Assembly: GCA_018725175.1 (NCBI GenBank)
Contig: QLTX01000001.1
Location: 1 to 54,375 of the forward strand
Direction: 5' to 3'
DNA: 54,375 bases
Source: Candidatus Psychracetigena formicireducens
GTDB lineage: Bacteria; Coprothermobacterota; HKB111
Part shown: positions 1-54,375 of the stretch, one piece after another
Numbering within the stretch: position 1 is the first letter of the stretch
Layout: each line of letters opens with the position of its first letter
Notes under the pieces: model-generated
Seen by the model: only the letters and a program-made list of their open reading frames with translations
Database searches by the model: none
What the model was told of the DNA's origin: nothing
Translations under genes and position numbers: made by a program

Positions 1-137
1 TTAACCCAGCAGTCTATGGTCGCTGGAAATATGAAAGGCAATATTTGTCTATAAAATTGTCAACTATTCACAATCATTAATTTTAGCCTTAATAACTTAT
101 GGTAAAATAAACTCAACTCAAAAGAAAGGAGAAAAAA

Positions 138-1160
138 ATGATTAAAATTGGCATTAACGGATTCGGTAGAATAGGAAGGCAGGTTTTTAAAGCTTTTCAC
201 GATTATTATTCCGATAAAGTTGAAGTGGTTGCCATTAACGATATCACTGATACACCTACGCTGGCTCACCTGTTAAAGTATGATTCCAATTATGGCCGTT
301 TTGAAGGTAGTATTGAAGCCACTTCCGAATTTATTAAAATAAACGGTAAGTCCGTTAAAGTGTATTCTCAAAAGGACCCCGCCCTGATACCCTGGGAAGA
401 TACCGAAGCAGAGCTGATTATTGAGTCTACAGGGAGATTTACCCATGTTAAATATGCTAGTACTCATATAAAAGGTAGGGTTAAAAAAGTATTAATATCA
501 TCCCCAGCAAAAGGGGAAGATATTACCCTGGTTTTGGGTGTTAACCACCAGCTTTATAATTATGAAAAACACCATATAATATCTATGGCTTCCTGTACTA
601 CCAACAGCCTGGCACCGGTTTCCAAAGTTTTACTGGATTATTTTGGTATTGAAAAGGGATTAATGTCTACCATACATGCTTATACCAATGACCAGAGGAT
701 TTTGGATTTACCTCATGATGATTTAAGGCGAGCCCGGGCAGCAGCCATTAACCTTATACCTACCTCCACTGGTGCTGCTAAAGCTATAAGTCTGGTACTT
801 CCTGCCCTGGAAGGAAAAATGCACGGTATTGCCCTGAGGGTTCCTCTTTCCACGGTGTCTTTAACCGACCTTACGGTGGTGGCTTCTAAAAATACCACCA
901 TAACCGAGGTAAATGAAGCTTTTAAAAATGAATCCCTCCATGCCCTGAAAGGCGTCCTCGGTTACACTGAAGAACCATTAGTATCCAGTGATTTTAAAGG
1001 TACAACCTATTCCACAGTTGTTGATGGTATCTCTACCGTAGTAATCGGTGGTAACCTGATAAAAGTTCTTGCCTGGTATGATAACGAATGGGGTTATGCG
1101 GTAAGGTTAGCTGATGCAGTCATTTATGTCATGACTGGAAATTATCATATTACGGGGTAA
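138..1160 (+). CDS. gap: Glyceraldehyde-3-phosphate dehydrogenase (type I)
   Basis: Catalyses the NAD-dependent phosphorylating oxidation of glyceraldehyde 3-phosphate in cytoplasmic glycolysis. The 340-residue length is normal. The N-terminal dinucleotide-binding motif GINGFGRIGR is at residues 5-14, the catalytic cysteine is Cys153 in SMASCTTNSLAP, and His180 is the expected base. Asn34-Asp35 after the second beta strand fits NAD preference. The ATG follows an AAAGGAG ribosome site at 125-131. It is first of a gap-pgk-secG run; no regulator such as cggR lies in the 137 bases available upstream. Identity is very secure. Confidence 0.97.
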   Translation: MIKIGINGFGRIGRQVFKAFHDYYSDKVEVVAINDITDTPTLAHLLKYDSNYGRFEGSIEATSEFIKINGKSVKVYSQKDPALIPWEDTEAELIIESTGRFTHVKYASTHIKGRVKKVLISSPAKGEDITLVLGVNHQLYNYEKHHIISMASCTTNSLAPVSKVLLDYFGIEKGLMSTIHAYTNDQRILDLPHDDLRRARAAAINLIPTSTGAAKAISLVLPALEGKMHGIALRVPLSTVSLTDLTVVASKNTTITEVNEAFKNESLHALKGVLGYTEEPLVSSDFKGTTYSTVVDGISTVVIGGNLIKVLAWYDNEWGYAVRLADAVIYVMTGNYHITG

Positions 1161-1216
1161 AAATAACATTATAAGATCAACTCTTAATTAAACAAATCCT
1201 TTAAAGGAGGTTTTTA

Positions 1217-2398
1217 GTGGATAGCTTAACTATAAGGGATGTTGATTTAACCGGAAAAAGAGTAATTATGAGGGTGGATTATAATGTTCCCTTAGCTCCG
1301 GATAGTTCAATTAACGATGATTCTCGTATAAAAGCCACCATTCCCACTATACGCTATCTCCAAGATAGGAAAGCCTCTATTATTCTTGTTTCCCATCTTG
1401 GTAGGCCCAAGGGGAGAGATTCTCGCTTTAGCTTAATACCAGTAAAAGGACGTCTGGAAAAATTATTAGTTCAAGAAATTATTTTTGCTGAGGATTTATT
1501 TAGCGAAGAAACTGAAAAAATATCTCAAAACCTTAAGCCTGGCGAAATTATGCTGCTGGAAAATATCAGATATTATCCAGGTGAAGAGGAAAACAGCCCT
1601 ATACTCTCCGAAGCTATATCTCGTCTCGGTGATATTTATGTAAATGAAGCCTTTTCCGCTTCCCACCGAGCCCACGCCTCCACCTATGGAGTTCCCACGA
1701 TTTTGCCCGGTTACGCTGGAATTTTGCTGGAACAGGAGGTAAATTACCTCACTCTTGTTGGCGACCAACCTAAAAAACCGATGGTTTTACTTCTCGGAGG
1801 GGCTAAAGTATTGGATAAGTTAGGTATTATTGATAAGCTACTTCCTGGGGTGGATGTCCTTATCATCGGAGGTGGAATGTGTTTTACTTTTCTTAAAGCT
1901 TTAGGCATGAACATTGGCAAATCAATTCAGGAAGAAGATAAATTAGAAGTCGCCCGAGAGATAATCAATCGGGTTCAAAAAGAAAGTAAAAAGATACTAC
2001 TGCCGATAGATGTGGTAGTGTCATCCTCGCTGGCTCCAGATGCTACTGGTGAAATTATAGAAGCAAGAAAAATGAAAAACGGAGATATGGGTTTGGATAT
2101 CGGTCCTCAGACGGTTAAACTATTTACCGAAGAAATTCTTAGAGCAGCTACTATTTTCTGGAATGGACCAATGGGGGTTTTTGAGTTAGAAGCTTTCTGG
2201 GAAGGCACCAGAAGAATTTTGGAAGCTTTTAAAGATTCCCAGGCGGTGAAAATAGCTGGAGGTGGTGATACCCTCTCGGCTATTGCCAAAGGAAATGCTC
2301 ACACCTACTTTACTTTCCTTTCTACCGGTGGTGGTGCTTCGTTGGAATTACTGGAAGGCAAAGAGTTACCCGGTATCTCTGTATTAAAGAAAAAATAA
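1217..2398 (+). CDS. pgk: Phosphoglycerate kinase
   Basis: Transfers the acyl phosphate of 1,3-bisphosphoglycerate to ADP, the first substrate-level ATP step of glycolysis. Family motifs are in place: RVDYNVP at residues 19-25, SHLGRPKG at 59-66, the nucleotide-binding GGGDT at 348-352 and STGGGASLE at 369-377. At 393 residues it is a normal stand-alone Pgk. The start is GTG at 1217, chosen because AAAGGAGG sits 6 bases ahead. It follows gap by 56 bases. The tpiA gene that often follows pgk is absent here and lies at 15.9 kb. Confidence 0.97.
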   Translation: MDSLTIRDVDLTGKRVIMRVDYNVPLAPDSSINDDSRIKATIPTIRYLQDRKASIILVSHLGRPKGRDSRFSLIPVKGRLEKLLVQEIIFAEDLFSEETEKISQNLKPGEIMLLENIRYYPGEEENSPILSEAISRLGDIYVNEAFSASHRAHASTYGVPTILPGYAGILLEQEVNYLTLVGDQPKKPMVLLLGGAKVLDKLGIIDKLLPGVDVLIIGGGMCFTFLKALGMNIGKSIQEEDKLEVAREIINRVQKESKKILLPIDVVVSSSLAPDATGEIIEARKMKNGDMGLDIGPQTVKLFTEEILRAATIFWNGPMGVFELEAFWEGTRRILEAFKDSQAVKIAGGGDTLSAIAKGNAHTYFTFLSTGGGASLELLEGKELPGISVLKKK

Positions 2399-2477
2399 AA
2401 AACCAGAGATTAGAGAGTATTTTTTTAGTATAATATATAAGCTGTTTTTAAGGATTTTTTAAGGAGGCATAAATTAA

Positions 2478-2717
2478 GTGCTTGGTAATAATATTTTTAT
2501 AACCATAATCTATGTACTGTATTTTGTCGTGGGGATAGCTCTTACCCTTATGGTAACACTCCAGCCACCCCGTGGAGAAGGCTTAGGTGCCATTGGTGGC
2601 TCAGCTCAAATGTTTAAAGCTAAAGACCCAGTAAGAAGGTTGATGGATAGAGTGATTATGAGCTTGGGAGCTTTTATGGTAGTCTTAACCATATTCCTGG
2701 TGGTCATAACACTATAA
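2478..2717 (+). CDS. secG: Protein translocase subunit SecG
   Basis: Small membrane subunit of the SecYEG protein-export channel. The 79-residue protein has two hydrophobic helices (about 5-27 and 59-79) joined by the conserved loop QPPRGEGLGAIGGSAQMF, which is diagnostic of SecG. The start is GTG at 2478, with AAGGAGG at 2461-2467. It sits 79 bases after pgk, as in many Gram-positive-type genomes, and is followed by a hairpin with a T run that probably ends the transcript. Confidence 0.93.
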   Translation: MLGNNIFITIIYVLYFVVGIALTLMVTLQPPRGEGLGAIGGSAQMFKAKDPVRRLMDRVIMSLGAFMVVLTIFLVVITL

Positions 2718-2766
2718 TTTATTTTTTAAAACTTAAGTTTTTATCCTGACTTTGACAGTTGATTAT

Positions 2767-3063
2767 TTAAGAACCATGATTATATGATGGTTTTTTAAGC
2801 CGAAGTTCAACCCTAAAGCGGATTTCATCCAGGTCTTCTCCCTGTAAAAAGCGTGGGTGTTTTTTAGCAGTTCCAATAACATCTACTCCAAATTTCTCTA
2901 AAGCCCTTTGCTCCCCACTTCCCCACTTTTCAGGGTCTTTATGAAAATACTCATAGCAGAGCTTTAGTTTACACCCTTTTGCCCTTACAGAAAGACCTAT
3001 AGCAGCAGTTGTTTTACCTTTGCCATCACCCGTATAAACTTGAACTAATCCTTTTCTTTTCAT
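2767..3063 (-). pseudogene. cobO: CobO/BtuR corrinoid adenosyltransferase, N-terminal remnant
   Basis: Intact CobO moves adenosyl from ATP to the cobalt of corrinoids. This 98-residue frame begins like CobO, with the P-loop GDGKGKTT at residues 12-19 and a HPRF segment near residue 70, then stops in an unrelated tail after about residue 91. Family members are about 170-180 residues, and the missing half holds the DEIN and LTGR motifs. A matching C-terminal CobO piece lies at 10079-10295, about 7 kb away on the same strand. It is probably non-functional: either one gene split by rearrangement or one of two decaying copies. Confidence 0.8.
2772..2796 (+). terminator. Probable intrinsic terminator after secG
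   Basis: A 6-bp stem AACCAT/ATGGTT (2772-2777 with 2787-2792) encloses a 9-base loop and runs into six T residues on the + strand. It lies 55 bases past the secG stop. It overlaps the 3' end of the cobO remnant on the other strand, so the remnant may have been cut off at this point. Confidence 0.5.
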
Positions 3064-3090
3064 TCTGACTCTCCTTTATTATGTTTCTCT

Positions 3091-3220
3091 CCCTCCGTAA
3101 CCAGAAAAAACATTAAAAACAAAATAGGTATAACACCAGGTTTGATCAGGTTGTTGGCTGGATTAGAAGATCCTGACGATATTTATAGATGACCTTGAAA
3201 AGGCGTTGAATTTAATTTGA
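3091..3220 (+). pseudogene. C-terminal scrap of a Cys/Met-metabolism PLP enzyme
   Basis: The + strand reads KIGITPGLIRLLAGLEDPDD from 3121 to 3180, a close match to the C-terminal signature of cystathionine gamma-synthase and O-acetylhomoserine sulfhydrylase proteins (GIspGLIRlSvGlED). A one-base frame change near 3184 then gives IDDLEKALNLI and a stop at 3218-3220, the usual family ending. Only about 40 codons remain, with no start and no catalytic lysine. It is antisense to the end of the neighbouring btuD scrap. This is gene debris, not an active enzyme. Confidence 0.65.
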
Positions 3221-3365
3221 GTTTCTGGGGGTCAACTCCAAAAACATCATCAAAGTGAGATGAATCCCAAAAACTTATCGAAGGTCCATTGTAGATTACC
3301 TGTCCTTCTTTTAAGCAAAAATAAACTACACATATTGACATTTTATTAACAGCTATAACCTTCAC
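3183..3365 (-). pseudogene. C-terminal remnant of a second BtuD-like ABC ATPase
   Basis: Residues 17-50 of this 60-codon frame (YFCLKEGQVIYNG, then SFWDSSHFDDVFGVDPQKLK) closely match the last 50 residues of the intact BtuD at 10606-11373 ([32 protein letters not shown]). Walker A, the signature motif and Walker B are absent, and the 16 residues before the match are unrelated. It is the tail of a duplicated corrinoid/siderophore-type importer ATPase. It lies between two other fragments, which supports local duplication and deletion. Not functional. Confidence 0.75.
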
Positions 3366-3577
3366 CTTATCTCTTAGAAATCCAGGAGTGAATGTTATGG
3401 AAAAGTCATTATCTCTGAGGCGAGTGGGTATTTCTCAAAGGATACTAAGATCTATTTCTATGAGGAGATTGATACTAATCTCTCGGCTCTATGTATCTAA
3501 GAGCCTTTCTTTGTCTGCACTTTTGTCCAGAAAAGAAGACTTATCTAAAATTAAAGATACAGAGGATACAAGCTTTA

Positions 3578-4243
3578 TCATGATTTTCGATTAGGAATAA
3601 GTTCTAAAAAATGGTTTTTGCCCCTTTGTATCTTCTTGCCAAGCATAAATCTTACCGGTCTGCTGAAGATCGGTCCATCATAAACAAAGGTATGGTATTC
3701 GCCTCTCTCTCCACAAAGGTCAACTTTCATTTCTTTAAGGTCTGCTACAAACTCTTCATCGATCTCGCGTCCTAACCATTCTTTACTTAAAGAATCAGAT
3801 TGAGTTGCTACGACAACTGCTTTAAAACCTATCTGAATAAATTCTTCAAGTAACTCCTCTCTTTTCCATTTCCATAATGGCAGTTTTGATTTAATATTTG
3901 ATTCTTTACATACCCTCTCTACCCAATCCCTATGCTCCTGAAGGTCGATGTCTCCAAAGATGCCCGCCTGAATTCTCTCTTGTTTTAAATAGGATACCGC
4001 TTCTTTAAATACCTCCTCATAGTCTTCCCAGGTAGTTCTTCTTTGAAGAATAGGAATTCCTATTGCCTCTGCTTGCAGTCTCAATAGATCTGAGTAAATT
4101 CCATGAGAGCGGGAATATTCACCATCTTCTGAGACCATGTTTAACAGATAAGTGCTATTGATTCCTGACTTTCGGGCCTTATAAAACGATAGGCTGCTTT
4201 CCTTACCACCACTCCAGCAGCAGAATGCTTTTATCCCGCCCAT
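3578..4243 (-). CDS. DUF71/COG2102 PP-loop ATP-binding enzyme (diphthine-ammonia-ligase family), likely B12-salvage type
   Basis: A cytosolic ATP-pyrophosphatase-fold protein of 221 residues, normal for the family. The PP-loop SGGKESS is at residues 11-17 and the conserved C-terminal block GERGEYHTFVYDGPIF at 178-193. In archaea and eukaryotes this family includes the last enzyme of diphthamide synthesis. Bacteria lack diphthamide, and a bacterial subgroup was predicted from gene context to act in B12 salvage. The context here (cobD, cobC, cobS, cobT, cobU, btuFCD) fits that subgroup. The substrate is unknown; an ATP-dependent amidation or amide-remodelling step on a corrinoid side chain is only an inference. 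Confidence 0.8.
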   Translation of the reverse strand: MGGIKAFCCWSGGKESSLSFYKARKSGINSTYLLNMVSEDGEYSRSHGIYSDLLRLQAEAIGIPILQRRTTWEDYEEVFKEAVSYLKQERIQAGIFGDIDLQEHRDWVERVCKESNIKSKLPLWKWKREELLEEFIQIGFKAVVVATQSDSLSKEWLGREIDEEFVADLKEMKVDLCGERGEYHTFVYDGPIFSRPVRFMLGKKIQRGKNHFLELIPNRKS

Positions 4244-4267
4244 TTTTCTCTAAGACCACCTTGAAGT

Positions 4268-4378
4268 CTAAGTTTTAAATTTCTTAAGGCACTGCCATAA
4301 TGTTTCAATCTTTTCTCTCTCAAACACACCTTTCTTTGATTTATATGTTACCAAATATACCAATTCAATTAGTAACAT
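4268..4378 (-). other. Unrecognised 36-codon reading frame in the gap before the DUF71 gene
   Basis: In the 270-base gap between the AsnB-like and DUF71 genes, one short frame opens with ATG at 4378 and ends at 4268. Its predicted product is lysine- and glutamate-rich at the C-terminus (VFEREKIETLW). I recognise no family and see no good ribosome site. It may be another gene scrap, as elsewhere in this cluster, or chance. The rest of the gap is A+T-rich with no clear signal. Confidence 0.2.
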
Positions 4379-4513
4379 TTTCTTTATGCATAGTTTTTAC
4401 CTTCTTTATGCTCTTGCAAGTCCTTTATATATATGGCTTGCGACCTATGTAGATTGAACCGTCTTTTTTAATTCTCAGCAAAAAAACAAAATATCAGTTG
4501 GAAAGGGCGGGGC

Positions 4514-5482
4514 TCATTCCTTCCTCAAAACATATCCGCAAACTTTACAGTGAAAAGTATTTTTTTCTACGCCAGCTTTACAACTTGGACATTCCTTTTG
4601 ACCTTCTTTAGATTGGGGGATTCCACCGACCTCTTTTCTATAGATTTCGTAAAAATAAAGATGCTCCTTATTTAAAAAATCTATCTTGTAGAAATCTTTC
4701 TTTTCCCAGAACTCTTTATCTGAAATCCTTGAGCTAATAATCTCTCTTAATTTATCCATACCCGAGCCATACTCAAGGGGTCTTTTATTCTGCCAGGCGA
4801 TCTCTTTTGACAAAACATCCTCAAGGGCCTTCCTCAAAACCCACTTTCCATAAATTTTCCCCTTTTCCTCCCTGACCTTAGACTCTACTGGTATATGAAG
4901 AGCAAAATCAACAAATTCTCTATCAAGATAGGGCTGTCTTATCTTAATCCCAAAGAAATCTCCTAATCTATTAGAACTAAAAGACATAGATGAAGCAATC
5001 CTTTTTATGTACTCATCTAGGTCTTCCATATTCCTTATCACGCTCTTTTGATGAAGGGCGGGGTTCATATAATCATAACCGGCAAAGAGCTCATCAGCCC
5101 CATCACCCGTCATTGCCTCTTTCAAACCTAATTCCTTAACGGTCTTTAAGCCAAAGTAAACTGCTAAGTCATTTGGAATAGCAGGGTCAAAGCTCTTAAG
5201 GATTTTAACAACTGTGGGAATAGATTCTATGGCCTCGTCGATATTTACAGGTCTGTGGTAATGATTAAGGTTTAGGTGTTTTACCAAAAGCCAAGCATAA
5301 AGGATATCTTCCCCTGAAGAGCCTAAACTTACTGTTATTGCTCTAAAATTAGTATTTAATCGCACCAGAAACCAAGCCAAGATGCTTGTATCTACTCCCC
5401 CTGAGAAGAGCATACAGGAGGCAGCGTTTCTTTCGACTGCCATTTCTAACTCCTCCCTCAATCTCTTAACTAAATCTTCCAT
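4514..5482 (-). CDS. Asparagine-synthetase-like amidotransferase domain with C-terminal zinc ribbon, no glutaminase domain
   Basis: A 322-residue protein holding only the synthetase half of AsnB. The PP-loop SGGVDTS is at residues 27-33 and the acidic TGDGADELFAGYDY motif at 125-138. The N-terminal Cys-2 glutaminase domain of ordinary AsnB (500-600 residues) is missing, so ammonia would have to come from elsewhere. The C-terminus adds a zinc ribbon with Cys298, Cys301, Cys312 and Cys315. The gene overlaps the end of cobD by 13 bases, which suggests translational coupling. Placed beside DUF71 in a B12 cluster, it may amidate a corrinoid or precursor, but simple asparagine synthesis is not excluded. 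Confidence 0.75.
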   Translation of the reverse strand: MEDLVKRLREELEMAVERNAASCMLFSGGVDTSILAWFLVRLNTNFRAITVSLGSSGEDILYAWLLVKHLNLNHYHRPVNIDEAIESIPTVVKILKSFDPAIPNDLAVYFGLKTVKELGLKEAMTGDGADELFAGYDYMNPALHQKSVIRNMEDLDEYIKRIASSMSFSSNRLGDFFGIKIRQPYLDREFVDFALHIPVESKVREEKGKIYGKWVLRKALEDVLSKEIAWQNKRPLEYGSGMDKLREIISSRISDKEFWEKKDFYKIDFLNKEHLYFYEIYRKEVGGIPQSKEGQKECPSCKAGVEKNTFHCKVCGYVLRKE

Positions 5483-6533
5483 AATACCTCCTTAAGGCTA
5501 TCTATTAGTTTTATATTTTCTTCATGGCAGCGAACGGCTATGCGGGTAAAGCCTTCATTCAAACCTCTAAAATTTGAGCAGTCCCTTAATAAAATCCCTT
5601 TTTGAATTAGCCTTTCTGTTAAATAGGGAGAAGTTATACCTTTATCCACTATCCTGATAAGGATAAAATTTGCTACCGAAAGGTAGGGGAATAGTCCATC
5701 GACCTTTAAGATTTCTCCCATAAGGAATCTTCTCTGCTTCTCTATAAAATAACGGGTATTTTCAATATATCTACTCTCAGTTAAGGCAGAGGTTGCCGAA
5801 AGCTGGGTGAGGGTGTTTACAGACCAAGGTATCTGATATTTTTTCAGGGTCCTAACTATCTCGGGGTGGGCAACGAGGTAGCCAATTCTTAGACCTGGTA
5901 TGGCAAAAAACTTTGTAAAAGTCCTTAATACAATAATCCTCTCGTCTTTCTGCACTTTCCATATCAATGTGTGATTCCTCTCATCTGATAAGAAATCCGT
6001 GAAGGCCTCATCTATAACTATTATTTTAGCTGGTAGTTTATAGAGTTCCTCACTACCTTCAAGTATAAGATTCCCTATAGGATTATTTGGATTACAGATG
6101 AAAGTGATATCTCCACCCTTTACCTCCGAAAGGGTAAGTGTAAAATTTTCATCCCTATTAAGTTTTACATGCTGTATCTTTGACCCTACGATCCTTGCTG
6201 CCCTTTCATATTCTGAAAAGGTCGGTATGGGTATGGTAACTATCTTTGGCTTGAAGGCATGTATGACCAGATAGATGAGTTCAACTGAGCCATTTCCAAT
6301 AAGGATGCTATCTTTCTCTATTCCCCAATATTGAGCAATCTTCTGAGCTATATCATAGGATTCTGGATCAGGATAATGCAATACTCTATCAATATTTTCT
6401 TTTATGGTTTTCTTTACCTTTAAGGGAGACCTATTGGATTGATGTTGGCACTGAAATCAATTACCTCATCACCATATTTTCTTTTAATCTTATAAATGTT
6501 TCCTCCATGTTCAAAGGCTAATAAATTGCCCAT
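5470..6533 (-). CDS. cobD: Threonine-phosphate decarboxylase CobD, split by a one-base frameshift
   Basis: PLP fold-type I enzyme that decarboxylates L-threonine phosphate to aminopropanol phosphate, the nucleotide-loop linker of cobalamin. The 5' part (from ATG 6533; HGGNIYKIKRKYG then DFSANINPIGLP) stops at 6420. The next frame continues LKVKKTIKENIDRVLHYPDP through to 5470. Joined, they give about 354 residues, normal for CobD. The body holds CNPNNPIG and the PLP lysine in RTFTKFF (residue 157 of the 303-residue frame starting at 6381). One lost base near 6423 explains the break, so this is either a recent pseudogene or a sequencing error. Confidence 0.85.
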
Positions 6534-6900
6534 TGTAAAACAACACTTCCTAAAACCATCAATAAAGATGTTAGGAGACTTATGTTTAAGGATTTTCCGA
6601 TCAAAAAAGGCTCTATTTTTCTTTTTTCCTCTCCAATTATCTGCTTTCCTTCTTAATACCCTGTGAAAAGAACCGTTAGACATAGCGGTAGATCCACATA
6701 TTGTTGAATAACAGTTACAACCTGCTGCAAAATTTTCTTCCCTTGTGCTATTTCAGAAGTAAGATTAACATCATGTACAACTACTCCCATTTCAATCTAC
6801 GAAAGTATAAGACTCTGGATCAAGGACATGTCTTTAAAACGGATAGCCTCATACACCAGCCTGTTCACAATATTTATCTTTTCTCTCATTATCAGCACTA
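6534..6900 (-). pseudogene. Decayed pterin-binding (methyltetrahydrofolate:corrinoid) methyltransferase
   Basis: Reading from GTG 6898 or ATG 6889, the - strand gives MREKINIVNRLVYEAIRFKD, then IQSLILS, an in-frame TAG at 6797-6799, then IEMGVVVHDVN and VVTVIQQYVDLPLC. This follows the family pattern of AcsE/MtrH-type pterin-binding proteins (GERIN start, Q...GA..LDVN, iQ..vdvPLC). After a frame change, GEEKRKIEPFLI resembles their GEkerlE..lpl segment. An intact member is about 260 residues; at most 110 are traceable. It sits between cobC and cobD, where a corrinoid-dependent methyltransferase is plausible. Not functional. Confidence 0.55.
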
Positions 6901-6979
6901 TAACAACTCCTTTAAGATTTTAGAGAATACTTTAAGGGGTAGACCTTATATTTTTAGAACTTGCCCTCTTAAAGATTAA

Positions 6980-7612
6980 CTACTTCTCTATGTAATTCAT
7001 AAGTTTTATGACTGGATACTTATCCCAGAATTCAATGATATTCAAACATCCATAGTCCTGTTCGACCCTGAAGATATTCTCAAGTGGTATACCAAGAAGA
7101 TGACAGATAATTATCCTGTTTACTCCTCCATGGGCAACTATGGCAATATCATTGTTATGCCCTCCAATAATTTCATCAAGGACTTTTATAACCCTTTCCC
7201 TTACTTCTAAAGTGCTTTCACCGCCCATAGGACCATATTTAAGGGGATTTTCTGCCCAGGCTCTGAATTCTTCTGGATACTTCTTTTTTATCTCGTCATA
7301 AGTCATGCCCTCCCATATTCCAAAATTACGTTCCCTCAGTTCAGAAACAATGATAAGTTTAAGAGAATGTAGAGAATGTAACTTTAAAATTACCTCTGCA
7401 CTTTTCATCGCCCTGCTTAAATCAGAGGTATATATAGTTTTCAAACTTGTAACCCCTGACCCTTGAGTACTGACTCTATTTATGTACTCTGCTACCCTTT
7501 CCATCTGTTTCACACCCTTTTCAGAAAGTGGAACATCAATTGTCCCTTTATATCGCTTTACCTCCTCACCCTGAGTCTCGCCGTGTCTCATCAAATAGAG
7601 AGTCGTGACCAT
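6980..7612 (-). CDS. cobC: Alpha-ribazole phosphatase / histidine phosphatase family
   Basis: Removes phosphate from alpha-ribazole-5'-phosphate (or from adenosylcobalamin-5'-phosphate) late in cobalamin nucleotide-loop assembly. The phosphohistidine motif RHGET is at residues 9-13 and the second histidine is in VAHGGVNR near residue 160; the 210-residue length is typical. Sequence alone cannot separate it from other phosphoglycerate-mutase-like phosphatases. The 22-base overlap with cobS and the cobU/cobT neighbours make CobC the best call. Confidence 0.85.
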   Translation of the reverse strand: MVTTLYLMRHGETQGEEVKRYKGTIDVPLSEKGVKQMERVAEYINRVSTQGSGVTSLKTIYTSDLSRAMKSAEVILKLHSLHSLKLIIVSELRERNFGIWEGMTYDEIKKKYPEEFRAWAENPLKYGPMGGESTLEVRERVIKVLDEIIGGHNNDIAIVAHGGVNRIIICHLLGIPLENIFRVEQDYGCLNIIEFWDKYPVIKLMNYIEK

Positions 7613-8397
7613 GCTATCACCATCAATAAAAAAATTATTTCTGTAATTTCACTAATCGCACCAAGTGTATCCCCGGTAAGACCACCAAATTTCCTATCAA
7701 AAAGACCAACCCATGCACGGCTGGAAAAATATATTACTATCAGCAAAACTGCATAAAAAGCATGCTGAGAATTTGAAATAAAACTAAATAAAAATGTCTG
7801 CGGTAATATCAATAATAGAAAAAGTATCAGAGTGGATATAGCAATTTCTTTAAAGCCAGTTCCGTTTATAAAAAGCCTTCCAAGTCCGTCCTCTCTCGCC
7901 GCTTTACCATAGAACATTGATATAACCATGGTCCATTTTGATAGTATAGGCATTAGAAAAAGTGAAAAGTAAAAGGTGTGAGGGGAAAGGCGAGACAGAC
8001 CATCTAAGGCAAGAAATTTCAGCAGGAGTGTAAGAATTAAAGCAACTACACCGATAGGGCCAGTTGTGCTATCCTTCATTATAGCAAGTCTATTTTGTCT
8101 ATCAATTTCTGTGCTGCCCTCCGACCTCGCCGCAATGGCATCAATTGTATCTGAAAGCCCGTCAAGATGGAAACCTCCGTTGCTCAGCACAAGCAAAAGA
8201 ACAAGCAGTCCATTTGTCAGCTCTTGAGGAAATACCTTTCGCAGGATGAAATTCACAGTAACAAGCAGTGCCCCTTGGAAAACACCTACTAATGGAAAGA
8301 GTCCGGATGCTCTTCCAATCTCTCTTTCAGAGACATCTCCTTTCACTTTTACTGGTATTATCGTAAGAAATTGAAATGCAAGTAATATTGGTTTCAC
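7591..8397 (-). CDS. cobS: Adenosylcobinamide-GDP ribazoletransferase (cobalamin synthase)
   Basis: Integral membrane enzyme that joins adenosylcobinamide-GDP to alpha-ribazole (phosphate) to make cobalamin. The 268-residue protein is hydrophobic with several membrane segments. The conserved acidic loop [15 protein letters not shown] spans residues 73-87, followed by [15 protein letters not shown] near 103-117. Its ATG overlaps the cobT stop by 4 bases and its 3' end overlaps cobC by 22 bases, a tight cobT-cobS-cobC unit. Confidence 0.95.
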
Positions 8398-9446
8398 TGT
8401 TTTGATACTTTCGCCTCTTCAAAAGTCGCCATCTCTTTATAAATCTTAAGTCCTGCCTCTATTATAAGCATAGCGAGGGTGGCGCCTGTACCCTCGCCGA
8501 GTCTTAGTTCAAGGTCGAGAATGGGTTTTAATCCTATCTTATGGAGCATTACCTCATGTCCTATTTCCATTGAATTATGAGCAGCAAACATATAATCCTT
8601 TACTTCTGGGTTAAGACAATAAGCTATCAAAGCTCCAGCAGTTGATATAAAGCCATCAATAACAACAGGAACCTTATTTGCTGCTGCACCTATAATTAAT
8701 CCAGCAATACCACCAATCTCAGCCCCTCCAACTTTAGTAAGGACATCTAATGGATCTGAAGGATTTGGTTTATTTAAAGAAATTGCATCTTCAATCGCCC
8801 TGATTTTATTTTTCAATACCTCATCACCTATACCCGTACCTTTACCGGTTACTTCTGACACAGGTTTACCTGTTAACACCGCAGCAATTGCAGATGATGG
8901 TGTTGTATTTGCAATACCCATATCACCTGCAGCAAAGATTTTATAACCTTTCTCTGTATATTCATTTGCAAACTCTATCCCAACCTCTATACACTTAAAA
9001 GCCTCATCTTTCGTCATTGCAGGGCCTTTCCTTATATTCTTTGTTCCCATGACGACTTTTTTTGAAACAAGCCCATTTATATTACCGAAATCATAATCAA
9101 CCCCTATATCAACGACTACTATTTCAGCCCCTGCATGCCGTGCAATGACATTTATACCAGCACCGCCACAGAGAAAATTAAATACCATTTGTCTCGTAAC
9201 TTCTTTGGGAAAAGCTGAAACCCCTTCTTCTACGACACCATGGTCCCCCACAAAAATAAAGACAACTTTTTTATCAAGTTCAGGCACTGGATTCTCTGAA
9301 ATCGCTACCAGCCTTTTTGCAAATTCCTCAAGCCTTCCAAGGCTTCCCCGAGGCTTGGTAAGATTATCGAGCTGTGCTTGGGCTGTAACATACCATTTTT
9401 CATTTATAGTTTTAATTTTTTTCAGTGCACTATGCAGTAAGTCCAT
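8394..9446 (-). CDS. cobT: Nicotinate-nucleotide:dimethylbenzimidazole phosphoribosyltransferase
   Basis: Activates the lower-ligand base by transferring phosphoribose from nicotinate mononucleotide, giving alpha-ribazole phosphate. The 350-residue protein has [11 protein letters not shown] at residues 32-42, the FVGDHGV segment near 65-71, and catalytic Glu318 in [15 protein letters not shown] lies just upstream of the ATG. This is the intact copy; a second, internally deleted copy is at 10284-10594. Confidence 0.96.
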
Positions 9447-9548
9447 TTGTAAACTCCTTCTTTTTCCTGTCCTTTTTAGATTTTTTGGTCAGTTGTACCA
9501 ACCTCTTCGCAATAACATCAAAACCTTTTTATTATTAAGTTATTACAC

Positions 9549-10076
9549 TTATTTTATTCTTAAAGGTATACCTACAACCTCGAGATATACTTCATCCGCT
9601 ACCTCAGCAATCTTCTGGTTTAAAATCCCTGCCATATCTCTAAATCTCCTCGCGAGCTCATTGTCTGGCACGATGCCAAGACCGACTTCATTTGAAATGA
9701 TAAACAATGATGAGTGATAGGTGAAGAGTGACAAGTCCCTAAGTACATTAATCAGATTTTCAATCTCTAGATCGATATTGAAATTAGAATGCATCAGATT
9801 TGATAGCCACAATGTAAGGCAGTCAATTAAAATAACATTGTACTTGCCTTTTATTTTCCCAAGCAAACCAACAATCCTCAATGGTTCTTCATAGGTAATC
9901 CACTCATCACCCCTCTGGCGTCTATGATTTTCTATTCTTTGCTGCATCTCTTCATCAAGAACCTCTGCGGTTGCAATATATGCCTTTTCACCTGAAATCT
10001 TAGATGCTTCTTTAAGCGCAAAAATGCTTTTACCGCTTCTTGCGCCACCAGTGATGAAGACTATTTTTCTTTCCAC
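9549..10076 (-). CDS. cobU: Adenosylcobinamide kinase / adenosylcobinamide-phosphate guanylyltransferase
   Basis: Bifunctional enzyme that phosphorylates adenosylcobinamide and then attaches GMP. Walker A GGARSGKS is at residues 10-17; HRRQRGDEW and LIDCLTLWLSNL follow in family order. I chose GTG 10076, giving 175 residues, because family similarity starts there. An upstream ATG at 10118 is in frame, but its extra codons overlap, in another frame, the end of the CobO remnant that stops at 10078. TTG 10088 is another option, with AAAGGGG just ahead. Confidence 0.93.
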   Translation of the reverse strand: MERKIVFITGGARSGKSIFALKEASKISGEKAYIATAEVLDEEMQQRIENHRRQRGDEWITYEEPLRIVGLLGKIKGKYNVILIDCLTLWLSNLMHSNFNIDLEIENLINVLRDLSLFTYHSSLFIISNEVGLGIVPDNELARRFRDMAGILNQKIAEVADEVYLEVVGIPLRIK

Positions 10077-10078
10077 TT

Positions 10079-10295
10079 TAATATTCAATCCCCTTTCTTC
10101 CTCGCACACCCTTATCATAAGGATGTTTTATGCTCTTTATTTCACTAACTAAATCAGCCATTTCTATTATTCTTTCCGGGACACCACGGCCCGTTAGTAC
10201 CACCTCTAAGCCCTCCTGTCTGGAGTTCAATATTTCCGAAACCTCTTCTGTTTTCAAAAATCCATCCCGTAGGCAATATTTATCTCATCTAATAC
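10079..10295 (-). pseudogene. cobO: CobO corrinoid adenosyltransferase, C-terminal remnant fused to a CobT remnant
   Basis: Beginning at VLDEINIAYGMDF, the frame shifts within a run of five T residues near 10259 and continues as LKTEEVSEILNSRQEG, VVLTGRGVPERIIEMADLV and KHPYDKGVRGRKGIEY, with a stop at 10078-10080. DEIN, LTGR, ADLVTE and the KHPY..G..R.GIEF ending are all CobO hallmarks. The P-loop half is missing; instead the frame runs in directly from a CobT C-terminus. Non-functional, but it marks where a cobO gene once stood, between cobT and cobU. Confidence 0.8.
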
Positions 10296-10594
10296 CTTTG
10301 TTGCAGCTTCAGCCAGAAAGATGCCAAGTGCAGCACCCGTCCCTTCCCCACACCTCAGCTCCAGGTCCAGTAAAGGTTTGAGCCCTATGTGGCGTAGTAC
10401 CACCCGGTGTCCACTCTCCGCCAAGACATGAGAGTCAATGAGATAATCTTTGAGTCACCCTGGTTACTGAACTCTTCAAGCCTCCCCAAGCTTCCTCTGG
10501 GCTTAGTGAACTGATCCTGTCTTACCCTGGCTTTTGCCATGGCCTCTCTGTCCAGGGAAATTATGGAGTTTATTGTTTTGCCTATCAATTCCAC
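10284..10594 (-). pseudogene. Second cobT copy with a large internal deletion
   Basis: The first 45 codons match CobT ([20 protein letters not shown], then [14 protein letters not shown]). The next recognisable sequence, one frame over, is the CobT C-terminus ([55 protein letters not shown]). Compared with the intact copy, about residues 45-282 are missing, including most of the active site. At VLDE the frame passes straight into CobO. It differs enough from the neighbouring cobT to be an older paralogue or transferred copy rather than a recent duplicate. Confidence 0.8.
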
Positions 10595-10605
10595 GATTAC
10601 TCCTG

Positions 10606-11373
10606 CTACCCCTTATGTGAAGAGTTCAGGATAGACGATTCTGGCTTGAGCATCTCGGGCTCAACCCCAAAAGCTTGAATAAAGAAGGAGGAATCCCAAA
10701 AAGAATAAGGCTCACCATCATAGACAAGTCTTCCTTCTTTTAAGCAATAGATATGCTCTGCGAAGAGGCGAAGAAAACTAAGATCATGGGAAGCAATTAA
10801 AATAAATCTTTGCTTAGAAACATCCTTCAGAACTTCAAGAAGTTTGACCCAGTGTCTGGGGTCTAAAAAAGTGGTGGGTTCATCCAGCAATAATAGGTTG
10901 GTATCCTGAACCAGAGCTCGTGCTAAACGAGCTCTCTGCTTTTCTCCAGAACTAAGTTCTATTAAAAACTTATGTTTAAATCTCTCCATATCAGTTATCT
11001 CTAAAGCCCAGTCTATGATTCTCCAGTCCTCTCTACTTAAAGGAGACATAAAAGAAAGATAAGGATATCTCCCCAGTTTAGCCAGTTCTAAAACTGTGAT
11101 CCCCAGTTCAAGATGGTTGCCTGGTCCCAGAAAGCTTACCAATTTCGCTAACTCTCTGGAAGAATACTCTCTTAAATCCTTTCCTTTATAAAAAAGATTT
11201 CCTTTCTGTGGTTGCAGGATCCTCGCTATTATTTTTAATAGGGTAGACTTCCCGCTACCATTCTCTCCTACTATCCCCACCCTCTTATATCCTTCCTTTA
11301 TCCTCAAAGAAAGGTCCTGTAAGACCCATCTTTCATTCCGATAATGAAAGAAGATTTCATCTAACTCCAGCAT
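10606..11373 (-). CDS. btuD: Corrinoid (B12) ABC importer ATPase BtuD
   Basis: ATP-hydrolysing subunit of the BtuFCD-type importer. The 255-residue protein has Walker [10 protein letters not shown] at 36-44, signature LSSGEKQ at 140-146, Walker B LLLLDEP at 160-166 and the switch histidine in IASHDLSF. The Q-loop glutamine seems to be missing: where relatives have a PQ dipeptide before GITV, this one reads [14 protein letters not shown]. The gene starts 6 bases after btuC. FecE-type siderophore ATPases look alike; the riboswitch and cob neighbours argue for corrinoid. Confidence 0.9.
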
Positions 11374-11379
11374 TTTTAT

Positions 11380-12273
11380 CTAAACCCTCCTTCGTAAGAG
11401 ATAAAGGAAGAAAGGCCCCCCCAACATAACCGTAATTACTCCTACCGGTATCTCCACAGGAGCAAAGGCGGTACGGGCGAAAGTATCAGAAACTACAAGT
11501 AAACTTCCACCCAAGAGAAAGGCAACAGGAAGAAGGGTGTTGTGTAAAGAACCTGAGATAAGTCTGCTCATATGAGGAGCAATTAGACCTACAAATCCAA
11601 TTATTCCAAACTTAGAAGATACCAGAGAGACAGAAAGGGCAGAGGCTATAAGAAGAAAAAGTCTGAATTTACCAACTTTAAGACCGAGACTCAAGGCTTC
11701 CTCTTCTCCCAGTAGAAGAACATCAAGGCTGCGGTGAAGAAGGAGAAAGAGAAAAAGGTAAATACTGCCAGCAATAACTAGCCCCAATGCGTCCCTTAAA
11801 CTAGAATTGGAAAAACTCCCCAGTGCCCAGAAAAACCCACCATGGAATGGTCCCTTCCAAGTAATGAGGAGAAAAGTAGTAGTTGCAGCCATAAAGGAAC
11901 CAACAACAATCCCACCCAAGAGAGTCTTGATCAGAGACACCCCACCATTATGTTTGCCTAAATACAGTGTCAGGAAAGTAGCTAAAAGTGCGCCCAAAAA
12001 GGCCCCAGGCCATGGATAAAGGTAACCAAGTCTTAGGAAAAGGATGCCTCCCAAAGTGGCGCCTGAAGCAACACCTAAAACATAAGCATCAACTAACGGA
12101 TTTCGAAATACTGTTTGATAAAGAACTCCTGAAAAAGACAAAATCCCCCCTACTAAGAAGGCTGTGAGGACACGTGCTAACCTTAAATTTAAGAGGAGAG
12201 GTAAGTAAGAATCAGTTCCACTTCCCGAGAAAAATGAAAGTAGAGCTGGGAGCGGTATGTGCACCGCTCCCAA
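11380..12273 (-). CDS. btuC: Corrinoid ABC importer permease BtuC
   Basis: Membrane permease of the BtuCD/FecCD family, with many hydrophobic helices plus the conserved RNPLVDAYVLGVASGA and GLIAPHMSR segments. The first usable start, TTG 12273, gives 297 residues, shorter than the usual 320-350. In the same frame, coding similarity continues upstream for about 25 codons (SKFLLLASFSLLALVSLGSS, a first membrane helix) to about 12345, but no ATG, GTG or TTG occurs there. Either a rare ATA/ATT start is used, the start has mutated, or helix 1 is lost. The frame's upstream end overlaps the btuF stop. Confidence 0.88.
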   Translation of the reverse strand: MGAVHIPLPALLSFFSGSGTDSYLPLLLNLRLARVLTAFLVGGILSFSGVLYQTVFRNPLVDAYVLGVASGATLGGILFLRLGYLYPWPGAFLGALLATFLTLYLGKHNGGVSLIKTLLGGIVVGSFMAATTTFLLITWKGPFHGGFFWALGSFSNSSLRDALGLVIAGSIYLFLFLLLHRSLDVLLLGEEEALSLGLKVGKFRLFLLIASALSVSLVSSKFGIIGFVGLIAPHMSRLISGSLHNTLLPVAFLLGGSLLVVSDTFARTAFAPVEIPVGVITVMLGGPFFLYLLRRRV

Positions 12274-12350
12274 TAGAAGAGAACTTCCAAGACTTACTAA
12301 TGCCAGTAAGCTAAAGCTTGCCAGAAGAAGAAATTTTGATTTTACCTGCC

Positions 12351-13568
12351 TTATGGTTTTGAAAATATGTGCACCTCTTTAAATTCATTGTCCCAGAAGA
12401 GCTTGAAATCCATAAACTCTAATATTCTCCTCAAAGGCAAAAGTCCTTCTACCATTGAAACGGTTAAAAATCTCCCATCTTTAAAGGTAATTTGAGTAGA
12501 ACTACCAATAATCTTTAACTCTTTCAAATAACCATTCAAAAGGACTTCTATAGCCTCTCTGGTTACATGAAATCTTCCGCGCAGATTCTTCAATGATACC
12601 CTGGGTAGAACTAATAAATTATCCTGATAAAGCTTGCCTTCTAAGGTAGATAGCGAAAATATTCTACTTTTCTTAAGTACGGGATCTATTGCTTTACTAA
12701 CTTCAAGCATTCCTTGAATTACCCTTGGTCCAGGCCTGAAAAGAAGGTCATCATCAAAAGGAAAAACTCTTCCCTCTTTAACTGCCTTTAGGTGTTTGAA
12801 GGGAGATTCTCGTAGAAAAGAAGGGTCTATGCCCATAGACTTTGTAGGATACAGGATAATATCCGGCTCTTCATGAAGCAATGCTTCAGGAGAAACAATG
12901 GGGTAAGCCCCTATATCCTTTCTGATGTAATTTAAACCTCCACCCTCTTCCACCACTGATGCAATAAAAGAACCCGGACCAACAGTTATCAGGGGGTCGT
13001 GCCAGACCAGCACCAGGACCGTCGGTTTATTCTTTGCATCTTTAAAATAGCTTCTTATGGGCCTTCTAAAAGCATTCAGGGAAGCCACCAGTTCACGAGA
13101 TTCCTTAACTCTATCTATGGCCTTACCTACATTCAGAATGTTTTTCAAGACACCTTCCACATTCTGAGGCTCCAGAACCACCAGAGGATAGGCTCTCATC
13201 AAAGGCTCAGCCATAGCCTTGGAAAACATACGGGTTGTCAGGATCAACTGAGGGCGTGAAGCAATGATTCTCTCAGGACTGGGATTGACAGCCCCTCCAA
13301 TAGAAGGGATTTTGCTTACCCCTTTGGGATAATTACAGAAATCAGTTCTTCCCACCAGAAGATTCTGGGCTCCCAGGGCAAAAACAATCTCTGTAGCTGA
13401 TGGAGCAATAGAAACTATCCTTTGGACTGGCAGATTTACTCTGACCTTTCTACCTATGTCATCAATGATGACCACTGACCTTTGAGTATTGGCATAAGCT
13501 AGAGAAACTGAAATAAATGTGAGTAGAACCAGACCTGCTGAAATAACCCTTAAAAACCTTTTAAACAT
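12351..13568 (-). CDS. btuF: Corrinoid-binding protein BtuF with C-terminal copper-amine-oxidase-like domain
   Basis: Extracytoplasmic binding protein for the BtuCD importer. A signal peptide covers residues 1-26 (cleavage after AYA; no lipobox cysteine). The TroA-type fold follows, with RIVSIAPSATEIVFALGA, then LVGRTDFCNYP and VWHDPLITVGPGSF. At 405 residues it is about 110 longer than usual. The extra C-terminal part (from about residue 305) ends LRRILEFMDFKLFWDNEFKE and VHIF, matching the LRFIaEalGAkVeWd..tktV.I pattern of copper-amine-oxidase N-domain-like repeats, often cell-surface modules. AGGAGG precedes the ATG, and a cobalamin riboswitch lies upstream. Confidence 0.88.
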   Translation of the reverse strand: MFKRFLRVISAGLVLLTFISVSLAYANTQRSVVIIDDIGRKVRVNLPVQRIVSIAPSATEIVFALGAQNLLVGRTDFCNYPKGVSKIPSIGGAVNPSPERIIASRPQLILTTRMFSKAMAEPLMRAYPLVVLEPQNVEGVLKNILNVGKAIDRVKESRELVASLNAFRRPIRSYFKDAKNKPTVLVLVWHDPLITVGPGSFIASVVEEGGGLNYIRKDIGAYPIVSPEALLHEEPDIILYPTKSMGIDPSFLRESPFKHLKAVKEGRVFPFDDDLLFRPGPRVIQGMLEVSKAIDPVLKKSRIFSLSTLEGKLYQDNLLVLPRVSLKNLRGRFHVTREAIEVLLNGYLKELKIIGSSTQITFKDGRFLTVSMVEGLLPLRRILEFMDFKLFWDNEFKEVHIFSKP

Positions 13569-13622
13569 CTTTCTTCCTCCTTAAACAAATATTTATTCCT
13601 TGCTTCGGGAGTGGAGAGAAAT

Positions 13623-13642
13623 TTTCTTTGATAACAAAGAAA
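13623..13642 (-). promoter_or_regulatory. 8-bp hairpin between riboswitch and btuF
   Basis: Perfect inverted repeat TTTCTTTG/CAAAGAAA with a 4-base loop, 55 bases ahead of btuF. It could be part of the riboswitch expression platform. The following bases on the - strand (ATTTCTCTCC) are not a clean U run, so a terminator is uncertain; control at translation initiation is equally possible. Confidence 0.35.
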
Positions 13643-13678
13643 CCTTTCCTTCCTGCCTCGAGAAGGTTAAGATATGGA

Positions 13679-13825
13679 GTTTCACCTCAGGTCTCCTGGC
13701 TTCTGGGTCACAGTTTGAGAGAACCTTCCCAGAAAAATATTCCAGTGGTTTTCTTCTCTCGTACTCTCCAGTTACAGTTGCGGGACAGCGCCGGCTTCCT
13801 ACCGGTCTTCCCTGAAATGTAAAAC
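13679..13825 (-). ncRNA. Cobalamin (AdoCbl) riboswitch controlling btuF and the cob genes
   Basis: The - strand carries the class hallmarks in order: a closing stem GTTTTAC (13819-13825) with GTGAAAC (13679-13685); the core GCTGTCCCGCAACTGTAA followed by GGAGAG; CCACTGG; CTGGGAAGG; TGACCC; and the B12 box AGCCAGGAGACCTG at 13688-13701. These match the Rfam-type cobalamin element. It lies about 110 bases ahead of btuF and should repress uptake and salvage when adenosylcobalamin is plentiful. Confidence 0.93.
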
Positions 13826-13833
13826 CTTGAGGC

Positions 13834-13839
13834 ATTATA
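13834..13839 (-). promoter_or_regulatory. Candidate -10 box for the B12 operon
   Basis: TATAAT on the - strand, 8 bases before the riboswitch closing stem, so transcription would begin at the aptamer edge. The -35 match 17-18 bases upstream is poor (TTATTT), hence moderate confidence. Confidence 0.45.
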
Positions 13840-13850
13840 CCATAAAATAA

Positions 13851-13878
13851 TTTAGAAAATAAAATATTTTGCTATAAT
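13851..13878 (+). promoter_or_regulatory. Candidate sigma-70-type promoter for parA
   Basis: TTTAGA (13851-13856) and TATAAT (13873-13878) are separated by 16 bases on the + strand, about 70 bases before parA. It is back to back with the B12 operon promoter, so the 120-base spacer is a divergent control region. Confidence 0.5.
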
Positions 13879-13949
13879 AAATAAGGTTTCGTATAAATTT
13901 GCTTCCTTGAGGAAACCAAAAGAATACCCATTAATAAGGAGAAATATTG

Positions 13950-14705
13950 GTGATTATATCGGTAGCTAATCAAAAAGGTGGTGTCGGTAAAACTACTACA
14001 GTTGTAAATTTAAGCACTTACCTGGCACGAGAAGGAAAAAGAGTGTTAGTTATAGATGCTGACCCTCAGGCAAACGCAACCAGTGGTTTTGGTATAGACA
14101 AGCATAAGATGACGAAAAGCACTTACGACTTAATTGTTAACGAAACTCCTCTAAAAGACACCCTTATTAACACTGATATTGATAATCTGCAAATTGTTCC
14201 TTCGCATATTGACCTGGTGTCAGCTGAACTTGAGTTAGTTTCAGTTATTTCCAGGGAAACAAGGTTGAGGGAATCTCTCAAAGATGAAGCAGATAGTTTT
14301 GACTTCATTTTTATCGATTGTCCCCCTTCTCTTAGCTTGTTGGCTATCAACTCCATAGTAGCGGGTGACAGAATCCTAGTTCCCATTCAGTGCGAGTACT
14401 ATGCTCTTGAAGGGGTTAGTCAGCTTCTAAACACTGTTAAACGCATAAAAAAATACCTTAATCCGGCGATAGAAATATGGCGTGTTCTTTTAACGATGTA
14501 TGATCGTAGAACCTCTTTATCACAGCAGGTTGCTGAAGAGGTTAAATCGTATTTCCCCGGTAGGGTTTTTAACAGCATTATACCCAGAAGCGTAAGATTA
14601 AGTGAGGCTCCAAGTTTCGGTAAGCCAATAGCTTATTATGCCCCCGAATCAAAAGGTGCTATAGCTTATCAGGAGTTAGCCCGGGAGGTGATAAGCCTTG
14701 AATAA
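13950..14705 (+). CDS. parA: Chromosome-partitioning ATPase ParA/Soj
   Basis: Deviant-Walker ATPase that works with ParB in chromosome segregation and replication control. The motif KGGVGKTT is at residues 9-16, and DADPQANATSGFG and FIDCPPSLSLL follow in family order. The product has 251 residues. GTG 13950 is 8 bases after AAGGAG (13936-13941); TTG 13947, one codon earlier, is possible but closer than usual. It opens a tightly packed run, overlapping parB by 8 bases. Confidence 0.95.
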   Translation: MIISVANQKGGVGKTTTVVNLSTYLAREGKRVLVIDADPQANATSGFGIDKHKMTKSTYDLIVNETPLKDTLINTDIDNLQIVPSHIDLVSAELELVSVISRETRLRESLKDEADSFDFIFIDCPPSLSLLAINSIVAGDRILVPIQCEYYALEGVSQLLNTVKRIKKYLNPAIEIWRVLLTMYDRRTSLSQQVAEEVKSYFPGRVFNSIIPRSVRLSEAPSFGKPIAYYAPESKGAIAYQELAREVISLE

Positions 14706-15537
14706 AAAGTTAGGTAAAGGCATAGTTCTTCTAGTTCCAACTGGAGAGGTAGAAGAATTATCTGAGATTCCTATAGACGATATTAGTCCTTCACCCTGGC
14801 AACCCCGAAAAAGTATTCAACCGGAAACCCTTGAATTGCTGGTTCAATCAATTCAATCAACCGGTTTAATCCAACCCATTGTAGTAAGACCCCTGGGAAA
14901 AACTTACGAACTGATTGCGGGTGAAAGAAGATTAAAAGCGGCCAGAGAAGCAGGCTATAATTCTATAAAAGCAATCGTTAGAGAGATTCCTGATGATGCT
15001 GTTATGGAAATGTCTTTAACTGAAAATATCCATCGTGAAGAGTTGACCCCTATAGAAATCGCTGAAGCTTTAAAAAATGTACTGGATATAAAAAAGATAA
15101 CTCAGGAAGAAGCTTCTAATAAATTAGGAATTAGTCGCTCTCAGATCGCCAACCTTATAAGGCTGCTAAACCTGCCTGAAGAGGTTAAATCTTTAATACA
15201 AAAGGGAGCAATCTCTTTTGGTCATGCTAAGATTTTAGTTTCACTCCAGGAACCTCTTTGCTTAAACCTGGCTAAAAAGATAGCCGAAAAAGGTATTAGT
15301 ATCCGGGAAACTGAAAATTACCTGAAATTATTAGAGTTAAGAAATAACAATAAAACCCGGAATAACCGCGATAATAATAGAGATGTATTCCTGGAAAACT
15401 TCCTTAAATCAAAGCTTTCATGTAAGGTTCAGGTTATGGTAAAGAACGATGGGTTATATATCAAGGTCCCAATACAATCAAGGGTAAAATTATTAGAATT
15501 AGTTAAGGAGATATTTTCCAAAAATGAAAATCAATGA
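14698..15537 (+). CDS. parB: Chromosome-partitioning protein ParB/Spo0J
   Basis: Centromere-binding CTPase-type partner of ParA. The N-terminal ParB domain (about residues 20-110) holds GERRLKAAREAG and the ENIHREELTPIE box. A helix-turn-helix follows (QEEASNKLGISRSQIANLIR, about 135-155), then a C-terminal dimerisation region. TTG 14698 starts inside the parA 3' end, with GGGAGGTGA ahead. The 279 residues are typical. I noticed no consensus parS palindrome, but did not search every position. Confidence 0.95.
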   Translation: MNKKLGKGIVLLVPTGEVEELSEIPIDDISPSPWQPRKSIQPETLELLVQSIQSTGLIQPIVVRPLGKTYELIAGERRLKAAREAGYNSIKAIVREIPDDAVMEMSLTENIHREELTPIEIAEALKNVLDIKKITQEEASNKLGISRSQIANLIRLLNLPEEVKSLIQKGAISFGHAKILVSLQEPLCLNLAKKIAEKGISIRETENYLKLLELRNNNKTRNNRDNNRDVFLENFLKSKLSCKVQVMVKNDGLYIKVPIQSRVKLLELVKEIFSKNENQ

Positions 15538-15919
15538 TAAATATTCCCACCTGGTTGAAGAAGCTAGAAAAACTAAACTAAATGCTTATGCTCCCTATTC
15601 CCGTTATCAAGTTGGGGCAGCTCTGCTTACCAGAAATGGAGAAATATATACTGGAGTTAATGTTGAAAACTCTTCTTTTGGATTAACAGTATGTGCAGAA
15701 AGAATTGCCATATTCAACGCCCTGTCCCAAGGTAACCAGGACCTGGAAGCAATTGCCATATCTGCCCAGGGAGAGGAGATCCCTTACCCCTGCGGAGCTT
15801 GCCGGCAGGTTATGAATGAGTTTAATCCCGACTTAATGGTCATCCTTGACTCAGGAGACCATATCAATATTTATTCTCTACAAGAATTATTTCCTATGGC
15901 TTTTAAGTTAAAAAGATAA
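15524..15919 (+). CDS. cdd: Cytidine deaminase
   Basis: Zinc enzyme that deaminates cytidine and deoxycytidine in pyrimidine salvage. Zinc ligands and catalytic glutamate are in CAE at residues 57-59 and PCGAC (Cys90, Cys93). The 131 residues fit the homotetrameric type. It overlaps the parB end by 14 bases. With deoC downstream it forms a nucleoside-salvage pair within a housekeeping run. Confidence 0.95.
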   Translation: MKINDKYSHLVEEARKTKLNAYAPYSRYQVGAALLTRNGEIYTGVNVENSSFGLTVCAERIAIFNALSQGNQDLEAIAISAQGEEIPYPCGACRQVMNEFNPDLMVILDSGDHINIYSLQELFPMAFKLKR

Positions 15920-15923
15920 AATA

Positions 15924-16685
15924 ATGGCAAATAATCTATTATTTATTGCTAACTGGAAAATGAACATGGTTTATGCTGATTTAATCAGCTATTTTAATAT
16001 TTTTCTACCTTTATTTAAACAAACAAAACCTATAAACGATGTGGTATTTCTTCCTCCTTCTACCCTACTATTTTCCATAAAAGTGATATTAGAAGGCACC
16101 GATATAAAATGGGGAGCACAAAATATTTACTTTGAAAACCAGGGAGCATTCACCGGCGAGATATCTGCCTTAATGATAAAAGATACCGGTAGTACCTATG
16201 TATTAATAGGACATTCAGAAAGACGAAAATATTTTAAGGAAAGTTCGCCAATTATCGCTAATAAATTACACAAAGCTTTTTCTGAAAATATTATCCCTAT
16301 TGTATGCGTGGGAGAAACCCAGGAAGAAAGAGCATCTGGAAAAACTTTTTCTGTGCTAACAAACCAGATAAAACCAATTATAAAGACCTGCCAAAACTTT
16401 ATAAATAAAGAAATAGTAGTTGCTTATGAACCGGTATGGGCAATTGGTACCGGGGTAAATGCTACCATTGAAGAAATCAAAGAATCACATAGTTTTATTT
16501 TATCCCAGTTTCTCAAACAGTCCTGGATTGATGGTAGAAACATTAAAATAGTTTATGGCGGAAGCGTTGACAGTAAAAATACCCCAGCAATACTATCCCT
16601 TGATGTTGTCAGTGGATGTCTCGTTGGAGGGGCAAGCCTTAAACCTGAAGAGTTTATAAAGATTGTAAATACGGTAAGAAGCTAA
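15924..16685 (+). CDS. tpiA: Triosephosphate isomerase
   Basis: Interconverts dihydroxyacetone phosphate and glyceraldehyde 3-phosphate. Catalytic Lys12 (NWKMN), His97 (GHSERR) and Glu169 (AYEPVWAIGTG) are present, plus the phosphate loop YGGSV. The 253-residue length is normal. It lies 4 bases after cdd, separated from gap-pgk. This fits a link to deoC, whose product is glyceraldehyde 3-phosphate. Confidence 0.97.
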   Translation: MANNLLFIANWKMNMVYADLISYFNIFLPLFKQTKPINDVVFLPPSTLLFSIKVILEGTDIKWGAQNIYFENQGAFTGEISALMIKDTGSTYVLIGHSERRKYFKESSPIIANKLHKAFSENIIPIVCVGETQEERASGKTFSVLTNQIKPIIKTCQNFINKEIVVAYEPVWAIGTGVNATIEEIKESHSFILSQFLKQSWIDGRNIKIVYGGSVDSKNTPAILSLDVVSGCLVGGASLKPEEFIKIVNTVRS

Positions 16686-17368
16686 TGATGACCCCTAAAG
16701 AATTATCTTTATTCTTTGACCATACTCTTCTTAAACCTGATGCTTCTAAGGAAGATATTGAAATACTCTGTCAACAAGGTATTAACTATAACTTTTACTC
16801 CTTATGTGTGCATCCCTGCTATGTTCCCATGGTATCAAGCATCCTTAAAAGTTCCCAGGTTAAAATATGCTCGGTAGTTGGCTTTCCTTTAGGAGCTAAT
16901 TTATTAGAAACTAAAGTGGGTGAAACAGAAGCTTTGATAAAAGCTGGATGTGATGAAATTGATATGGTTATTAATATTGGTTTTTTCAAGGATAAAAATT
17001 ATTCTTACTTAAAAAATGAAATTAAAAATATTAGAAATGTGTCAATCGGGCATATACTTAAGGTGATAATTGAAACCTGCTATTTAAACAGAGAGGAGAT
17101 GAGAGAAATAGTTAACCTATTAATAGAAGAAGGGGCGGATTTTGTTAAAACATCTACTGGTTTTGGTCCTGGTGGAGCTACTATTGATGATATTAATTTC
17201 CTTCTAACTATTTCCTCTCCTCACCTAAAAGTTAAAGCTTCCGGTGGAATACGAAGCCTGGATGATGCTCTAAGTTATATCAAAGCAGGCATTCACAGGA
17301 TAGGGTCAAGTTCTTCTCATAAAATTGTTGACGAGTATATAACAAGAATTAACTATGCGAATAAATAA
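16685..17368 (+). CDS. deoC: Deoxyribose-phosphate aldolase
   Basis: Class I aldolase that splits 2-deoxyribose 5-phosphate into glyceraldehyde 3-phosphate and acetaldehyde. Schiff-base Lys155 is in FVKTSTGFG, the relay Lys184 in VKASGGIR, and Asp93 in EIDMVINIG. The 227 residues are typical. The start overlaps the tpiA stop by one base (TAATG); a second ATG is at 16688. Product flow into TpiA makes the pairing sensible. Confidence 0.96.
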   Translation: MMTPKELSLFFDHTLLKPDASKEDIEILCQQGINYNFYSLCVHPCYVPMVSSILKSSQVKICSVVGFPLGANLLETKVGETEALIKAGCDEIDMVINIGFFKDKNYSYLKNEIKNIRNVSIGHILKVIIETCYLNREEMREIVNLLIEEGADFVKTSTGFGPGGATIDDINFLLTISSPHLKVKASGGIRSLDDALSYIKAGIHRIGSSSSHKIVDEYITRINYANK

Positions 17369-18065
17369 AATTGAAGCGATAGTCCTTAAAGATGAGCAAT
17401 TAAAAGAAAAAGACAAAATTATCTCTCTATTTACCAGAGAATTTGGTTTGATAACCGCTAATGCCAAGGGGAAAAAATGGGGGAGTAGATTAGAAAGAGG
17501 ATCAATTATCCAGAGCCTGGTTTACCATAGAAGGGGTTTTACACTTATTGATTGCGAGTTGAGCTGGATACCAGCAAATATCTATAAAGATTTAGGACTC
17601 TGGTGTAAAGCATCTTTAATCCTGGAGTCGGTATATAAGGCAGTGCTTCCAGGAGAGAAAAACCTGCAATTATATGAGCTCTTAACCAAAAGCCTGAAGT
17701 TGTTAGATGAGCTTCGTCCAGCTGAAACAATATGCCTGTCTTTTTTGGTAAAAGTGGTTGGCATTAGCGGATATTATCCAGTTTATAATAAATGTCAGAG
17801 ATGTAGTTCCCGCAGAACGCATGGTTATTTGAGTTATTCGGATGGTGGTTATGTATGCAGTAACTGTTATCCTTCTTCAGGGTTGGCCCTTTTGAGTATC
17901 AATGATTTTGCTATGCTTGACATGCTAAATAGCATAGATCTAAACGATATTAACGATTCATTTTGTATTAATAAAAACCTCTTTAACGCCGTAATTAATT
18001 ATTATGAAAATGTTTTTGAAAACATGTTATACTCTACCAAAGTAATGGAGCAGATAAAAAGATGA
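17355..18065 (+). CDS. recO: DNA repair protein RecO
   Basis: Recombination mediator that helps load RecA at gaps (RecFOR pathway). The N-terminal OB fold includes [20 protein letters not shown] and [14 protein letters not shown] central helical domain and a zinc-binding part with CQRC and CSNC (about residues 150-180) follow. It overlaps deoC by 14 bases and glyQ by 4. The recO-glyQ-glyS order is common in Clostridia-type genomes. Confidence 0.92.
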
Positions 18066-18940
18066 ATTTTCAAGAAGTAATTATGAAACTTAACAAGTTT
18101 TGGGCAAATGAAGGTTGCCTGATTGAACACCCCTACGATATAGAAGTAGGTGCAGGTACCATGTCTCCTTCCACATTTCTCAGAGTGCTTGGACCTGAGC
18201 CCTGGAAAGTAGCTTATGTTCAACCCAGCAGGAGGCCGGCTGATGGCCGGTATGGTGAAAACCCCAATAGACTTTATCAACATCATCAATATCAGGTTAT
18301 AATCAAACCACCTCCCTCAGACCCTCAGGGTGTATATTTGAAAAGCCTGGAAACCCTTAGTATATCTGGAAGAGGGCACGATATTAGATTCGTAGAAGAT
18401 AACTGGGAGTCTCCAACCCTGGGAGCATGGGGTGTTGGCTGGGAGGTTTGGCTTGATGGTCAGGAAATCACTCAATTTACCTATTTTCAACAAGCTGGGG
18501 GAATAGATCTGTTCCCCGTCTCCTTAGAACTTACCTATGGGTTGGAAAGAATAAGTATGAACCTGTGTAAAAAATCAAATGTATATGATATCCCCTGGAA
18601 TAACAAATTAACTTACGGAGATGTTCGCCACCAATACGAGGTAGAGCAATGTTACTACGCTTTTGAATACGCCACTGTAGATAAACTGATCAAATGGTTT
18701 AATGAGTATGAAGAAGAAGCCAGAGTAGCGCTGGACAAAGACTTGGTTTTACCCGCTTATGATTATGTGTTAAAAAATTCACATCTTTTTAACCTCCTGG
18801 ATTCCAGAAGAGCTTTAAGTCCCACAGACAGGCAAAATTATATATTAAGAGTCCGATTCCTGGCTCGAGCCTGTGCAGTTAAATATATGGAAAAAAGAAA
18901 AAGTATGGGGTTTCCCTTAACAAAAAAGGATTTAAGATGA
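18062..18940 (+). CDS. glyQ: Glycyl-tRNA synthetase alpha subunit
   Basis: Catalytic subunit of the bacterial alpha2beta2 glycyl-tRNA synthetase. Highly conserved segments are [39 protein letters not shown] and [12 protein letters not shown]; the 292-residue length is typical. The start overlaps recO by 4 bases (ATGA), and glyS overlaps its end in the same way. Confidence 0.97.
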
Positions 18941-21003
18941 ATTTTCTTTTGGAAATTGGTTGCGAAGAACTACCTTCATCTTTTATCAAAAAAAGCCTGG
19001 TCAGTTTAAAATCCAATTTTGAGATACTACTTAATAAGTACTCGCTTGACTATCAAACATTGGATAGTTGGGGGGCTCCTCGTAGATTATCGGTTCATAT
19101 TCAAAATATTTCCTCCTGCTCTCCCTCCCAAATAACCGAAATAAAAGGTCCCCCAAAAAAAGTAGCTTATGACCACCTGGGAAATCCAACCTCAGCATTA
19201 TTAGGTTTTATTAAAAATAATAAAGCTACCCTGGAAAATATATGTATTAAAAACGTTTCGGACCGAGAATACGTTTTTCTTACCTTGCCAGCAGAGCCTC
19301 AGAGTTCTTTAGATATTATGAAAGAACAGTTAGCAGATATAATATTTTCTCTGAAAACCGATAAAGCTATGCAATGGGATTATCAGAATATATTCTTTAG
19401 CCGCCCAATAAGATGGATTGTTGCACTTCTGGACGATAAAATCATTCCCCTGGAAATTGGTAACCTGACTTCACAAAACAGATCATACGGACATAGATTT
19501 TTTGGTAAATCAATCACCATTAATAATCCATTAAATTATCACCATCTTTTACGAGAAGAATTTGTAATAGTAAATCAAGAAGAACGAAAGCAATTAATTG
19601 AATCGGGTTTGAATTCAGTCGCCCAGAAATTTTCCATCAACTGGCAGAAAGATACGGAACTGTTGGACGAAGTTACCAACCTGGTTGAGTATCCTGAACT
19701 CTTAATTGGCAAAATACCTGAACAGTTTTTAACCTTACCCCAACCATTGGTTATAGCAACCATAAAACATCATATCAGGGCCTTTCCCTTTTACGATAAG
19801 AAGAATAATTTATTGCCAATTTTTGTTGTAATATCCAACAATCCCTCACCTGAAGCCTCTAACGAGATAATTTCCGGATATGAGCAGGTGGCTAATGCCA
19901 GATTAAGGGATGCTTATTTTTTCTTCCAGGAAGACCTAAAAGTGCCCCTGGATTCCTGGAAAAATAATCTCAAAAACATAGCCTTTTTCCAGGGACTGGG
20001 TTCTTTAGCTGATAAAAATAATAGATTGGTCAGTACCGCTATAACCTGTTCTCGCCTTATTGAAGGAGTGAACCCAATTATATTTCAAAAAACATTATCC
20101 CTGCTAAAGTTTGAGCAATCTTCTCAAGTAATAAAAGAGCTTCCTGAGTTAGAAGGTGTTATGAGCAAAGTTTACGCCCTTGAACAAAAAGAAAGCGAAC
20201 AAGTTGCTCAAGCATTATTAGAACATTACCTCCCCAAAAGCGGATTTGACAACCTACCAGAAACAATTATGGGTAAATGGTGCTCTATATTGGATAGAAT
20301 TGACTCTTTAACAGGAATATTTTGCACAGGACATAAGCCCTCCGGTTCTGAAGACCCCTTCGGTTTACGCCGATTAGCCATTGGTTTAATAAGGAATCTT
20401 ATAAGCATTGACCAGCAAGTTGAGATTGTTCTTTTTATTAACAGTTTTATGGAAAGCTACCGTACCCAGGGAGTTAATGTTCCGAGTTTAATTTTAAGTG
20501 AAATAATTACATTTTTACAGCAAAGATTAGAAGCTCTCTGGTTAGAAGAAGGTTATAAGTACGATGTAGTACAAGCGGTATTAAGCAATGGCTTTCCGAA
20601 AAACTTACAGTTGTCACTCAAGAAACTTAAATTCTTAGAAAATGTTTATGAAAAAGATTCTTTTATTGACCTGGTCTTGGTTTATAAAAGGGTCCAGAAT
20701 ATACTCAAAAATCAAAACCTTAATCTAACTACCCCCATCATGAAAAACCATTTGATAGAAGAAGAGGAGTTTTCCCTATATGAAGCTTTACAACTAATCA
20801 GTAATAAACTCCCCCTTACACCTTTAGAAGAATGGCTGGAATTATTTTCTTTGCTTGGGGATAAAGTCAATCAATTTTTTGATAAGGTACTGGTAATTAC
20901 TGAAGATGAAAAAATCAAAACTAACCGTTTACTTCTTCTTAATAAGGTTTCCGAAGCAATCAATAATTTAGGAAATTTAAGTTGCATTACTATTCGGAGG
21001 TAA
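18937..21003 (+). CDS. glyS: Glycyl-tRNA synthetase beta subunit
   Basis: tRNA-binding beta subunit of glycyl-tRNA synthetase. The N-terminus [14 protein letters not shown], then [23 protein letters not shown] and [13 protein letters not shown] are family blocks. The 688 residues are typical, ending in an anticodon-binding-type helical domain. Translationally coupled to glyQ. The lysine genes begin only 6 bases after its stop, so the housekeeping and catabolic genes may be cotranscribed. Confidence 0.97.
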
Positions 21004-21009
21004 AAAATA

Positions 21010-22050
21010 ATGAGCAAGGCTAATCCATTTGGTGTGCATCGGGTTATGGAACCCCAGGGCGTTCTTCCCCAGGCTGCTTTTAAGCTGAACAATGATTTTA
21101 CAGAGTTATTTTCAAATGAAATTCTGATAAAAGTAGAAAGGTTAAATATTGATTCGGCATCTTTCACCCAACTTAAAAGCCAGGCACAGGGAGATGTGGA
21201 ATTAATAAAAAAACAGATAACTGATATCGTAAACCAGAGAGGTAAAATGCATAATCCTGTGACTAATTCAGGGGGGATGCTTCTGGGAGAAGTTATGGAA
21301 ATTGGTGAAGATACAAGAAATAAATTCCCCATACAATTAGGCTCCAAAGTTGCTACTTTAGTATCTCTTACTCTTACACCTTTATTTCTGGAAAGTATCG
21401 GTAATGTTCACTTAGACAAAGCGCAGGTTGAAGTTGAGGGCAAGGCTGTTATCTTTGAAAGCGGCAATTTAGCCAGTATTCCAACTGACTTTTCTGAAAT
21501 ATTAGCCCTGGCAATTTTAGATGTTGCTGGAGCTCCAATTCAGATAGGCAGACTGGTAAAACCAGGTGATACTGTGGTAGTAATAGGTGGAGGTGGTAAA
21601 TCTGGTCTTCTTTCAATTGCTGAATCCAGAAGAAAAATTGGACCTAATGGGAAAATTTTGGCTCTTTGCGGTTCTCCGGTTAGCGCTAAAAGAGTGGAAA
21701 GACTTGGATATGCTGACCATATTTGGACCCAAGATGCTACTAAGGCGCTGGCTACCTATGAAAAAGTGAAAGAGCTTACCAGAGGAAGTATGGCTGACCT
21801 GGTTATTAATGTTGTAAATGTACCTTTTACGGAAATGTCAAGTATAATCTGTGCCAGGGATGGAGGTATTATTTATTTCTTCAGTATGGCCACCAGTTTC
21901 ACGGCTGCAGCCCTGGGAGCTGAAGGTATCAGCAAAGATGTTACCATGGTAATAGGCAATGGATATGGTTATAATCACGCAGAATACACACTGGACCTTG
22001 TTAGAAAAGAACCGGTGTTAAGGAAAATACTTTCAGAAATATTTGAGTAA
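21010..22050 (+). CDS. kdd: L-erythro-3,5-diaminohexanoate dehydrogenase
   Basis: NAD-dependent oxidative deamination of 3,5-diaminohexanoate to 5-amino-3-oxohexanoate in lysine fermentation. The start NPFGVHRVMEPQGVLPQAAF is characteristic, and a Rossmann segment VVVIGGGGKSGLLS lies near residue 190. The length is 346 residues. An ATTCGGAGG site is just upstream. It is first in the order kdd-kamA-kamD-kamE-kce, which is specific to the 3,5-diaminohexanoate pathway. Confidence 0.93.
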   Translation: MSKANPFGVHRVMEPQGVLPQAAFKLNNDFTELFSNEILIKVERLNIDSASFTQLKSQAQGDVELIKKQITDIVNQRGKMHNPVTNSGGMLLGEVMEIGEDTRNKFPIQLGSKVATLVSLTLTPLFLESIGNVHLDKAQVEVEGKAVIFESGNLASIPTDFSEILALAILDVAGAPIQIGRLVKPGDTVVVIGGGGKSGLLSIAESRRKIGPNGKILALCGSPVSAKRVERLGYADHIWTQDATKALATYEKVKELTRGSMADLVINVVNVPFTEMSSIICARDGGIIYFFSMATSFTAAALGAEGISKDVTMVIGNGYGYNHAEYTLDLVRKEPVLRKILSEIFE

Positions 22051-22064
22051 AGGAGCTATAAGAA

Positions 22065-23321
22065 ATGCGAAATTATAAAGATATAGATATTTATAGAGAG
22101 GTAACTCAAGAAGAATGGGAAGATTGGAAATGGCAAATCAAAAACCGAATAACCTCTCTTGAAGAACTGGAGAAAGTAATCAACCTGACTAATAGGGAAA
22201 AGGATGGCATAAAGGAAACCCTTAAACTGTTTCGTATGGCCATTACCCCTTATTGGGTTTCTTTAATGGATGCTGATGACCCAGAGTGCCCCATAAGAAA
22301 ACAAGCAGTCCCTACCATAGAAGAAACTATGTTTTCTGGAGCTGACCTATCTGATCCCTTAGCCGAAGACCTGGATTCACCGGTTAAGGGCATCACTCAC
22401 CGATACCCAGATAGAGTTTTACTACTTATAACCGATGTTTGCGGTATGTATTGCCGACATTGTACCCGAAGAAGACTGGTGGGTAAAGTTGATAAACCCT
22501 CTAATAAAAATGTGATTGACCAGGCATTAAACTACCTTAGAAACAATACTGTCATCAGGGATGTGCTTCTATCGGGTGGTGACCCCCTGTTAGTTGATGA
22601 CACTTTTCTTGAATACATCCTGGCTGAGCTTAGAAATATAAAACACGTAGAGATTATAAGAATTGGTTCACGAATACCTGTGGTTTTACCACAAAGAATT
22701 ACCACTAAACTGGTAAATATGTTAGAAAAATACCACCCCTTATGGATGAATATTCAAGTAAACCACCCCAAAGAGATTACTCCTCGTATGAAAAAAGGTA
22801 TAGACCTTCTTTTAAAAGCTGGTATTCCTTTAGGAAACCAGGGTGTTCTTTTAAAAGGTATCAACGACTGCCCTTACCTACACGAAAAACTGGTACATGA
22901 ATTAGTTAAAATAAGGGTAAGGCCCTATTATTTATACCAGTGTGATTTATCACAGGGCATAGAACATTTCAGGACTTCTGTTGGTGTAGGAATTAAAATT
23001 ATTGAGCACCTTAGAGGCCATACCTCTGGTTTTGCTGTACCTAACTATATAATAGATGCTCCTGGAGGTGGAGGTAAGATTCCGGTTTCACCCCAATATG
23101 TACTTGCTTTCACGGATGATAGAGTAATTTTAAGGAATTATGAAGGTGGAATTTTTTCTTACCCTGAACCACGGAACAGAATAAGTTATTGCCAGGAAGA
23201 AGCTAACGGTCACCTTAAAGAAGGTGTTGCTGCTATTATGGATGGGAATATTCCTTCACTGCTTCCTGAAGGAAATAAAAGAATGGCAAGAAGGAAAAAG
23301 CCTAAGGATAAAAATGTTTAA
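22065..23321 (+). CDS. kamA: Lysine 2,3-aminomutase
   Basis: Radical-SAM, PLP-dependent enzyme converting L-lysine to L-beta-lysine. The iron-sulfur cysteines are Cys126, Cys130 and Cys133 in CGMYCRHCTRR, and the PLP lysine is Lys338 in APGGGGKIPVSPQY. LSGGDPLL near residue 170 supports the call. At 418 residues it is full length. AAAGGAG precedes the ATG, and the stop overlaps the kamD start. A glutamate-type aminomutase is less likely because kdd, kamD/E and kce flank it. Confidence 0.95.
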   Translation: MRNYKDIDIYREVTQEEWEDWKWQIKNRITSLEELEKVINLTNREKDGIKETLKLFRMAITPYWVSLMDADDPECPIRKQAVPTIEETMFSGADLSDPLAEDLDSPVKGITHRYPDRVLLLITDVCGMYCRHCTRRRLVGKVDKPSNKNVIDQALNYLRNNTVIRDVLLSGGDPLLVDDTFLEYILAELRNIKHVEIIRIGSRIPVVLPQRITTKLVNMLEKYHPLWMNIQVNHPKEITPRMKKGIDLLLKAGIPLGNQGVLLKGINDCPYLHEKLVHELVKIRVRPYYLYQCDLSQGIEHFRTSVGVGIKIIEHLRGHTSGFAVPNYIIDAPGGGGKIPVSPQYVLAFTDDRVILRNYEGGIFSYPEPRNRISYCQEEANGHLKEGVAAIMDGNIPSLLPEGNKRMARRKKPKDKNV

Positions 23322-24906
23322 TTCACCTGTTGATTCCGGTATCTTGAACCTACCCCGAGACTCAATTAACGAAGCCAGATATCTGGGAAAATCAATCGCT
23401 TCTGCTGTTCATAACAAAATTAAAGACTTATCTACGCTTTCAATTGAGAGAGCCTCTTTAAGGATGCTGGGGATCAGAGGAGCTAACCAGGAAGGCACCC
23501 CCTGGGTTAATATTTTCACAGAAAAATGTCTTTCAGCTAACCTAATTCAGAATGGAGTCTTAATGATTTTAGCTCAGGTATGCAAGCATACCTCCATGAA
23601 TCCTCAACAGGCAGTAGAAATGGTCTCTGAAAATAGAATACATCTTAATGACCTAATAGAGGTTAATGGTTCTAAGGAGATAAAAAAGCTATGCGATGAA
23701 CTTGCTAATAAAGCTTATCAAAACCTTAGTAATAAAAAGAAAGAAAGGTTAAATTTTATTAACACCCTTTCTTCAGGAACAAAACCTTATTTATACGTAA
23801 TAGTAGCCACCGGAAATATCTATGAGGATGTAAAACAAGCAAAATCTGCTGCTTTGTTAGGAGCAGACATTATCGCAGTAATTAGAACTACTGCCCAAAG
23901 TTTACTGGATTATATTCCTCAGGGGATTACTACAGAGGGCTTCGGTGGAACAGCGGCGACTCAGGAGAATTTTGCGGTTATGCGAGAGGCTTTAGATGAA
24001 GTTTCCCAAAAAACTGGTAGGTATATCAGGTTGGTTAACTATTGCTCAGGTCTGGCTATGCCTGAAATTGCCACTCTCGGTTTAATAGAAGGATTAGACA
24101 TAATGGTTAACGACGCAGTATATGGCATACTTTTCCGGGATATAAATAGCTTAAGAACGCTTACTGACCAAGAATTTAGCAGGCGTATATTATCTTTTGG
24201 AGACATCATAATTGTGACCGGTGAGGATAATTTAATTAAAACGGTGGATGCTAAAGAAATGGCACATACCGTAACAGCTTCTCAGATTATAAACTATTAT
24301 CTTGCCCTTAAATCAGGTTTAAAACCAGGCTTAATTGGACTCGGACATGCTTTTGAAATGGACCCCTCGGAAAGTGACTCTTTTTTACATGAATTAGCTC
24401 AAGCCTGGTTAGTTAGAGATTTATTTCCCCAATCACCAATTAAATATATGCCTCCGACCCGCTATATGACCGGTAATATCTTTCGTGGTATGGTTTTAAA
24501 TGCTGCTTTCAATTTAATAGGCGTATTAACTAATCAGGAAATACTTTTGTTAGGTATGCCTACCGAGGCTTTACATACGCCTTTTATTCAGGATAGATTT
24601 TTAAGCATTGAAAATGCTTTATATTTTAAAAACGCTGCCGGTAACCTATCAAATGAATTTACTTTAAAGGAATCATCTCTCATGCGGAAAAGAGCTATTG
24701 AAGTATTAAATAAGGCGGTTAATCTTTTAAAAGTCATCAACCAGAAGGGACTATTTAATGCTTTGGCAGAAGGAACTTTTGCTTCTATTAAAAGACCTGA
24801 GAATATGGGCAGAGGTTTTGCTGGGGTTTTTGTTAAAGGCAGTTCCTACTATAACCCCTTTCTTTCTCTTTTACCTGATAATGCGACTGATGAAACGGAG
24901 GCTTAG
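23314..24906 (+). CDS. kamD: Lysine 5,6-aminomutase alpha subunit
   Basis: Large TIM-barrel subunit of the adenosylcobalamin- and PLP-dependent beta-lysine 5,6-aminomutase. The start is ATG 23314 (MFNSPVDSGILNLP), which overlaps the kamA stop by 8 bases and gives 530 residues, typical for KamD. The frame could open at 23224, but those codons lie inside kamA. EGFGGTAATQENFAVMREAL and SSYYNPFLSLLPD are recognisable family blocks. It needs the B12 made available by the salvage genes in this window. Confidence 0.95.
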   Translation: MFNSPVDSGILNLPRDSINEARYLGKSIASAVHNKIKDLSTLSIERASLRMLGIRGANQEGTPWVNIFTEKCLSANLIQNGVLMILAQVCKHTSMNPQQAVEMVSENRIHLNDLIEVNGSKEIKKLCDELANKAYQNLSNKKKERLNFINTLSSGTKPYLYVIVATGNIYEDVKQAKSAALLGADIIAVIRTTAQSLLDYIPQGITTEGFGGTAATQENFAVMREALDEVSQKTGRYIRLVNYCSGLAMPEIATLGLIEGLDIMVNDAVYGILFRDINSLRTLTDQEFSRRILSFGDIIIVTGEDNLIKTVDAKEMAHTVTASQIINYYLALKSGLKPGLIGLGHAFEMDPSESDSFLHELAQAWLVRDLFPQSPIKYMPPTRYMTGNIFRGMVLNAAFNLIGVLTNQEILLLGMPTEALHTPFIQDRFLSIENALYFKNAAGNLSNEFTLKESSLMRKRAIEVLNKAVNLLKVINQKGLFNALAEGTFASIKRPENMGRGFAGVFVKGSSYYNPFLSLLPDNATDETEA

Positions 24907-24908
24907 AG

Positions 24909-25640
24909 ATGATGTTTCTTAAACCCTATGGAGACACCCTAAATGATGGAGCTATTCAAATTTCCTTTTCACTACCACATCCTCTCAATGAAACAAGCAA
25001 AAAAGTATCCCTGGAATTAGCCCTTAAAATGGGAATAGCTAACCCCAAAATTACTTTCACTCAGGAGTTAGGGGAGGGGTTTTCTTTTTTTATTATTTAC
25101 GGAAACCTTTCTCATGAAATTGATATTGACTCTATAAAAACATCTAAAGTAAAAGAACCTATAATTGATTATTGGGACATAAATAGATTAATAGAGGAAA
25201 AATTTAATAGGAAAATTGTTATTGTGGGAGCTACCATAGGTTCGGATGCCCATACTGTAGGATTAGACGCTATTTTAAGCGCTAAAGGATATGCTGGTGA
25301 TGTTGGCTTAGAAAGGTATCCAGTTTTTCAAGTCCATAATCTGGGATCCCAGATTCTTCCGGAATTGCTTTTAGAGAAGATTATGGATAAACAGGCCGAT
25401 GTTGTCCTGGTCTCTCAAGTAGTCACCCAGAAGAATATCCACATTCATAACTTGACCCAATTAGTGGAGCTGATAGAGGGAGCGGGCTTGCGTGACCATA
25501 TTATTACCATCTGTGGAGGTCCTTATTTAAGCAAGGAATTAGCTTTAGAACTTGGTTATGATGGTGGGTTTGGAGCTCACAGCTTACCTTCTGAAGTTGC
25601 ATCTTTTATCGCCAGAAGATTATTAGAAAAAAGCAAATAA
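24909..25640 (+). CDS. kamE: Lysine 5,6-aminomutase beta subunit (B12-binding)
   Basis: Small subunit that binds adenosylcobalamin base-off. The cobalamin motif DxHxxG is Asp113-Ala-His115-Thr-Val-Gly118 in GATIGSDAHTVGLDAIL, and the Rossmann-like B12 domain continues to the end (ICGGPYLSKELALELGYDGG). The length of 243 residues is typical. It starts 2 bases after the kamD stop, implying coordinated translation of the two subunits. Confidence 0.95.
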   Translation: MMFLKPYGDTLNDGAIQISFSLPHPLNETSKKVSLELALKMGIANPKITFTQELGEGFSFFIIYGNLSHEIDIDSIKTSKVKEPIIDYWDINRLIEEKFNRKIVIVGATIGSDAHTVGLDAILSAKGYAGDVGLERYPVFQVHNLGSQILPELLLEKIMDKQADVVLVSQVVTQKNIHIHNLTQLVELIEGAGLRDHIITICGGPYLSKELALELGYDGGFGAHSLPSEVASFIARRLLEKSK

Positions 25641-25659
25641 TCATAAATGGAGCGATGAA

Positions 25660-26487
25660 ATGGATAAATTAATTATTACAGTTGCTCCGGTTGGAGCAGA
25701 AATTAGTAAAGAAGACCACCCTTACTTGCCTATAACTCCCGAAGAGATAGCTTTGGAAGTACATAAATCTCGTGAGGTAGGGGCTTCTATTTGCCACTTG
25801 CATGTAAGAGATGAAAATGGTCAACCAACCCAAAAAGCTGAGAGGTTTAATGAGGTTATCCAAAAAATCAAAGAAAAAGTTCCCGATATAATTATTCAGG
25901 TTTCTACGGGCGGAGCTGTTGGTATGACTGAAGAAGAAAGAATGGAACCTCTTACTTTGAACCCTGAAATGGCGACTTTAACCACAGGGACAGTTAATTT
26001 TGGAGAAGGGGTATTTTATAACTCACCGTCTTTTATTAAGAAGTTAGCTACCTATATGTCAGAGAAGGGAATAACTCCTGAAATTGAAGTTTTTGAAACC
26101 GGGTTTATTCAAAATGCTCTTCAATTAGTAGACCAAAACATTCTTTCCCTGCCCTTGCATTTTGATTTTGTTTTAGGGGTACCAGGCGGGATGCCGGCAA
26201 ACTTTAAAAACCTGGTTTTCCTTTCTGAACAACTACCTTTAGGGTGTACCTGGACTGTGGCTGGTATTGGAAGGTGGGAATACCCCTTAGCTATCCTGTC
26301 AATTATGATGGGAGGCAATGTAAGAGTTGGCTTTGAAGATAACCTTTTTTTGAAAAAAGGTTTAAAAGCCACCTCTAATGCTGAACTCGTTGAAAGAGTA
26401 GCTAATTTTAGTAAGTCTTTGGGCCGTGAGATAGCAACTCCTGATGAAGCGAGACAAATACTTCATATTAAAGGGAAGAATAAATAA
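25660..26487 (+). CDS. kce: 3-keto-5-aminohexanoate cleavage enzyme (BKACE family)
   Basis: Zinc enzyme that, with acetyl-CoA, converts 5-amino-3-oxohexanoate to acetoacetate and 3-aminobutyryl-CoA. Zinc ligands His46 and His48 are in CHLHVRDENG, and PEMATLTTGTVNFG is conserved. The 275 residues are typical. BKACE members accept various beta-keto acids, but the kdd-kamADE context makes Kce the clear call. The usual next gene, kal (3-aminobutyryl-CoA ammonia-lyase), is not adjacent. Confidence 0.94.
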   Translation: MDKLIITVAPVGAEISKEDHPYLPITPEEIALEVHKSREVGASICHLHVRDENGQPTQKAERFNEVIQKIKEKVPDIIIQVSTGGAVGMTEEERMEPLTLNPEMATLTTGTVNFGEGVFYNSPSFIKKLATYMSEKGITPEIEVFETGFIQNALQLVDQNILSLPLHFDFVLGVPGGMPANFKNLVFLSEQLPLGCTWTVAGIGRWEYPLAILSIMMGGNVRVGFEDNLFLKKGLKATSNAELVERVANFSKSLGREIATPDEARQILHIKGKNK

Positions 26488-26584
26488 CTCCTGGAAATTT
26501 ATAAACAAAAATACCGCAATTAGATATATAATAATATTGAAGTATGGGTATTAGCTTAAGGCAATTTACAGTTTACTGAAATCT

Positions 26585-26610
26585 CTCATACTGATAAAAC
26601 CAGTAATGAG
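26585..26610 (+). repeat. Bulged inverted repeat in the leader of the aminotransferase gene
   Basis: CTCATACTG (26585-26593) can pair with CAGTAATGAG (26601-26610), leaving one bulged A and a 7-base loop, 28 bases before the aminotransferase ATG. It is not followed by a T run, so it is not a typical terminator; it may be an operator or a leader hairpin. The rest of the 150-base gap is A+T-rich, with a TATAAT at 26527-26532 but no good -35. Confidence 0.35.
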
Positions 26611-26637
26611 AAATTTATAATTTTATAGGGAGGCTTT

Positions 26638-27882
26638 ATGTTAGGTTTAGACGATTTTTTCTCCAAAAGAGCTTTAGAAGGTTATAAACCATCTGCTATT
26701 CGGGAGATTCTGAAATACAGTTCTGATCCATCAATTATCTCTTTCGGAGGAGGTTATCCTGATCCTCAATATTTTCCCAAAGAGCATTTCACTGAAGCCA
26801 TGGATTATGTTTTATCCTCTTTAACGGACAAAGCTCTGCAATATGGGAGCACTGAAGGAGTTAAAGAATTAAGAGAATGGTTAGTAAAATTTGAGGAAGA
26901 AGAAGAAAAAGTAAAATTAGAACTGGACGAGATTATTATCACCATTGGATCTCAGCAGGGCTTTGATTTACTCTGTAAAGTTCTTCTGGACCCCGGTGAC
27001 ACTATTATAGTTGAAGAGCCATCTTATATAGGTGCATTAACCGCTTTTTATGGCTTTCAGGTAAACCCTGTATCTGTTCCGATGGATGAATCAGGGATAA
27101 TTCTGGAAGAATTAGAAAATATTTGCCAAAACCTCTGGAAGAAAAACATCAAGCCAAAATTAATTTATGTGATACCTAATTTTCAAAACCCAGCTGGAGT
27201 TACCCTTAGCTTAGAAAGAAGAGCTAAGGTCCTAGAAATTGCCTCAAAATACAATATGTTAGTGGTTGAAGATAATCCTTATGGTGATTTAATCTATGAG
27301 GGAAATAAAATAGTTCCTATAAAGAGTATGGACGCCGAAGGAAGAGTGGTTTATTTAAGAACCTTCTCCAAAATATTATTTCCTGGTTTAAGGCTGGGTT
27401 GGTTTATGGGAAATAAATCCTTAGTAAGAAAAGTGGTAATTGCCAAACAATCCTCCGACCTTTGTACAACCTCTCTTGGTCAGTATGCTACCTATGAGTA
27501 CTGTCGTAGGGGTTATTTAAAACCTCACATTGAGTATATGGCAACCAGGTATGCTCGTAAACGGAACACCATGATACAAGCCATTGAAGAATATTTTCCC
27601 CCGGAAGTTAAATTTACCCGGCCAAGCGGAGGTTATTTCGTCTGGCTAACCCTTCCAGAGTATATTAATGCAGATGAAATGTTCTGGAAAGCAATTGAAG
27701 CTAAAGTTGCTTATGTAATTGGTTCAGCTTTTCACGTGCAAGGAAGAGGAAAAAACACCATAAGGCTGTCCTTCTCTCAAATAGGTGAACCTCTTATCAT
27801 TGAAGGGATTAAACGTTTGGCAAAAGTTATCACCCAAGAAATGGAGATTTTTGATAAAACCTCATCAGCCCCCAACTATTAG
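26638..27882 (+). CDS. PLP-dependent aminotransferase, class I (2-aminoadipate/LysN-like)
   Basis: A 414-residue fold-type I aminotransferase. FGGGYPDPQYFP is near the N-terminus, PNFQNPAGVTLS near residue 180, EDNPYGDL at 211-218 and the PLP lysine is Lys245 in RTFSKILFPGLRLGW. This subfamily includes 2-aminoadipate and aromatic or branched-chain aminotransferases. It has no DNA-binding domain, so it is not a MocR regulator. It probably makes 2-oxoacids from amino acids, which would suit the 2-oxoacid:ferredoxin oxidoreductase at 32-34.5 kb; the exact substrate is unknown. GGGAGG precedes the ATG. Confidence 0.85.
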   Translation: MLGLDDFFSKRALEGYKPSAIREILKYSSDPSIISFGGGYPDPQYFPKEHFTEAMDYVLSSLTDKALQYGSTEGVKELREWLVKFEEEEEKVKLELDEIIITIGSQQGFDLLCKVLLDPGDTIIVEEPSYIGALTAFYGFQVNPVSVPMDESGIILEELENICQNLWKKNIKPKLIYVIPNFQNPAGVTLSLERRAKVLEIASKYNMLVVEDNPYGDLIYEGNKIVPIKSMDAEGRVVYLRTFSKILFPGLRLGWFMGNKSLVRKVVIAKQSSDLCTTSLGQYATYEYCRRGYLKPHIEYMATRYARKRNTMIQAIEEYFPPEVKFTRPSGGYFVWLTLPEYINADEMFWKAIEAKVAYVIGSAFHVQGRGKNTIRLSFSQIGEPLIIEGIKRLAKVITQEMEIFDKTSSAPNY

Positions 27883-27891
27883 TTTTCTAAA

Positions 27892-28257
27892 GTGAGAAAA
27901 GATAAAGCAGCAGAAGATTATCTGGAAGCAATATTCCAATTATCCCAGGAAGGACAGGTAACAGTTTCCAGGTTATCAGATTCGCTTTTAGTCAGTAAAT
28001 CAGCTGTAACCCAAATGATAGGAAAATTAAAAGAGGAGAATTTAGTTACCCAGCCTTATTATGGTTCTATAAAGTTGACCAGTAAGGGAAACGACCTGGG
28101 GAAAAAAATATCCGAAAGACACAAATTACTGGTAAACTTTTTAACTTTCCTGGGTGTTACTCCAGAAATAGCAGAAAAAGATGCTTGTTTAATGGAACAT
28201 GGGTTGCATGAGGAAACTATAACGCAGTTACTGGTTTTTATTGATAACAATGACTGA
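27892..28257 (+). CDS. DtxR/MntR-like metal-dependent transcriptional regulator
   Basis: A 121-residue protein with an N-terminal winged helix (AAEDYLEAIFQLSQEGQ, then a recognition helix within SKSAVTQMIGKLKEENLV) and a helical dimerisation part carrying a C..EHGLHEE metal-site pattern. This is the short, two-domain DtxR form without an SH3-like tail. GTG 27892 is the only reasonable start; no strong ribosome site is seen, so it may be coupled to the aminotransferase 9 bases upstream. A role in iron or manganese control is family knowledge; the target genes are unknown. Confidence 0.75.
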   Translation: MRKDKAAEDYLEAIFQLSQEGQVTVSRLSDSLLVSKSAVTQMIGKLKEENLVTQPYYGSIKLTSKGNDLGKKISERHKLLVNFLTFLGVTPEIAEKDACLMEHGLHEETITQLLVFIDNND

Positions 28258-28735
28258 GCAATATCCGTATTTCATGAGTCCAACTTATGGGAAACTCCAG
28301 ATAGATGAAGTATTTGATAAAATTACGCAATTCATAGAACAGGAAAAAGAGAGAAATTATGTTTTTATTGTTGGAACTGACAGCTTTACCGATATAAATT
28401 TAACTCTGGTTACAGCGGTAATTGTGCATAAAGTTGGTGCTGGAGCTATTTATTTTTACCGAAAAAAGGAAATCCCTAAGGTTTTTAGCTTAAAACAGAA
28501 GGTTCTTTACGAAGCAACTATGAGTCTGGAAGTTGCTTGCCTGGTCACCAATCAATTATCTAAAAATGGTCTTTCTGAAGTTCGCTTGGAAATTCACCTG
28601 GATGTGGGTGGTTCTGTAAAAACCAAAGAGATCATTAAAGATGTTGTAGGTATGGTTATTGGTAATGGGTTTCTGGCTGTAGTTAAGCCTGATGCTTTTG
28701 GGGCTTCTAATGTAGCTGATAGGCATACTAAATAA
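28250..28735 (+). CDS. DUF458 / YkuK-like RNase H-fold protein
   Basis: About 161 residues, matching the DUF458 family (predicted RNase H-like fold). Visible features are YFMSPTYGKLQIDEV at the start, VFIVGTDSFTD (an acidic strand as in RNase H folds), EIHLDVGGSVKTKEIIKDVVG and ending DAFGASNVADRHTK. ATG 28250 overlaps the stop of the upstream regulator. No biochemical function is established for the family. It lies 2 bases before a DNA ligase, which hints at a nucleic-acid role. Confidence 0.75.
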   Translation: MTEQYPYFMSPTYGKLQIDEVFDKITQFIEQEKERNYVFIVGTDSFTDINLTLVTAVIVHKVGAGAIYFYRKKEIPKVFSLKQKVLYEATMSLEVACLVTNQLSKNGLSEVRLEIHLDVGGSVKTKEIIKDVVGMVIGNGFLAVVKPDAFGASNVADRHTK

Positions 28736-28737
28736 AT

Positions 28738-30468
28738 ATGTTATTCACAGAGTTTTCAACCTATCTACATGAGCTGGAACAAACAACTAAAAGAAACCAG
28801 ATGGTAGAAATACTCAGCCAATTATTTAAAATTATTACTCCCGAGGAGATAGAAAAAGCTATTTATCTTTTGCAAGGAAGATTAGCTCCAGCATTTTTAC
28901 CTTTAGAAATAGGTGTATCCGACAAATTATGTATAAATGCTATCTCCAGTTTATTATCGGTACCAAAAACCAAGGTTAATGAATGGTACCAAGAAATAGG
29001 TGATTTAGGGGATGTAGCAGAAAAACATATTTCATCTCTTATAAATCAAATGTCAGTTTTAGATGTATATAATTCTTTATATCAGATGGCTCAAATCTCT
29101 GGAGAGGGAGCGGTCTCTAAAAAAGTTGAAATACTGAGTAGTTTATTAAGTAAAAACGGAGGTAAGGAAGCTAAGTACATAATCCGAATGGTTCTGGGCA
29201 GTTTAAGGTTAGGTGTAGGAGACCCCACTATTCTTGATGCTTTATCTTTTTCCTATACTGGAAATAAAAACTTAAGACCTCCTATTGAAAGAGCTTTTAA
29301 CCTTTCTTCTGACTTAGGCCTGATAGCTAAAATGTTTATTTTGCATGGACCTGAAGGTCTTAAGAATTTTAAAGTATCGGTGGGCAATCCGATCCGCGTG
29401 GCTTTAGCTGAAAGACTCAGTAGTGGGGCAGAAATAGTTAATAAAATTGGTTTATGTTCTATTGAACCTAAATTTGATGGTTTTCGCTGCCAGGTTCATC
29501 TACAGGGAGGTAAAATTGAACTGTTTTCCAGAAACATGGAAAACAACACTTCTATGTTCCCTGACCTGGTAGAAGGTTTATTAGCACAGGTAAAAACAGA
29601 TAGCTGTATTTTAGAAGGAGAGGCTGTAGCTTATAACCCTGACTCAGGAGAGTTCTATCCATTTCAAATGACTGCTCAAAGAAAGAGGAAGTATAATATT
29701 GATGAAATCTCAAGCAGGTTTCCTTTAAAACTATTCGCTTTTGACCTTTTGTATCTTAATGGTGAGGACATAACTGATAAAAGCTATGTGGAAAGACGCT
29801 CTCTTCTATTGAAAACTATTTCTTCTGGTAAAACTGTGGAAGTAATACCGGCACTAACCACAGATCGCCCTGAAAAGATTGAAGAGTATCTGTTATCTTT
29901 ATTGGAGCAAGGCCTGGAAGGTGTGGTAGCCAAAAGATTAGACACTCCATATACAGCAGGTGCCAGAAACTTCAACTGGATTAAACTTAAAAGAAGTTAT
30001 AAAGCATCATTAGGCGACACTATTGATGCCGTTTTACTTGGTTACTATAAAGGGAGGGGTTTAAGGACAAAGTTTGGAATTGGCGCCATGTTGGTGGGAG
30101 TTTATGATGAGGATGAAGATAAGTTTAAAACTATTGGTAAAATCGGAACCGGTCCAACAGATAAAGAATGGGTATATTTCAAAGAAATGATGAATAAAGA
30201 GATTCTTACTCATAAACATCCTCGAGTAGATGCAAACATTGAAGCAGATGTTTGGGTTGAACCAAAAACGGTGGTTGTGGTGCAAGCTGACGAAATAACC
30301 AGGAGCCCCGTTCATACCTGCGGCAAAACTGATACAGAAGCTGGATATGCTTTAAGATTTCCCCGGGTTTTAGGGCTTATAAGAGATGACAAAAAAGCTG
30401 AAGATGCTACTTCAGTTTCTGAAATAAAAGAACTTTATCAACTTCAAAAAAGGATGTCTTTAAAATAG
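28738..30468 (+). CDS. ATP-dependent DNA ligase, archaeal type
   Basis: A 576-residue ligase with an N-terminal DNA-binding domain (about 1-210), an adenylation domain whose nucleophile is Lys245 in EPKFDGFRCQ, and an OB-fold domain. Later motifs include VAKRLDTPYTAGARNFNWIK. The length and domain order match archaeal and eukaryotic replicative-type ligases, not the NAD-dependent LigA of bacteria. The DUF458 gene lies 2 bases upstream. Probably acquired from archaea or an early shared trait of the lineage; likely a repair enzyme if LigA is also present elsewhere. Confidence 0.94.
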   Translation: MLFTEFSTYLHELEQTTKRNQMVEILSQLFKIITPEEIEKAIYLLQGRLAPAFLPLEIGVSDKLCINAISSLLSVPKTKVNEWYQEIGDLGDVAEKHISSLINQMSVLDVYNSLYQMAQISGEGAVSKKVEILSSLLSKNGGKEAKYIIRMVLGSLRLGVGDPTILDALSFSYTGNKNLRPPIERAFNLSSDLGLIAKMFILHGPEGLKNFKVSVGNPIRVALAERLSSGAEIVNKIGLCSIEPKFDGFRCQVHLQGGKIELFSRNMENNTSMFPDLVEGLLAQVKTDSCILEGEAVAYNPDSGEFYPFQMTAQRKRKYNIDEISSRFPLKLFAFDLLYLNGEDITDKSYVERRSLLLKTISSGKTVEVIPALTTDRPEKIEEYLLSLLEQGLEGVVAKRLDTPYTAGARNFNWIKLKRSYKASLGDTIDAVLLGYYKGRGLRTKFGIGAMLVGVYDEDEDKFKTIGKIGTGPTDKEWVYFKEMMNKEILTHKHPRVDANIEADVWVEPKTVVVVQADEITRSPVHTCGKTDTEAGYALRFPRVLGLIRDDKKAEDATSVSEIKELYQLQKRMSLK

Positions 30469-31463
30469 GTTAGAAGATTTTCCTTATTCTTACGAAACCT
30501 GTCCCATTCAACTTCTTTTCTGACAATAGAACCAATAATAGTATCAATTCCTCTGCTTGCTGGTGTATAAACTCCCAACAGGTTCCCAAATTGAGCAACT
30601 TTACCAAAAAGATAAGGGGATTCAGTTTTACCTTTCCCGGAAAGTAAGTCCAACCTGATAGAGGTTTTTTTACTCCCCCTACCCTGGGAAAAACTTCGGT
30701 AAAATATCTTTTGAACAAGGCTTTCTCCCAAGAACGGAAGAATATTCATATACTTAACCGGGTATCCTGGTAAATTAACTAATGGTATTTTTAAAGCTTT
30801 AATAACCCATAGAGTTTCTTTAAAAATACAATATTCAATGTGGAAGAGCTCCTTATCAGAAAATACCTCTGAAACATCTATATCAAGAATAGCTGAAGTT
30901 CCATTGCCCCAGATATTCAGAAGCAGCTTACTCCATTTTAATCTTTGAAAATTCTGATAAACAACTACCCGGTATCCTGCTTCCTGAAATATTCTCTTGG
31001 CCTTAGGATTTAGAGTAGCGATTCCAATTCCTCCACGGGTTTCTTCCAAAAAAAGGTTGCCATTCTTTTGGCTCACTGAGGTAGTTATTGTTCCCCCGAT
31101 AACCTGTTTTTCGCTAAAATAATTTTCCAGGTACTCTTCATTACCAATGCCATTTTGCAGCGATAAAATCATACTTGTAGGCAGGACAGCTTGATTTAAT
31201 AGTCCAATAATTACCGGGGTGTCATAAGATTTTACTGTAACAATAATTAGATCAAATTCATTAGTAATTTGCGAATTATATATGAACTTATCTGGTAAAA
31301 TGGTTTCTACCTGATCACTCTTAAAAAGAGAAACTTTAATCTTCTGAAGTTCTTTACCATCTCGTAAAGCAAAAAAAACATCATAGCCTGCTTTTTGCAG
31401 TCTTACCCCTATTGTGCAACCAATTGCTCCAGCACCAACTATTAATATTTTATAACTACCCAT
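30444..31463 (-). CDS. Ketopantoate reductase-like (2-dehydropantoate 2-reductase family)
   Basis: A 339-residue NAD(P)H-dependent reductase. The Rossmann motif GAGAIG is at residues 10-15, an SLQNGIGNEEYL block follows, then the PanE-type C-terminal helical domain with KLLLNIWGNGTSA. The family reduces 2-dehydropantoate in coenzyme A synthesis, but paralogues act on other 2-oxoacids. It is last of the - strand run after the oxoacid oxidoreductase genes, so a 2-oxoacid substrate is plausible. Its 3' end overlaps the convergent ligase by 25 bases. Confidence 0.8.
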   Translation of the reverse strand: MGSYKILIVGAGAIGCTIGVRLQKAGYDVFFALRDGKELQKIKVSLFKSDQVETILPDKFIYNSQITNEFDLIIVTVKSYDTPVIIGLLNQAVLPTSMILSLQNGIGNEEYLENYFSEKQVIGGTITTSVSQKNGNLFLEETRGGIGIATLNPKAKRIFQEAGYRVVVYQNFQRLKWSKLLLNIWGNGTSAILDIDVSEVFSDKELFHIEYCIFKETLWVIKALKIPLVNLPGYPVKYMNILPFLGESLVQKIFYRSFSQGRGSKKTSIRLDLLSGKGKTESPYLFGKVAQFGNLLGVYTPASRGIDTIIGSIVRKEVEWDRFRKNKENLLTYFKDILF

Positions 31464-31475
31464 TTCTCAGGAAAA

Positions 31476-31943
31476 TTATGTTTTATAATCTAAGTAGTAC
31501 ATTAAGCCAATCAGTGTTTTTCCATCCACAATAGATTTATTTTGTATTAAGTTTCTAATCTGGGTTTGTGGAATAAAGACCAACTCCTCAATCTCGGTAG
31601 TTTCCCCAACTTTTTTTAAGTTTCTGGCGATAAAAACTGATAGTTTTTCTGAGGTATACCCTGGAGATGGAAAAAAAGATAACATAAATTCAAGCTCCTG
31701 AGCTAAAAAACCAGTTTCTTCTTTAAGTTCCCTCAAGGCCGTTTCTTCTTCGCTCTCACCTTTCTCCGTCCAACCTGCAGGCAACTCCAGCAAGCATTTT
31801 CCGATAGATGGTCGGTAATGTTTTATCAACAAAACCTGGTTTTCCCACTCGGGAATAATAGCAACTGCTGAATTAAGGTTTACTATTTCCTGCCCTTCTT
31901 TTTTGACAATCTGCAAAAACTTTCCAGTATAGATTTTTTTCAC
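31476..31943 (-). CDS. Nudix hydrolase, ADP-ribose pyrophosphatase-like
   Basis: A 155-residue protein with a complete Nudix box at residues 57-79 (G57, E63, R71, E72, E75, E76, G78). LLELPAGWTEKGESEEET is the pattern of ADP-ribose pyrophosphatases (NudF type), which clear ADP-ribose or related nucleotide sugars. It lies between the oxoacid oxidoreductase and the PanE-like gene, with short gaps. The exact substrate cannot be told. Confidence 0.85.
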   Translation of the reverse strand: MKKIYTGKFLQIVKKEGQEIVNLNSAVAIIPEWENQVLLIKHYRPSIGKCLLELPAGWTEKGESEEETALRELKEETGFLAQELEFMLSFFPSPGYTSEKLSVFIARNLKKVGETTEIEELVFIPQTQIRNLIQNKSIVDGKTLIGLMYYLDYKT

Positions 31944-31957
31944 TACCTTTTGCTATT

Positions 31958-32494
31958 TTAATCCCCTGAATTCCAGCCAGTATTTAAGGCTTTAATATTC
32001 GCTGCTATTACCTTCTCTCCTCGGTGAGCGAAAATTACACTGATTACTTCTTTGACAGTATCTACAGACAGCAACGGGATTTCTTTTAATAACCTACCCA
32101 GTAGGACAATGTTAGTTGCCCTTTCTTCGCCTGCTTCTCGGGCTAAAGTCAGGGCATCTATTTCTATAATTTTTATATCATCTCTTAAAGGTTTTCTGGT
32201 AGTTAAGGTTTTATTGATAATCAATAAACCACCTTTTTTAAGCCAAGGTTCAAATTTGTCCAGAGATGGTTGATTTAAAGCCACAACTATGTCTGGATCT
32301 ATGGATATAGGCGAAGCTATTTCTTCATCTCCTATTATGATGGTGCAATTTGCTGTCCCACCTCTTTGCTCAGGCCCATAGGCAGGAAACCAAACAGTGT
32401 GTTTATTTTCTTTTAATGCTCCTTGACTGAGAATTTCTCCAAAGATTAATACCCCCTGACCACCAAAACCTGATACGATTATTTCGTAATTCAC
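31958..32494 (-). CDS. vorC: 2-oxoacid:ferredoxin oxidoreductase, gamma subunit
   Basis: A 178-residue gamma subunit beginning IIVSGFGGQGVLIFGEILSQ, with the conserved AYGPEQRGGTANCTI block. It works with the alpha, beta and delta subunits encoded just upstream on the same strand. The complex oxidatively decarboxylates a 2-oxoacid to acyl-CoA and reduces ferredoxin. It shares one base with the beta gene. The VOR or KOR class is inferred from subunit layout and the ptb/buk neighbours. Confidence 0.9.
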   Translation of the reverse strand: MNYEIIVSGFGGQGVLIFGEILSQGALKENKHTVWFPAYGPEQRGGTANCTIIIGDEEIASPISIDPDIVVALNQPSLDKFEPWLKKGGLLIINKTLTTRKPLRDDIKIIEIDALTLAREAGEERATNIVLLGRLLKEIPLLSVDTVKEVISVIFAHRGEKVIAANIKALNTGWNSGD

Positions 32495-33234
32495 TATTCT
32501 CCTCCTTTAAAAACACCTAAGGGGAACTCTGCTTCCATGTTTTCTTTAACAAATTTGATCGAGTCAGATACACTAACCCTCCAATTTATAGGGCAATTAC
32601 TCAATAACTCAACAATAGAAAAACCTTTTCCTTCCATCTGGTTTTTAAAGGCGGTTTTGATAGCTTTCCTGGCAGATATTATCTTCTTAGGATCGTAAAC
32701 TGCGAATCTTCCTGAATAGGCGACACCCTTAAAGTTACTCATTAATTCAGCAATATGAAACGGATAACCATCAACAGCTATTTTTCTTCCATAGGGACTG
32801 GTGGTAGTTATTTGACCGAGTAAGGTTGTTGGAGCTAATTGACCGCCAGTCATACCATAATTAGCATTATTTACAAAGATTGAAGTGATGTTTTCTCCTC
32901 TATTGGCAGCATGAATAATTTCTGCTAAACCAATTGATGCTAAATCACCATCACCCTGATAGGTAAAAACTATTCTATCAGAGGGTAAAGATCGTTTTAT
33001 TCCTGTAGCTGCAGCTGGAGCTCTTCCATGAGGGGTTACCACAAAATCAAGTTTGAAATATGCATATATAAAAACAGAACAACCAATCGGTGCTACGCCA
33101 ATTGTTTTTCCTCGTATCCCAAGCTCATCAATAACTTCACCAATTAAGCGGTGGATTATTCCGTGATGACAACCAGGGCAATAATGAGTTATTCTATCTT
33201 CCATAGATTGAGGTCGTAAATATACTGGTTTCAT
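32494..33234 (-). CDS. vorA: 2-oxoacid:ferredoxin oxidoreductase, TPP-binding beta subunit
   Basis: A 246-residue thiamine-pyrophosphate subunit. YCPGCHHGIIHRLIGEV near the N-terminus and the TPP motif GDGDLASIG with downstream NNANYGMTGGQ are diagnostic. CPGC suggests a cluster-related cysteine pair. It forms the active site with the alpha subunit. The four genes delta-alpha-beta-gamma are contiguous and follow buk-ptb-buk, consistent with branched-chain 2-oxoacids or 2-oxoglutarate as substrate. Confidence 0.92.
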   Translation of the reverse strand: MKPVYLRPQSMEDRITHYCPGCHHGIIHRLIGEVIDELGIRGKTIGVAPIGCSVFIYAYFKLDFVVTPHGRAPAAATGIKRSLPSDRIVFTYQGDGDLASIGLAEIIHAANRGENITSIFVNNANYGMTGGQLAPTTLLGQITTTSPYGRKIAVDGYPFHIAELMSNFKGVAYSGRFAVYDPKKIISARKAIKTAFKNQMEGKGFSIVELLSNCPINWRVSVSDSIKFVKENMEAEFPLGVFKGGE

Positions 33235-33244
33235 TAAATCCTCC

Positions 33245-34312
33245 TTATGACAAAAGCATGGATAAACATTGTTTTACTTTTTCAGTAATATCCCTGGGCG
33301 AGGGAACCATTCCACCAGGTCGTCCATAAAAGAATACCGGCCTTCTATCTCCAACCGCCAAACGGACATCCTCAACCATTTGACCTGCACTCATCTCCAC
33401 AACCATAAAAGCTTCTACCTGAGGAACCAGCTGGGTAATAACTCCATAAGGAAAGGGCCAGAGAGAGATAGGCCTAATTAAGCCTACAGGAATGTTTTCT
33501 TCTCTTAAAGCTTTAACAGTTGATTTGGCTATTCTGCCAATAGTCCCATAAGCGACAATAACAAACTCAGCATCATCAGTTGCATATTCTTCATATTTTA
33601 CCTCATCTTCCGATATTTTCTGAAATTTCTTTTGTAATTCCCAGTTAATATTTTCCAGTATTTTTGGATCCATCTCAAAAGACATAATTATATTCTTTTC
33701 TCTATTTAAAGCTCCGGTAAGAGCCCAGGGTTTTTCTGGAAGAGTGTTCAATTTTCTCATCTCAGGGAATATTACCGGTTCCATCATCTGGCCCAAAGCT
33801 CCATCAGTAAGTAACACTACTGGGTTTCTGTATTTGTCAGCCAGATCAAAAGAGTGATAGGTTAATTCAACTAACTCCTGAACAGTTGAGGGTCCAAATA
33901 CGATAGTTTTATAATCTCCGTGACCCCCACCTTTAGTTGCCTGAAAATAATCAGATTGAGCTGGAGCAATATTGCCTAAGCCGGGTCCGCCTCTTACCAC
34001 ATTGGCTACAACGCAGGGAAGCTCCATACCTACCAGATAGGACATGCCTTCCATCATCAAACTAAATCCTGGACTTGAGGTTGTGGTCATCACCCTGGCT
34101 CCTGCTGCTGAAGCACCCATAACCATGTTAATGGCGGCTATTTCGCTTTCCGCCTGTAAAAATATTCCTTCAACCTGGGGAAGCCTTCTTGACATATATT
34201 CTGGGGTTTCATTTTGGGGTGTAATGGGATAACCAAAAAACATTCTACAACCTGCTCTAATAGCAGATTCGGCAATGGCTTCTACCCCTTTAATAAGGAC
34301 TTTTTCGCCCAT
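33245..34312 (-). CDS. vorB: 2-oxoacid:ferredoxin oxidoreductase, alpha subunit (VorB/KorA type)
   Basis: A 355-residue alpha subunit with GNEAIAE-like start (GVEAIAESAIRAGCRMFFGY), PITPQNETPEYM, TTTSSPGFSLMMEGMSYLVG and GHGDYKTIVFGPST. The short single-domain form is the type usually named 3-methyl-2-oxobutanoate dehydrogenase VorB; 2-oxoglutarate KorA is close. The VOR reading is favoured because acyl-CoA products of valine, leucine and isoleucine are good substrates for the Ptb and Buk enzymes encoded upstream. Confidence 0.9.
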   Translation of the reverse strand: MGEKVLIKGVEAIAESAIRAGCRMFFGYPITPQNETPEYMSRRLPQVEGIFLQAESEIAAINMVMGASAAGARVMTTTSSPGFSLMMEGMSYLVGMELPCVVANVVRGGPGLGNIAPAQSDYFQATKGGGHGDYKTIVFGPSTVQELVELTYHSFDLADKYRNPVVLLTDGALGQMMEPVIFPEMRKLNTLPEKPWALTGALNREKNIIMSFEMDPKILENINWELQKKFQKISEDEVKYEEYATDDAEFVIVAYGTIGRIAKSTVKALREENIPVGLIRPISLWPFPYGVITQLVPQVEAFMVVEMSAGQMVEDVRLAVGDRRPVFFYGRPGGMVPSPRDITEKVKQCLSMLLS

Positions 34313-34315
34313 ATC

Positions 34316-34540
34316 TCACTCTCCTTTTTTCTTTTCAGGCTTATACACATCTATAACCAGGTCGGGGCAAACTAAATAGCAAAAACCACAAGTTATACAC
34401 CCCTCTTCATCAACCAACTCAATAGAGTTATAACCCTTAGAATTTACCCTGTTTGATAAGCCCAGAACTTTTGGTGGGCAGTGTTCAATGCATATCCCAC
34501 AAGCCTTACAAAATTCTTCTCTAATAACTAACTTTGACAT
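34316..34540 (-). CDS. vorD: 2-oxoacid:ferredoxin oxidoreductase, delta (ferredoxin-like) subunit
   Basis: A 74-residue polyferredoxin with two 4Fe-4S motifs, CKACGICIEHCPP and CITCGFCYLVCPD. It carries electrons from the TPP site to free ferredoxin. Gene order delta-alpha-beta-gamma with gaps of a few bases is usual for VOR/KOR operons. Confidence 0.93.
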   Translation of the reverse strand: MSKLVIREEFCKACGICIEHCPPKVLGLSNRVNSKGYNSIELVDEEGCITCGFCYLVCPDLVIDVYKPEKKKGE

Positions 34541-34561
34541 TTAATAATTCCTCCACTAATT

Positions 34562-35629
34562 TTAAACATACTTTTTAGTTTCCTCTTCACCCCTTAATAC
34601 TCTCAAAACACCCTCAGCCAGGGCTTTCATCTCATCCTCCCCACTATATACAATAACATTAGAGATATAAGATACTCTATCTTTAATATTATCAACTACG
34701 TATTTTGACCTGGATAATCCACCAGTTAAAATAACTGCATCTACTTTTCCTTTAAGTACAGTAGCCATGCATCCGATTTCTTTAGCCACTTGATAAATCA
34801 TCCCATCATAAATAAGCTGCGCAGTAGAATCTCCTTTATTAATCCTGCTTTCAACCTCCTGCGCATTGTTAGTTTGTAGGTAGGCTACCAAGCCTCCCTG
34901 CCCGGTAATTTTCTTTAATACATCACTTTTATCATACTGACCTGAAAAGCAAAGTCTCACTAGGTCACCAACAGGTAACCCACCACTTCTTTCTGGGGTA
35001 AATGGTCCATCTCCATCAAGAGCGTTATTAACATCTATGACTTTTCCCTGGCAATGCGCTCCCACAGAAATACCACCTCCCAGATGAGCTATAACTAAGT
35101 TAACCTCCTTATACTCTTTTCCCAAAAGATGAGCTGCTCTCCTACCTGTGGCTTTCTGATTTAAAGCATGAAAAATACTACGACGCTGGATTTCCGGAAA
35201 ACCTGAAATGCGGGCTAATTCATCAAGTTCGTCCACTACCACAGGGTCCACTATATATGCTGGAATGCCCACTTCAGATGCGAATATATGCCCAAGAATA
35301 CCACCCAGATTAGAAGGATGTTCTCCTTGAAGTCCTACTTTTAAATCGTCAAGCATTTTTTCATTAACCAGGTATGTTCCACCTGACACCGGTTTAATTA
35401 AGCCGCCAACTCCTACAACCGCAGAAAATCCAGCAAGGCAAAACGAGTGTTCTTCTAAAAATGACCTGACAAGGTTGAGCCTAAAATCAATTTGATCAAT
35501 AACCCTAACATACTCTTTAAGTTCATCGGAGCTATGTCGATAGGTTTTTAAAGCTACCCCATCTTCATCTTCAAATATTGCTACTTTGGTTGAGGTTGAT
35601 CCCGGATTGATAACTAAAATTAAATGCAT
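34562..35629 (-). CDS. buk: Butyrate kinase (first of two)
   Basis: ASKHA-fold kinase making acyl-acid plus ATP from acyl phosphate. VINPGSTSTKVAIFEDE at the N-terminus, HPSNLGGILGHIFA and VILTGGLSRSKYV are family motifs, over 355 residues. Its start shares one base with the ptb stop region. The separate second copy at 36.5-37.7 kb suggests different chain-length or branched-chain preferences. Confidence 0.94.
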   Translation of the reverse strand: MHLILVINPGSTSTKVAIFEDEDGVALKTYRHSSDELKEYVRVIDQIDFRLNLVRSFLEEHSFCLAGFSAVVGVGGLIKPVSGGTYLVNEKMLDDLKVGLQGEHPSNLGGILGHIFASEVGIPAYIVDPVVVDELDELARISGFPEIQRRSIFHALNQKATGRRAAHLLGKEYKEVNLVIAHLGGGISVGAHCQGKVIDVNNALDGDGPFTPERSGGLPVGDLVRLCFSGQYDKSDVLKKITGQGGLVAYLQTNNAQEVESRINKGDSTAQLIYDGMIYQVAKEIGCMATVLKGKVDAVILTGGLSRSKYVVDNIKDRVSYISNVIVYSGEDEMKALAEGVLRVLRGEEETKKYV

Positions 35630-36543
35630 TATGCCTCCTTTCGGTTACTGGATAAGAGTAAGGTTAAGGCTATGGAAGCTAATTTACCGGAAGCTGGATC
35701 AGTTCGTGAAGGTAAAATGATTGGTTTGGTTGTTCCTAATACTACTCCCGCCATTAGGCTTTGAGCCAGGTAGCTAAAAGACTTCCCCAAAATATTCCCC
35801 GCTTCAATATCAGGTACCAGCAGTATGTCTGCTTCTCCAGCCACCATACTGGTTATACCTTTATGCAGAGCAGCCTCTCTGGAGATAGCTCCATCAAGAG
35901 CTAAGGGTCCATCAATCAAACAACCCTTAATTTGACCTCGCTTATTCATCTGGGTAAGTATAGCTGCCTCCATGGTAGCTGGCATATTTTCAGATACGGT
36001 TTCTACTGCAGCCAGAACGGCCACTTTAGGTGTTTCTATCTCTAAGACCCTGGCTACCTCAAGAGCATTATTAATAATCTCCACTTTTTCTTTTAGAGTG
36101 GGGGTAATATTCATAGCAGCATCGGTTATTATTAATAATCTTGAGAGAGTTGGCACCTGAAATATACCCACATGAGAAAAAAGCTTTAGAGTTCGTAAAC
36201 CATATTCCTTATCCAGCACCGCTTTTAAAAAAATTGAGGAATGAACATTCCCTTTCATAGGAATATCTGCCTTATTAGACACTACCAAGGAAACTGCTTG
36301 TTTTACTTTTTCCTCAGGCGTGAGGGCTTTAATAATTTCAAAACCTTGTATATCTATGTTATTTTCCCGGGCTATTTTCTTAATTTCAGGGGGGTTACCA
36401 ACCAAAAATCCCTCAATAAACCCATAATTTTTAGCTGCTGAGACAGCCATTAGAACTGTGCTATCTTCAGCTCCAGCAACTGATATAAATAATTTCTTTC
36501 TTAATTTGGCTTTAACTACTAACTCTTCCAGCGACCTAATCAA
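35629..36543 (-). CDS. ptb: Phosphate butyryltransferase
   Basis: Exchanges CoA for phosphate on butyryl-CoA or branched acyl-CoAs, feeding butyrate kinase. The 304-residue PTA/PTB-type protein has ISVAGAEDSTVLMAV, the NKADIPMKGNVHSS block near residue 95 and TDAAMNITPTL near 140. It is flanked by two butyrate kinase genes on the same strand. It links acyl-CoA from lysine or branched-chain amino acids to ATP formation. Confidence 0.93.
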   Translation of the reverse strand: MIRSLEELVVKAKLRKKLFISVAGAEDSTVLMAVSAAKNYGFIEGFLVGNPPEIKKIARENNIDIQGFEIIKALTPEEKVKQAVSLVVSNKADIPMKGNVHSSIFLKAVLDKEYGLRTLKLFSHVGIFQVPTLSRLLIITDAAMNITPTLKEKVEIINNALEVARVLEIETPKVAVLAAVETVSENMPATMEAAILTQMNKRGQIKGCLIDGPLALDGAISREAALHKGITSMVAGEADILLVPDIEAGNILGKSFSYLAQSLMAGVVLGTTKPIILPSRTDPASGKLASIALTLLLSSNRKEA

Positions 36544-36549
36544 GATTTA

Positions 36550-37650
36550 TCACTCCCTTTTACAATCTTTATATATTTTTATCTCTTCTTCTTTCCTCAA
36601 CACCCTTAAGGCGCTCTGGGCAAGAGCTAACATTTCTTCTTCACCTGGATAAACAAAAATCTTACCTAAAAAAGAAATCCTTTCTTTTAGACTATTTACC
36701 AATAATGCTGAACGGCTCATTCCACCGGTAATTATAATTCCTTCATATTTACCTTTTACTACTGTACACATAGCCCCTATTTCTTTAGCAATTTGATAAA
36801 CCATTGCTTCAAACACCAGCTTTGCATAGTCGTCTCCCTCAGAGATTTTATTTTCTACCATAGTTAGGTCTTTGGTTCCCAGGTAAGCAAAAATACCACC
36901 TTTCATAGTTACCATATTAATTAATTCCTCACGAGAGTATTTCCCGGAAAAACAGAGGTCTATCAGCGAAACTGTAGGAAGAGATCCAGCCCTATCAATG
37001 GAAAATGGTCCCCCTTCATTAGCATTGTTAACATCAATAATTCTTCCTCCTACCATGGGAGAAATTGATATTCCACTACCCAGGTTAACCACAATAAAGG
37101 TTGAGTTGAAATAATTAAGATTCAAATCTTTTACTAACTGCCTGACCACAGCTTTCATGTTCAAAGCATGGGATAAGCATTTTCTTTTTATTTCAGGAAG
37201 CCCGGAAAGGTAAGCTAAAGGTTCAAATTCATCTACTGATACTGGATCAGTAATGAGCGGCAGGGAGCTTCCTCCTTTAGACAGAGATTCTTGAGCTAAA
37301 ATAGCCACTATGAGACCTGCTAAGTTTGAGGGATGGTCGGCTTGCACCTGGTGCTTTAAATCTTCTACCATCTCTTTATCTACCAGGTAAGTTCCACCCG
37401 GTAAGGGAGGTAAAACCCCACCTCTTCCTACAAAAGCAGATACTTCTTCAAGTTTAATATTATGTTTACCAATAAATGCCTTTATATGATTTAATCTATA
37501 ATCCATTTGACTAAATGAATTTGGGAAAGCTAATAAATCTTCAGTTTTATGATATAAAGTTTCAAAAACAACCTCTTTTTCATCAATAAAATAGGATATC
37601 TTAGTAGAAGTTGACCCAGGATTAACTACTAATATCTTATACATATACAT
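36550..37650 (-). CDS. buk: Butyrate kinase (second copy)
   Basis: A 366-residue butyrate-kinase family protein with VVNPGSTSTKISYF, DHPSNLAGLIVAILA, VVNLGSGISISPM and IIITGGMSRSALLV. It is clearly diverged from the copy at 34.6 kb, so not a recent duplication. One of the two may prefer isobutyrate, isovalerate or another acid. It starts 2 bases after the recN stop, so it may be cotranscribed with the housekeeping run upstream. Confidence 0.93.
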   Translation of the reverse strand: MYMYKILVVNPGSTSTKISYFIDEKEVVFETLYHKTEDLLAFPNSFSQMDYRLNHIKAFIGKHNIKLEEVSAFVGRGGVLPPLPGGTYLVDKEMVEDLKHQVQADHPSNLAGLIVAILAQESLSKGGSSLPLITDPVSVDEFEPLAYLSGLPEIKRKCLSHALNMKAVVRQLVKDLNLNYFNSTFIVVNLGSGISISPMVGGRIIDVNNANEGGPFSIDRAGSLPTVSLIDLCFSGKYSREELINMVTMKGGIFAYLGTKDLTMVENKISEGDDYAKLVFEAMVYQIAKEIGAMCTVVKGKYEGIIITGGMSRSALLVNSLKERISFLGKIFVYPGEEEMLALAQSALRVLRKEEEIKIYKDCKRE

Positions 37651-37652
37651 AT

Positions 37653-39344
37653 TTAAACAGTACCTACCTGTTTTGAGCTAAAAAGTAATTCACGCGCTTG
37701 CTTTAAGGTGGTTGGGGAAATACTATCTCCCACTAACATTCTGGAAAGCTCCACCACTCTTTCTTCTTCATTCAACATTTTTACCTGAACATTAATTTCA
37801 TCAGCTGAGATAACTTTTTCAATTAAATAGTGATTATCTGCTTTTGCAGCTAATTGAGGCAAGTGCGTTACTAATAAAACCTGGTGGTTCTTACTTAACT
37901 CTTTCAATTTTTTTCCGACTGCTTCTGCAGTTCTCCCTCCTATCCCCATGTCCACTTCATCAAATATTAGTATTGGAGTTCTATCGGCTTCTTTCAAAAC
38001 TGTTTTTAAAGCTAACATGACCCGAGATAATTCTCCTCCTGAAACTGTTAAAGATAATGGTTTTAGTTCCTCACTTTTATGAGGAGATAGTAAGAAGGTT
38101 ATTTCATCTTGACCATGAGAATTAATGTCAGATAACCTCTCCAACTTAATGGCAAACCTATTTTCTTCCATATTTAACTCTTTAAGTTCCTTGTTCACTT
38201 TTTTCTCTACCATCACAGCCGTTTTCATTCTTACCTCTGTTAAATGATTTGCCTTTAATTCTAATTCCTTCAGGTAGAAATTTATTTCACTTTCTTTTTT
38301 TTCAATATCTTTAGAGACATCCTGCAGAGTATCAATTTGTTTGTTTAATTCATCTCTCAGGGAAAGAATTTCTTCGGTTGATTCAAGTTTGTGGCGTTTT
38401 TTCAGAATTTCAATTTCGTTTAACCTTTTCTCTATCTCTTCTAACCTACCAGGATAATAGTCTAAAGAGTCCTGGTAATTAGGTAAAAAATTACCTAATT
38501 CTCTTAAATTAATAATTAAATCAGAAAAATAACTTAACCAGGTTTCAAACTTTTTATCAATATTTGATAAACTTTTAAGGTTTCTAATTGTGTTTTGTGA
38601 CAAACTTTCTAAATTGGGAAGGTGATAATCAGAATTAAGATGCTCTTTCAACAAAATAATCAATCGGTTTAGTTCTTCGCTGTGAACCAATTTAATTTTT
38701 TCAGCTATCAGTTCTTTTTCTTCACCTGATTTTAGCTTCAACCTATCAATTTCAGAAAGCTGAAACTGCCATAGTTCCAAGGAATCTGTGCTTTTTCTAT
38801 GAAAATATAACAACTCATCCTTCTCTTTCTGTAATAATTTTAACTTGCTTAAGATAGTTTCAAGCTCAGTTATAATTTCTAAACTCTTAGTACCTGGATA
38901 ATAATCCAGTAAGTTTCGTTGAAAATCAGTATTTAATAAAAGTTGCTGCTCTCCCTGACCATGAAAGTCTGCCAGAACATTACCAATACTCTTTAATAAA
39001 TGTATATTTGCAAGACGACCGTTTACCCAACATCTGCTCCTGCCATCAGCAAATAAAACTCTCTCCAGTATAAGAAGTTTATCTTCTATTAGCTCTAAAT
39101 CATCAAATAACTTATCAGGTAAAACCAGGTTCACCAGATCAAAGATCCCAGTAATTACACATCTTTCATAGGTGCTTTTTATATATTCCGAATTAACTTT
39201 CCCCCCAAACAGTAAATTAAGAGCATCAATTATTATAGATTTTCCTGCCCCAGTCTCCCCAGTTAAAACTTGAAAGTTTGGTTTAAATTGAAGATGGAGA
39301 TAGTCAATTATGGCAAAACCTTTGATTTTAAGTTCCTGAAGCAC
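37653..39344 (-). CDS. recN: DNA repair protein RecN
   Basis: SMC-like ATPase for double-strand-break repair. Walker A GETGAGKS is at residues 29-36, a long central coiled coil follows, and the C-terminal LTVSGGELSRVMLALK signature and FDEVDMGIGG Walker B are present. The 563 residues are typical. It overlaps nadK by 17 bases. An argR gene, often found between nadK and recN in Clostridia, is missing here. Confidence 0.95.
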   Translation of the reverse strand: MLQELKIKGFAIIDYLHLQFKPNFQVLTGETGAGKSIIIDALNLLFGGKVNSEYIKSTYERCVITGIFDLVNLVLPDKLFDDLELIEDKLLILERVLFADGRSRCWVNGRLANIHLLKSIGNVLADFHGQGEQQLLLNTDFQRNLLDYYPGTKSLEIITELETILSKLKLLQKEKDELLYFHRKSTDSLELWQFQLSEIDRLKLKSGEEKELIAEKIKLVHSEELNRLIILLKEHLNSDYHLPNLESLSQNTIRNLKSLSNIDKKFETWLSYFSDLIINLRELGNFLPNYQDSLDYYPGRLEEIEKRLNEIEILKKRHKLESTEEILSLRDELNKQIDTLQDVSKDIEKKESEINFYLKELELKANHLTEVRMKTAVMVEKKVNKELKELNMEENRFAIKLERLSDINSHGQDEITFLLSPHKSEELKPLSLTVSGGELSRVMLALKTVLKEADRTPILIFDEVDMGIGGRTAEAVGKKLKELSKNHQVLLVTHLPQLAAKADNHYLIEKVISADEINVQVKMLNEEERVVELSRMLVGDSISPTTLKQARELLFSSKQVGTV

Positions 39345-40203
39345 TTTTTTTCCAACCCCAGCTTAATTTATACCTAATGGTGTTATAGAAATTACCACTG
39401 CTCATTCCCAGAAGTTTAATTCTCTGGTTACCTGGAGAAACCTCCAGGTTAATAGGTGGTTTAGCCATCATTATTTTTAAACCATCCAGAAATAAGTGTA
39501 GTTTTAATTCTTTACTACCTTGAATTAATACTTTTGGCTTCTCTATAGGATTTATTAGAATAGGGCGAATGTTAATTGAGTGAGCAGAAAGAGGAACCAG
39601 ATTAACGCAATATAACTGGTGGCTAATAAGAGGTCCTCCTGCAGACAAAGCTTGAGCGGTTGAACCAAATGAAGAAGATAATATTACTCCTTCACCATGA
39701 TAACTTCCCAGAATTGACTTTCCAACTTTGACCTGGAAAATAGGTAATCGGGATTGAAAATCTCTTACCAGGACGGTTTCGTTGATAAACTCTCCATCAT
39801 ATTTTTCCTCCTCAGTAAATATTCTGGTTTTAAGTGTTTGAATTTCAGATGACACAAACTTTCCTTTAATAAAATTATTTATTTCCTTTCTTACCTGGTC
39901 AATAGTATGTGTACAATTTAAAAAGCCCAAACTACCAGAAGTATTAAGGCCTATTAAATAAGCCTCAGTTTTTATACTGGCCATATGGCGAGCAACTCTA
40001 AGAAATGTCCCATCACCACCTATAGACACTACAATAGAAGATTCCTCAAGTAGCAGGTTGTCAGCTAAACCATCTTCACCTTCAAATTTCCTCATAATTA
40101 CTTTAATATTAGCTAATTGTAAGGCTTCTTTAAGCTTAACTGCTTTATTTTTTGCCTCTGCACGTTGATGGTGGGGAAAAATTCCAACTGTTAGTTCTTT
40201 CAT
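39328..40203 (-). CDS. nadK: NAD kinase
   Basis: Phosphorylates NAD to NADP. The GGDGT motif is at residues 62-66 in VVSIGGDGTFLRVARH, with a LNTSGSLGFLN block and STAQALSAGGPLISH in place of the usual GSTAYSLSAGGP. At 291 residues it is normal. It overlaps tlyA by 4 bases and recN by 17, within the conserved tlyA-nadK-recN order. Confidence 0.94.
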   Translation of the reverse strand: MKELTVGIFPHHQRAEAKNKAVKLKEALQLANIKVIMRKFEGEDGLADNLLLEESSIVVSIGGDGTFLRVARHMASIKTEAYLIGLNTSGSLGFLNCTHTIDQVRKEINNFIKGKFVSSEIQTLKTRIFTEEEKYDGEFINETVLVRDFQSRLPIFQVKVGKSILGSYHGEGVILSSSFGSTAQALSAGGPLISHQLYCVNLVPLSAHSINIRPILINPIEKPKVLIQGSKELKLHLFLDGLKIMMAKPPINLEVSPGNQRIKLLGMSSGNFYNTIRYKLSWGWKKSASGT

Positions 40204-40985
40204 TGGTATATTACCTCGCTAAGGTAGGATTCTCCAATACCATTGGTTAAATCAGTCCTCCTTTTAAGCAAAAGAAAGTACTCTTGATTTCCCCTGCTTC
40301 CCTTAATGACGGAAGGGGCAATGTTTATAATACAACAACCTCTTGATTCAATGGTTCTTTTTAAAGCTAAAAGAGAGTTTATTATGGTGTCTTTGTTTTT
40401 AGCAACCCCCCGCCGTACTTCCTTTGGCCCCACTTCAAATTGAGGTTTAAAAAGAGCTACCATAATACCATTTTCAGCTAAAAACTGTTCTGCTATAGGA
40501 AGAATTAGATTCAAAGAAATAAAAGATACATCAATGGTAATTATATTAACTAATTCAGATACAAGGTCGTTGTTAGCATATCTAAAATTTATTCCTTCCA
40601 ATATTTCAACTCTGGGGTCACTTCTAAGTTTGTGGTGAAGTTGCCCTAAGCCTACATCCACTGCAAATACTTTTCTAACCCCCTGCCTAAGAAGACATTC
40701 GGTGAAACCTCCTGTTGAAGCCCCTATATCCAGGGCTAACCAGCCCTGGGGAGTTATTGCAAAATCCTTTAGAGCCTGATCAAGTTTAACTCCTCCTCTG
40801 CTTACATAACCTTCAGGTCCTCTAATTTCTACATTTACATCAGGACTTACGAGAGATGCAGGTTTGTAGGTGGGTAAACCTTCAACTATTAGCAATCGGG
40901 AATTAATAGCCTCAACAGCTTTTTCCCTACTCTCAAACAAACCCCTTTTTTCAAGCAATTTATCAAGCCGTATTTTGAGATGCAT
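40200..40985 (-). CDS. tlyA: TlyA family RNA 2'-O-methyltransferase / putative hemolysin
   Basis: A 261-residue protein with an N-terminal S4 RNA-binding domain (about 4-65) and an FtsJ-type methyltransferase domain with the SAM motif DIGASTGGFTE at 86-96. TlyA enzymes methylate ribosomal RNA at capreomycin-site positions; the hemolysin label is historical. The gene is in its standard context next to nadK. Confidence 0.93.
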   Translation of the reverse strand: MHLKIRLDKLLEKRGLFESREKAVEAINSRLLIVEGLPTYKPASLVSPDVNVEIRGPEGYVSRGGVKLDQALKDFAITPQGWLALDIGASTGGFTECLLRQGVRKVFAVDVGLGQLHHKLRSDPRVEILEGINFRYANNDLVSELVNIITIDVSFISLNLILPIAEQFLAENGIMVALFKPQFEVGPKEVRRGVAKNKDTIINSLLALKRTIESRGCCIINIAPSVIKGSRGNQEYFLLLKRRTDLTNGIGESYLSEVIYQ

Positions 40986-40993
40986 ATATTTAA

Positions 40994-41281
40994 CTAAATT
41001 ACATAGAAGGTTTCAAAGTTTACAGAAAATTCCAAAGGATTTAAATCTTTCAAGGTAAAAGATTCTATCAGGGAAAAAGGGGTTCCTTTCTTAATAACAT
41101 TTATAAACATCTCCAGACTATCAGCTTCTCCATAGGCAACGGTCTCAACTTCTCCTGAAGGAAGGTTCTTCACATAACCTGTCAAACCCAATTGCCTTGC
41201 CTGGCGATAAGTAAAGTAGCGAAACCCCACACCCTGAACCCGACCTTTAACCAAAATTTTTATCAACTTCTTTGCTGGCAT
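40994..41281 (-). CDS. acyP: Acylphosphatase
   Basis: A 95-residue enzyme hydrolysing carboxyl-phosphate bonds. [20 protein letters not shown] contains catalytic Arg21, and the catalytic asparagine is Asn39 in [12 protein letters not shown]. Its start lies 35 bases inside the nusB 3' end. In an organism using acyl phosphates (Ptb/Buk) it could affect acyl-phosphate levels, though this is speculative. Confidence 0.93.
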
Positions 41282-41660
41282 TGTATAAACCTCTTAATAC
41301 ACCATTGACAAACTTTGCAGCTTTTTCACCAGCAAACTTTTTAGTTAGAATTACACTCTCGCTTAAAATAACTTTGGGAGGTGAGTCCTGCTGATAAAAT
41401 AACTCATAGGTTGCCAGTCTGAGAACAGACTTTTCTACCGATCCCAATTCAACGAGCTTTCTGTTGTGCAGACAAGATGAGATTATTTTATCAATTGCTA
41501 CTATCTCTTTTTTTATTCTACTTAACATTTCCCGAGTAGCCAGGACTAACTCTTCAGATATTTCTTCCAGACCATCTGGATCCAAAAACTTATCTCCACC
41601 TAACTCTTGAGCAACTAAATCACTAAGCACTATTCTTCTACACAAATGCCGCTTTTTCAA
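41247..41660 (-). CDS. nusB: Transcription antitermination factor NusB
   Basis: All-helical NusB protein of 137 residues, acting in rRNA antitermination with NusE (S10). [20 protein letters not shown] and FVNGVLRGL are conserved blocks. It follows asp23 by 5 bases and overlaps acyP, the usual asp23-nusB neighbourhood. Confidence 0.92.
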
Positions 41661-41665
41661 AGGAT

Positions 41666-41998
41666 CTATTTTCTACTTACTCCTTTGAATATTATATCCA
41701 CCCTTTCTACCTCAACTCCTCCCAATTCTTCCAGTGATTTTATAATTCTCCCTCTAACGACTGCCCCAACTTCTCTTAAGTTCTCTCCATACTCCCCCAG
41801 GAGGTAAATCTTTATTTTTAATTTTTCCTTGCTTCTAATTATTTTTATAGGTTTTTTTAATAGCCCAGAAAAATCAGGTGCTAAACCAGTAACCCCCTTA
41901 ACTTCTACAATTGCCTCTAATATTAATTGTTTAAGAGCCGTATCTTCAATAAAAAACCGATCTATGGCTGATGGCTTATAAATATCATCTCTCCACAT
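41666..41998 (-). CDS. Asp23/Gls24 family (DUF322) envelope stress-type protein
   Basis: A 110-residue protein of the Asp23/DUF322 family, recognised by its pattern LILEAIVEVKGVTGLAP and the later IKIYLLGEYGENLREVGAVV, plus its place before nusB. Members are small, partly membrane-linked proteins tied to envelope homeostasis in Gram-positive-type bacteria. It lacks a transmembrane segment. The first codons overlap, in another frame, the end of the zinc-ribbon frame upstream. Confidence 0.8.
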   Translation of the reverse strand: MWRDDIYKPSAIDRFFIEDTALKQLILEAIVEVKGVTGLAPDFSGLLKKPIKIIRSKEKLKIKIYLLGEYGENLREVGAVVRGRIIKSLEELGGVEVERVDIIFKGVSRK

Positions 41999-42275
41999 TT
42001 CTTACACCCCAGTCTTATCCATTCTTTTTCCATAAAAGCTGTTAGGTCCAGAGGAATTTGTTCTTTACAGACTGGACAATCAAACAGCTGCTCTTCGCCC
42101 AACATGGTAACCAGTTTAGCACTATCTAAAAAGCTTATCAATCCTTTAAGATAGTTAATGGTACCAATGTTTTATTAATTAAGTCTTGATTCAAATTCTC
42201 TGGTACCTTTAAATACTCTTGCAGGGTAGAGATTTTATCCTTCATTTTTTCTATCATGTCTATCTTCTCCATCAT
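41962..42275 (-). pseudogene. Small coiled-coil/zinc-ribbon protein, frameshifted
   Basis: Two frames together make a likely single gene. The first, from ATG 42275, gives MMEKIDMIEKMKDKISTLQE and stops at 42138. The second continues INYLKGLISFLDSAKLVTML, then FDCPVCKEQIP and GCKKCGEMIF, ending at 41962. A +1 or -1 change near 42150 joins them into about 104 residues: helical N-terminus plus a four-cysteine zinc ribbon. Layout and position between efp and asp23 resemble the small CD1247-type Clostridia proteins of unknown function. Either a true frameshift or a sequencing error. Confidence 0.6.
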
Positions 42276-42851
42276 TCATTTAGTTTTTGTCCTTTCTAAA
42301 TATTCTCCAGTCCTGGTGTCTACCCTGATTATATCGCCAATTTCTATGAATAGAGGCACAGATATTTTTGCCCCTGTTTCTAAAACTGCTTGTTTGGTAG
42401 CTCCTGATACGGTATCACCTTTAAAGCCTGGCTCAGTTTCTTGAACCAGTAATTCTACTATGATCGGTAGGTCAACTCCAATAGGTTTACTCTGGTAAAA
42501 CAAGACATCAGCTTCTAAACCCTCTTTCAAAAATTCAACTCCCTGCTTGAAATCATCTTCTTTGATGTGCCATTGTTCATAATTAGATTGATCCATAAAA
42601 ATATAATTATCATCCTGATGGTAAAGAAATTGCATTTTTTTCTCTTCAAGGTAAGCTCGTATAATTTTTTCTCCAGCCCTGAAAGTTTTCTCCAACACAG
42701 TACCATCTTTCAATTTCTTTAACCTTGTTCTTACAAAAGCAGCTCCTTTTCCAGGTTTCACATGCAACTGTTCAACGCAGATATAAAGATCCCCATCTAA
42801 CTCTACAGCCATTCCTGACCTAACATCATTTACGGAAATCAAAGCTTCCAC
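42276..42851 (-). CDS. efp: Translation elongation factor P
   Basis: EF-P relieves ribosome stalling at proline runs. The modified-lysine loop is HVKPGKGAAFVRTRLKKL with Lys35. The KOW-like N domain and two OB domains span 191 residues, and GFKGDTVSGATKQAVLETGA is the conserved middle block. It overlaps pepQ by 13 bases, the classic pepQ-efp pair. Confidence 0.97.
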   Translation of the reverse strand: MEALISVNDVRSGMAVELDGDLYICVEQLHVKPGKGAAFVRTRLKKLKDGTVLEKTFRAGEKIIRAYLEEKKMQFLYHQDDNYIFMDQSNYEQWHIKEDDFKQGVEFLKEGLEADVLFYQSKPIGVDLPIIVELLVQETEPGFKGDTVSGATKQAVLETGAKISVPLFIEIGDIIRVDTRTGEYLERTKTK

Positions 42852-43918
42852 TCATCTTTGGGGAATTTTGAGAGGTTATAGTAACCATTACTCTTTAAGA
42901 CTACCATATCTTCAGTTCTCACACCTCCCCAACCAGAAATATATACACCAGGCTCAACTGTTATAACCATTCCTTCCTTCAAAACAGTTTTATCATCTAT
43001 AGCCACCCTCGGTGCTTCGTGAACTTCCAAACCGACACCATGACCTAAACCATGACCAAAATAATTATCCAATCCCTTACCTTTCAAATAATCTCGAGCT
43101 GCTTTATCAACTAAACCAGCTTCCACACCTGCTTGAATGATACTAAATGCCTGTCTTTGGGCTTCAAGGACATGGTTATATACATCTACTTCTTTCTCCC
43201 CTGGTTTACCCAGAAAAAAGGTTCGCGTGCAATCTGAGACATACCCATCAATGCGGGCTCCAAAATCAATTACTATGAACTCACCGGTTTTTATTTCTTT
43301 GTTCGTTGGTTGAGCATGTGGTAAAGCTGCTCTTTCTCCTGAAGCAACAATAATAGGAAATGCCATATTGGCACCCCTTTGCCTTATCTGGTACTCCAGT
43401 TCAATGGCTAAATCAATTTCCTTAACCCCTGGTTTCAATAGTTTTAATATGTTATATAAAGCTTTTTCAGATAGTTCTTGAGCTGTCTTTATTGAGGATA
43501 TTTCCTGTTCATCTTTTATGACACGACAATTTTCTACCAGGTTTTCTGTGGGTAACCATTCCACCTCCCCAATGAATTCTTCTAATTCCTTCAGTTGAGA
43601 AACTGTTAGGTGGTTAGGTTCAAACCCAACTTTTTTAATCGAACCTGAGTTCAGTACTTCTTTAAGATACTTATGATATGGTTTAGTAAATTCTATAACC
43701 TTAGCGCTGGGAGATTCGATTTTAGCTTGCTCGGTATATCGAAAATCAACTAAAAGATTAGGTTCAGGTTTCATTACCAAAATCCCAGCTGAACCAGTAA
43801 ATCCTATTAGGTACCTTCTGGACTCATATCTAAAGGAAACCCAAGCGCCTAAGTTATTTTCTCTTAAATAATTTTTAACTATCTCCTGACTGTTAAATAA
43901 AGTATCTCTAGGGAGCAA
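42839..43918 (-). CDS. pepQ: Xaa-Pro peptidase (M24 family)
   Basis: A 359-residue aminopeptidase/prolidase of the pita-bread M24 fold. Metal ligands lie in VIDFGARIDGYVSDCTRTF (two Asp), GHGLGHGVGLEVHE (His), VITVEPGVYI (Glu) and GVRTEDMVV (Glu). It releases residues before or after proline, useful for a peptide-using organism. Upstream it overlaps the 101-residue membrane protein by 11 bases, so it belongs to the pilus-efp transcript. Confidence 0.94.
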   Translation of the reverse strand: MLPRDTLFNSQEIVKNYLRENNLGAWVSFRYESRRYLIGFTGSAGILVMKPEPNLLVDFRYTEQAKIESPSAKVIEFTKPYHKYLKEVLNSGSIKKVGFEPNHLTVSQLKELEEFIGEVEWLPTENLVENCRVIKDEQEISSIKTAQELSEKALYNILKLLKPGVKEIDLAIELEYQIRQRGANMAFPIIVASGERAALPHAQPTNKEIKTGEFIVIDFGARIDGYVSDCTRTFFLGKPGEKEVDVYNHVLEAQRQAFSIIQAGVEAGLVDKAARDYLKGKGLDNYFGHGLGHGVGLEVHEAPRVAIDDKTVLKEGMVITVEPGVYISGWGGVRTEDMVVLKSNGYYNLSKFPKDEWKL

Positions 43919-44213
43919 ATATATTCACCTTCCTGGTATCCTCACCAATTACAACTATTTCAGTACCATCTCTTCTTGTTTGGAGGATTTCGTCTACTTG
44001 GTTAGAAATTTCAGTTTCTATTAATTGTGGTACTCGGTGATCTACAATCCCTTCATATTCTGTAATATAAAACCTCAAAAAGAAATTAAGGAGAGTGTCT
44101 TCGATTTCCTGTCTATAAGTAGTAACTCCCCAAACCAGAACCAACAGCACGGTTAATAATAATATTGTGGTAATCCTTATTTTTCTTGTTTTTTTAACTT
44201 TTGCCATATTCAC
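43908..44213 (-). CDS. Uncharacterised single-pass membrane protein in the pilus operon
   Basis: A 101-residue protein not assigned to a family. A basic N-terminus (KVKKTRKIR) is followed by one hydrophobic helix at about 13-31, then an acidic, mostly polar domain of about 65 residues. It starts 3 bases after pilO and overlaps pepQ by 11 bases. Position and topology suggest a pilus-assembly accessory protein (PilP-like place in the order), but there is no lipobox and no sequence motif to prove it. Confidence 0.6.
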   Translation of the reverse strand: MNMAKVKKTRKIRITTILLLTVLLVLVWGVTTYRQEIEDTLLNFFLRFYITEYEGIVDHRVPQLIETEISNQVDEILQTRRDGTEIVVIGEDTRKVNIFAP

Positions 44214-44216
44214 ACC

Positions 44217-44744
44217 TTAATTACCAACGCCTTTAAAATAAACTGCTAATTCTAAACTGGCTCCCACTGCAATTTCTGTACCAGAAACATTAATTCTTTC
44301 TACAGAAACTATATAAGGGAATACTTCAATTTCTCTCAAAAAAGAAAGTAAATTTGCATAGGTACCAGAGATGTTGATTGACACATTAACCCGCGAGTTC
44401 TCGCCTACTGCCCCTATTTCTCCCAGAGAAATGTTAGAAAGCTCAACTCCACCTCTTCTGGCTAAATTATATATTTCTAAAAACAACTCTTCCTCTTTGA
44501 TAACAGGTTTTAGCATATCTTGAAGCTCACTCAAACGTGTGCTTACCTTAGCTATTTCCTGTTCCATCCTGGGGAGTTGTTCATTCAGAAACACCAGGTA
44601 ACTAAGTTCGGCTTTTTTATCCTGTAGAATTACACTATGCTCCCGACCTTTATTATATAAAGGGAGTAGGTAGGTTGACACCAGAAAATAAGAGGTAATT
44701 ATATATATGATTATTGCTATGCCTATTTTAATTTTTTTACTCAT
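44217..44744 (-). CDS. pilO: Type IV pilus inner-membrane assembly protein PilO
   Basis: A 175-residue bitopic protein: one transmembrane helix (about 7-29), a coiled coil (about 30-90) and a ferredoxin-like periplasmic domain. GTYANLLSFLREIEVFPYIV is the PilO family signature. It pairs with PilN to form the alignment complex linking PilM to the pilus. It follows pilN by 1 base. Confidence 0.88.
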   Translation of the reverse strand: MSKKIKIGIAIIIYIITSYFLVSTYLLPLYNKGREHSVILQDKKAELSYLVFLNEQLPRMEQEIAKVSTRLSELQDMLKPVIKEEELFLEIYNLARRGGVELSNISLGEIGAVGENSRVNVSINISGTYANLLSFLREIEVFPYIVSVERINVSGTEIAVGASLELAVYFKGVGN

Positions 44745-44745
44745 C

Positions 44746-45306
44746 TTAAACCCCCTCTATAAAAGTAAGGGAGATGGGAAAGGTGATTCTACCGGTATTA
44801 ACATCAATACTGATGCCGCGAATATCTAAATTAGGAATAAATTTAGATTTCCTGATTCTTGCCAGAAACTCTGTGGCAAGATTAATATTTCTGGCTTCAA
44901 CTTGTAGGGAAATGCTTTTACCGCTCCTATCTATATTTACTGAACTGAAGGAAACCCCGGCAGGAGTTATTTTTTGGAGTTCAAGGAAAAGCCATCTCAA
45001 AGAGGTAGATTCTTCTTCTAACTTCACTATAGACGCTTCAACCCTTCCAATAGCAGCTAAATCCCTCTCTAATTCAGTTACTTTTTGCTTTACCTGGGCC
45101 AGGTTATTTATCTCATTTTCAACTTTATTAATTTGAGCTAAAAGCTGATTGTTTAAGGAGGTTTGAAAATAATAAACACCCCCAATTATGGCAACTATAG
45201 CAAAAAATACCAGTATAAGCGTTATTTCTTCTCCTTTAATTAATCTCCTTTTCTTAGCTTTTCTCGGTAGCAAATTAAATGATAAAAATTGTAGTTTTTT
45301 AGACAT
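44746..45306 (-). CDS. pilN: Type IV pilus assembly protein PilN
   Basis: A 186-residue protein from ATG 45306 (MSKKLQFLSFNLLPRKAKKR), chosen because GGAGG lies 9 bases ahead; an in-frame ATG at 45327 is less well placed. The short cytoplasmic FNLLPRK segment is the PilM-binding motif of PilN. It is followed by a membrane helix, a coiled coil and a periplasmic domain. It overlaps the pilM stop by 8 bases. Confidence 0.88.
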   Translation of the reverse strand: MSKKLQFLSFNLLPRKAKKRRLIKGEEITLILVFFAIVAIIGGVYYFQTSLNNQLLAQINKVENEINNLAQVKQKVTELERDLAAIGRVEASIVKLEEESTSLRWLFLELQKITPAGVSFSSVNIDRSGKSISLQVEARNINLATEFLARIRKSKFIPNLDIRGISIDVNTGRITFPISLTFIEGV

Positions 45307-46411
45307 ATGATGGTTCCTCCGAAACAAGCCTTAAGGCCAGGCCTAAGGCGCAGTTCAGTAGTATAGCTGAATCTACTAAAAATCTTTTATCTAACCCTTT
45401 TTTATGTTTAATATTTAATAAAGAAGTATTTAGTATGGTGTTCACTTCAAGGTTCTCATTTAGCGCTTCCACCAAACCCTTTAAGAAAGCACCCCCACCA
45501 CTTAAAACCAGGTTAAGTTTATCGCCAATAGGTAAACTCCACTCTTGCTGAGCAAAAATCTGCGATCTTCTAATCTCTGAATACAGTTTATCTTCGAGAA
45601 TTTCGGTGACCCGCATTTTCAATTCCTTGTAATTATAAGATTGCCCAGCATCAAATAACAGTCCTTCCTCTTTCTTAAATCTTTCTGCTTCCAATTGATT
45701 CAATTGTAGTCTTTGTTTAACAATAGTAGTAACCATGTCTCCAGAAAATGGGATAGCTCGGGAAAAAAATATTCTACCTCGGGCATAAAAACTTATAGAA
45801 CTAATGCTGGAACCTACATTCAAAATTGCATAAATCTCTTCTTCTTTAAACTCGGGTAAAAAACCAAGTGTACGCACTTCAGCATAGGAATCAATTTCAA
45901 TGGCAGTAAGTTTTAGTCGTGCTTTGGAGAATCCCTTGATTAAGGGATCCAGGACAGTGTTAGGAACTGCTACCAACAAGCCTTTATAATACTTCCTCCC
46001 ATCTTTTTCGAAAACTTCCAGAATTTTATAATCATACCCGCTTTCTTCAATCGGGAAATCAAGCATTTTAGCACCTTCCCACTTAATCATTTCTCCAACT
46101 TCGTCTATGTTTACATAAGGTATAGTGAACTCGGTAGTTCTAACCAGATCGCTTGCAATAGCCACTACTGCATTAGATGCTTTTAGATTATAGGCAGATA
46201 TGACGATTCTTAATGCTTCTGCCAGTGCTAGAGGGTTTTTTACCAGTCCCTCTTTACTCAAAAGGTCCTGTGGGGTGGGAGATAGCGCTGCACCTTCAAC
46301 CACGGGTTCACCTCTAACACTCCCCAGGAGAACAGCTTTGATGGTATTGGCACCCACATCAACCCCAAGAACCTGTTTACTACCTTTTCCAAAACTAAAA
46401 ATAGGTTTCAT
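45299..46411 (-). CDS. pilM: Type IV pilus assembly protein PilM (actin-like ATPase)
   Basis: Cytoplasmic actin/FtsA-fold protein that binds the PilN tail. From ATG 46411 (MKPIFSFGKGSKQVLGVDVG) it is 370 residues; the upstream ATG 46426 lies within the Shine-Dalgarno ATGGAGG. GVDVGANTIKAVLL and LNLVLSGGGAFLKGL are the nucleotide-binding signatures. The start overlaps the preceding gene's stop by 4 bases. Confidence 0.92.
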   Translation of the reverse strand: MKPIFSFGKGSKQVLGVDVGANTIKAVLLGSVRGEPVVEGAALSPTPQDLLSKEGLVKNPLALAEALRIVISAYNLKASNAVVAIASDLVRTTEFTIPYVNIDEVGEMIKWEGAKMLDFPIEESGYDYKILEVFEKDGRKYYKGLLVAVPNTVLDPLIKGFSKARLKLTAIEIDSYAEVRTLGFLPEFKEEEIYAILNVGSSISSISFYARGRIFFSRAIPFSGDMVTTIVKQRLQLNQLEAERFKKEEGLLFDAGQSYNYKELKMRVTEILEDKLYSEIRRSQIFAQQEWSLPIGDKLNLVLSGGGAFLKGLVEALNENLEVNTILNTSLLNIKHKKGLDKRFLVDSAILLNCALGLALRLVSEEPSYV

Positions 46412-47415
46412 GGCTGATACCTCCATTCTTTGAATATAAATAACTTCTTCACCAATAAATGCTCAAATTTTTCATAAACAGCCTTATTATTTACTAAGGT
46501 GGTCTGTCTCTCAAACTTGAGGTTCTTCGCAATAATCATACCATTAAAATGCACTGAATTGCTAAAATTGAATTCTTCTGCAATTAATACTCCATTTCCC
46601 GAAACATCTCCCTTAAAAAATGCTTTATCTTTAATTATAAGCATTATTTTATCAAATTCCAATGGGTACGAAGTATGGAAATCCTGATTTAATATAATAA
46701 TGGTGCCATTGGAACTACCCTTTAAAGTTAAGGTACCATTTAACAGAAGGTTGGGGTTATTAATTACAAAAACATCAGGTAAGCCAGGCTCTTTTTCCAG
46801 GAAGTTTATCTGAAGGCTATTTCCTGTGTGAGTAAATGAGACTCTTTGACTGTCTGACAATAAAGACATCATATCGTTATATACAAAATAATCACTTCCC
46901 GGATTGGATAAATCCATTTTAAGTATACTTGAGGTAAGTGGTCGGAAATTGTTAGTAATTAAACTACTATCTGTTTTATTAGATATTTTAGAAAGCCCTT
47001 TTCCTATTATATTTAGCTGTTTATCAGATTCGAGATTTTCAGTAATAAAAACAAAATCAAGTAAATTGAAAACTTCACCTATTACCGTTAACTGTCTTTT
47101 GGCTCTATTCACCTCACCGGTAACCCTAATTGTTTGTACGGGATTATTATTAATATTTAAATTAAGTTTAACTCCATTTAAATCATAGTTCTTATTGAAA
47201 GATACGATATTTTTATTAATTATCTGGTATAAACCTAACTCTAATCCGCTCATCAACGAAGATTGTACTTTTAATGAGTCTTTAAGGTATGTTAAAACCT
47301 GAGCTTCCTGAATTAATAAAGTGGCAAAGCTGGTTAACAAAAGCATAACCAGAAAAGAAAGAATCATGGTTATTAAAATAATAGTTCCTTTATTGTTTAT
47401 AAGCGGGGTAGGCAT
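46408..47415 (-). CDS. PilX-like pilus-associated membrane-anchored protein
   Basis: A 335-residue protein starting LINNKGTIILITMILSFLVM, i.e. a short charged leader and one N-terminal hydrophobic helix as in PilX/GspK-type minor pilins. The glutamate of a classic prepilin is absent. The rest is beta-rich with repeated ISG/GN turns; the last third (SGNGVLIAEEFNFSNSVHFN) resembles a bactofilin- or polymer-like beta helix. It lies between prepilins and pilM with overlaps on both sides. A minor pilus tip component is a reasonable inference. Confidence 0.65.
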   Translation of the reverse strand: MPTPLINNKGTIILITMILSFLVMLLLTSFATLLIQEAQVLTYLKDSLKVQSSLMSGLELGLYQIINKNIVSFNKNYDLNGVKLNLNINNNPVQTIRVTGEVNRAKRQLTVIGEVFNLLDFVFITENLESDKQLNIIGKGLSKISNKTDSSLITNNFRPLTSSILKMDLSNPGSDYFVYNDMMSLLSDSQRVSFTHTGNSLQINFLEKEPGLPDVFVINNPNLLLNGTLTLKGSSNGTIIILNQDFHTSYPLEFDKIMLIIKDKAFFKGDVSGNGVLIAEEFNFSNSVHFNGMIIAKNLKFERQTTLVNNKAVYEKFEHLLVKKLFIFKEWRYQP

Positions 47416-47915
47416 ATAATATTAATATTATTTTCTCTTCTCCCAATTTTTAATTTCAACTCAAAGGTTACGCTTTCATTGTTTCTTAGGTAATTAAACT
47501 CCATAACATTTTGAACCAGGGGATTGCTGGTGGGTCTACGGAACTTAAAAGGATGACGATCAGGAAATTCATTCTCCTTTAAGCTGTTTTTATTTATGGG
47601 AACGGCAATGTATCTATATAAGTTCTTTCGACTTGGACTGAAGTAATATCCCACCACCACCTGATCAGAATTTTTTCCCCAGATTCCCCGGTAACTGCCC
47701 ATTCTTCCTTCCCTGATACTATTTAATTTCATAGAATGAATATCCTGCCTGATAATATGGTTAGCTATCCTGATGTTTTGAATGGTTTCTATCCTATCTC
47801 TTCCGTAAAGGGTTATATTTTTCATCCCCACCAGTGTAGAAATAAAGGGGAATACCACTATAATCGCTATAGAAAAAGAAATAATAATTTCTAACAGAGT
47901 GAACCCTTTATTCAT
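47397..47915 (-). CDS. Type IV prepilin-like protein (PilW-like minor pilin)
   Basis: A 172-residue protein with a short leader and class III signal MNKGFTLLEIIISFSIAIIV: cleavage after Gly4, methylated Phe, Glu at +5. A globular domain follows (IANHIIRQDIHSMKLNS is typical of PilW-like minor pilins). Overlaps both neighbours (4 bases upstream, 19 downstream). Confidence 0.85.
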   Translation of the reverse strand: MNKGFTLLEIIISFSIAIIVVFPFISTLVGMKNITLYGRDRIETIQNIRIANHIIRQDIHSMKLNSIREGRMGSYRGIWGKNSDQVVVGYYFSPSRKNLYRYIAVPINKNSLKENEFPDRHPFKFRRPTSNPLVQNVMEFNYLRNNESVTFELKLKIGRRENNINIICLPRL

Positions 47916-48307
47916 GGAGATTTAAGGGTGTACAAAATGAGAAGAGGTTTTTCTCTTACCCTTAAAGAGAGTCTAATTTTTTTAAATGGTTTTTCGCCAT
48001 CAGCAATCCCAAAATAATCTGGTTCTACTGTTTCAATTTCTTCTATCAACTCCACATCTTCAAACAACTTATAATTTCCTCCATCAATTTCAGCATAAGG
48101 TTTATAGAAATATTCTTCTAAAATATTTTCTGTTAAAAGGAGTGATTTACCAACAGTATCTATGTTTTTCAAAAGCTTAATATAAGAAGCGGTTATGCTT
48201 GTAGATAGATATATAAGAATAAGAAACCAGGTTATTGAGATTATTAATTCCATAAGGGTAAAACCCCTACTAAACTCATAATCTTTTTTATTATTTATTT
48301 TATTCAA
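47912..48307 (-). CDS. Type IV prepilin-like protein (PilV-like minor pilin)
   Basis: A 131-residue protein with a 15-residue charged leader and prepilin peptidase site SRGFTLMELIISITW, followed by a hydrophobic helix and a small polar domain. The position between two other prepilins, overlapping each by 4 bases, is that of a minor pseudopilin cassette. Confidence 0.83.
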   Translation of the reverse strand: MNKINNKKDYEFSRGFTLMELIISITWFLILIYLSTSITASYIKLLKNIDTVGKSLLLTENILEEYFYKPYAEIDGGNYKLFEDVELIEEIETVEPDYFGIADGEKPFKKIRLSLRVREKPLLILYTLKSP

Positions 48308-48768
48308 TTAGACTCCAGGCGCATTCTTCCAGTTACGGGCATTAAAAAAAGAGTTATACTTCTTCCTCTGCTATTGGAAAGAGTGATTGTTCCTGAAGAA
48401 TTAGGGGAACCTGTAGGTGTAAATCCAAACCTATAAGATAACGATGCTCCTCTTACTATATTGTATCTTTCAATTATCACCCCTGAGGGTAAAACTATTT
48501 TTTTAAAAGATGGCGAACCTGGAGATATTTGCACAAAATAATAGTTATTATCTTTAGAACTGAAAATAGCTTCCATAACTCGTGAAGAGACCATTGCCTT
48601 AGTCTGTAAATGCCTTAATTCCTGCAGAAGAACCCTGGATGAGTAGTTCATTCTTTCTTCTAAAATAATACCCATTAAAACATTATGAACTGGTAAGGAA
48701 AATAATAATATAATAGAAAAAACAGTGAGCAATTCAATATAGGTTAAACCTTTAGAATTAAAAGCCAT
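48304..48768 (-). CDS. Type IV prepilin-like protein (GspH/FimT-like)
   Basis: A 154-residue protein with leader and signal NSKGLTYIELLTVFSIILLF: cleavage after Gly, Leu instead of Phe at +1, Glu at +5. The C-terminal part, with alternating strands and FTPTGSPNSSGTITLSNSRG, matches GspH/FimT pseudopilins. It is the first gene of the pilus run, 26 bases after the M20 peptidase stop. A G+4 TYIEL variant is a little unusual. Confidence 0.82.
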   Translation of the reverse strand: MAFNSKGLTYIELLTVFSIILLFSLPVHNVLMGIILEERMNYSSRVLLQELRHLQTKAMVSSRVMEAIFSSKDNNYYFVQISPGSPSFKKIVLPSGVIIERYNIVRGASLSYRFGFTPTGSPNSSGTITLSNSRGRSITLFLMPVTGRMRLESN

Positions 48769-48790
48769 AAACCGCTAATTTTAATTTTTT

Positions 48791-48807
48791 GTTATCAATT
48801 TGATAAC
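48791..48807. repeat. 17-base palindrome at the M20 stop / pilus operon leader
   Basis: GTTATCAATTTGATAAC: two perfect 8-base arms around one base, overlapping the M20 peptidase stop and 23 bases before the first prepilin start. On the - strand it is followed by A residues, not T, so it does not look like a terminator; an operator is possible. Confidence 0.4.
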
Positions 48808-49928
48808 ATTTCTAATAATTGGATAAACAGAGCTGTTCTATTAGAAATTTCCTTTAACTCAATATATTCATTTTCAGAATGAGCCCCATCACCAACTCCA
48901 CCCAAGCCATCCAGGGTAGGTATATTTAAATTAGCGGTAAAATTACCATCGCTTCCTCCCCCGGATAAATCATCTTTAATATCAAAACCCAATTCGCTGG
49001 CAATATTTTTTGCTTTGAGAAATAATTCTGTTATTTTCTCGGTTTTAACCATAGGAGGTCTGTTAATACTCCCTGAGACCGATATATTTATTCCTGTAGT
49101 GAAGGGTTTTAAAGATAATATTTCTTTCTCTACCTTAATAGCCTCTTCAACATTTATAGCCCTTATATCTACCAGAGCCTTTGCTTCAGCAGGAACAACA
49201 TTTCTCCTGGTTCCACCACTAATTACCCCTACATTAACCGTTGTTCCGAGTGCATAATTTGTCATAGACTCTAAATGTAATATTTGCAGGGCAAGTTCTT
49301 TTATAGCACTTAAGCCTTGTTGGTGTGCTGCTCCCGCGTGGGACGCTCTACCAGTAACTTCTATTTCAAACATCCCTACGCCTTTTCTTGCAGTTTTCAA
49401 ATTACCAGGTGGTTCAGCTGGCTCCAGAACTAGCACCTGCTGGCTTTTTAAAGCTTCTTTCTCAATTATTGACCGTGAAGACGGACTTCCTACCTCTTCA
49501 TCTGAATTATATAAAAATACAAACTTTTTATTAAACCTACGATTATTTTCTTTAAAATATTTGATAGCAAATATTGATTGTACTATTCCAGTTTTCATAT
49601 CAAATACACCTGGTCCATAAGCTTTATCTCCAACTATTTTAAAAGGTCTCCTGTTACTTTCACCCATAGGCCAAACTGTATCCATGTGGCACAAAACTAA
49701 AATCTGTTCCTCACCATCTCCATAGACAACTTTCAGATGGTTACCGTAGGTATCCTGTTTGATGACTTCCGAATACACCCCTAAATTATTACAGTAATTA
49801 TTTAAATAATTACCAAAAATATCGGTAGCTGATTTTTCAGTAGTAGGAGAATCCATGTTTACCAATGTTCTCAGCAGGCTCAGGAATTCATCCATATTCT
49901 TTTCAAGGTAGCCGGTCAGATTTCTCAT
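48795..49928 (-). CDS. M20 family metallopeptidase (glutamate carboxypeptidase/ArgE-like)
   Basis: A 377-residue zinc peptidase. Metal and catalytic residues are His81 and Asp83 (CHMDTVWPMG), Asp110 (GVFDMKTG), Glu144/Glu145 (NSDEEVGSPSS) and a late His in GDGAHSENEY; GRASHAGAAHQQGLSA marks the lid domain. Closest in style to carboxypeptidase G2-like enzymes that release C-terminal glutamate. It ends an operon with a kinase, a deacetylase and GH4, so it might act on a peptide or acyl group attached to an amino sugar; that is inference. Confidence 0.88.
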   Translation of the reverse strand: MRNLTGYLEKNMDEFLSLLRTLVNMDSPTTEKSATDIFGNYLNNYCNNLGVYSEVIKQDTYGNHLKVVYGDGEEQILVLCHMDTVWPMGESNRRPFKIVGDKAYGPGVFDMKTGIVQSIFAIKYFKENNRRFNKKFVFLYNSDEEVGSPSSRSIIEKEALKSQQVLVLEPAEPPGNLKTARKGVGMFEIEVTGRASHAGAAHQQGLSAIKELALQILHLESMTNYALGTTVNVGVISGGTRRNVVPAEAKALVDIRAINVEEAIKVEKEILSLKPFTTGINISVSGSINRPPMVKTEKITELFLKAKNIASELGFDIKDDLSGGGSDGNFTANLNIPTLDGLGGVGDGAHSENEYIELKEISNRTALFIQLLEMLSN

Positions 49929-49954
49929 TAAAACCTCCAGTATTAATTTCCATA

Positions 49955-50953
49955 CTAAATTATAGGTTCTTTAGTGCTCAGTTTCCTGTAAACATCTTCT
50001 GTAATTGGTATATTTGAGTTCTCTAATGCCAACAGGTATCCTCCAATTGCAGGGTCAAACTCGGGAAAAACTATCCTGGCCAGTGGAGCTGATAAATGAA
50101 GTGATAGAGTTAACTTATCAATTAAAGTAGGGTTATTTCCCCGAAAAACCCCACCAACTAAAACCACCTCTACTTCTTCCTTTTCTAATCCAGCTTTGTT
50201 TATCAGTTTACCAGCAATTTTCCCTAATTCTTCACCATGTTTAATAAGAATAGTTTGAGCAATATAATCGCCATCATTGGCAAAAACAAATAACCAGGGA
50301 ATAAGATTTAACAAACTCCTAACTTCAGGCCTGGTAAAAGATGGAAACAGGAAAAAACCAAAAACCAACTCTGATAACTCATCATAATTATTTAATCCAA
50401 CTGTTATTAGCACTTCTTTTTCTAATAAGGTTTTTGGTCCTAAACCATCATGAGACCTAAAAGAATGGTGAAGTATATCTTTAACCATACTAAGTGCTCC
50501 ACCTTCAAAACCTGTTTCATATCCTAATCCCCTTAAGGTAAACCATTTACTTTTGGGAGTTTTTAGGCATGCGTTTGCCCCAGTACCACATACCAGGGCA
50601 ACACCCCAACCTTTTTTGATTCCACCCCGTAAAGCAACCCAGGTATCATTAACTACTTTTAAAGGTAAGCCAGGATATACATCTTTCAATCCGCTACTTA
50701 ATTCTATGAAGTGAGCAGGTAAGTCTGCTCCAGCCAAACCGAATACCGCACCATCCAAATCTTTAGACGAAATAGAAGCCTGAGAAGAAGCTTCCTCAAT
50801 AGTACTTTTTATTGCTTCTAAAGCCTTTTCCAGACCTATAAGCAGGTAATTAGAAGGAGGGCCTTCGGCTTGGCCGACAATTAATCCCTGTTCATTCCCT
50901 ATAACCACCTTCGTCTTAGTAGCTCCACCATCAACTCCTAAATAATAAGGCAT
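49955..50953 (-). CDS. BadF/BadG/NagK-type sugar kinase (N-acetylglucosamine kinase-like)
   Basis: A 332-residue ASKHA kinase: phosphate-1 motif YYLGVDGGATKTKVVI at residues 3-18, GLAGADLPAH near 75, GVALVCGTGANA near 117-128, and VVLVGGVFRGNNP near the end. Characterised relatives phosphorylate N-acetylglucosamine or glucosamine. The PIG-L deacetylase and GH4 neighbours support an amino-sugar substrate. It starts 28 bases after the deacetylase gene. Confidence 0.88.
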   Translation of the reverse strand: MPYYLGVDGGATKTKVVIGNEQGLIVGQAEGPPSNYLLIGLEKALEAIKSTIEEASSQASISSKDLDGAVFGLAGADLPAHFIELSSGLKDVYPGLPLKVVNDTWVALRGGIKKGWGVALVCGTGANACLKTPKSKWFTLRGLGYETGFEGGALSMVKDILHHSFRSHDGLGPKTLLEKEVLITVGLNNYDELSELVFGFFLFPSFTRPEVRSLLNLIPWLFVFANDGDYIAQTILIKHGEELGKIAGKLINKAGLEKEEVEVVLVGGVFRGNNPTLIDKLTLSLHLSAPLARIVFPEFDPAIGGYLLALENSNIPITEDVYRKLSTKEPII

Positions 50954-50981
50954 CTATACATACCTCCCTACAAGTATTTGA

Positions 50982-51722
50982 CTAGGCATCCCATGAATCG
51001 GTATTGGCGTGAAGGTGTAGTGGAGTTAATACCTTAAAAGCTTCTGCTTTTTCCACATCCAGATATGCGCCATATTCCGAAGCTTTAAGTGATAAATACA
51101 GAGATAATAGAGTAAAAACATCCTCGTTAAACTGACTTTTATGACATTTTATAGCCTCTATCTTTCTTTCCCAATAAGATGAAATATCAATATAAGTATT
51201 TGGTCGGTGAGTAGCATAAAAAACTATAAATTTAAGCTCATGAACTGGTGTAGTAGGTTCTAAATGTGGCAGTGAAGAAAAAATAGCAGCTTCGGCACCG
51301 GCTAAACCGGTAATGACATGCCCCTGATGCGCTTCGTAAGGTAACCAGGGGTCGGGTAAAAAAATCCCTTCCGGTTTATTATTCCTTATAAGATGGATCA
51401 GCTGGTTTCTAAGGCTTTTATGATCAATTACCTCAGAATCTGTATATTCTAAGAAAACATGCTCAGCAATCCCTAATAGACTGGATGCTGATTTTGCTTC
51501 TATTTTTCTTATGTTTGTTAGAACCTCTGGAGAAATGTTTTTATCATAAGTACCATAACCGCCATTGGTTACAGTGATATAGGTTATTTCCATCCCTTTA
51601 TCTGCCATTTTAGCTAAAGTGCCCCCAGCAAACAATTCTAAATCATCAGGATGTGGCTGAACAGCTAATATTTTTTTACTTAGCTCTATATCGGGGATTG
51701 GCAAAAGGTCTTTAACTTTCAA
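50982..51722 (-). CDS. PIG-L family N-acetylglucosamine-type deacetylase
   Basis: A 246-residue LmbE/PIG-L fold enzyme. The metal motif HPDD is at residues 24-27 (QPHPDDLELFAGG), with a further histidine pair in HQGHVITG. The family removes acetyl from GlcNAc groups, including diacetylchitobiose deacetylases of archaea and mycothiol/bacillithiol enzymes. Its start overlaps the GH4 stop by 11 bases, implying they act on the same molecule. No signal peptide, so it is cytoplasmic. Confidence 0.88.
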   Translation of the reverse strand: MKVKDLLPIPDIELSKKILAVQPHPDDLELFAGGTLAKMADKGMEITYITVTNGGYGTYDKNISPEVLTNIRKIEAKSASSLLGIAEHVFLEYTDSEVIDHKSLRNQLIHLIRNNKPEGIFLPDPWLPYEAHQGHVITGLAGAEAAIFSSLPHLEPTTPVHELKFIVFYATHRPNTYIDISSYWERKIEAIKCHKSQFNEDVFTLLSLYLSLKASEYGAYLDVEKAEAFKVLTPLHLHANTDSWDA

Positions 51723-53061
51723 GGTATGACTCAGTTTTATTCTTATAAATGGAAAAATACTCTTTCTCTACTTCTATATACTCATCCACTACTTTCCTGG
51801 CTATTTTAATTGAAGGAACCAGGGGGTTTTTGGCTAAGGCTGAAACTAACTTATCGTAAGATGTTTTGCTAACTCCTTCAACAATTTCTCTTTCGTAACT
51901 CTTTACCTGGTTTATCAATAATTCAATTTCTTTGGGAATATTGTCAGTACTAAATGGCCTAATCAGGTTTTTACCGATATAAACAGGTACTTCTACGATA
52001 TCATCTGGATTAAGTCCACAAATAGAACCCTGGTTAGGAGTGTTGACCATAGCAATTTCTCCTCCGAGAGATAATCCTCTAATCACCTTAAGAGCTACCT
52101 CTACATAACCCTTACCTTCCTCCATTTTAATCCCCGAGTCAATTTCCAGGGAGTTAATTTTCTCTTCGCGTTTGTTAATATATTTATTATACACATCTAT
52201 TGGAGTCTCGCTTTTCTCTAACTCTTCAAACAATTTAAGGTTAATATCCCTAACCCTCTCCCCCCTGGTTTGTTGACTATCTTTCATCTCTTTATAGGCT
52301 TTATCGGTAAAGTGATAGTAATAAAGATAGGGATTAGGAAGCATTTCAATTTTTTGAACAAATTCAAGAGGTAACCCGGATAATTTTTCAAAATCCGGGT
52401 AATTACTGATGAGCTTTATTATCGTTTTTAGATAATCTTTTCCTTCTATATAAACCCCTTTTATCCAGCCTAAATGGTTTAAACCAAAATAATCAAGGTA
52501 TATTTCTTCTTCTTTCTTTCCTGATATTTTTGCAATAATACCTTTTATGGAACTCGGTACATCACATATTCCCACCACTTTTTGATGGGATGAATGAGTA
52601 TAAATTGCCTGAGTAATAATCCCTGAGGGATTAGAAAAGTTTATTAGCCAGGCATCAGGACAAGTTAAATGAATGGACTCAGCTATCTTGAGAACTACCG
52701 GGATGGTTCTTACTGCCATAGCAAAACCGCCCGGACCCACAGTTTCCTGACCAATTAATCCATATTTAAGGGGAACTTTTTCATCCAAAATCCGAAAATG
52801 CTCGCCTCCTACTCTGATAGTATTGATTACAAATGATGAATCCCTGAGGCAATCTTCCAGATTTTGAGTGTATGGTACTTTTACATCCACCCCTGACTTT
52901 ATCAATAGCGAGTTTATTACCTTTCCCATAAGCATCAACCTTTTTTCATCAATATCCATTAAGGAGATTTCTTTTAATCCTAACGTATTAACCAGGTTAA
53001 TTAAACCCTGAAATAATAATGGAGTTCTTGTTCCACCACCACCCAAAATTGCTATTTTCAC
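51712..53061 (-). CDS. Glycoside hydrolase family 4 (6-phospho-beta-glucosidase-like)
   Basis: A 449-residue NAD- and Mn-dependent glycosidase using an oxidation-elimination mechanism. IAILGGGGTRTP binds NAD; GQETVGPGGFAMAVRTIPV and NFSNPSG follow; metal ligands are Cys166 (GICDVPSS) and His196 (FGLNHLGW). GH4 members usually act on 6-phospho-glycosides imported by PTS, but no PTS gene is visible here. GAGGAG is just before the ATG. It is first of the four-gene operon, so the true substrate may be an amino-sugar disaccharide. Confidence 0.92.
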   Translation of the reverse strand: MKIAILGGGGTRTPLLFQGLINLVNTLGLKEISLMDIDEKRLMLMGKVINSLLIKSGVDVKVPYTQNLEDCLRDSSFVINTIRVGGEHFRILDEKVPLKYGLIGQETVGPGGFAMAVRTIPVVLKIAESIHLTCPDAWLINFSNPSGIITQAIYTHSSHQKVVGICDVPSSIKGIIAKISGKKEEEIYLDYFGLNHLGWIKGVYIEGKDYLKTIIKLISNYPDFEKLSGLPLEFVQKIEMLPNPYLYYYHFTDKAYKEMKDSQQTRGERVRDINLKLFEELEKSETPIDVYNKYINKREEKINSLEIDSGIKMEEGKGYVEVALKVIRGLSLGGEIAMVNTPNQGSICGLNPDDIVEVPVYIGKNLIRPFSTDNIPKEIELLINQVKSYEREIVEGVSKTSYDKLVSALAKNPLVPSIKIARKVVDEYIEVEKEYFSIYKNKTESYLES

Positions 53062-53121
53062 TGTTTATCTCTCCTCTTTCTTTTAATATTAAACTTCAAA
53101 ATAATCTCATGTCCTAAATAT

Positions 53122-53150
53122 ATTTAAAGTTAAAAAGCCGCATCAATCAA
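53122..53150 (-). promoter_or_regulatory. Candidate promoter for the GH4 operon
   Basis: On the - strand, TTGATT (53145-53150) and TTAAAT (53122-53127) with a 17-base spacer, about 60 bases before the GH4 start. Each hexamer matches consensus at four positions. Confidence 0.4.
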
Positions 53151-53229
53151 ATTTTATTTACTACCTATTAAAGGAGGTCGTTTTTATAGAGATAAGATAC
53201 CACAAGATGGCGAAAAATGCAAATGAAAA

Positions 53230-53740
53230 GAGTAGAGAGGTAATAGATGGATCGTTGGTGTAGCAGCTTCCCCTGCCTGCAGCCTAAGTTCTCAGAGGAT
53301 TCTTGAGGCGGTGGAAGGGCTGACTTAGGAGGGGGTCTCAGTCTTTTATCAGCGGCGATAGGGTCTGAGGGTGATAATCTATCTGGGAAGAAGAGCATCA
53401 AGAACCGTTCAAGGATGGTCAGCTAGTGGGTATTTCTGCTTGATTTCATATACCATGAGGGTCATAAGATTTTCTGGAAGGTAGCTGGAGATACTCACCC
53501 CGCGGTGACCAGTCTTTCCTAACCTGTACCGTCACAGTAAGGGTTAAACAATAGAACGACGGGGATATGGCTCAAGGAGAGTCGGTGGCACAGCCCCCTT
53601 ACGGGCAGAGAAGAAATTCAGGAGAATTTAAGGTGGTAAGGAAATCCCTAAACTCGTTACTGCCTTACTGTCTAATCCCACTGACAGAAAGCTGGTAATA
53701 AGATAAGAGCGAAGGGCAATTACCATATAGCTCTTTGGGT
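53230..53740 (+). other. Gene-free, G+C-richer, hairpin-rich stretch; possible structured RNA or element remnant
   Basis: No intact gene is seen here. The stretch is visibly richer in G+C than its surroundings and holds nested complementary arms: CCTAAGT (53283-53289) with ACTTAGG (53323-53329), GATAG (53357-53361) with CTATC (53379-53383), and ACAGTAAGG (53534-53542) with CCTTACTGT (53663-53671). Upstream is an AAAGGAGG (53170-53177) and an 18-codon frame from ATG 53203. No group II intron domain V, tmRNA tag or RNase P core was recognised. On the - strand, broken frames look partly protein-like, so a decayed mobile gene is the main alternative. Orientation is uncertain. Confidence 0.3.
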
Positions 53741-53820
53741 TTGAGTTGATAGAGTGTTATTTTCCCCAACCCGTCATCGCGAGGTTGCTGAAAGCAACCG
53801 TGCCGATCTCATCTTTTCCC

Positions 53821-53888
53821 TCTCTGTCCTCCCTGGCTTGACCAGGGATCTCCCTCTCTGTCCTCCCTGGCTTGACCAGGGATCTCCG
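53821..53888. repeat. Two tandem copies of a 34-bp repeat with internal hairpin
   Basis: Units 53821-53854 and 53855-53888 are identical except at the last base. Each includes CCCTGG-CTTGA-CCAGGG, a 6-bp hairpin. Just upstream, GTCATCGCGAGG with a GGTTGCT/AGCAACC hairpin and GATCTCATC resembles the dispersed intergenic repeats of the GTCATTGCGAG...GCAATCTC type found in several bacterial phyla. Confidence 0.75.
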
Positions 53889-53940
53889 CTTTTAAAGCCT
53901 TACATAAGCTTGCTATGATGACAGCGATCTTTGGATCTTT

Positions 53941-54041
53941 GGGGTCAAACCTAAATTATACATTCATCAATTTCTTTTTTATCTTTTGGCATACAATGAC
54001 AAACATAAATAGGTAATATGACGATAGTCAAGTCTGACCCC
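53941..54041. repeat. Short inverted-repeat element with GGGGTCA ends (MITE/REP-like)
   Basis: Left end GGGGTCAAACCT (53941-53952) and right end AAGTCTGACCCC (54030-54041) form imperfect inverted repeats around about 77 bases of A+T-rich, non-coding sequence. A third copy of the right arm, AAGACCTGACCCC, is at 54181-54193, abutting the transposase fragment. Such GGGGTCAG-ended repeats are commonly linked to small non-autonomous elements. No coding sequence lies between them. Confidence 0.5.
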
Positions 54042-54189
54042 GCTTCTTTATTGAATTATTTCACGCGAATATTTTGGGAAAATAAATAAATCTATGTTAA
54101 GTGAAAAATTTAGCTGCGACCCTTTACGACCCCTCTGTAAATAAATTGAATTGGCCTTATTTTTTATTAAGTGAAGAATGAAGACCTGA

Positions 54190-54375
54190 CCCCATATTAC
54201 AGGCAAAACCCATAGAGCAGTAGATCCTTGTTGTGAGATAATAACGGCAACTGAAGTAACTCCTGGTGATGTTAATGAGGCACACAGGATGGTAGAACTG
54301 ATGGATGCACATCAAGATAATACCTTGTATAAGGCAGAGACGGTAGTTGCTGACAACAAATATGTAACCATAGAG
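54190..54375 (+). mobile_element. IS1182-like DDE transposase fragment, 5'-truncated and running off the window
   Basis: The + frame from 54190 to the end reads THRAVDPCCEIITATEVTPG, DVNEAHRMVELMDAHQDNT and AETVVADNKYVTIE, the middle of IS1182-family (DDE domain) transposases; the aspartate in VVADNKYVTIE is the expected second catalytic region. There is a TGA at 54187-54189 and no N-terminal third, so the copy is truncated at its 5' end, next to a GGGGTCA-type repeat arm. The 3' part is outside the window. Confidence 0.8.

Follow-up and report, generated by a model that had tools for sequence, protein, structure and literature searches.

An AsnB-like synthetase with a zinc ribbon and its DUF71-B12 partner in cobalamin operons, a candidate pair for corrinoid amidation

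The corrin-ring amides of B12 are attributed to CbiP (CobQ) and CbiA (CobB), in both of which a BioD-like P-loop domain is joined to a glutaminase domain of class I. A second protein group, the DUF71-B12 subgroup of DUF71/COG2102, was linked to B12 by de Crecy-Lagard et al. (2012; PMC3541065). That paper treats DUF71-B12 alone, links it to btuFCD and cbiB, reports an anticorrelation with CbiZ in bacteria, and proposes a role in pseudo-B12 salvage; in the passages found, AsnB comes up solely where it is fused to archaeal DUF71 proteins, and neither a zinc-ribbon partner nor a link to CbiP appears. In the openly licensed literature, we found nothing beyond PMC3541065 on a pair of DUF71 with the zinc-ribbon AsnB-like protein described here (AsnBz), on an AsnB-like corrinoid enzyme or its link to CbiP, on missing CbiP, on CbpB in connection with cobalamin, or on later DUF71-B12 work. 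For the question of what B12-linked DUF71 does, posed since 2012, a fixed partner together with a distribution complementary to CbiP now points to a specific, testable reaction.

We analyzed a stretch of 54,375 nucleotides from Candidatus Psychracetigena formicireducens (the window; contig QLTX01000001.1, positions 1 to 54,375). It carries a B12 operon in which the genes downstream of a cobalamin riboswitch run btuF-btuC-btuD-cobU-cobT-cobS-cobC-cobD, then AsnBz, then DUF71-B12:

13669..13864 (-): cobalamin riboswitch RF00174 upstream of btuF; full-length model match, 90.1 bits, E 4.8e-21
12351..13568 (-): btuF-like corrinoid-binding protein; TroA-like/BtuF models, 123 bits against BtuF of a related operon
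11380..12273 (-): btuC-like permease
10606..11373 (-): btuD-like ATPase
9549..10118 (-): cobU; PF02283 E 4e-56, NF004469 above cut-off
8394..9446 (-): cobT; TIGR03160 above cut-off
7591..8397 (-): cobS; TIGR00317 above cut-off
6980..7612 (-): cobC (alpha-ribazole phosphatase); TIGR03162 above cut-off
5470..6533 (-): cobD with a frameshift near 6429-6441; the 3' part matches TIGR01140 with 250 bits, two frames matching one intact CobD
4514..5482 (-): AsnBz, AsnB-like PP-loop synthetase of 322 aa; PF00733 137 bits, E 2e-39, no GAT-II domain
5384..5404 (-): PP-loop SGGVDTS of AsnBz; SGG-D invariant in the alignment
4535..4591 (-): zinc ribbon of AsnBz (C298, C301, H311, C312, C315); invariant in 39 sequences
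3578..4243 (-): DUF71-B12 PP-loop protein; PF01902 177 bits, E 6e-52, solved relatives 2d13 and 3rjz
3692..3712 (-): GERGEYH, the motif that marks DUF71 proteins of the B12 branch, with His where Dph6 has Glu (signature from PMC3541065)

The RF00174 and profile matches confirm what a sequence-only reading had proposed, namely a riboswitch-controlled B12 operon with an AsnB-like and a DUF71 gene after cobD. The 13-base overlap that it noted between the AsnB-like gene and cobD lies at 5470-5482 and recurs with the same length in genome G114. The 270 bp separating AsnBz from DUF71 contain no recognizable gene.

The operon is partly decayed. In addition to the frameshifted cobD, the window contains several gene remnants:

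6524..6637 (-): C-terminal remnant of cbiB, 38 codons; 45% identity to CbiB residues 274-311, E 5e-6
10081..10272 (-): C-terminal remnant of cobA/btuR; 61% identity to CobA residues 113-176, E 1e-21
2767..3063 (-): truncated N-terminal piece of cobA/btuR; PF02572, profile residues 2-67 of 172
10281..10573 (-): pseudogene pieces left of a second cobT; two fragments match cobT, E 5e-17 and 7e-8
3204..3359 (-): second btuD, reduced to a C-terminal remnant; 43% identity, E 3e-11

No other CbiB copy was found elsewhere in the genome (93% complete), yet both PP-loop genes are intact. The cobD frameshift and the remnants of cbiB and cobA had all escaped the sequence-only reading.

AsnBz indeed has an AsnB-like domain without glutaminase but with a zinc ribbon, as originally suspected: PF00733 is its only domain match, and the C-terminal C-x2-C...HC-x2-C ribbon is found in 39/39 aligned relatives. 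The strict ribbon pattern occurs in 78 of 82 AsnBz ORFs, the other four being truncated or frameshifted, and AsnBz is a coherent family; on viral contigs, we found only generic AsnB relatives. The best solved matches are AsnB, with the E. coli protein closest, and beta-lactam synthetase, and the predicted AsnBz model superimposes on both (1ct9 and 1jgt) with a TM-score of about 0.7, sharing the synthetase-domain fold and the PP-loop. Unlike these enzymes, AsnBz has no GAT-II domain, a replaced substrate-binding segment, and an additional zinc ribbon, and it scores under every curated cut-off. The closeness to E. coli AsnB could suggest an ordinary asparagine synthetase, or a generic ammonia ligase, standing in the operon by chance. 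However, AsnBz stays far below the AsnB/asn_synth cut-offs (NF006949, 141 vs. 499 bits; TIGR01536, 113 vs. 267 bits), and an invariant FDPA-x-PND block replaces the T-T-I-R segment of AsnB, and on these grounds we rejected an asparagine synthetase. The family could also have turned out to live mainly outside B12 contexts, but B12 genes are present at 74 of the 80 AsnBz loci, and we give a chance neighbor almost no credence.

The DUF71 protein of the window belongs to the published DUF71-B12 subgroup, with the PF01902 fold, the His-containing GExGE[FY]H signature, and btuFCD and cob genes as neighbors. Its PP-loop, WSGGKES, agrees with the SGGKD/E pattern, and GExGE[FY]H is found in 55/59 of the AsnBz-linked DUF71 proteins. 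It does not match the diphthine-ammonia ligase Dph6: the motif has His and is not EGG[ED]xE, and the score of 128 bits falls short of the 197 bits required by TIGR03679. DUF71-B12 also exists without AsnBz (L249, L251; PMC3541065), so its own task may be another one. In the DUF71-only genomes of the class surveyed below, DUF71 lies mostly outside B12 clusters, so these genomes say little about DUF71 by itself.

The next recognized gene after AsnBz is DUF71 in 62/80 loci. The pair recurs inside B12 operons across many bacterial phyla, including many uncultured bacteria, and is therefore not a local accident. Most of these are salvage operons, and the pair is also found inside complete de novo operons. 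AsnBz and DUF71 co-evolve: their distance matrices are correlated, with r of about 0.78 (partial correlations of 0.59-0.73 after removing cobT, btuC, cbiB or cobU). AsnBz distances also track those of CbiB (r 0.79-0.82), and archaeal AsnBz, with no DUF71 nearby, lies near cbiB (at L160 with a PF04071 protein between). Both observations would suit a function of AsnBz in activating cobyric acid at its f-propionate for attachment of aminopropanol or its phosphate, assisting or replacing CbiB, as would the overlap with cobD, the maker of aminopropanol phosphate, and the lack of an intact cbiB in the window. However, CbiB alone suffices in other organisms, an intact cbiB is present in most AsnBz operons, and the replacement that we observed involves cbiP-cbiA and not cbiB. 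We consider such a helper function improbable.

This replacement is seen between two near relatives, G298 with cbiH-cbiP-cbiA-cobF-cbiB-cobD and G221 with cbiH-AsnBz-DUF71-cbiB-cobD. The pair occupies exactly the cbiP-cbiA-cobF slot between cbiH and cbiB; the flanking DNA is 78-91% identical, and the identity is lost from the start codon that follows cbiH. In a salvage operon of the same class (L238, btuFCD-CbiP-cobU-cobS-cobD-cbiB), CbiP stands in the role of AsnBz-DUF71. The resemblance to CbiP/CobQ and CbiA/CobB consists of the shared slot and the proposed corrin side-chain amidation; AsnBz and DUF71, matching PF00733 and PF01902 only, are unrelated to CbiP and CbiA in sequence, so the analogy is purely functional.

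The distribution of CbiP was compared in 291 genomes of one class, 17 with and 274 without AsnBz. CbiP is found in 2/17 AsnBz-positive vs. 197/274 AsnBz-negative genomes (Fisher p 1e-6, with relatives counted and not phylogenetically independent). Among de novo (CbiC-positive) genomes of the class, CbiP is missing from 4/6 with AsnBz vs. 5/143 without (p 9e-5), most of the six looking like one closely related group; among CbiC-negative genomes, it is present in 0/11 vs. 59/131 (p 0.003). Because almost all of the genomes are drafts assembled from metagenomes, a gene that seems absent can reflect incompleteness. The co-occurrence suggested by the sequence-only reading is found more widely: AsnBz accompanies DUF71 and cobU/S/T, with an intact CbiP in just 4 of 64 bacterial AsnBz genomes. 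By these counts AsnBz is complementary to CbiP in its distribution, the bacterial exceptions being G203 and G221 (de novo background, with cbiP-cbiA at another place), G152 and G162; among archaea with AsnBz, CbiP is likewise present in G182 and G208. Contamination was considered for the CbiP of G203, which is more likely real because the cbiP-cbiA of G221 is 93% identical. A CbiP remnant lies beside AsnBz at L130. The CbiA-like matches of G171, G180, G198 and G147 adjoin dsrAB and were therefore assigned to DsrN instead of a retained CbiA, leaving G171, G180 and G198 with neither CbiP nor true CbiA; G195 has no CbiA-like match at all. DsrN might supply the a,c-amidation, which would be a point against amidation by AsnBz-DUF71.

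Since CbiP is usually missing where the pair occurs, AsnBz-DUF71 probably represents an undescribed route to the B12-ring amides. Both families form amides via adenylation, as exemplified by the AsnB fold and by Dph6/DUF71 (PMC3541065). Starting from the folds, motifs, conserved pairing, co-evolution, CbiP anticorrelation and operon swap, we infer the substrate, the nitrogen source and the assignment of side chains to the two proteins. AsnBz and DUF71 would each convert a propionate or acetate carboxylate of the corrin ring into an acyl-adenylate, their PP-loops splitting ATP into AMP and PPi, and ammonia would displace AMP to yield the amide. The nitrogen source would be free ammonium because neither protein has a glutaminase domain. 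In de novo producers, the pair would take over the work of CbiP (b, d, e and g amides), perhaps also that of CbiA (a and c amides), and deliver cobyric acid to CbiB/CobD; in salvage-only bacteria, including that of the window, it would act on BtuFCD-imported corrinoids that lack some of their amides or are partly hydrolysed, amidating them before CobU/CobT/CobS complete the cofactor. We judge slightly better than even the chance that the pair acts as ammonia-using corrinoid side-chain amidases that in some producers replace CbiP, perhaps together with CbiA, and in salvagers restore amides on scavenged corrinoids. Tentatively, and with less confidence, the pair could replace CbiA and CbiP altogether, as two non-homologous, ammonia-dependent PP-loop ligases that install all six amides in some de novo producers and are retained by many salvagers. 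The genomes that have CbiP as well as AsnBz speak against an amidation module, as do the archaeal AsnBz genes with no DUF71 nearby and the occurrence of DUF71-B12 without AsnBz, and it is not obvious why a salvager would need six amidations. Of the two-part amidation or repair of scavenged corrinoids first envisaged, the amidation gains support from the CbiP anticorrelation and the swap with cbiP-cbiA-cobF, whereas a role only in repair is probably too narrow because the pair also lies inside complete de novo operons.

The predominance of salvage operons would also fit corrinoid remodelling, in which DUF71-B12, helped by AsnBz, acts in place of CbiZ, an amidohydrolase: pseudo-B12 and other cobamides of no use to the cell would be opened to cobyric acid for rebuilding by CbiB. 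The 2012 proposal favors it, with the btuFCD/cbiB linkage and the CbiZ anticorrelation (PMC3541065), and so does the CbiP anticorrelation in CbiC-negative genomes, as remodelling salvagers would not need CbiP. However, both folds spend ATP to form amides, while hydrolysis requires none, and the remodelling amidohydrolases CbiZ, which shares the salvage-operon context, and CbiR work without ATP. CbiZ (PF01955) is co-operonic with the pair at L088, L091, L112 and L120, so AsnBz-DUF71 does not merely take the place of CbiZ. Remodelling also leaves the cbiP-cbiA swap in a de novo operon unexplained, and the window has lost cbiB yet keeps both PP-loop genes intact. We regard remodelling as unlikely. 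If amidation by AsnBz-DUF71 holds, corrin amidation gains a second, unrelated enzymology, and genomes now taken for incomplete B12 producers, or merely for salvagers, for want of CbiP/CbiA would need re-scoring; a complete replacement of CbiA and CbiP would settle the function of DUF71-B12 as well.

The cobopeptide cassette CbpA/CbpB was not found in the window, and sequence comparison gave no support for a decayed copy inside the 270-bp gap. Elsewhere, the cassette shares operons with AsnBz-DUF71: CbpA, which exceeds the TIGR04164 cut-off, and CbpB, a radical SAM enzyme (TIGR04163, 673-707 bits, cut-off 375), stand beside AsnBz, usually between it and DUF71. AsnBz might accordingly modify CbpA together with CbpB, as AsnB relatives form lactams in lasso peptides and the NCBIfam lasso cyclase model is among its weak matches. 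This peptide-modifying role is very unlikely, since CbpB is found at only about ten of the 80 AsnBz loci, against 62 with adjacent DUF71.

Downstream of the riboswitch, the B12 operon runs btuF, btuC, btuD, cobU, cobT, cobS, cobC, cobD, an AsnB-like gene and a DUF71 gene, with the following features.

13669-13864, minus strand: cobalamin riboswitch (90 bits), at the head of the operon
10281-10573: remnant of a second cobT
10081-10272 and 2767-3063: pieces of cobA
6524-6637: C-terminal remnant of cbiB
near 6429-6441: frameshift splitting cobD
4514-5482: AsnB-like gene (AsnBz)
3578-4243: DUF71 gene with the GERGEYH signature
3204-3359: remnant of a second btuD

The AsnB-like gene overlaps cobD by exactly the 13 bases counted in the sequence-only reading, which was also right that its product has lost the glutaminase: apart from a zinc ribbon at the C terminus, it contains only a synthetase domain (PF00733). 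In the DUF71 protein, His occupies the position of Glu in the diphthamide enzyme Dph6. According to PMC3541065, the GERGEYH form is the B12-type signature, and the link between DUF71 and B12 is already published there. The openly licensed literature searched yielded nothing on an AsnB-like partner with a zinc ribbon, on the conserved pairing or on a relation to CbiP.

Across 84,980 species genomes scanned, 139 relatives of AsnBz turned up, from which 80 loci were retained, distributed over Omnitrophota, Desulfobacterota, Nitrospirota, Aerophobetes, Elusimicrobia, Aminicenantes, Chloroflexota, Methanophagales, other archaea and further groups. Neither NCBIfam nor Pfam has a model that names this family. 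The alignment of 39 members has 37 invariant columns, including SGG-D, FDPA-x-PND, the zinc-ribbon C, C, H, C, C, and the K and E-x-GSG of the stretch K-R-P-x-E-x-GSG. Structure prediction gives a high-confidence model (pLDDT 90), whose best matches among solved structures are AsnB and beta-lactam synthetase. In the profile alignment, the TTIRAST segment of E. coli AsnB is replaced by an invariant A-[IL]-P-N-D block, which makes aspartate an unlikely substrate.

DUF71 is the next recognised gene after AsnBz in 62 of the 80 loci, and a further four stop at a contig end. B12 genes lie within the fetched stretch in 74 loci, the other six being archaeal (five) or from Spirochaetales (one). The evolutionary distances of the two proteins correlate at about 0.78, and still at 0.59-0.73 once the signal of cobT, btuC, cbiB or cobU is removed. 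This adjacency and correlation fit the two-part step proposed from the sequence alone. Archaeal AsnBz genes have no DUF71 nearby; three of them (L160, L162, L164) lie near cbiB, with a PF04071 cysteine-rich small protein in between in L160.

The corrin ring requires six ammonia amidations, carried out normally by CbiA at a and c and by CbiP at b, d, e and g. Among 73 AsnBz genomes tested for the cobyric acid synthase CbiP (TIGR00313), it is intact in 4/64 bacteria (G152, G162, G203, G221) and 2/9 archaea (G182, G208); three genomes (G164, G204, G206) hold broken or partial copies. One Omnitrophota AsnBz operon (L130) carries, at 5268-5879 upstream of cobA, a CbiP pseudogene reduced to the glutaminase half. 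As a control, AsnBz, CbiP and, to mark de novo corrin synthesis, CbiC were scored in one set of 291 genomes from a single Desulfobacterota class, where DUF71 adjoins AsnBz in all 17 AsnBz genomes, including two cut by contig ends. CbiP is present in 2/17 genomes with AsnBz vs 197/274 without (p 1e-6); with CbiC it is missing from 4/6 vs 5/143 (p 9e-5), and without CbiC it is present in 0/11 vs 59/131 (p 0.003), all three p values ignoring shared ancestry and draft-genome gaps. CbiP without CbiC occurs in many salvage-only Desulfobacterota, namely these 59 genomes and a salvage operon without AsnBz (L238), where it accompanies btuFCD, cobU, cobS, cobD and cbiB; this suggests uptake of incompletely amidated corrinoids.

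Comparing the operons of two genomes shows the swap. Genome G298, without AsnBz, has the order cbiC-cbiL-cbiET-cbiFG-cbiH-cbiP-cbiA-cobF-cbiB-cobD, whereas G221 has cbiC-cbiL-permease-cbiD-cbiET-cbiFG-cbiH-AsnBz-DUF71-cbiB-cobD. Their aligned DNA blocks are 87-91% identical as far as the start codon after cbiH, and identity resumes at cbiB (78%), so that AsnBz-DUF71 occupies the cbiP-cbiA-cobF slot. G171 and G198 share the arrangement of G221 downstream of cbiH, and G180 has the pair within the same cluster. Displacement is incomplete in G221 and G203, which retain a cbiP-cbiA pair at another site (CbiP 93% identical between them). A search for CbiP in G171, G180, G195 and G198 found none. In G171, G180 and G198 a CbiA-like gene adjoins dsrAB, so we rejected it as CbiA and assign it as DsrN; G195 has no CbiA-like match.

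AsnB and beta-lactam synthetase activate a carboxylate as an adenylate and pass it to ammonia or another amine, as is also described for Dph6 among DUF71-type PP-loop enzymes. The distribution and the swap are most simply explained if AsnBz and DUF71 use free ammonia to amidate corrin side chains. In salvagers, the pair would complete or repair corrinoids with incomplete amidation, as CbiP seems to do in the 59 genomes that keep it without CbiC. Against amidation, CbiP also occurs in some archaeal AsnBz genomes, archaeal AsnBz has no neighbouring DUF71, and in two bacterial genomes of the class the two systems coexist; part of the work might fall to DsrN. As a published alternative, DUF71 of the B12 branch may instead stand in for CbiZ in remodelling, and a strict bacterial anticorrelation between the two is reported (PMC3541065). 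However, a CbiZ-family amidohydrolase shares the operon with the AsnBz-DUF71 pair in four loci (L088, L091, L112, L120), at odds with a strict anticorrelation.

The window operon itself is partly decayed, and no other cbiB was found in the remainder of the 93%-complete genome. An intact version, with the same 13-base overlap, occurs in an Auribacterota relative (G114, locus L086, with L093 on the same contig) as cobC-cobU-cobT-cobS-cbiB-cobD-AsnBz-DUF71-btuF-btuC-btuD-cobA. In the window, both PP-loop genes keep open frames and conserved residues although cbiB is lost, which argues against a role only in feeding cobyric acid to CbiB, even if the decay may be recent.

Several AsnBz-DUF71 operons hold further genes. 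A cobopeptide cassette lies between the pair in eight loci (L089, L091, L101, L102, L103, L105, L107, L145) and before AsnBz in L115. It comprises CbpA, a peptide of about 35 residues (RKKCKAxGTGLSHYILLDKK; TIGR04164, above cut-off), and the radical SAM enzyme CbpB (TIGR04163); L100 also has CbpA and L104 CbpB. Radical SAM proteins related to NrdG2/MoaA activases follow DUF71 or CbiZ in L088, L089, L091, L092, L101, L102, L103 and L145, with two each in L091 and L101.
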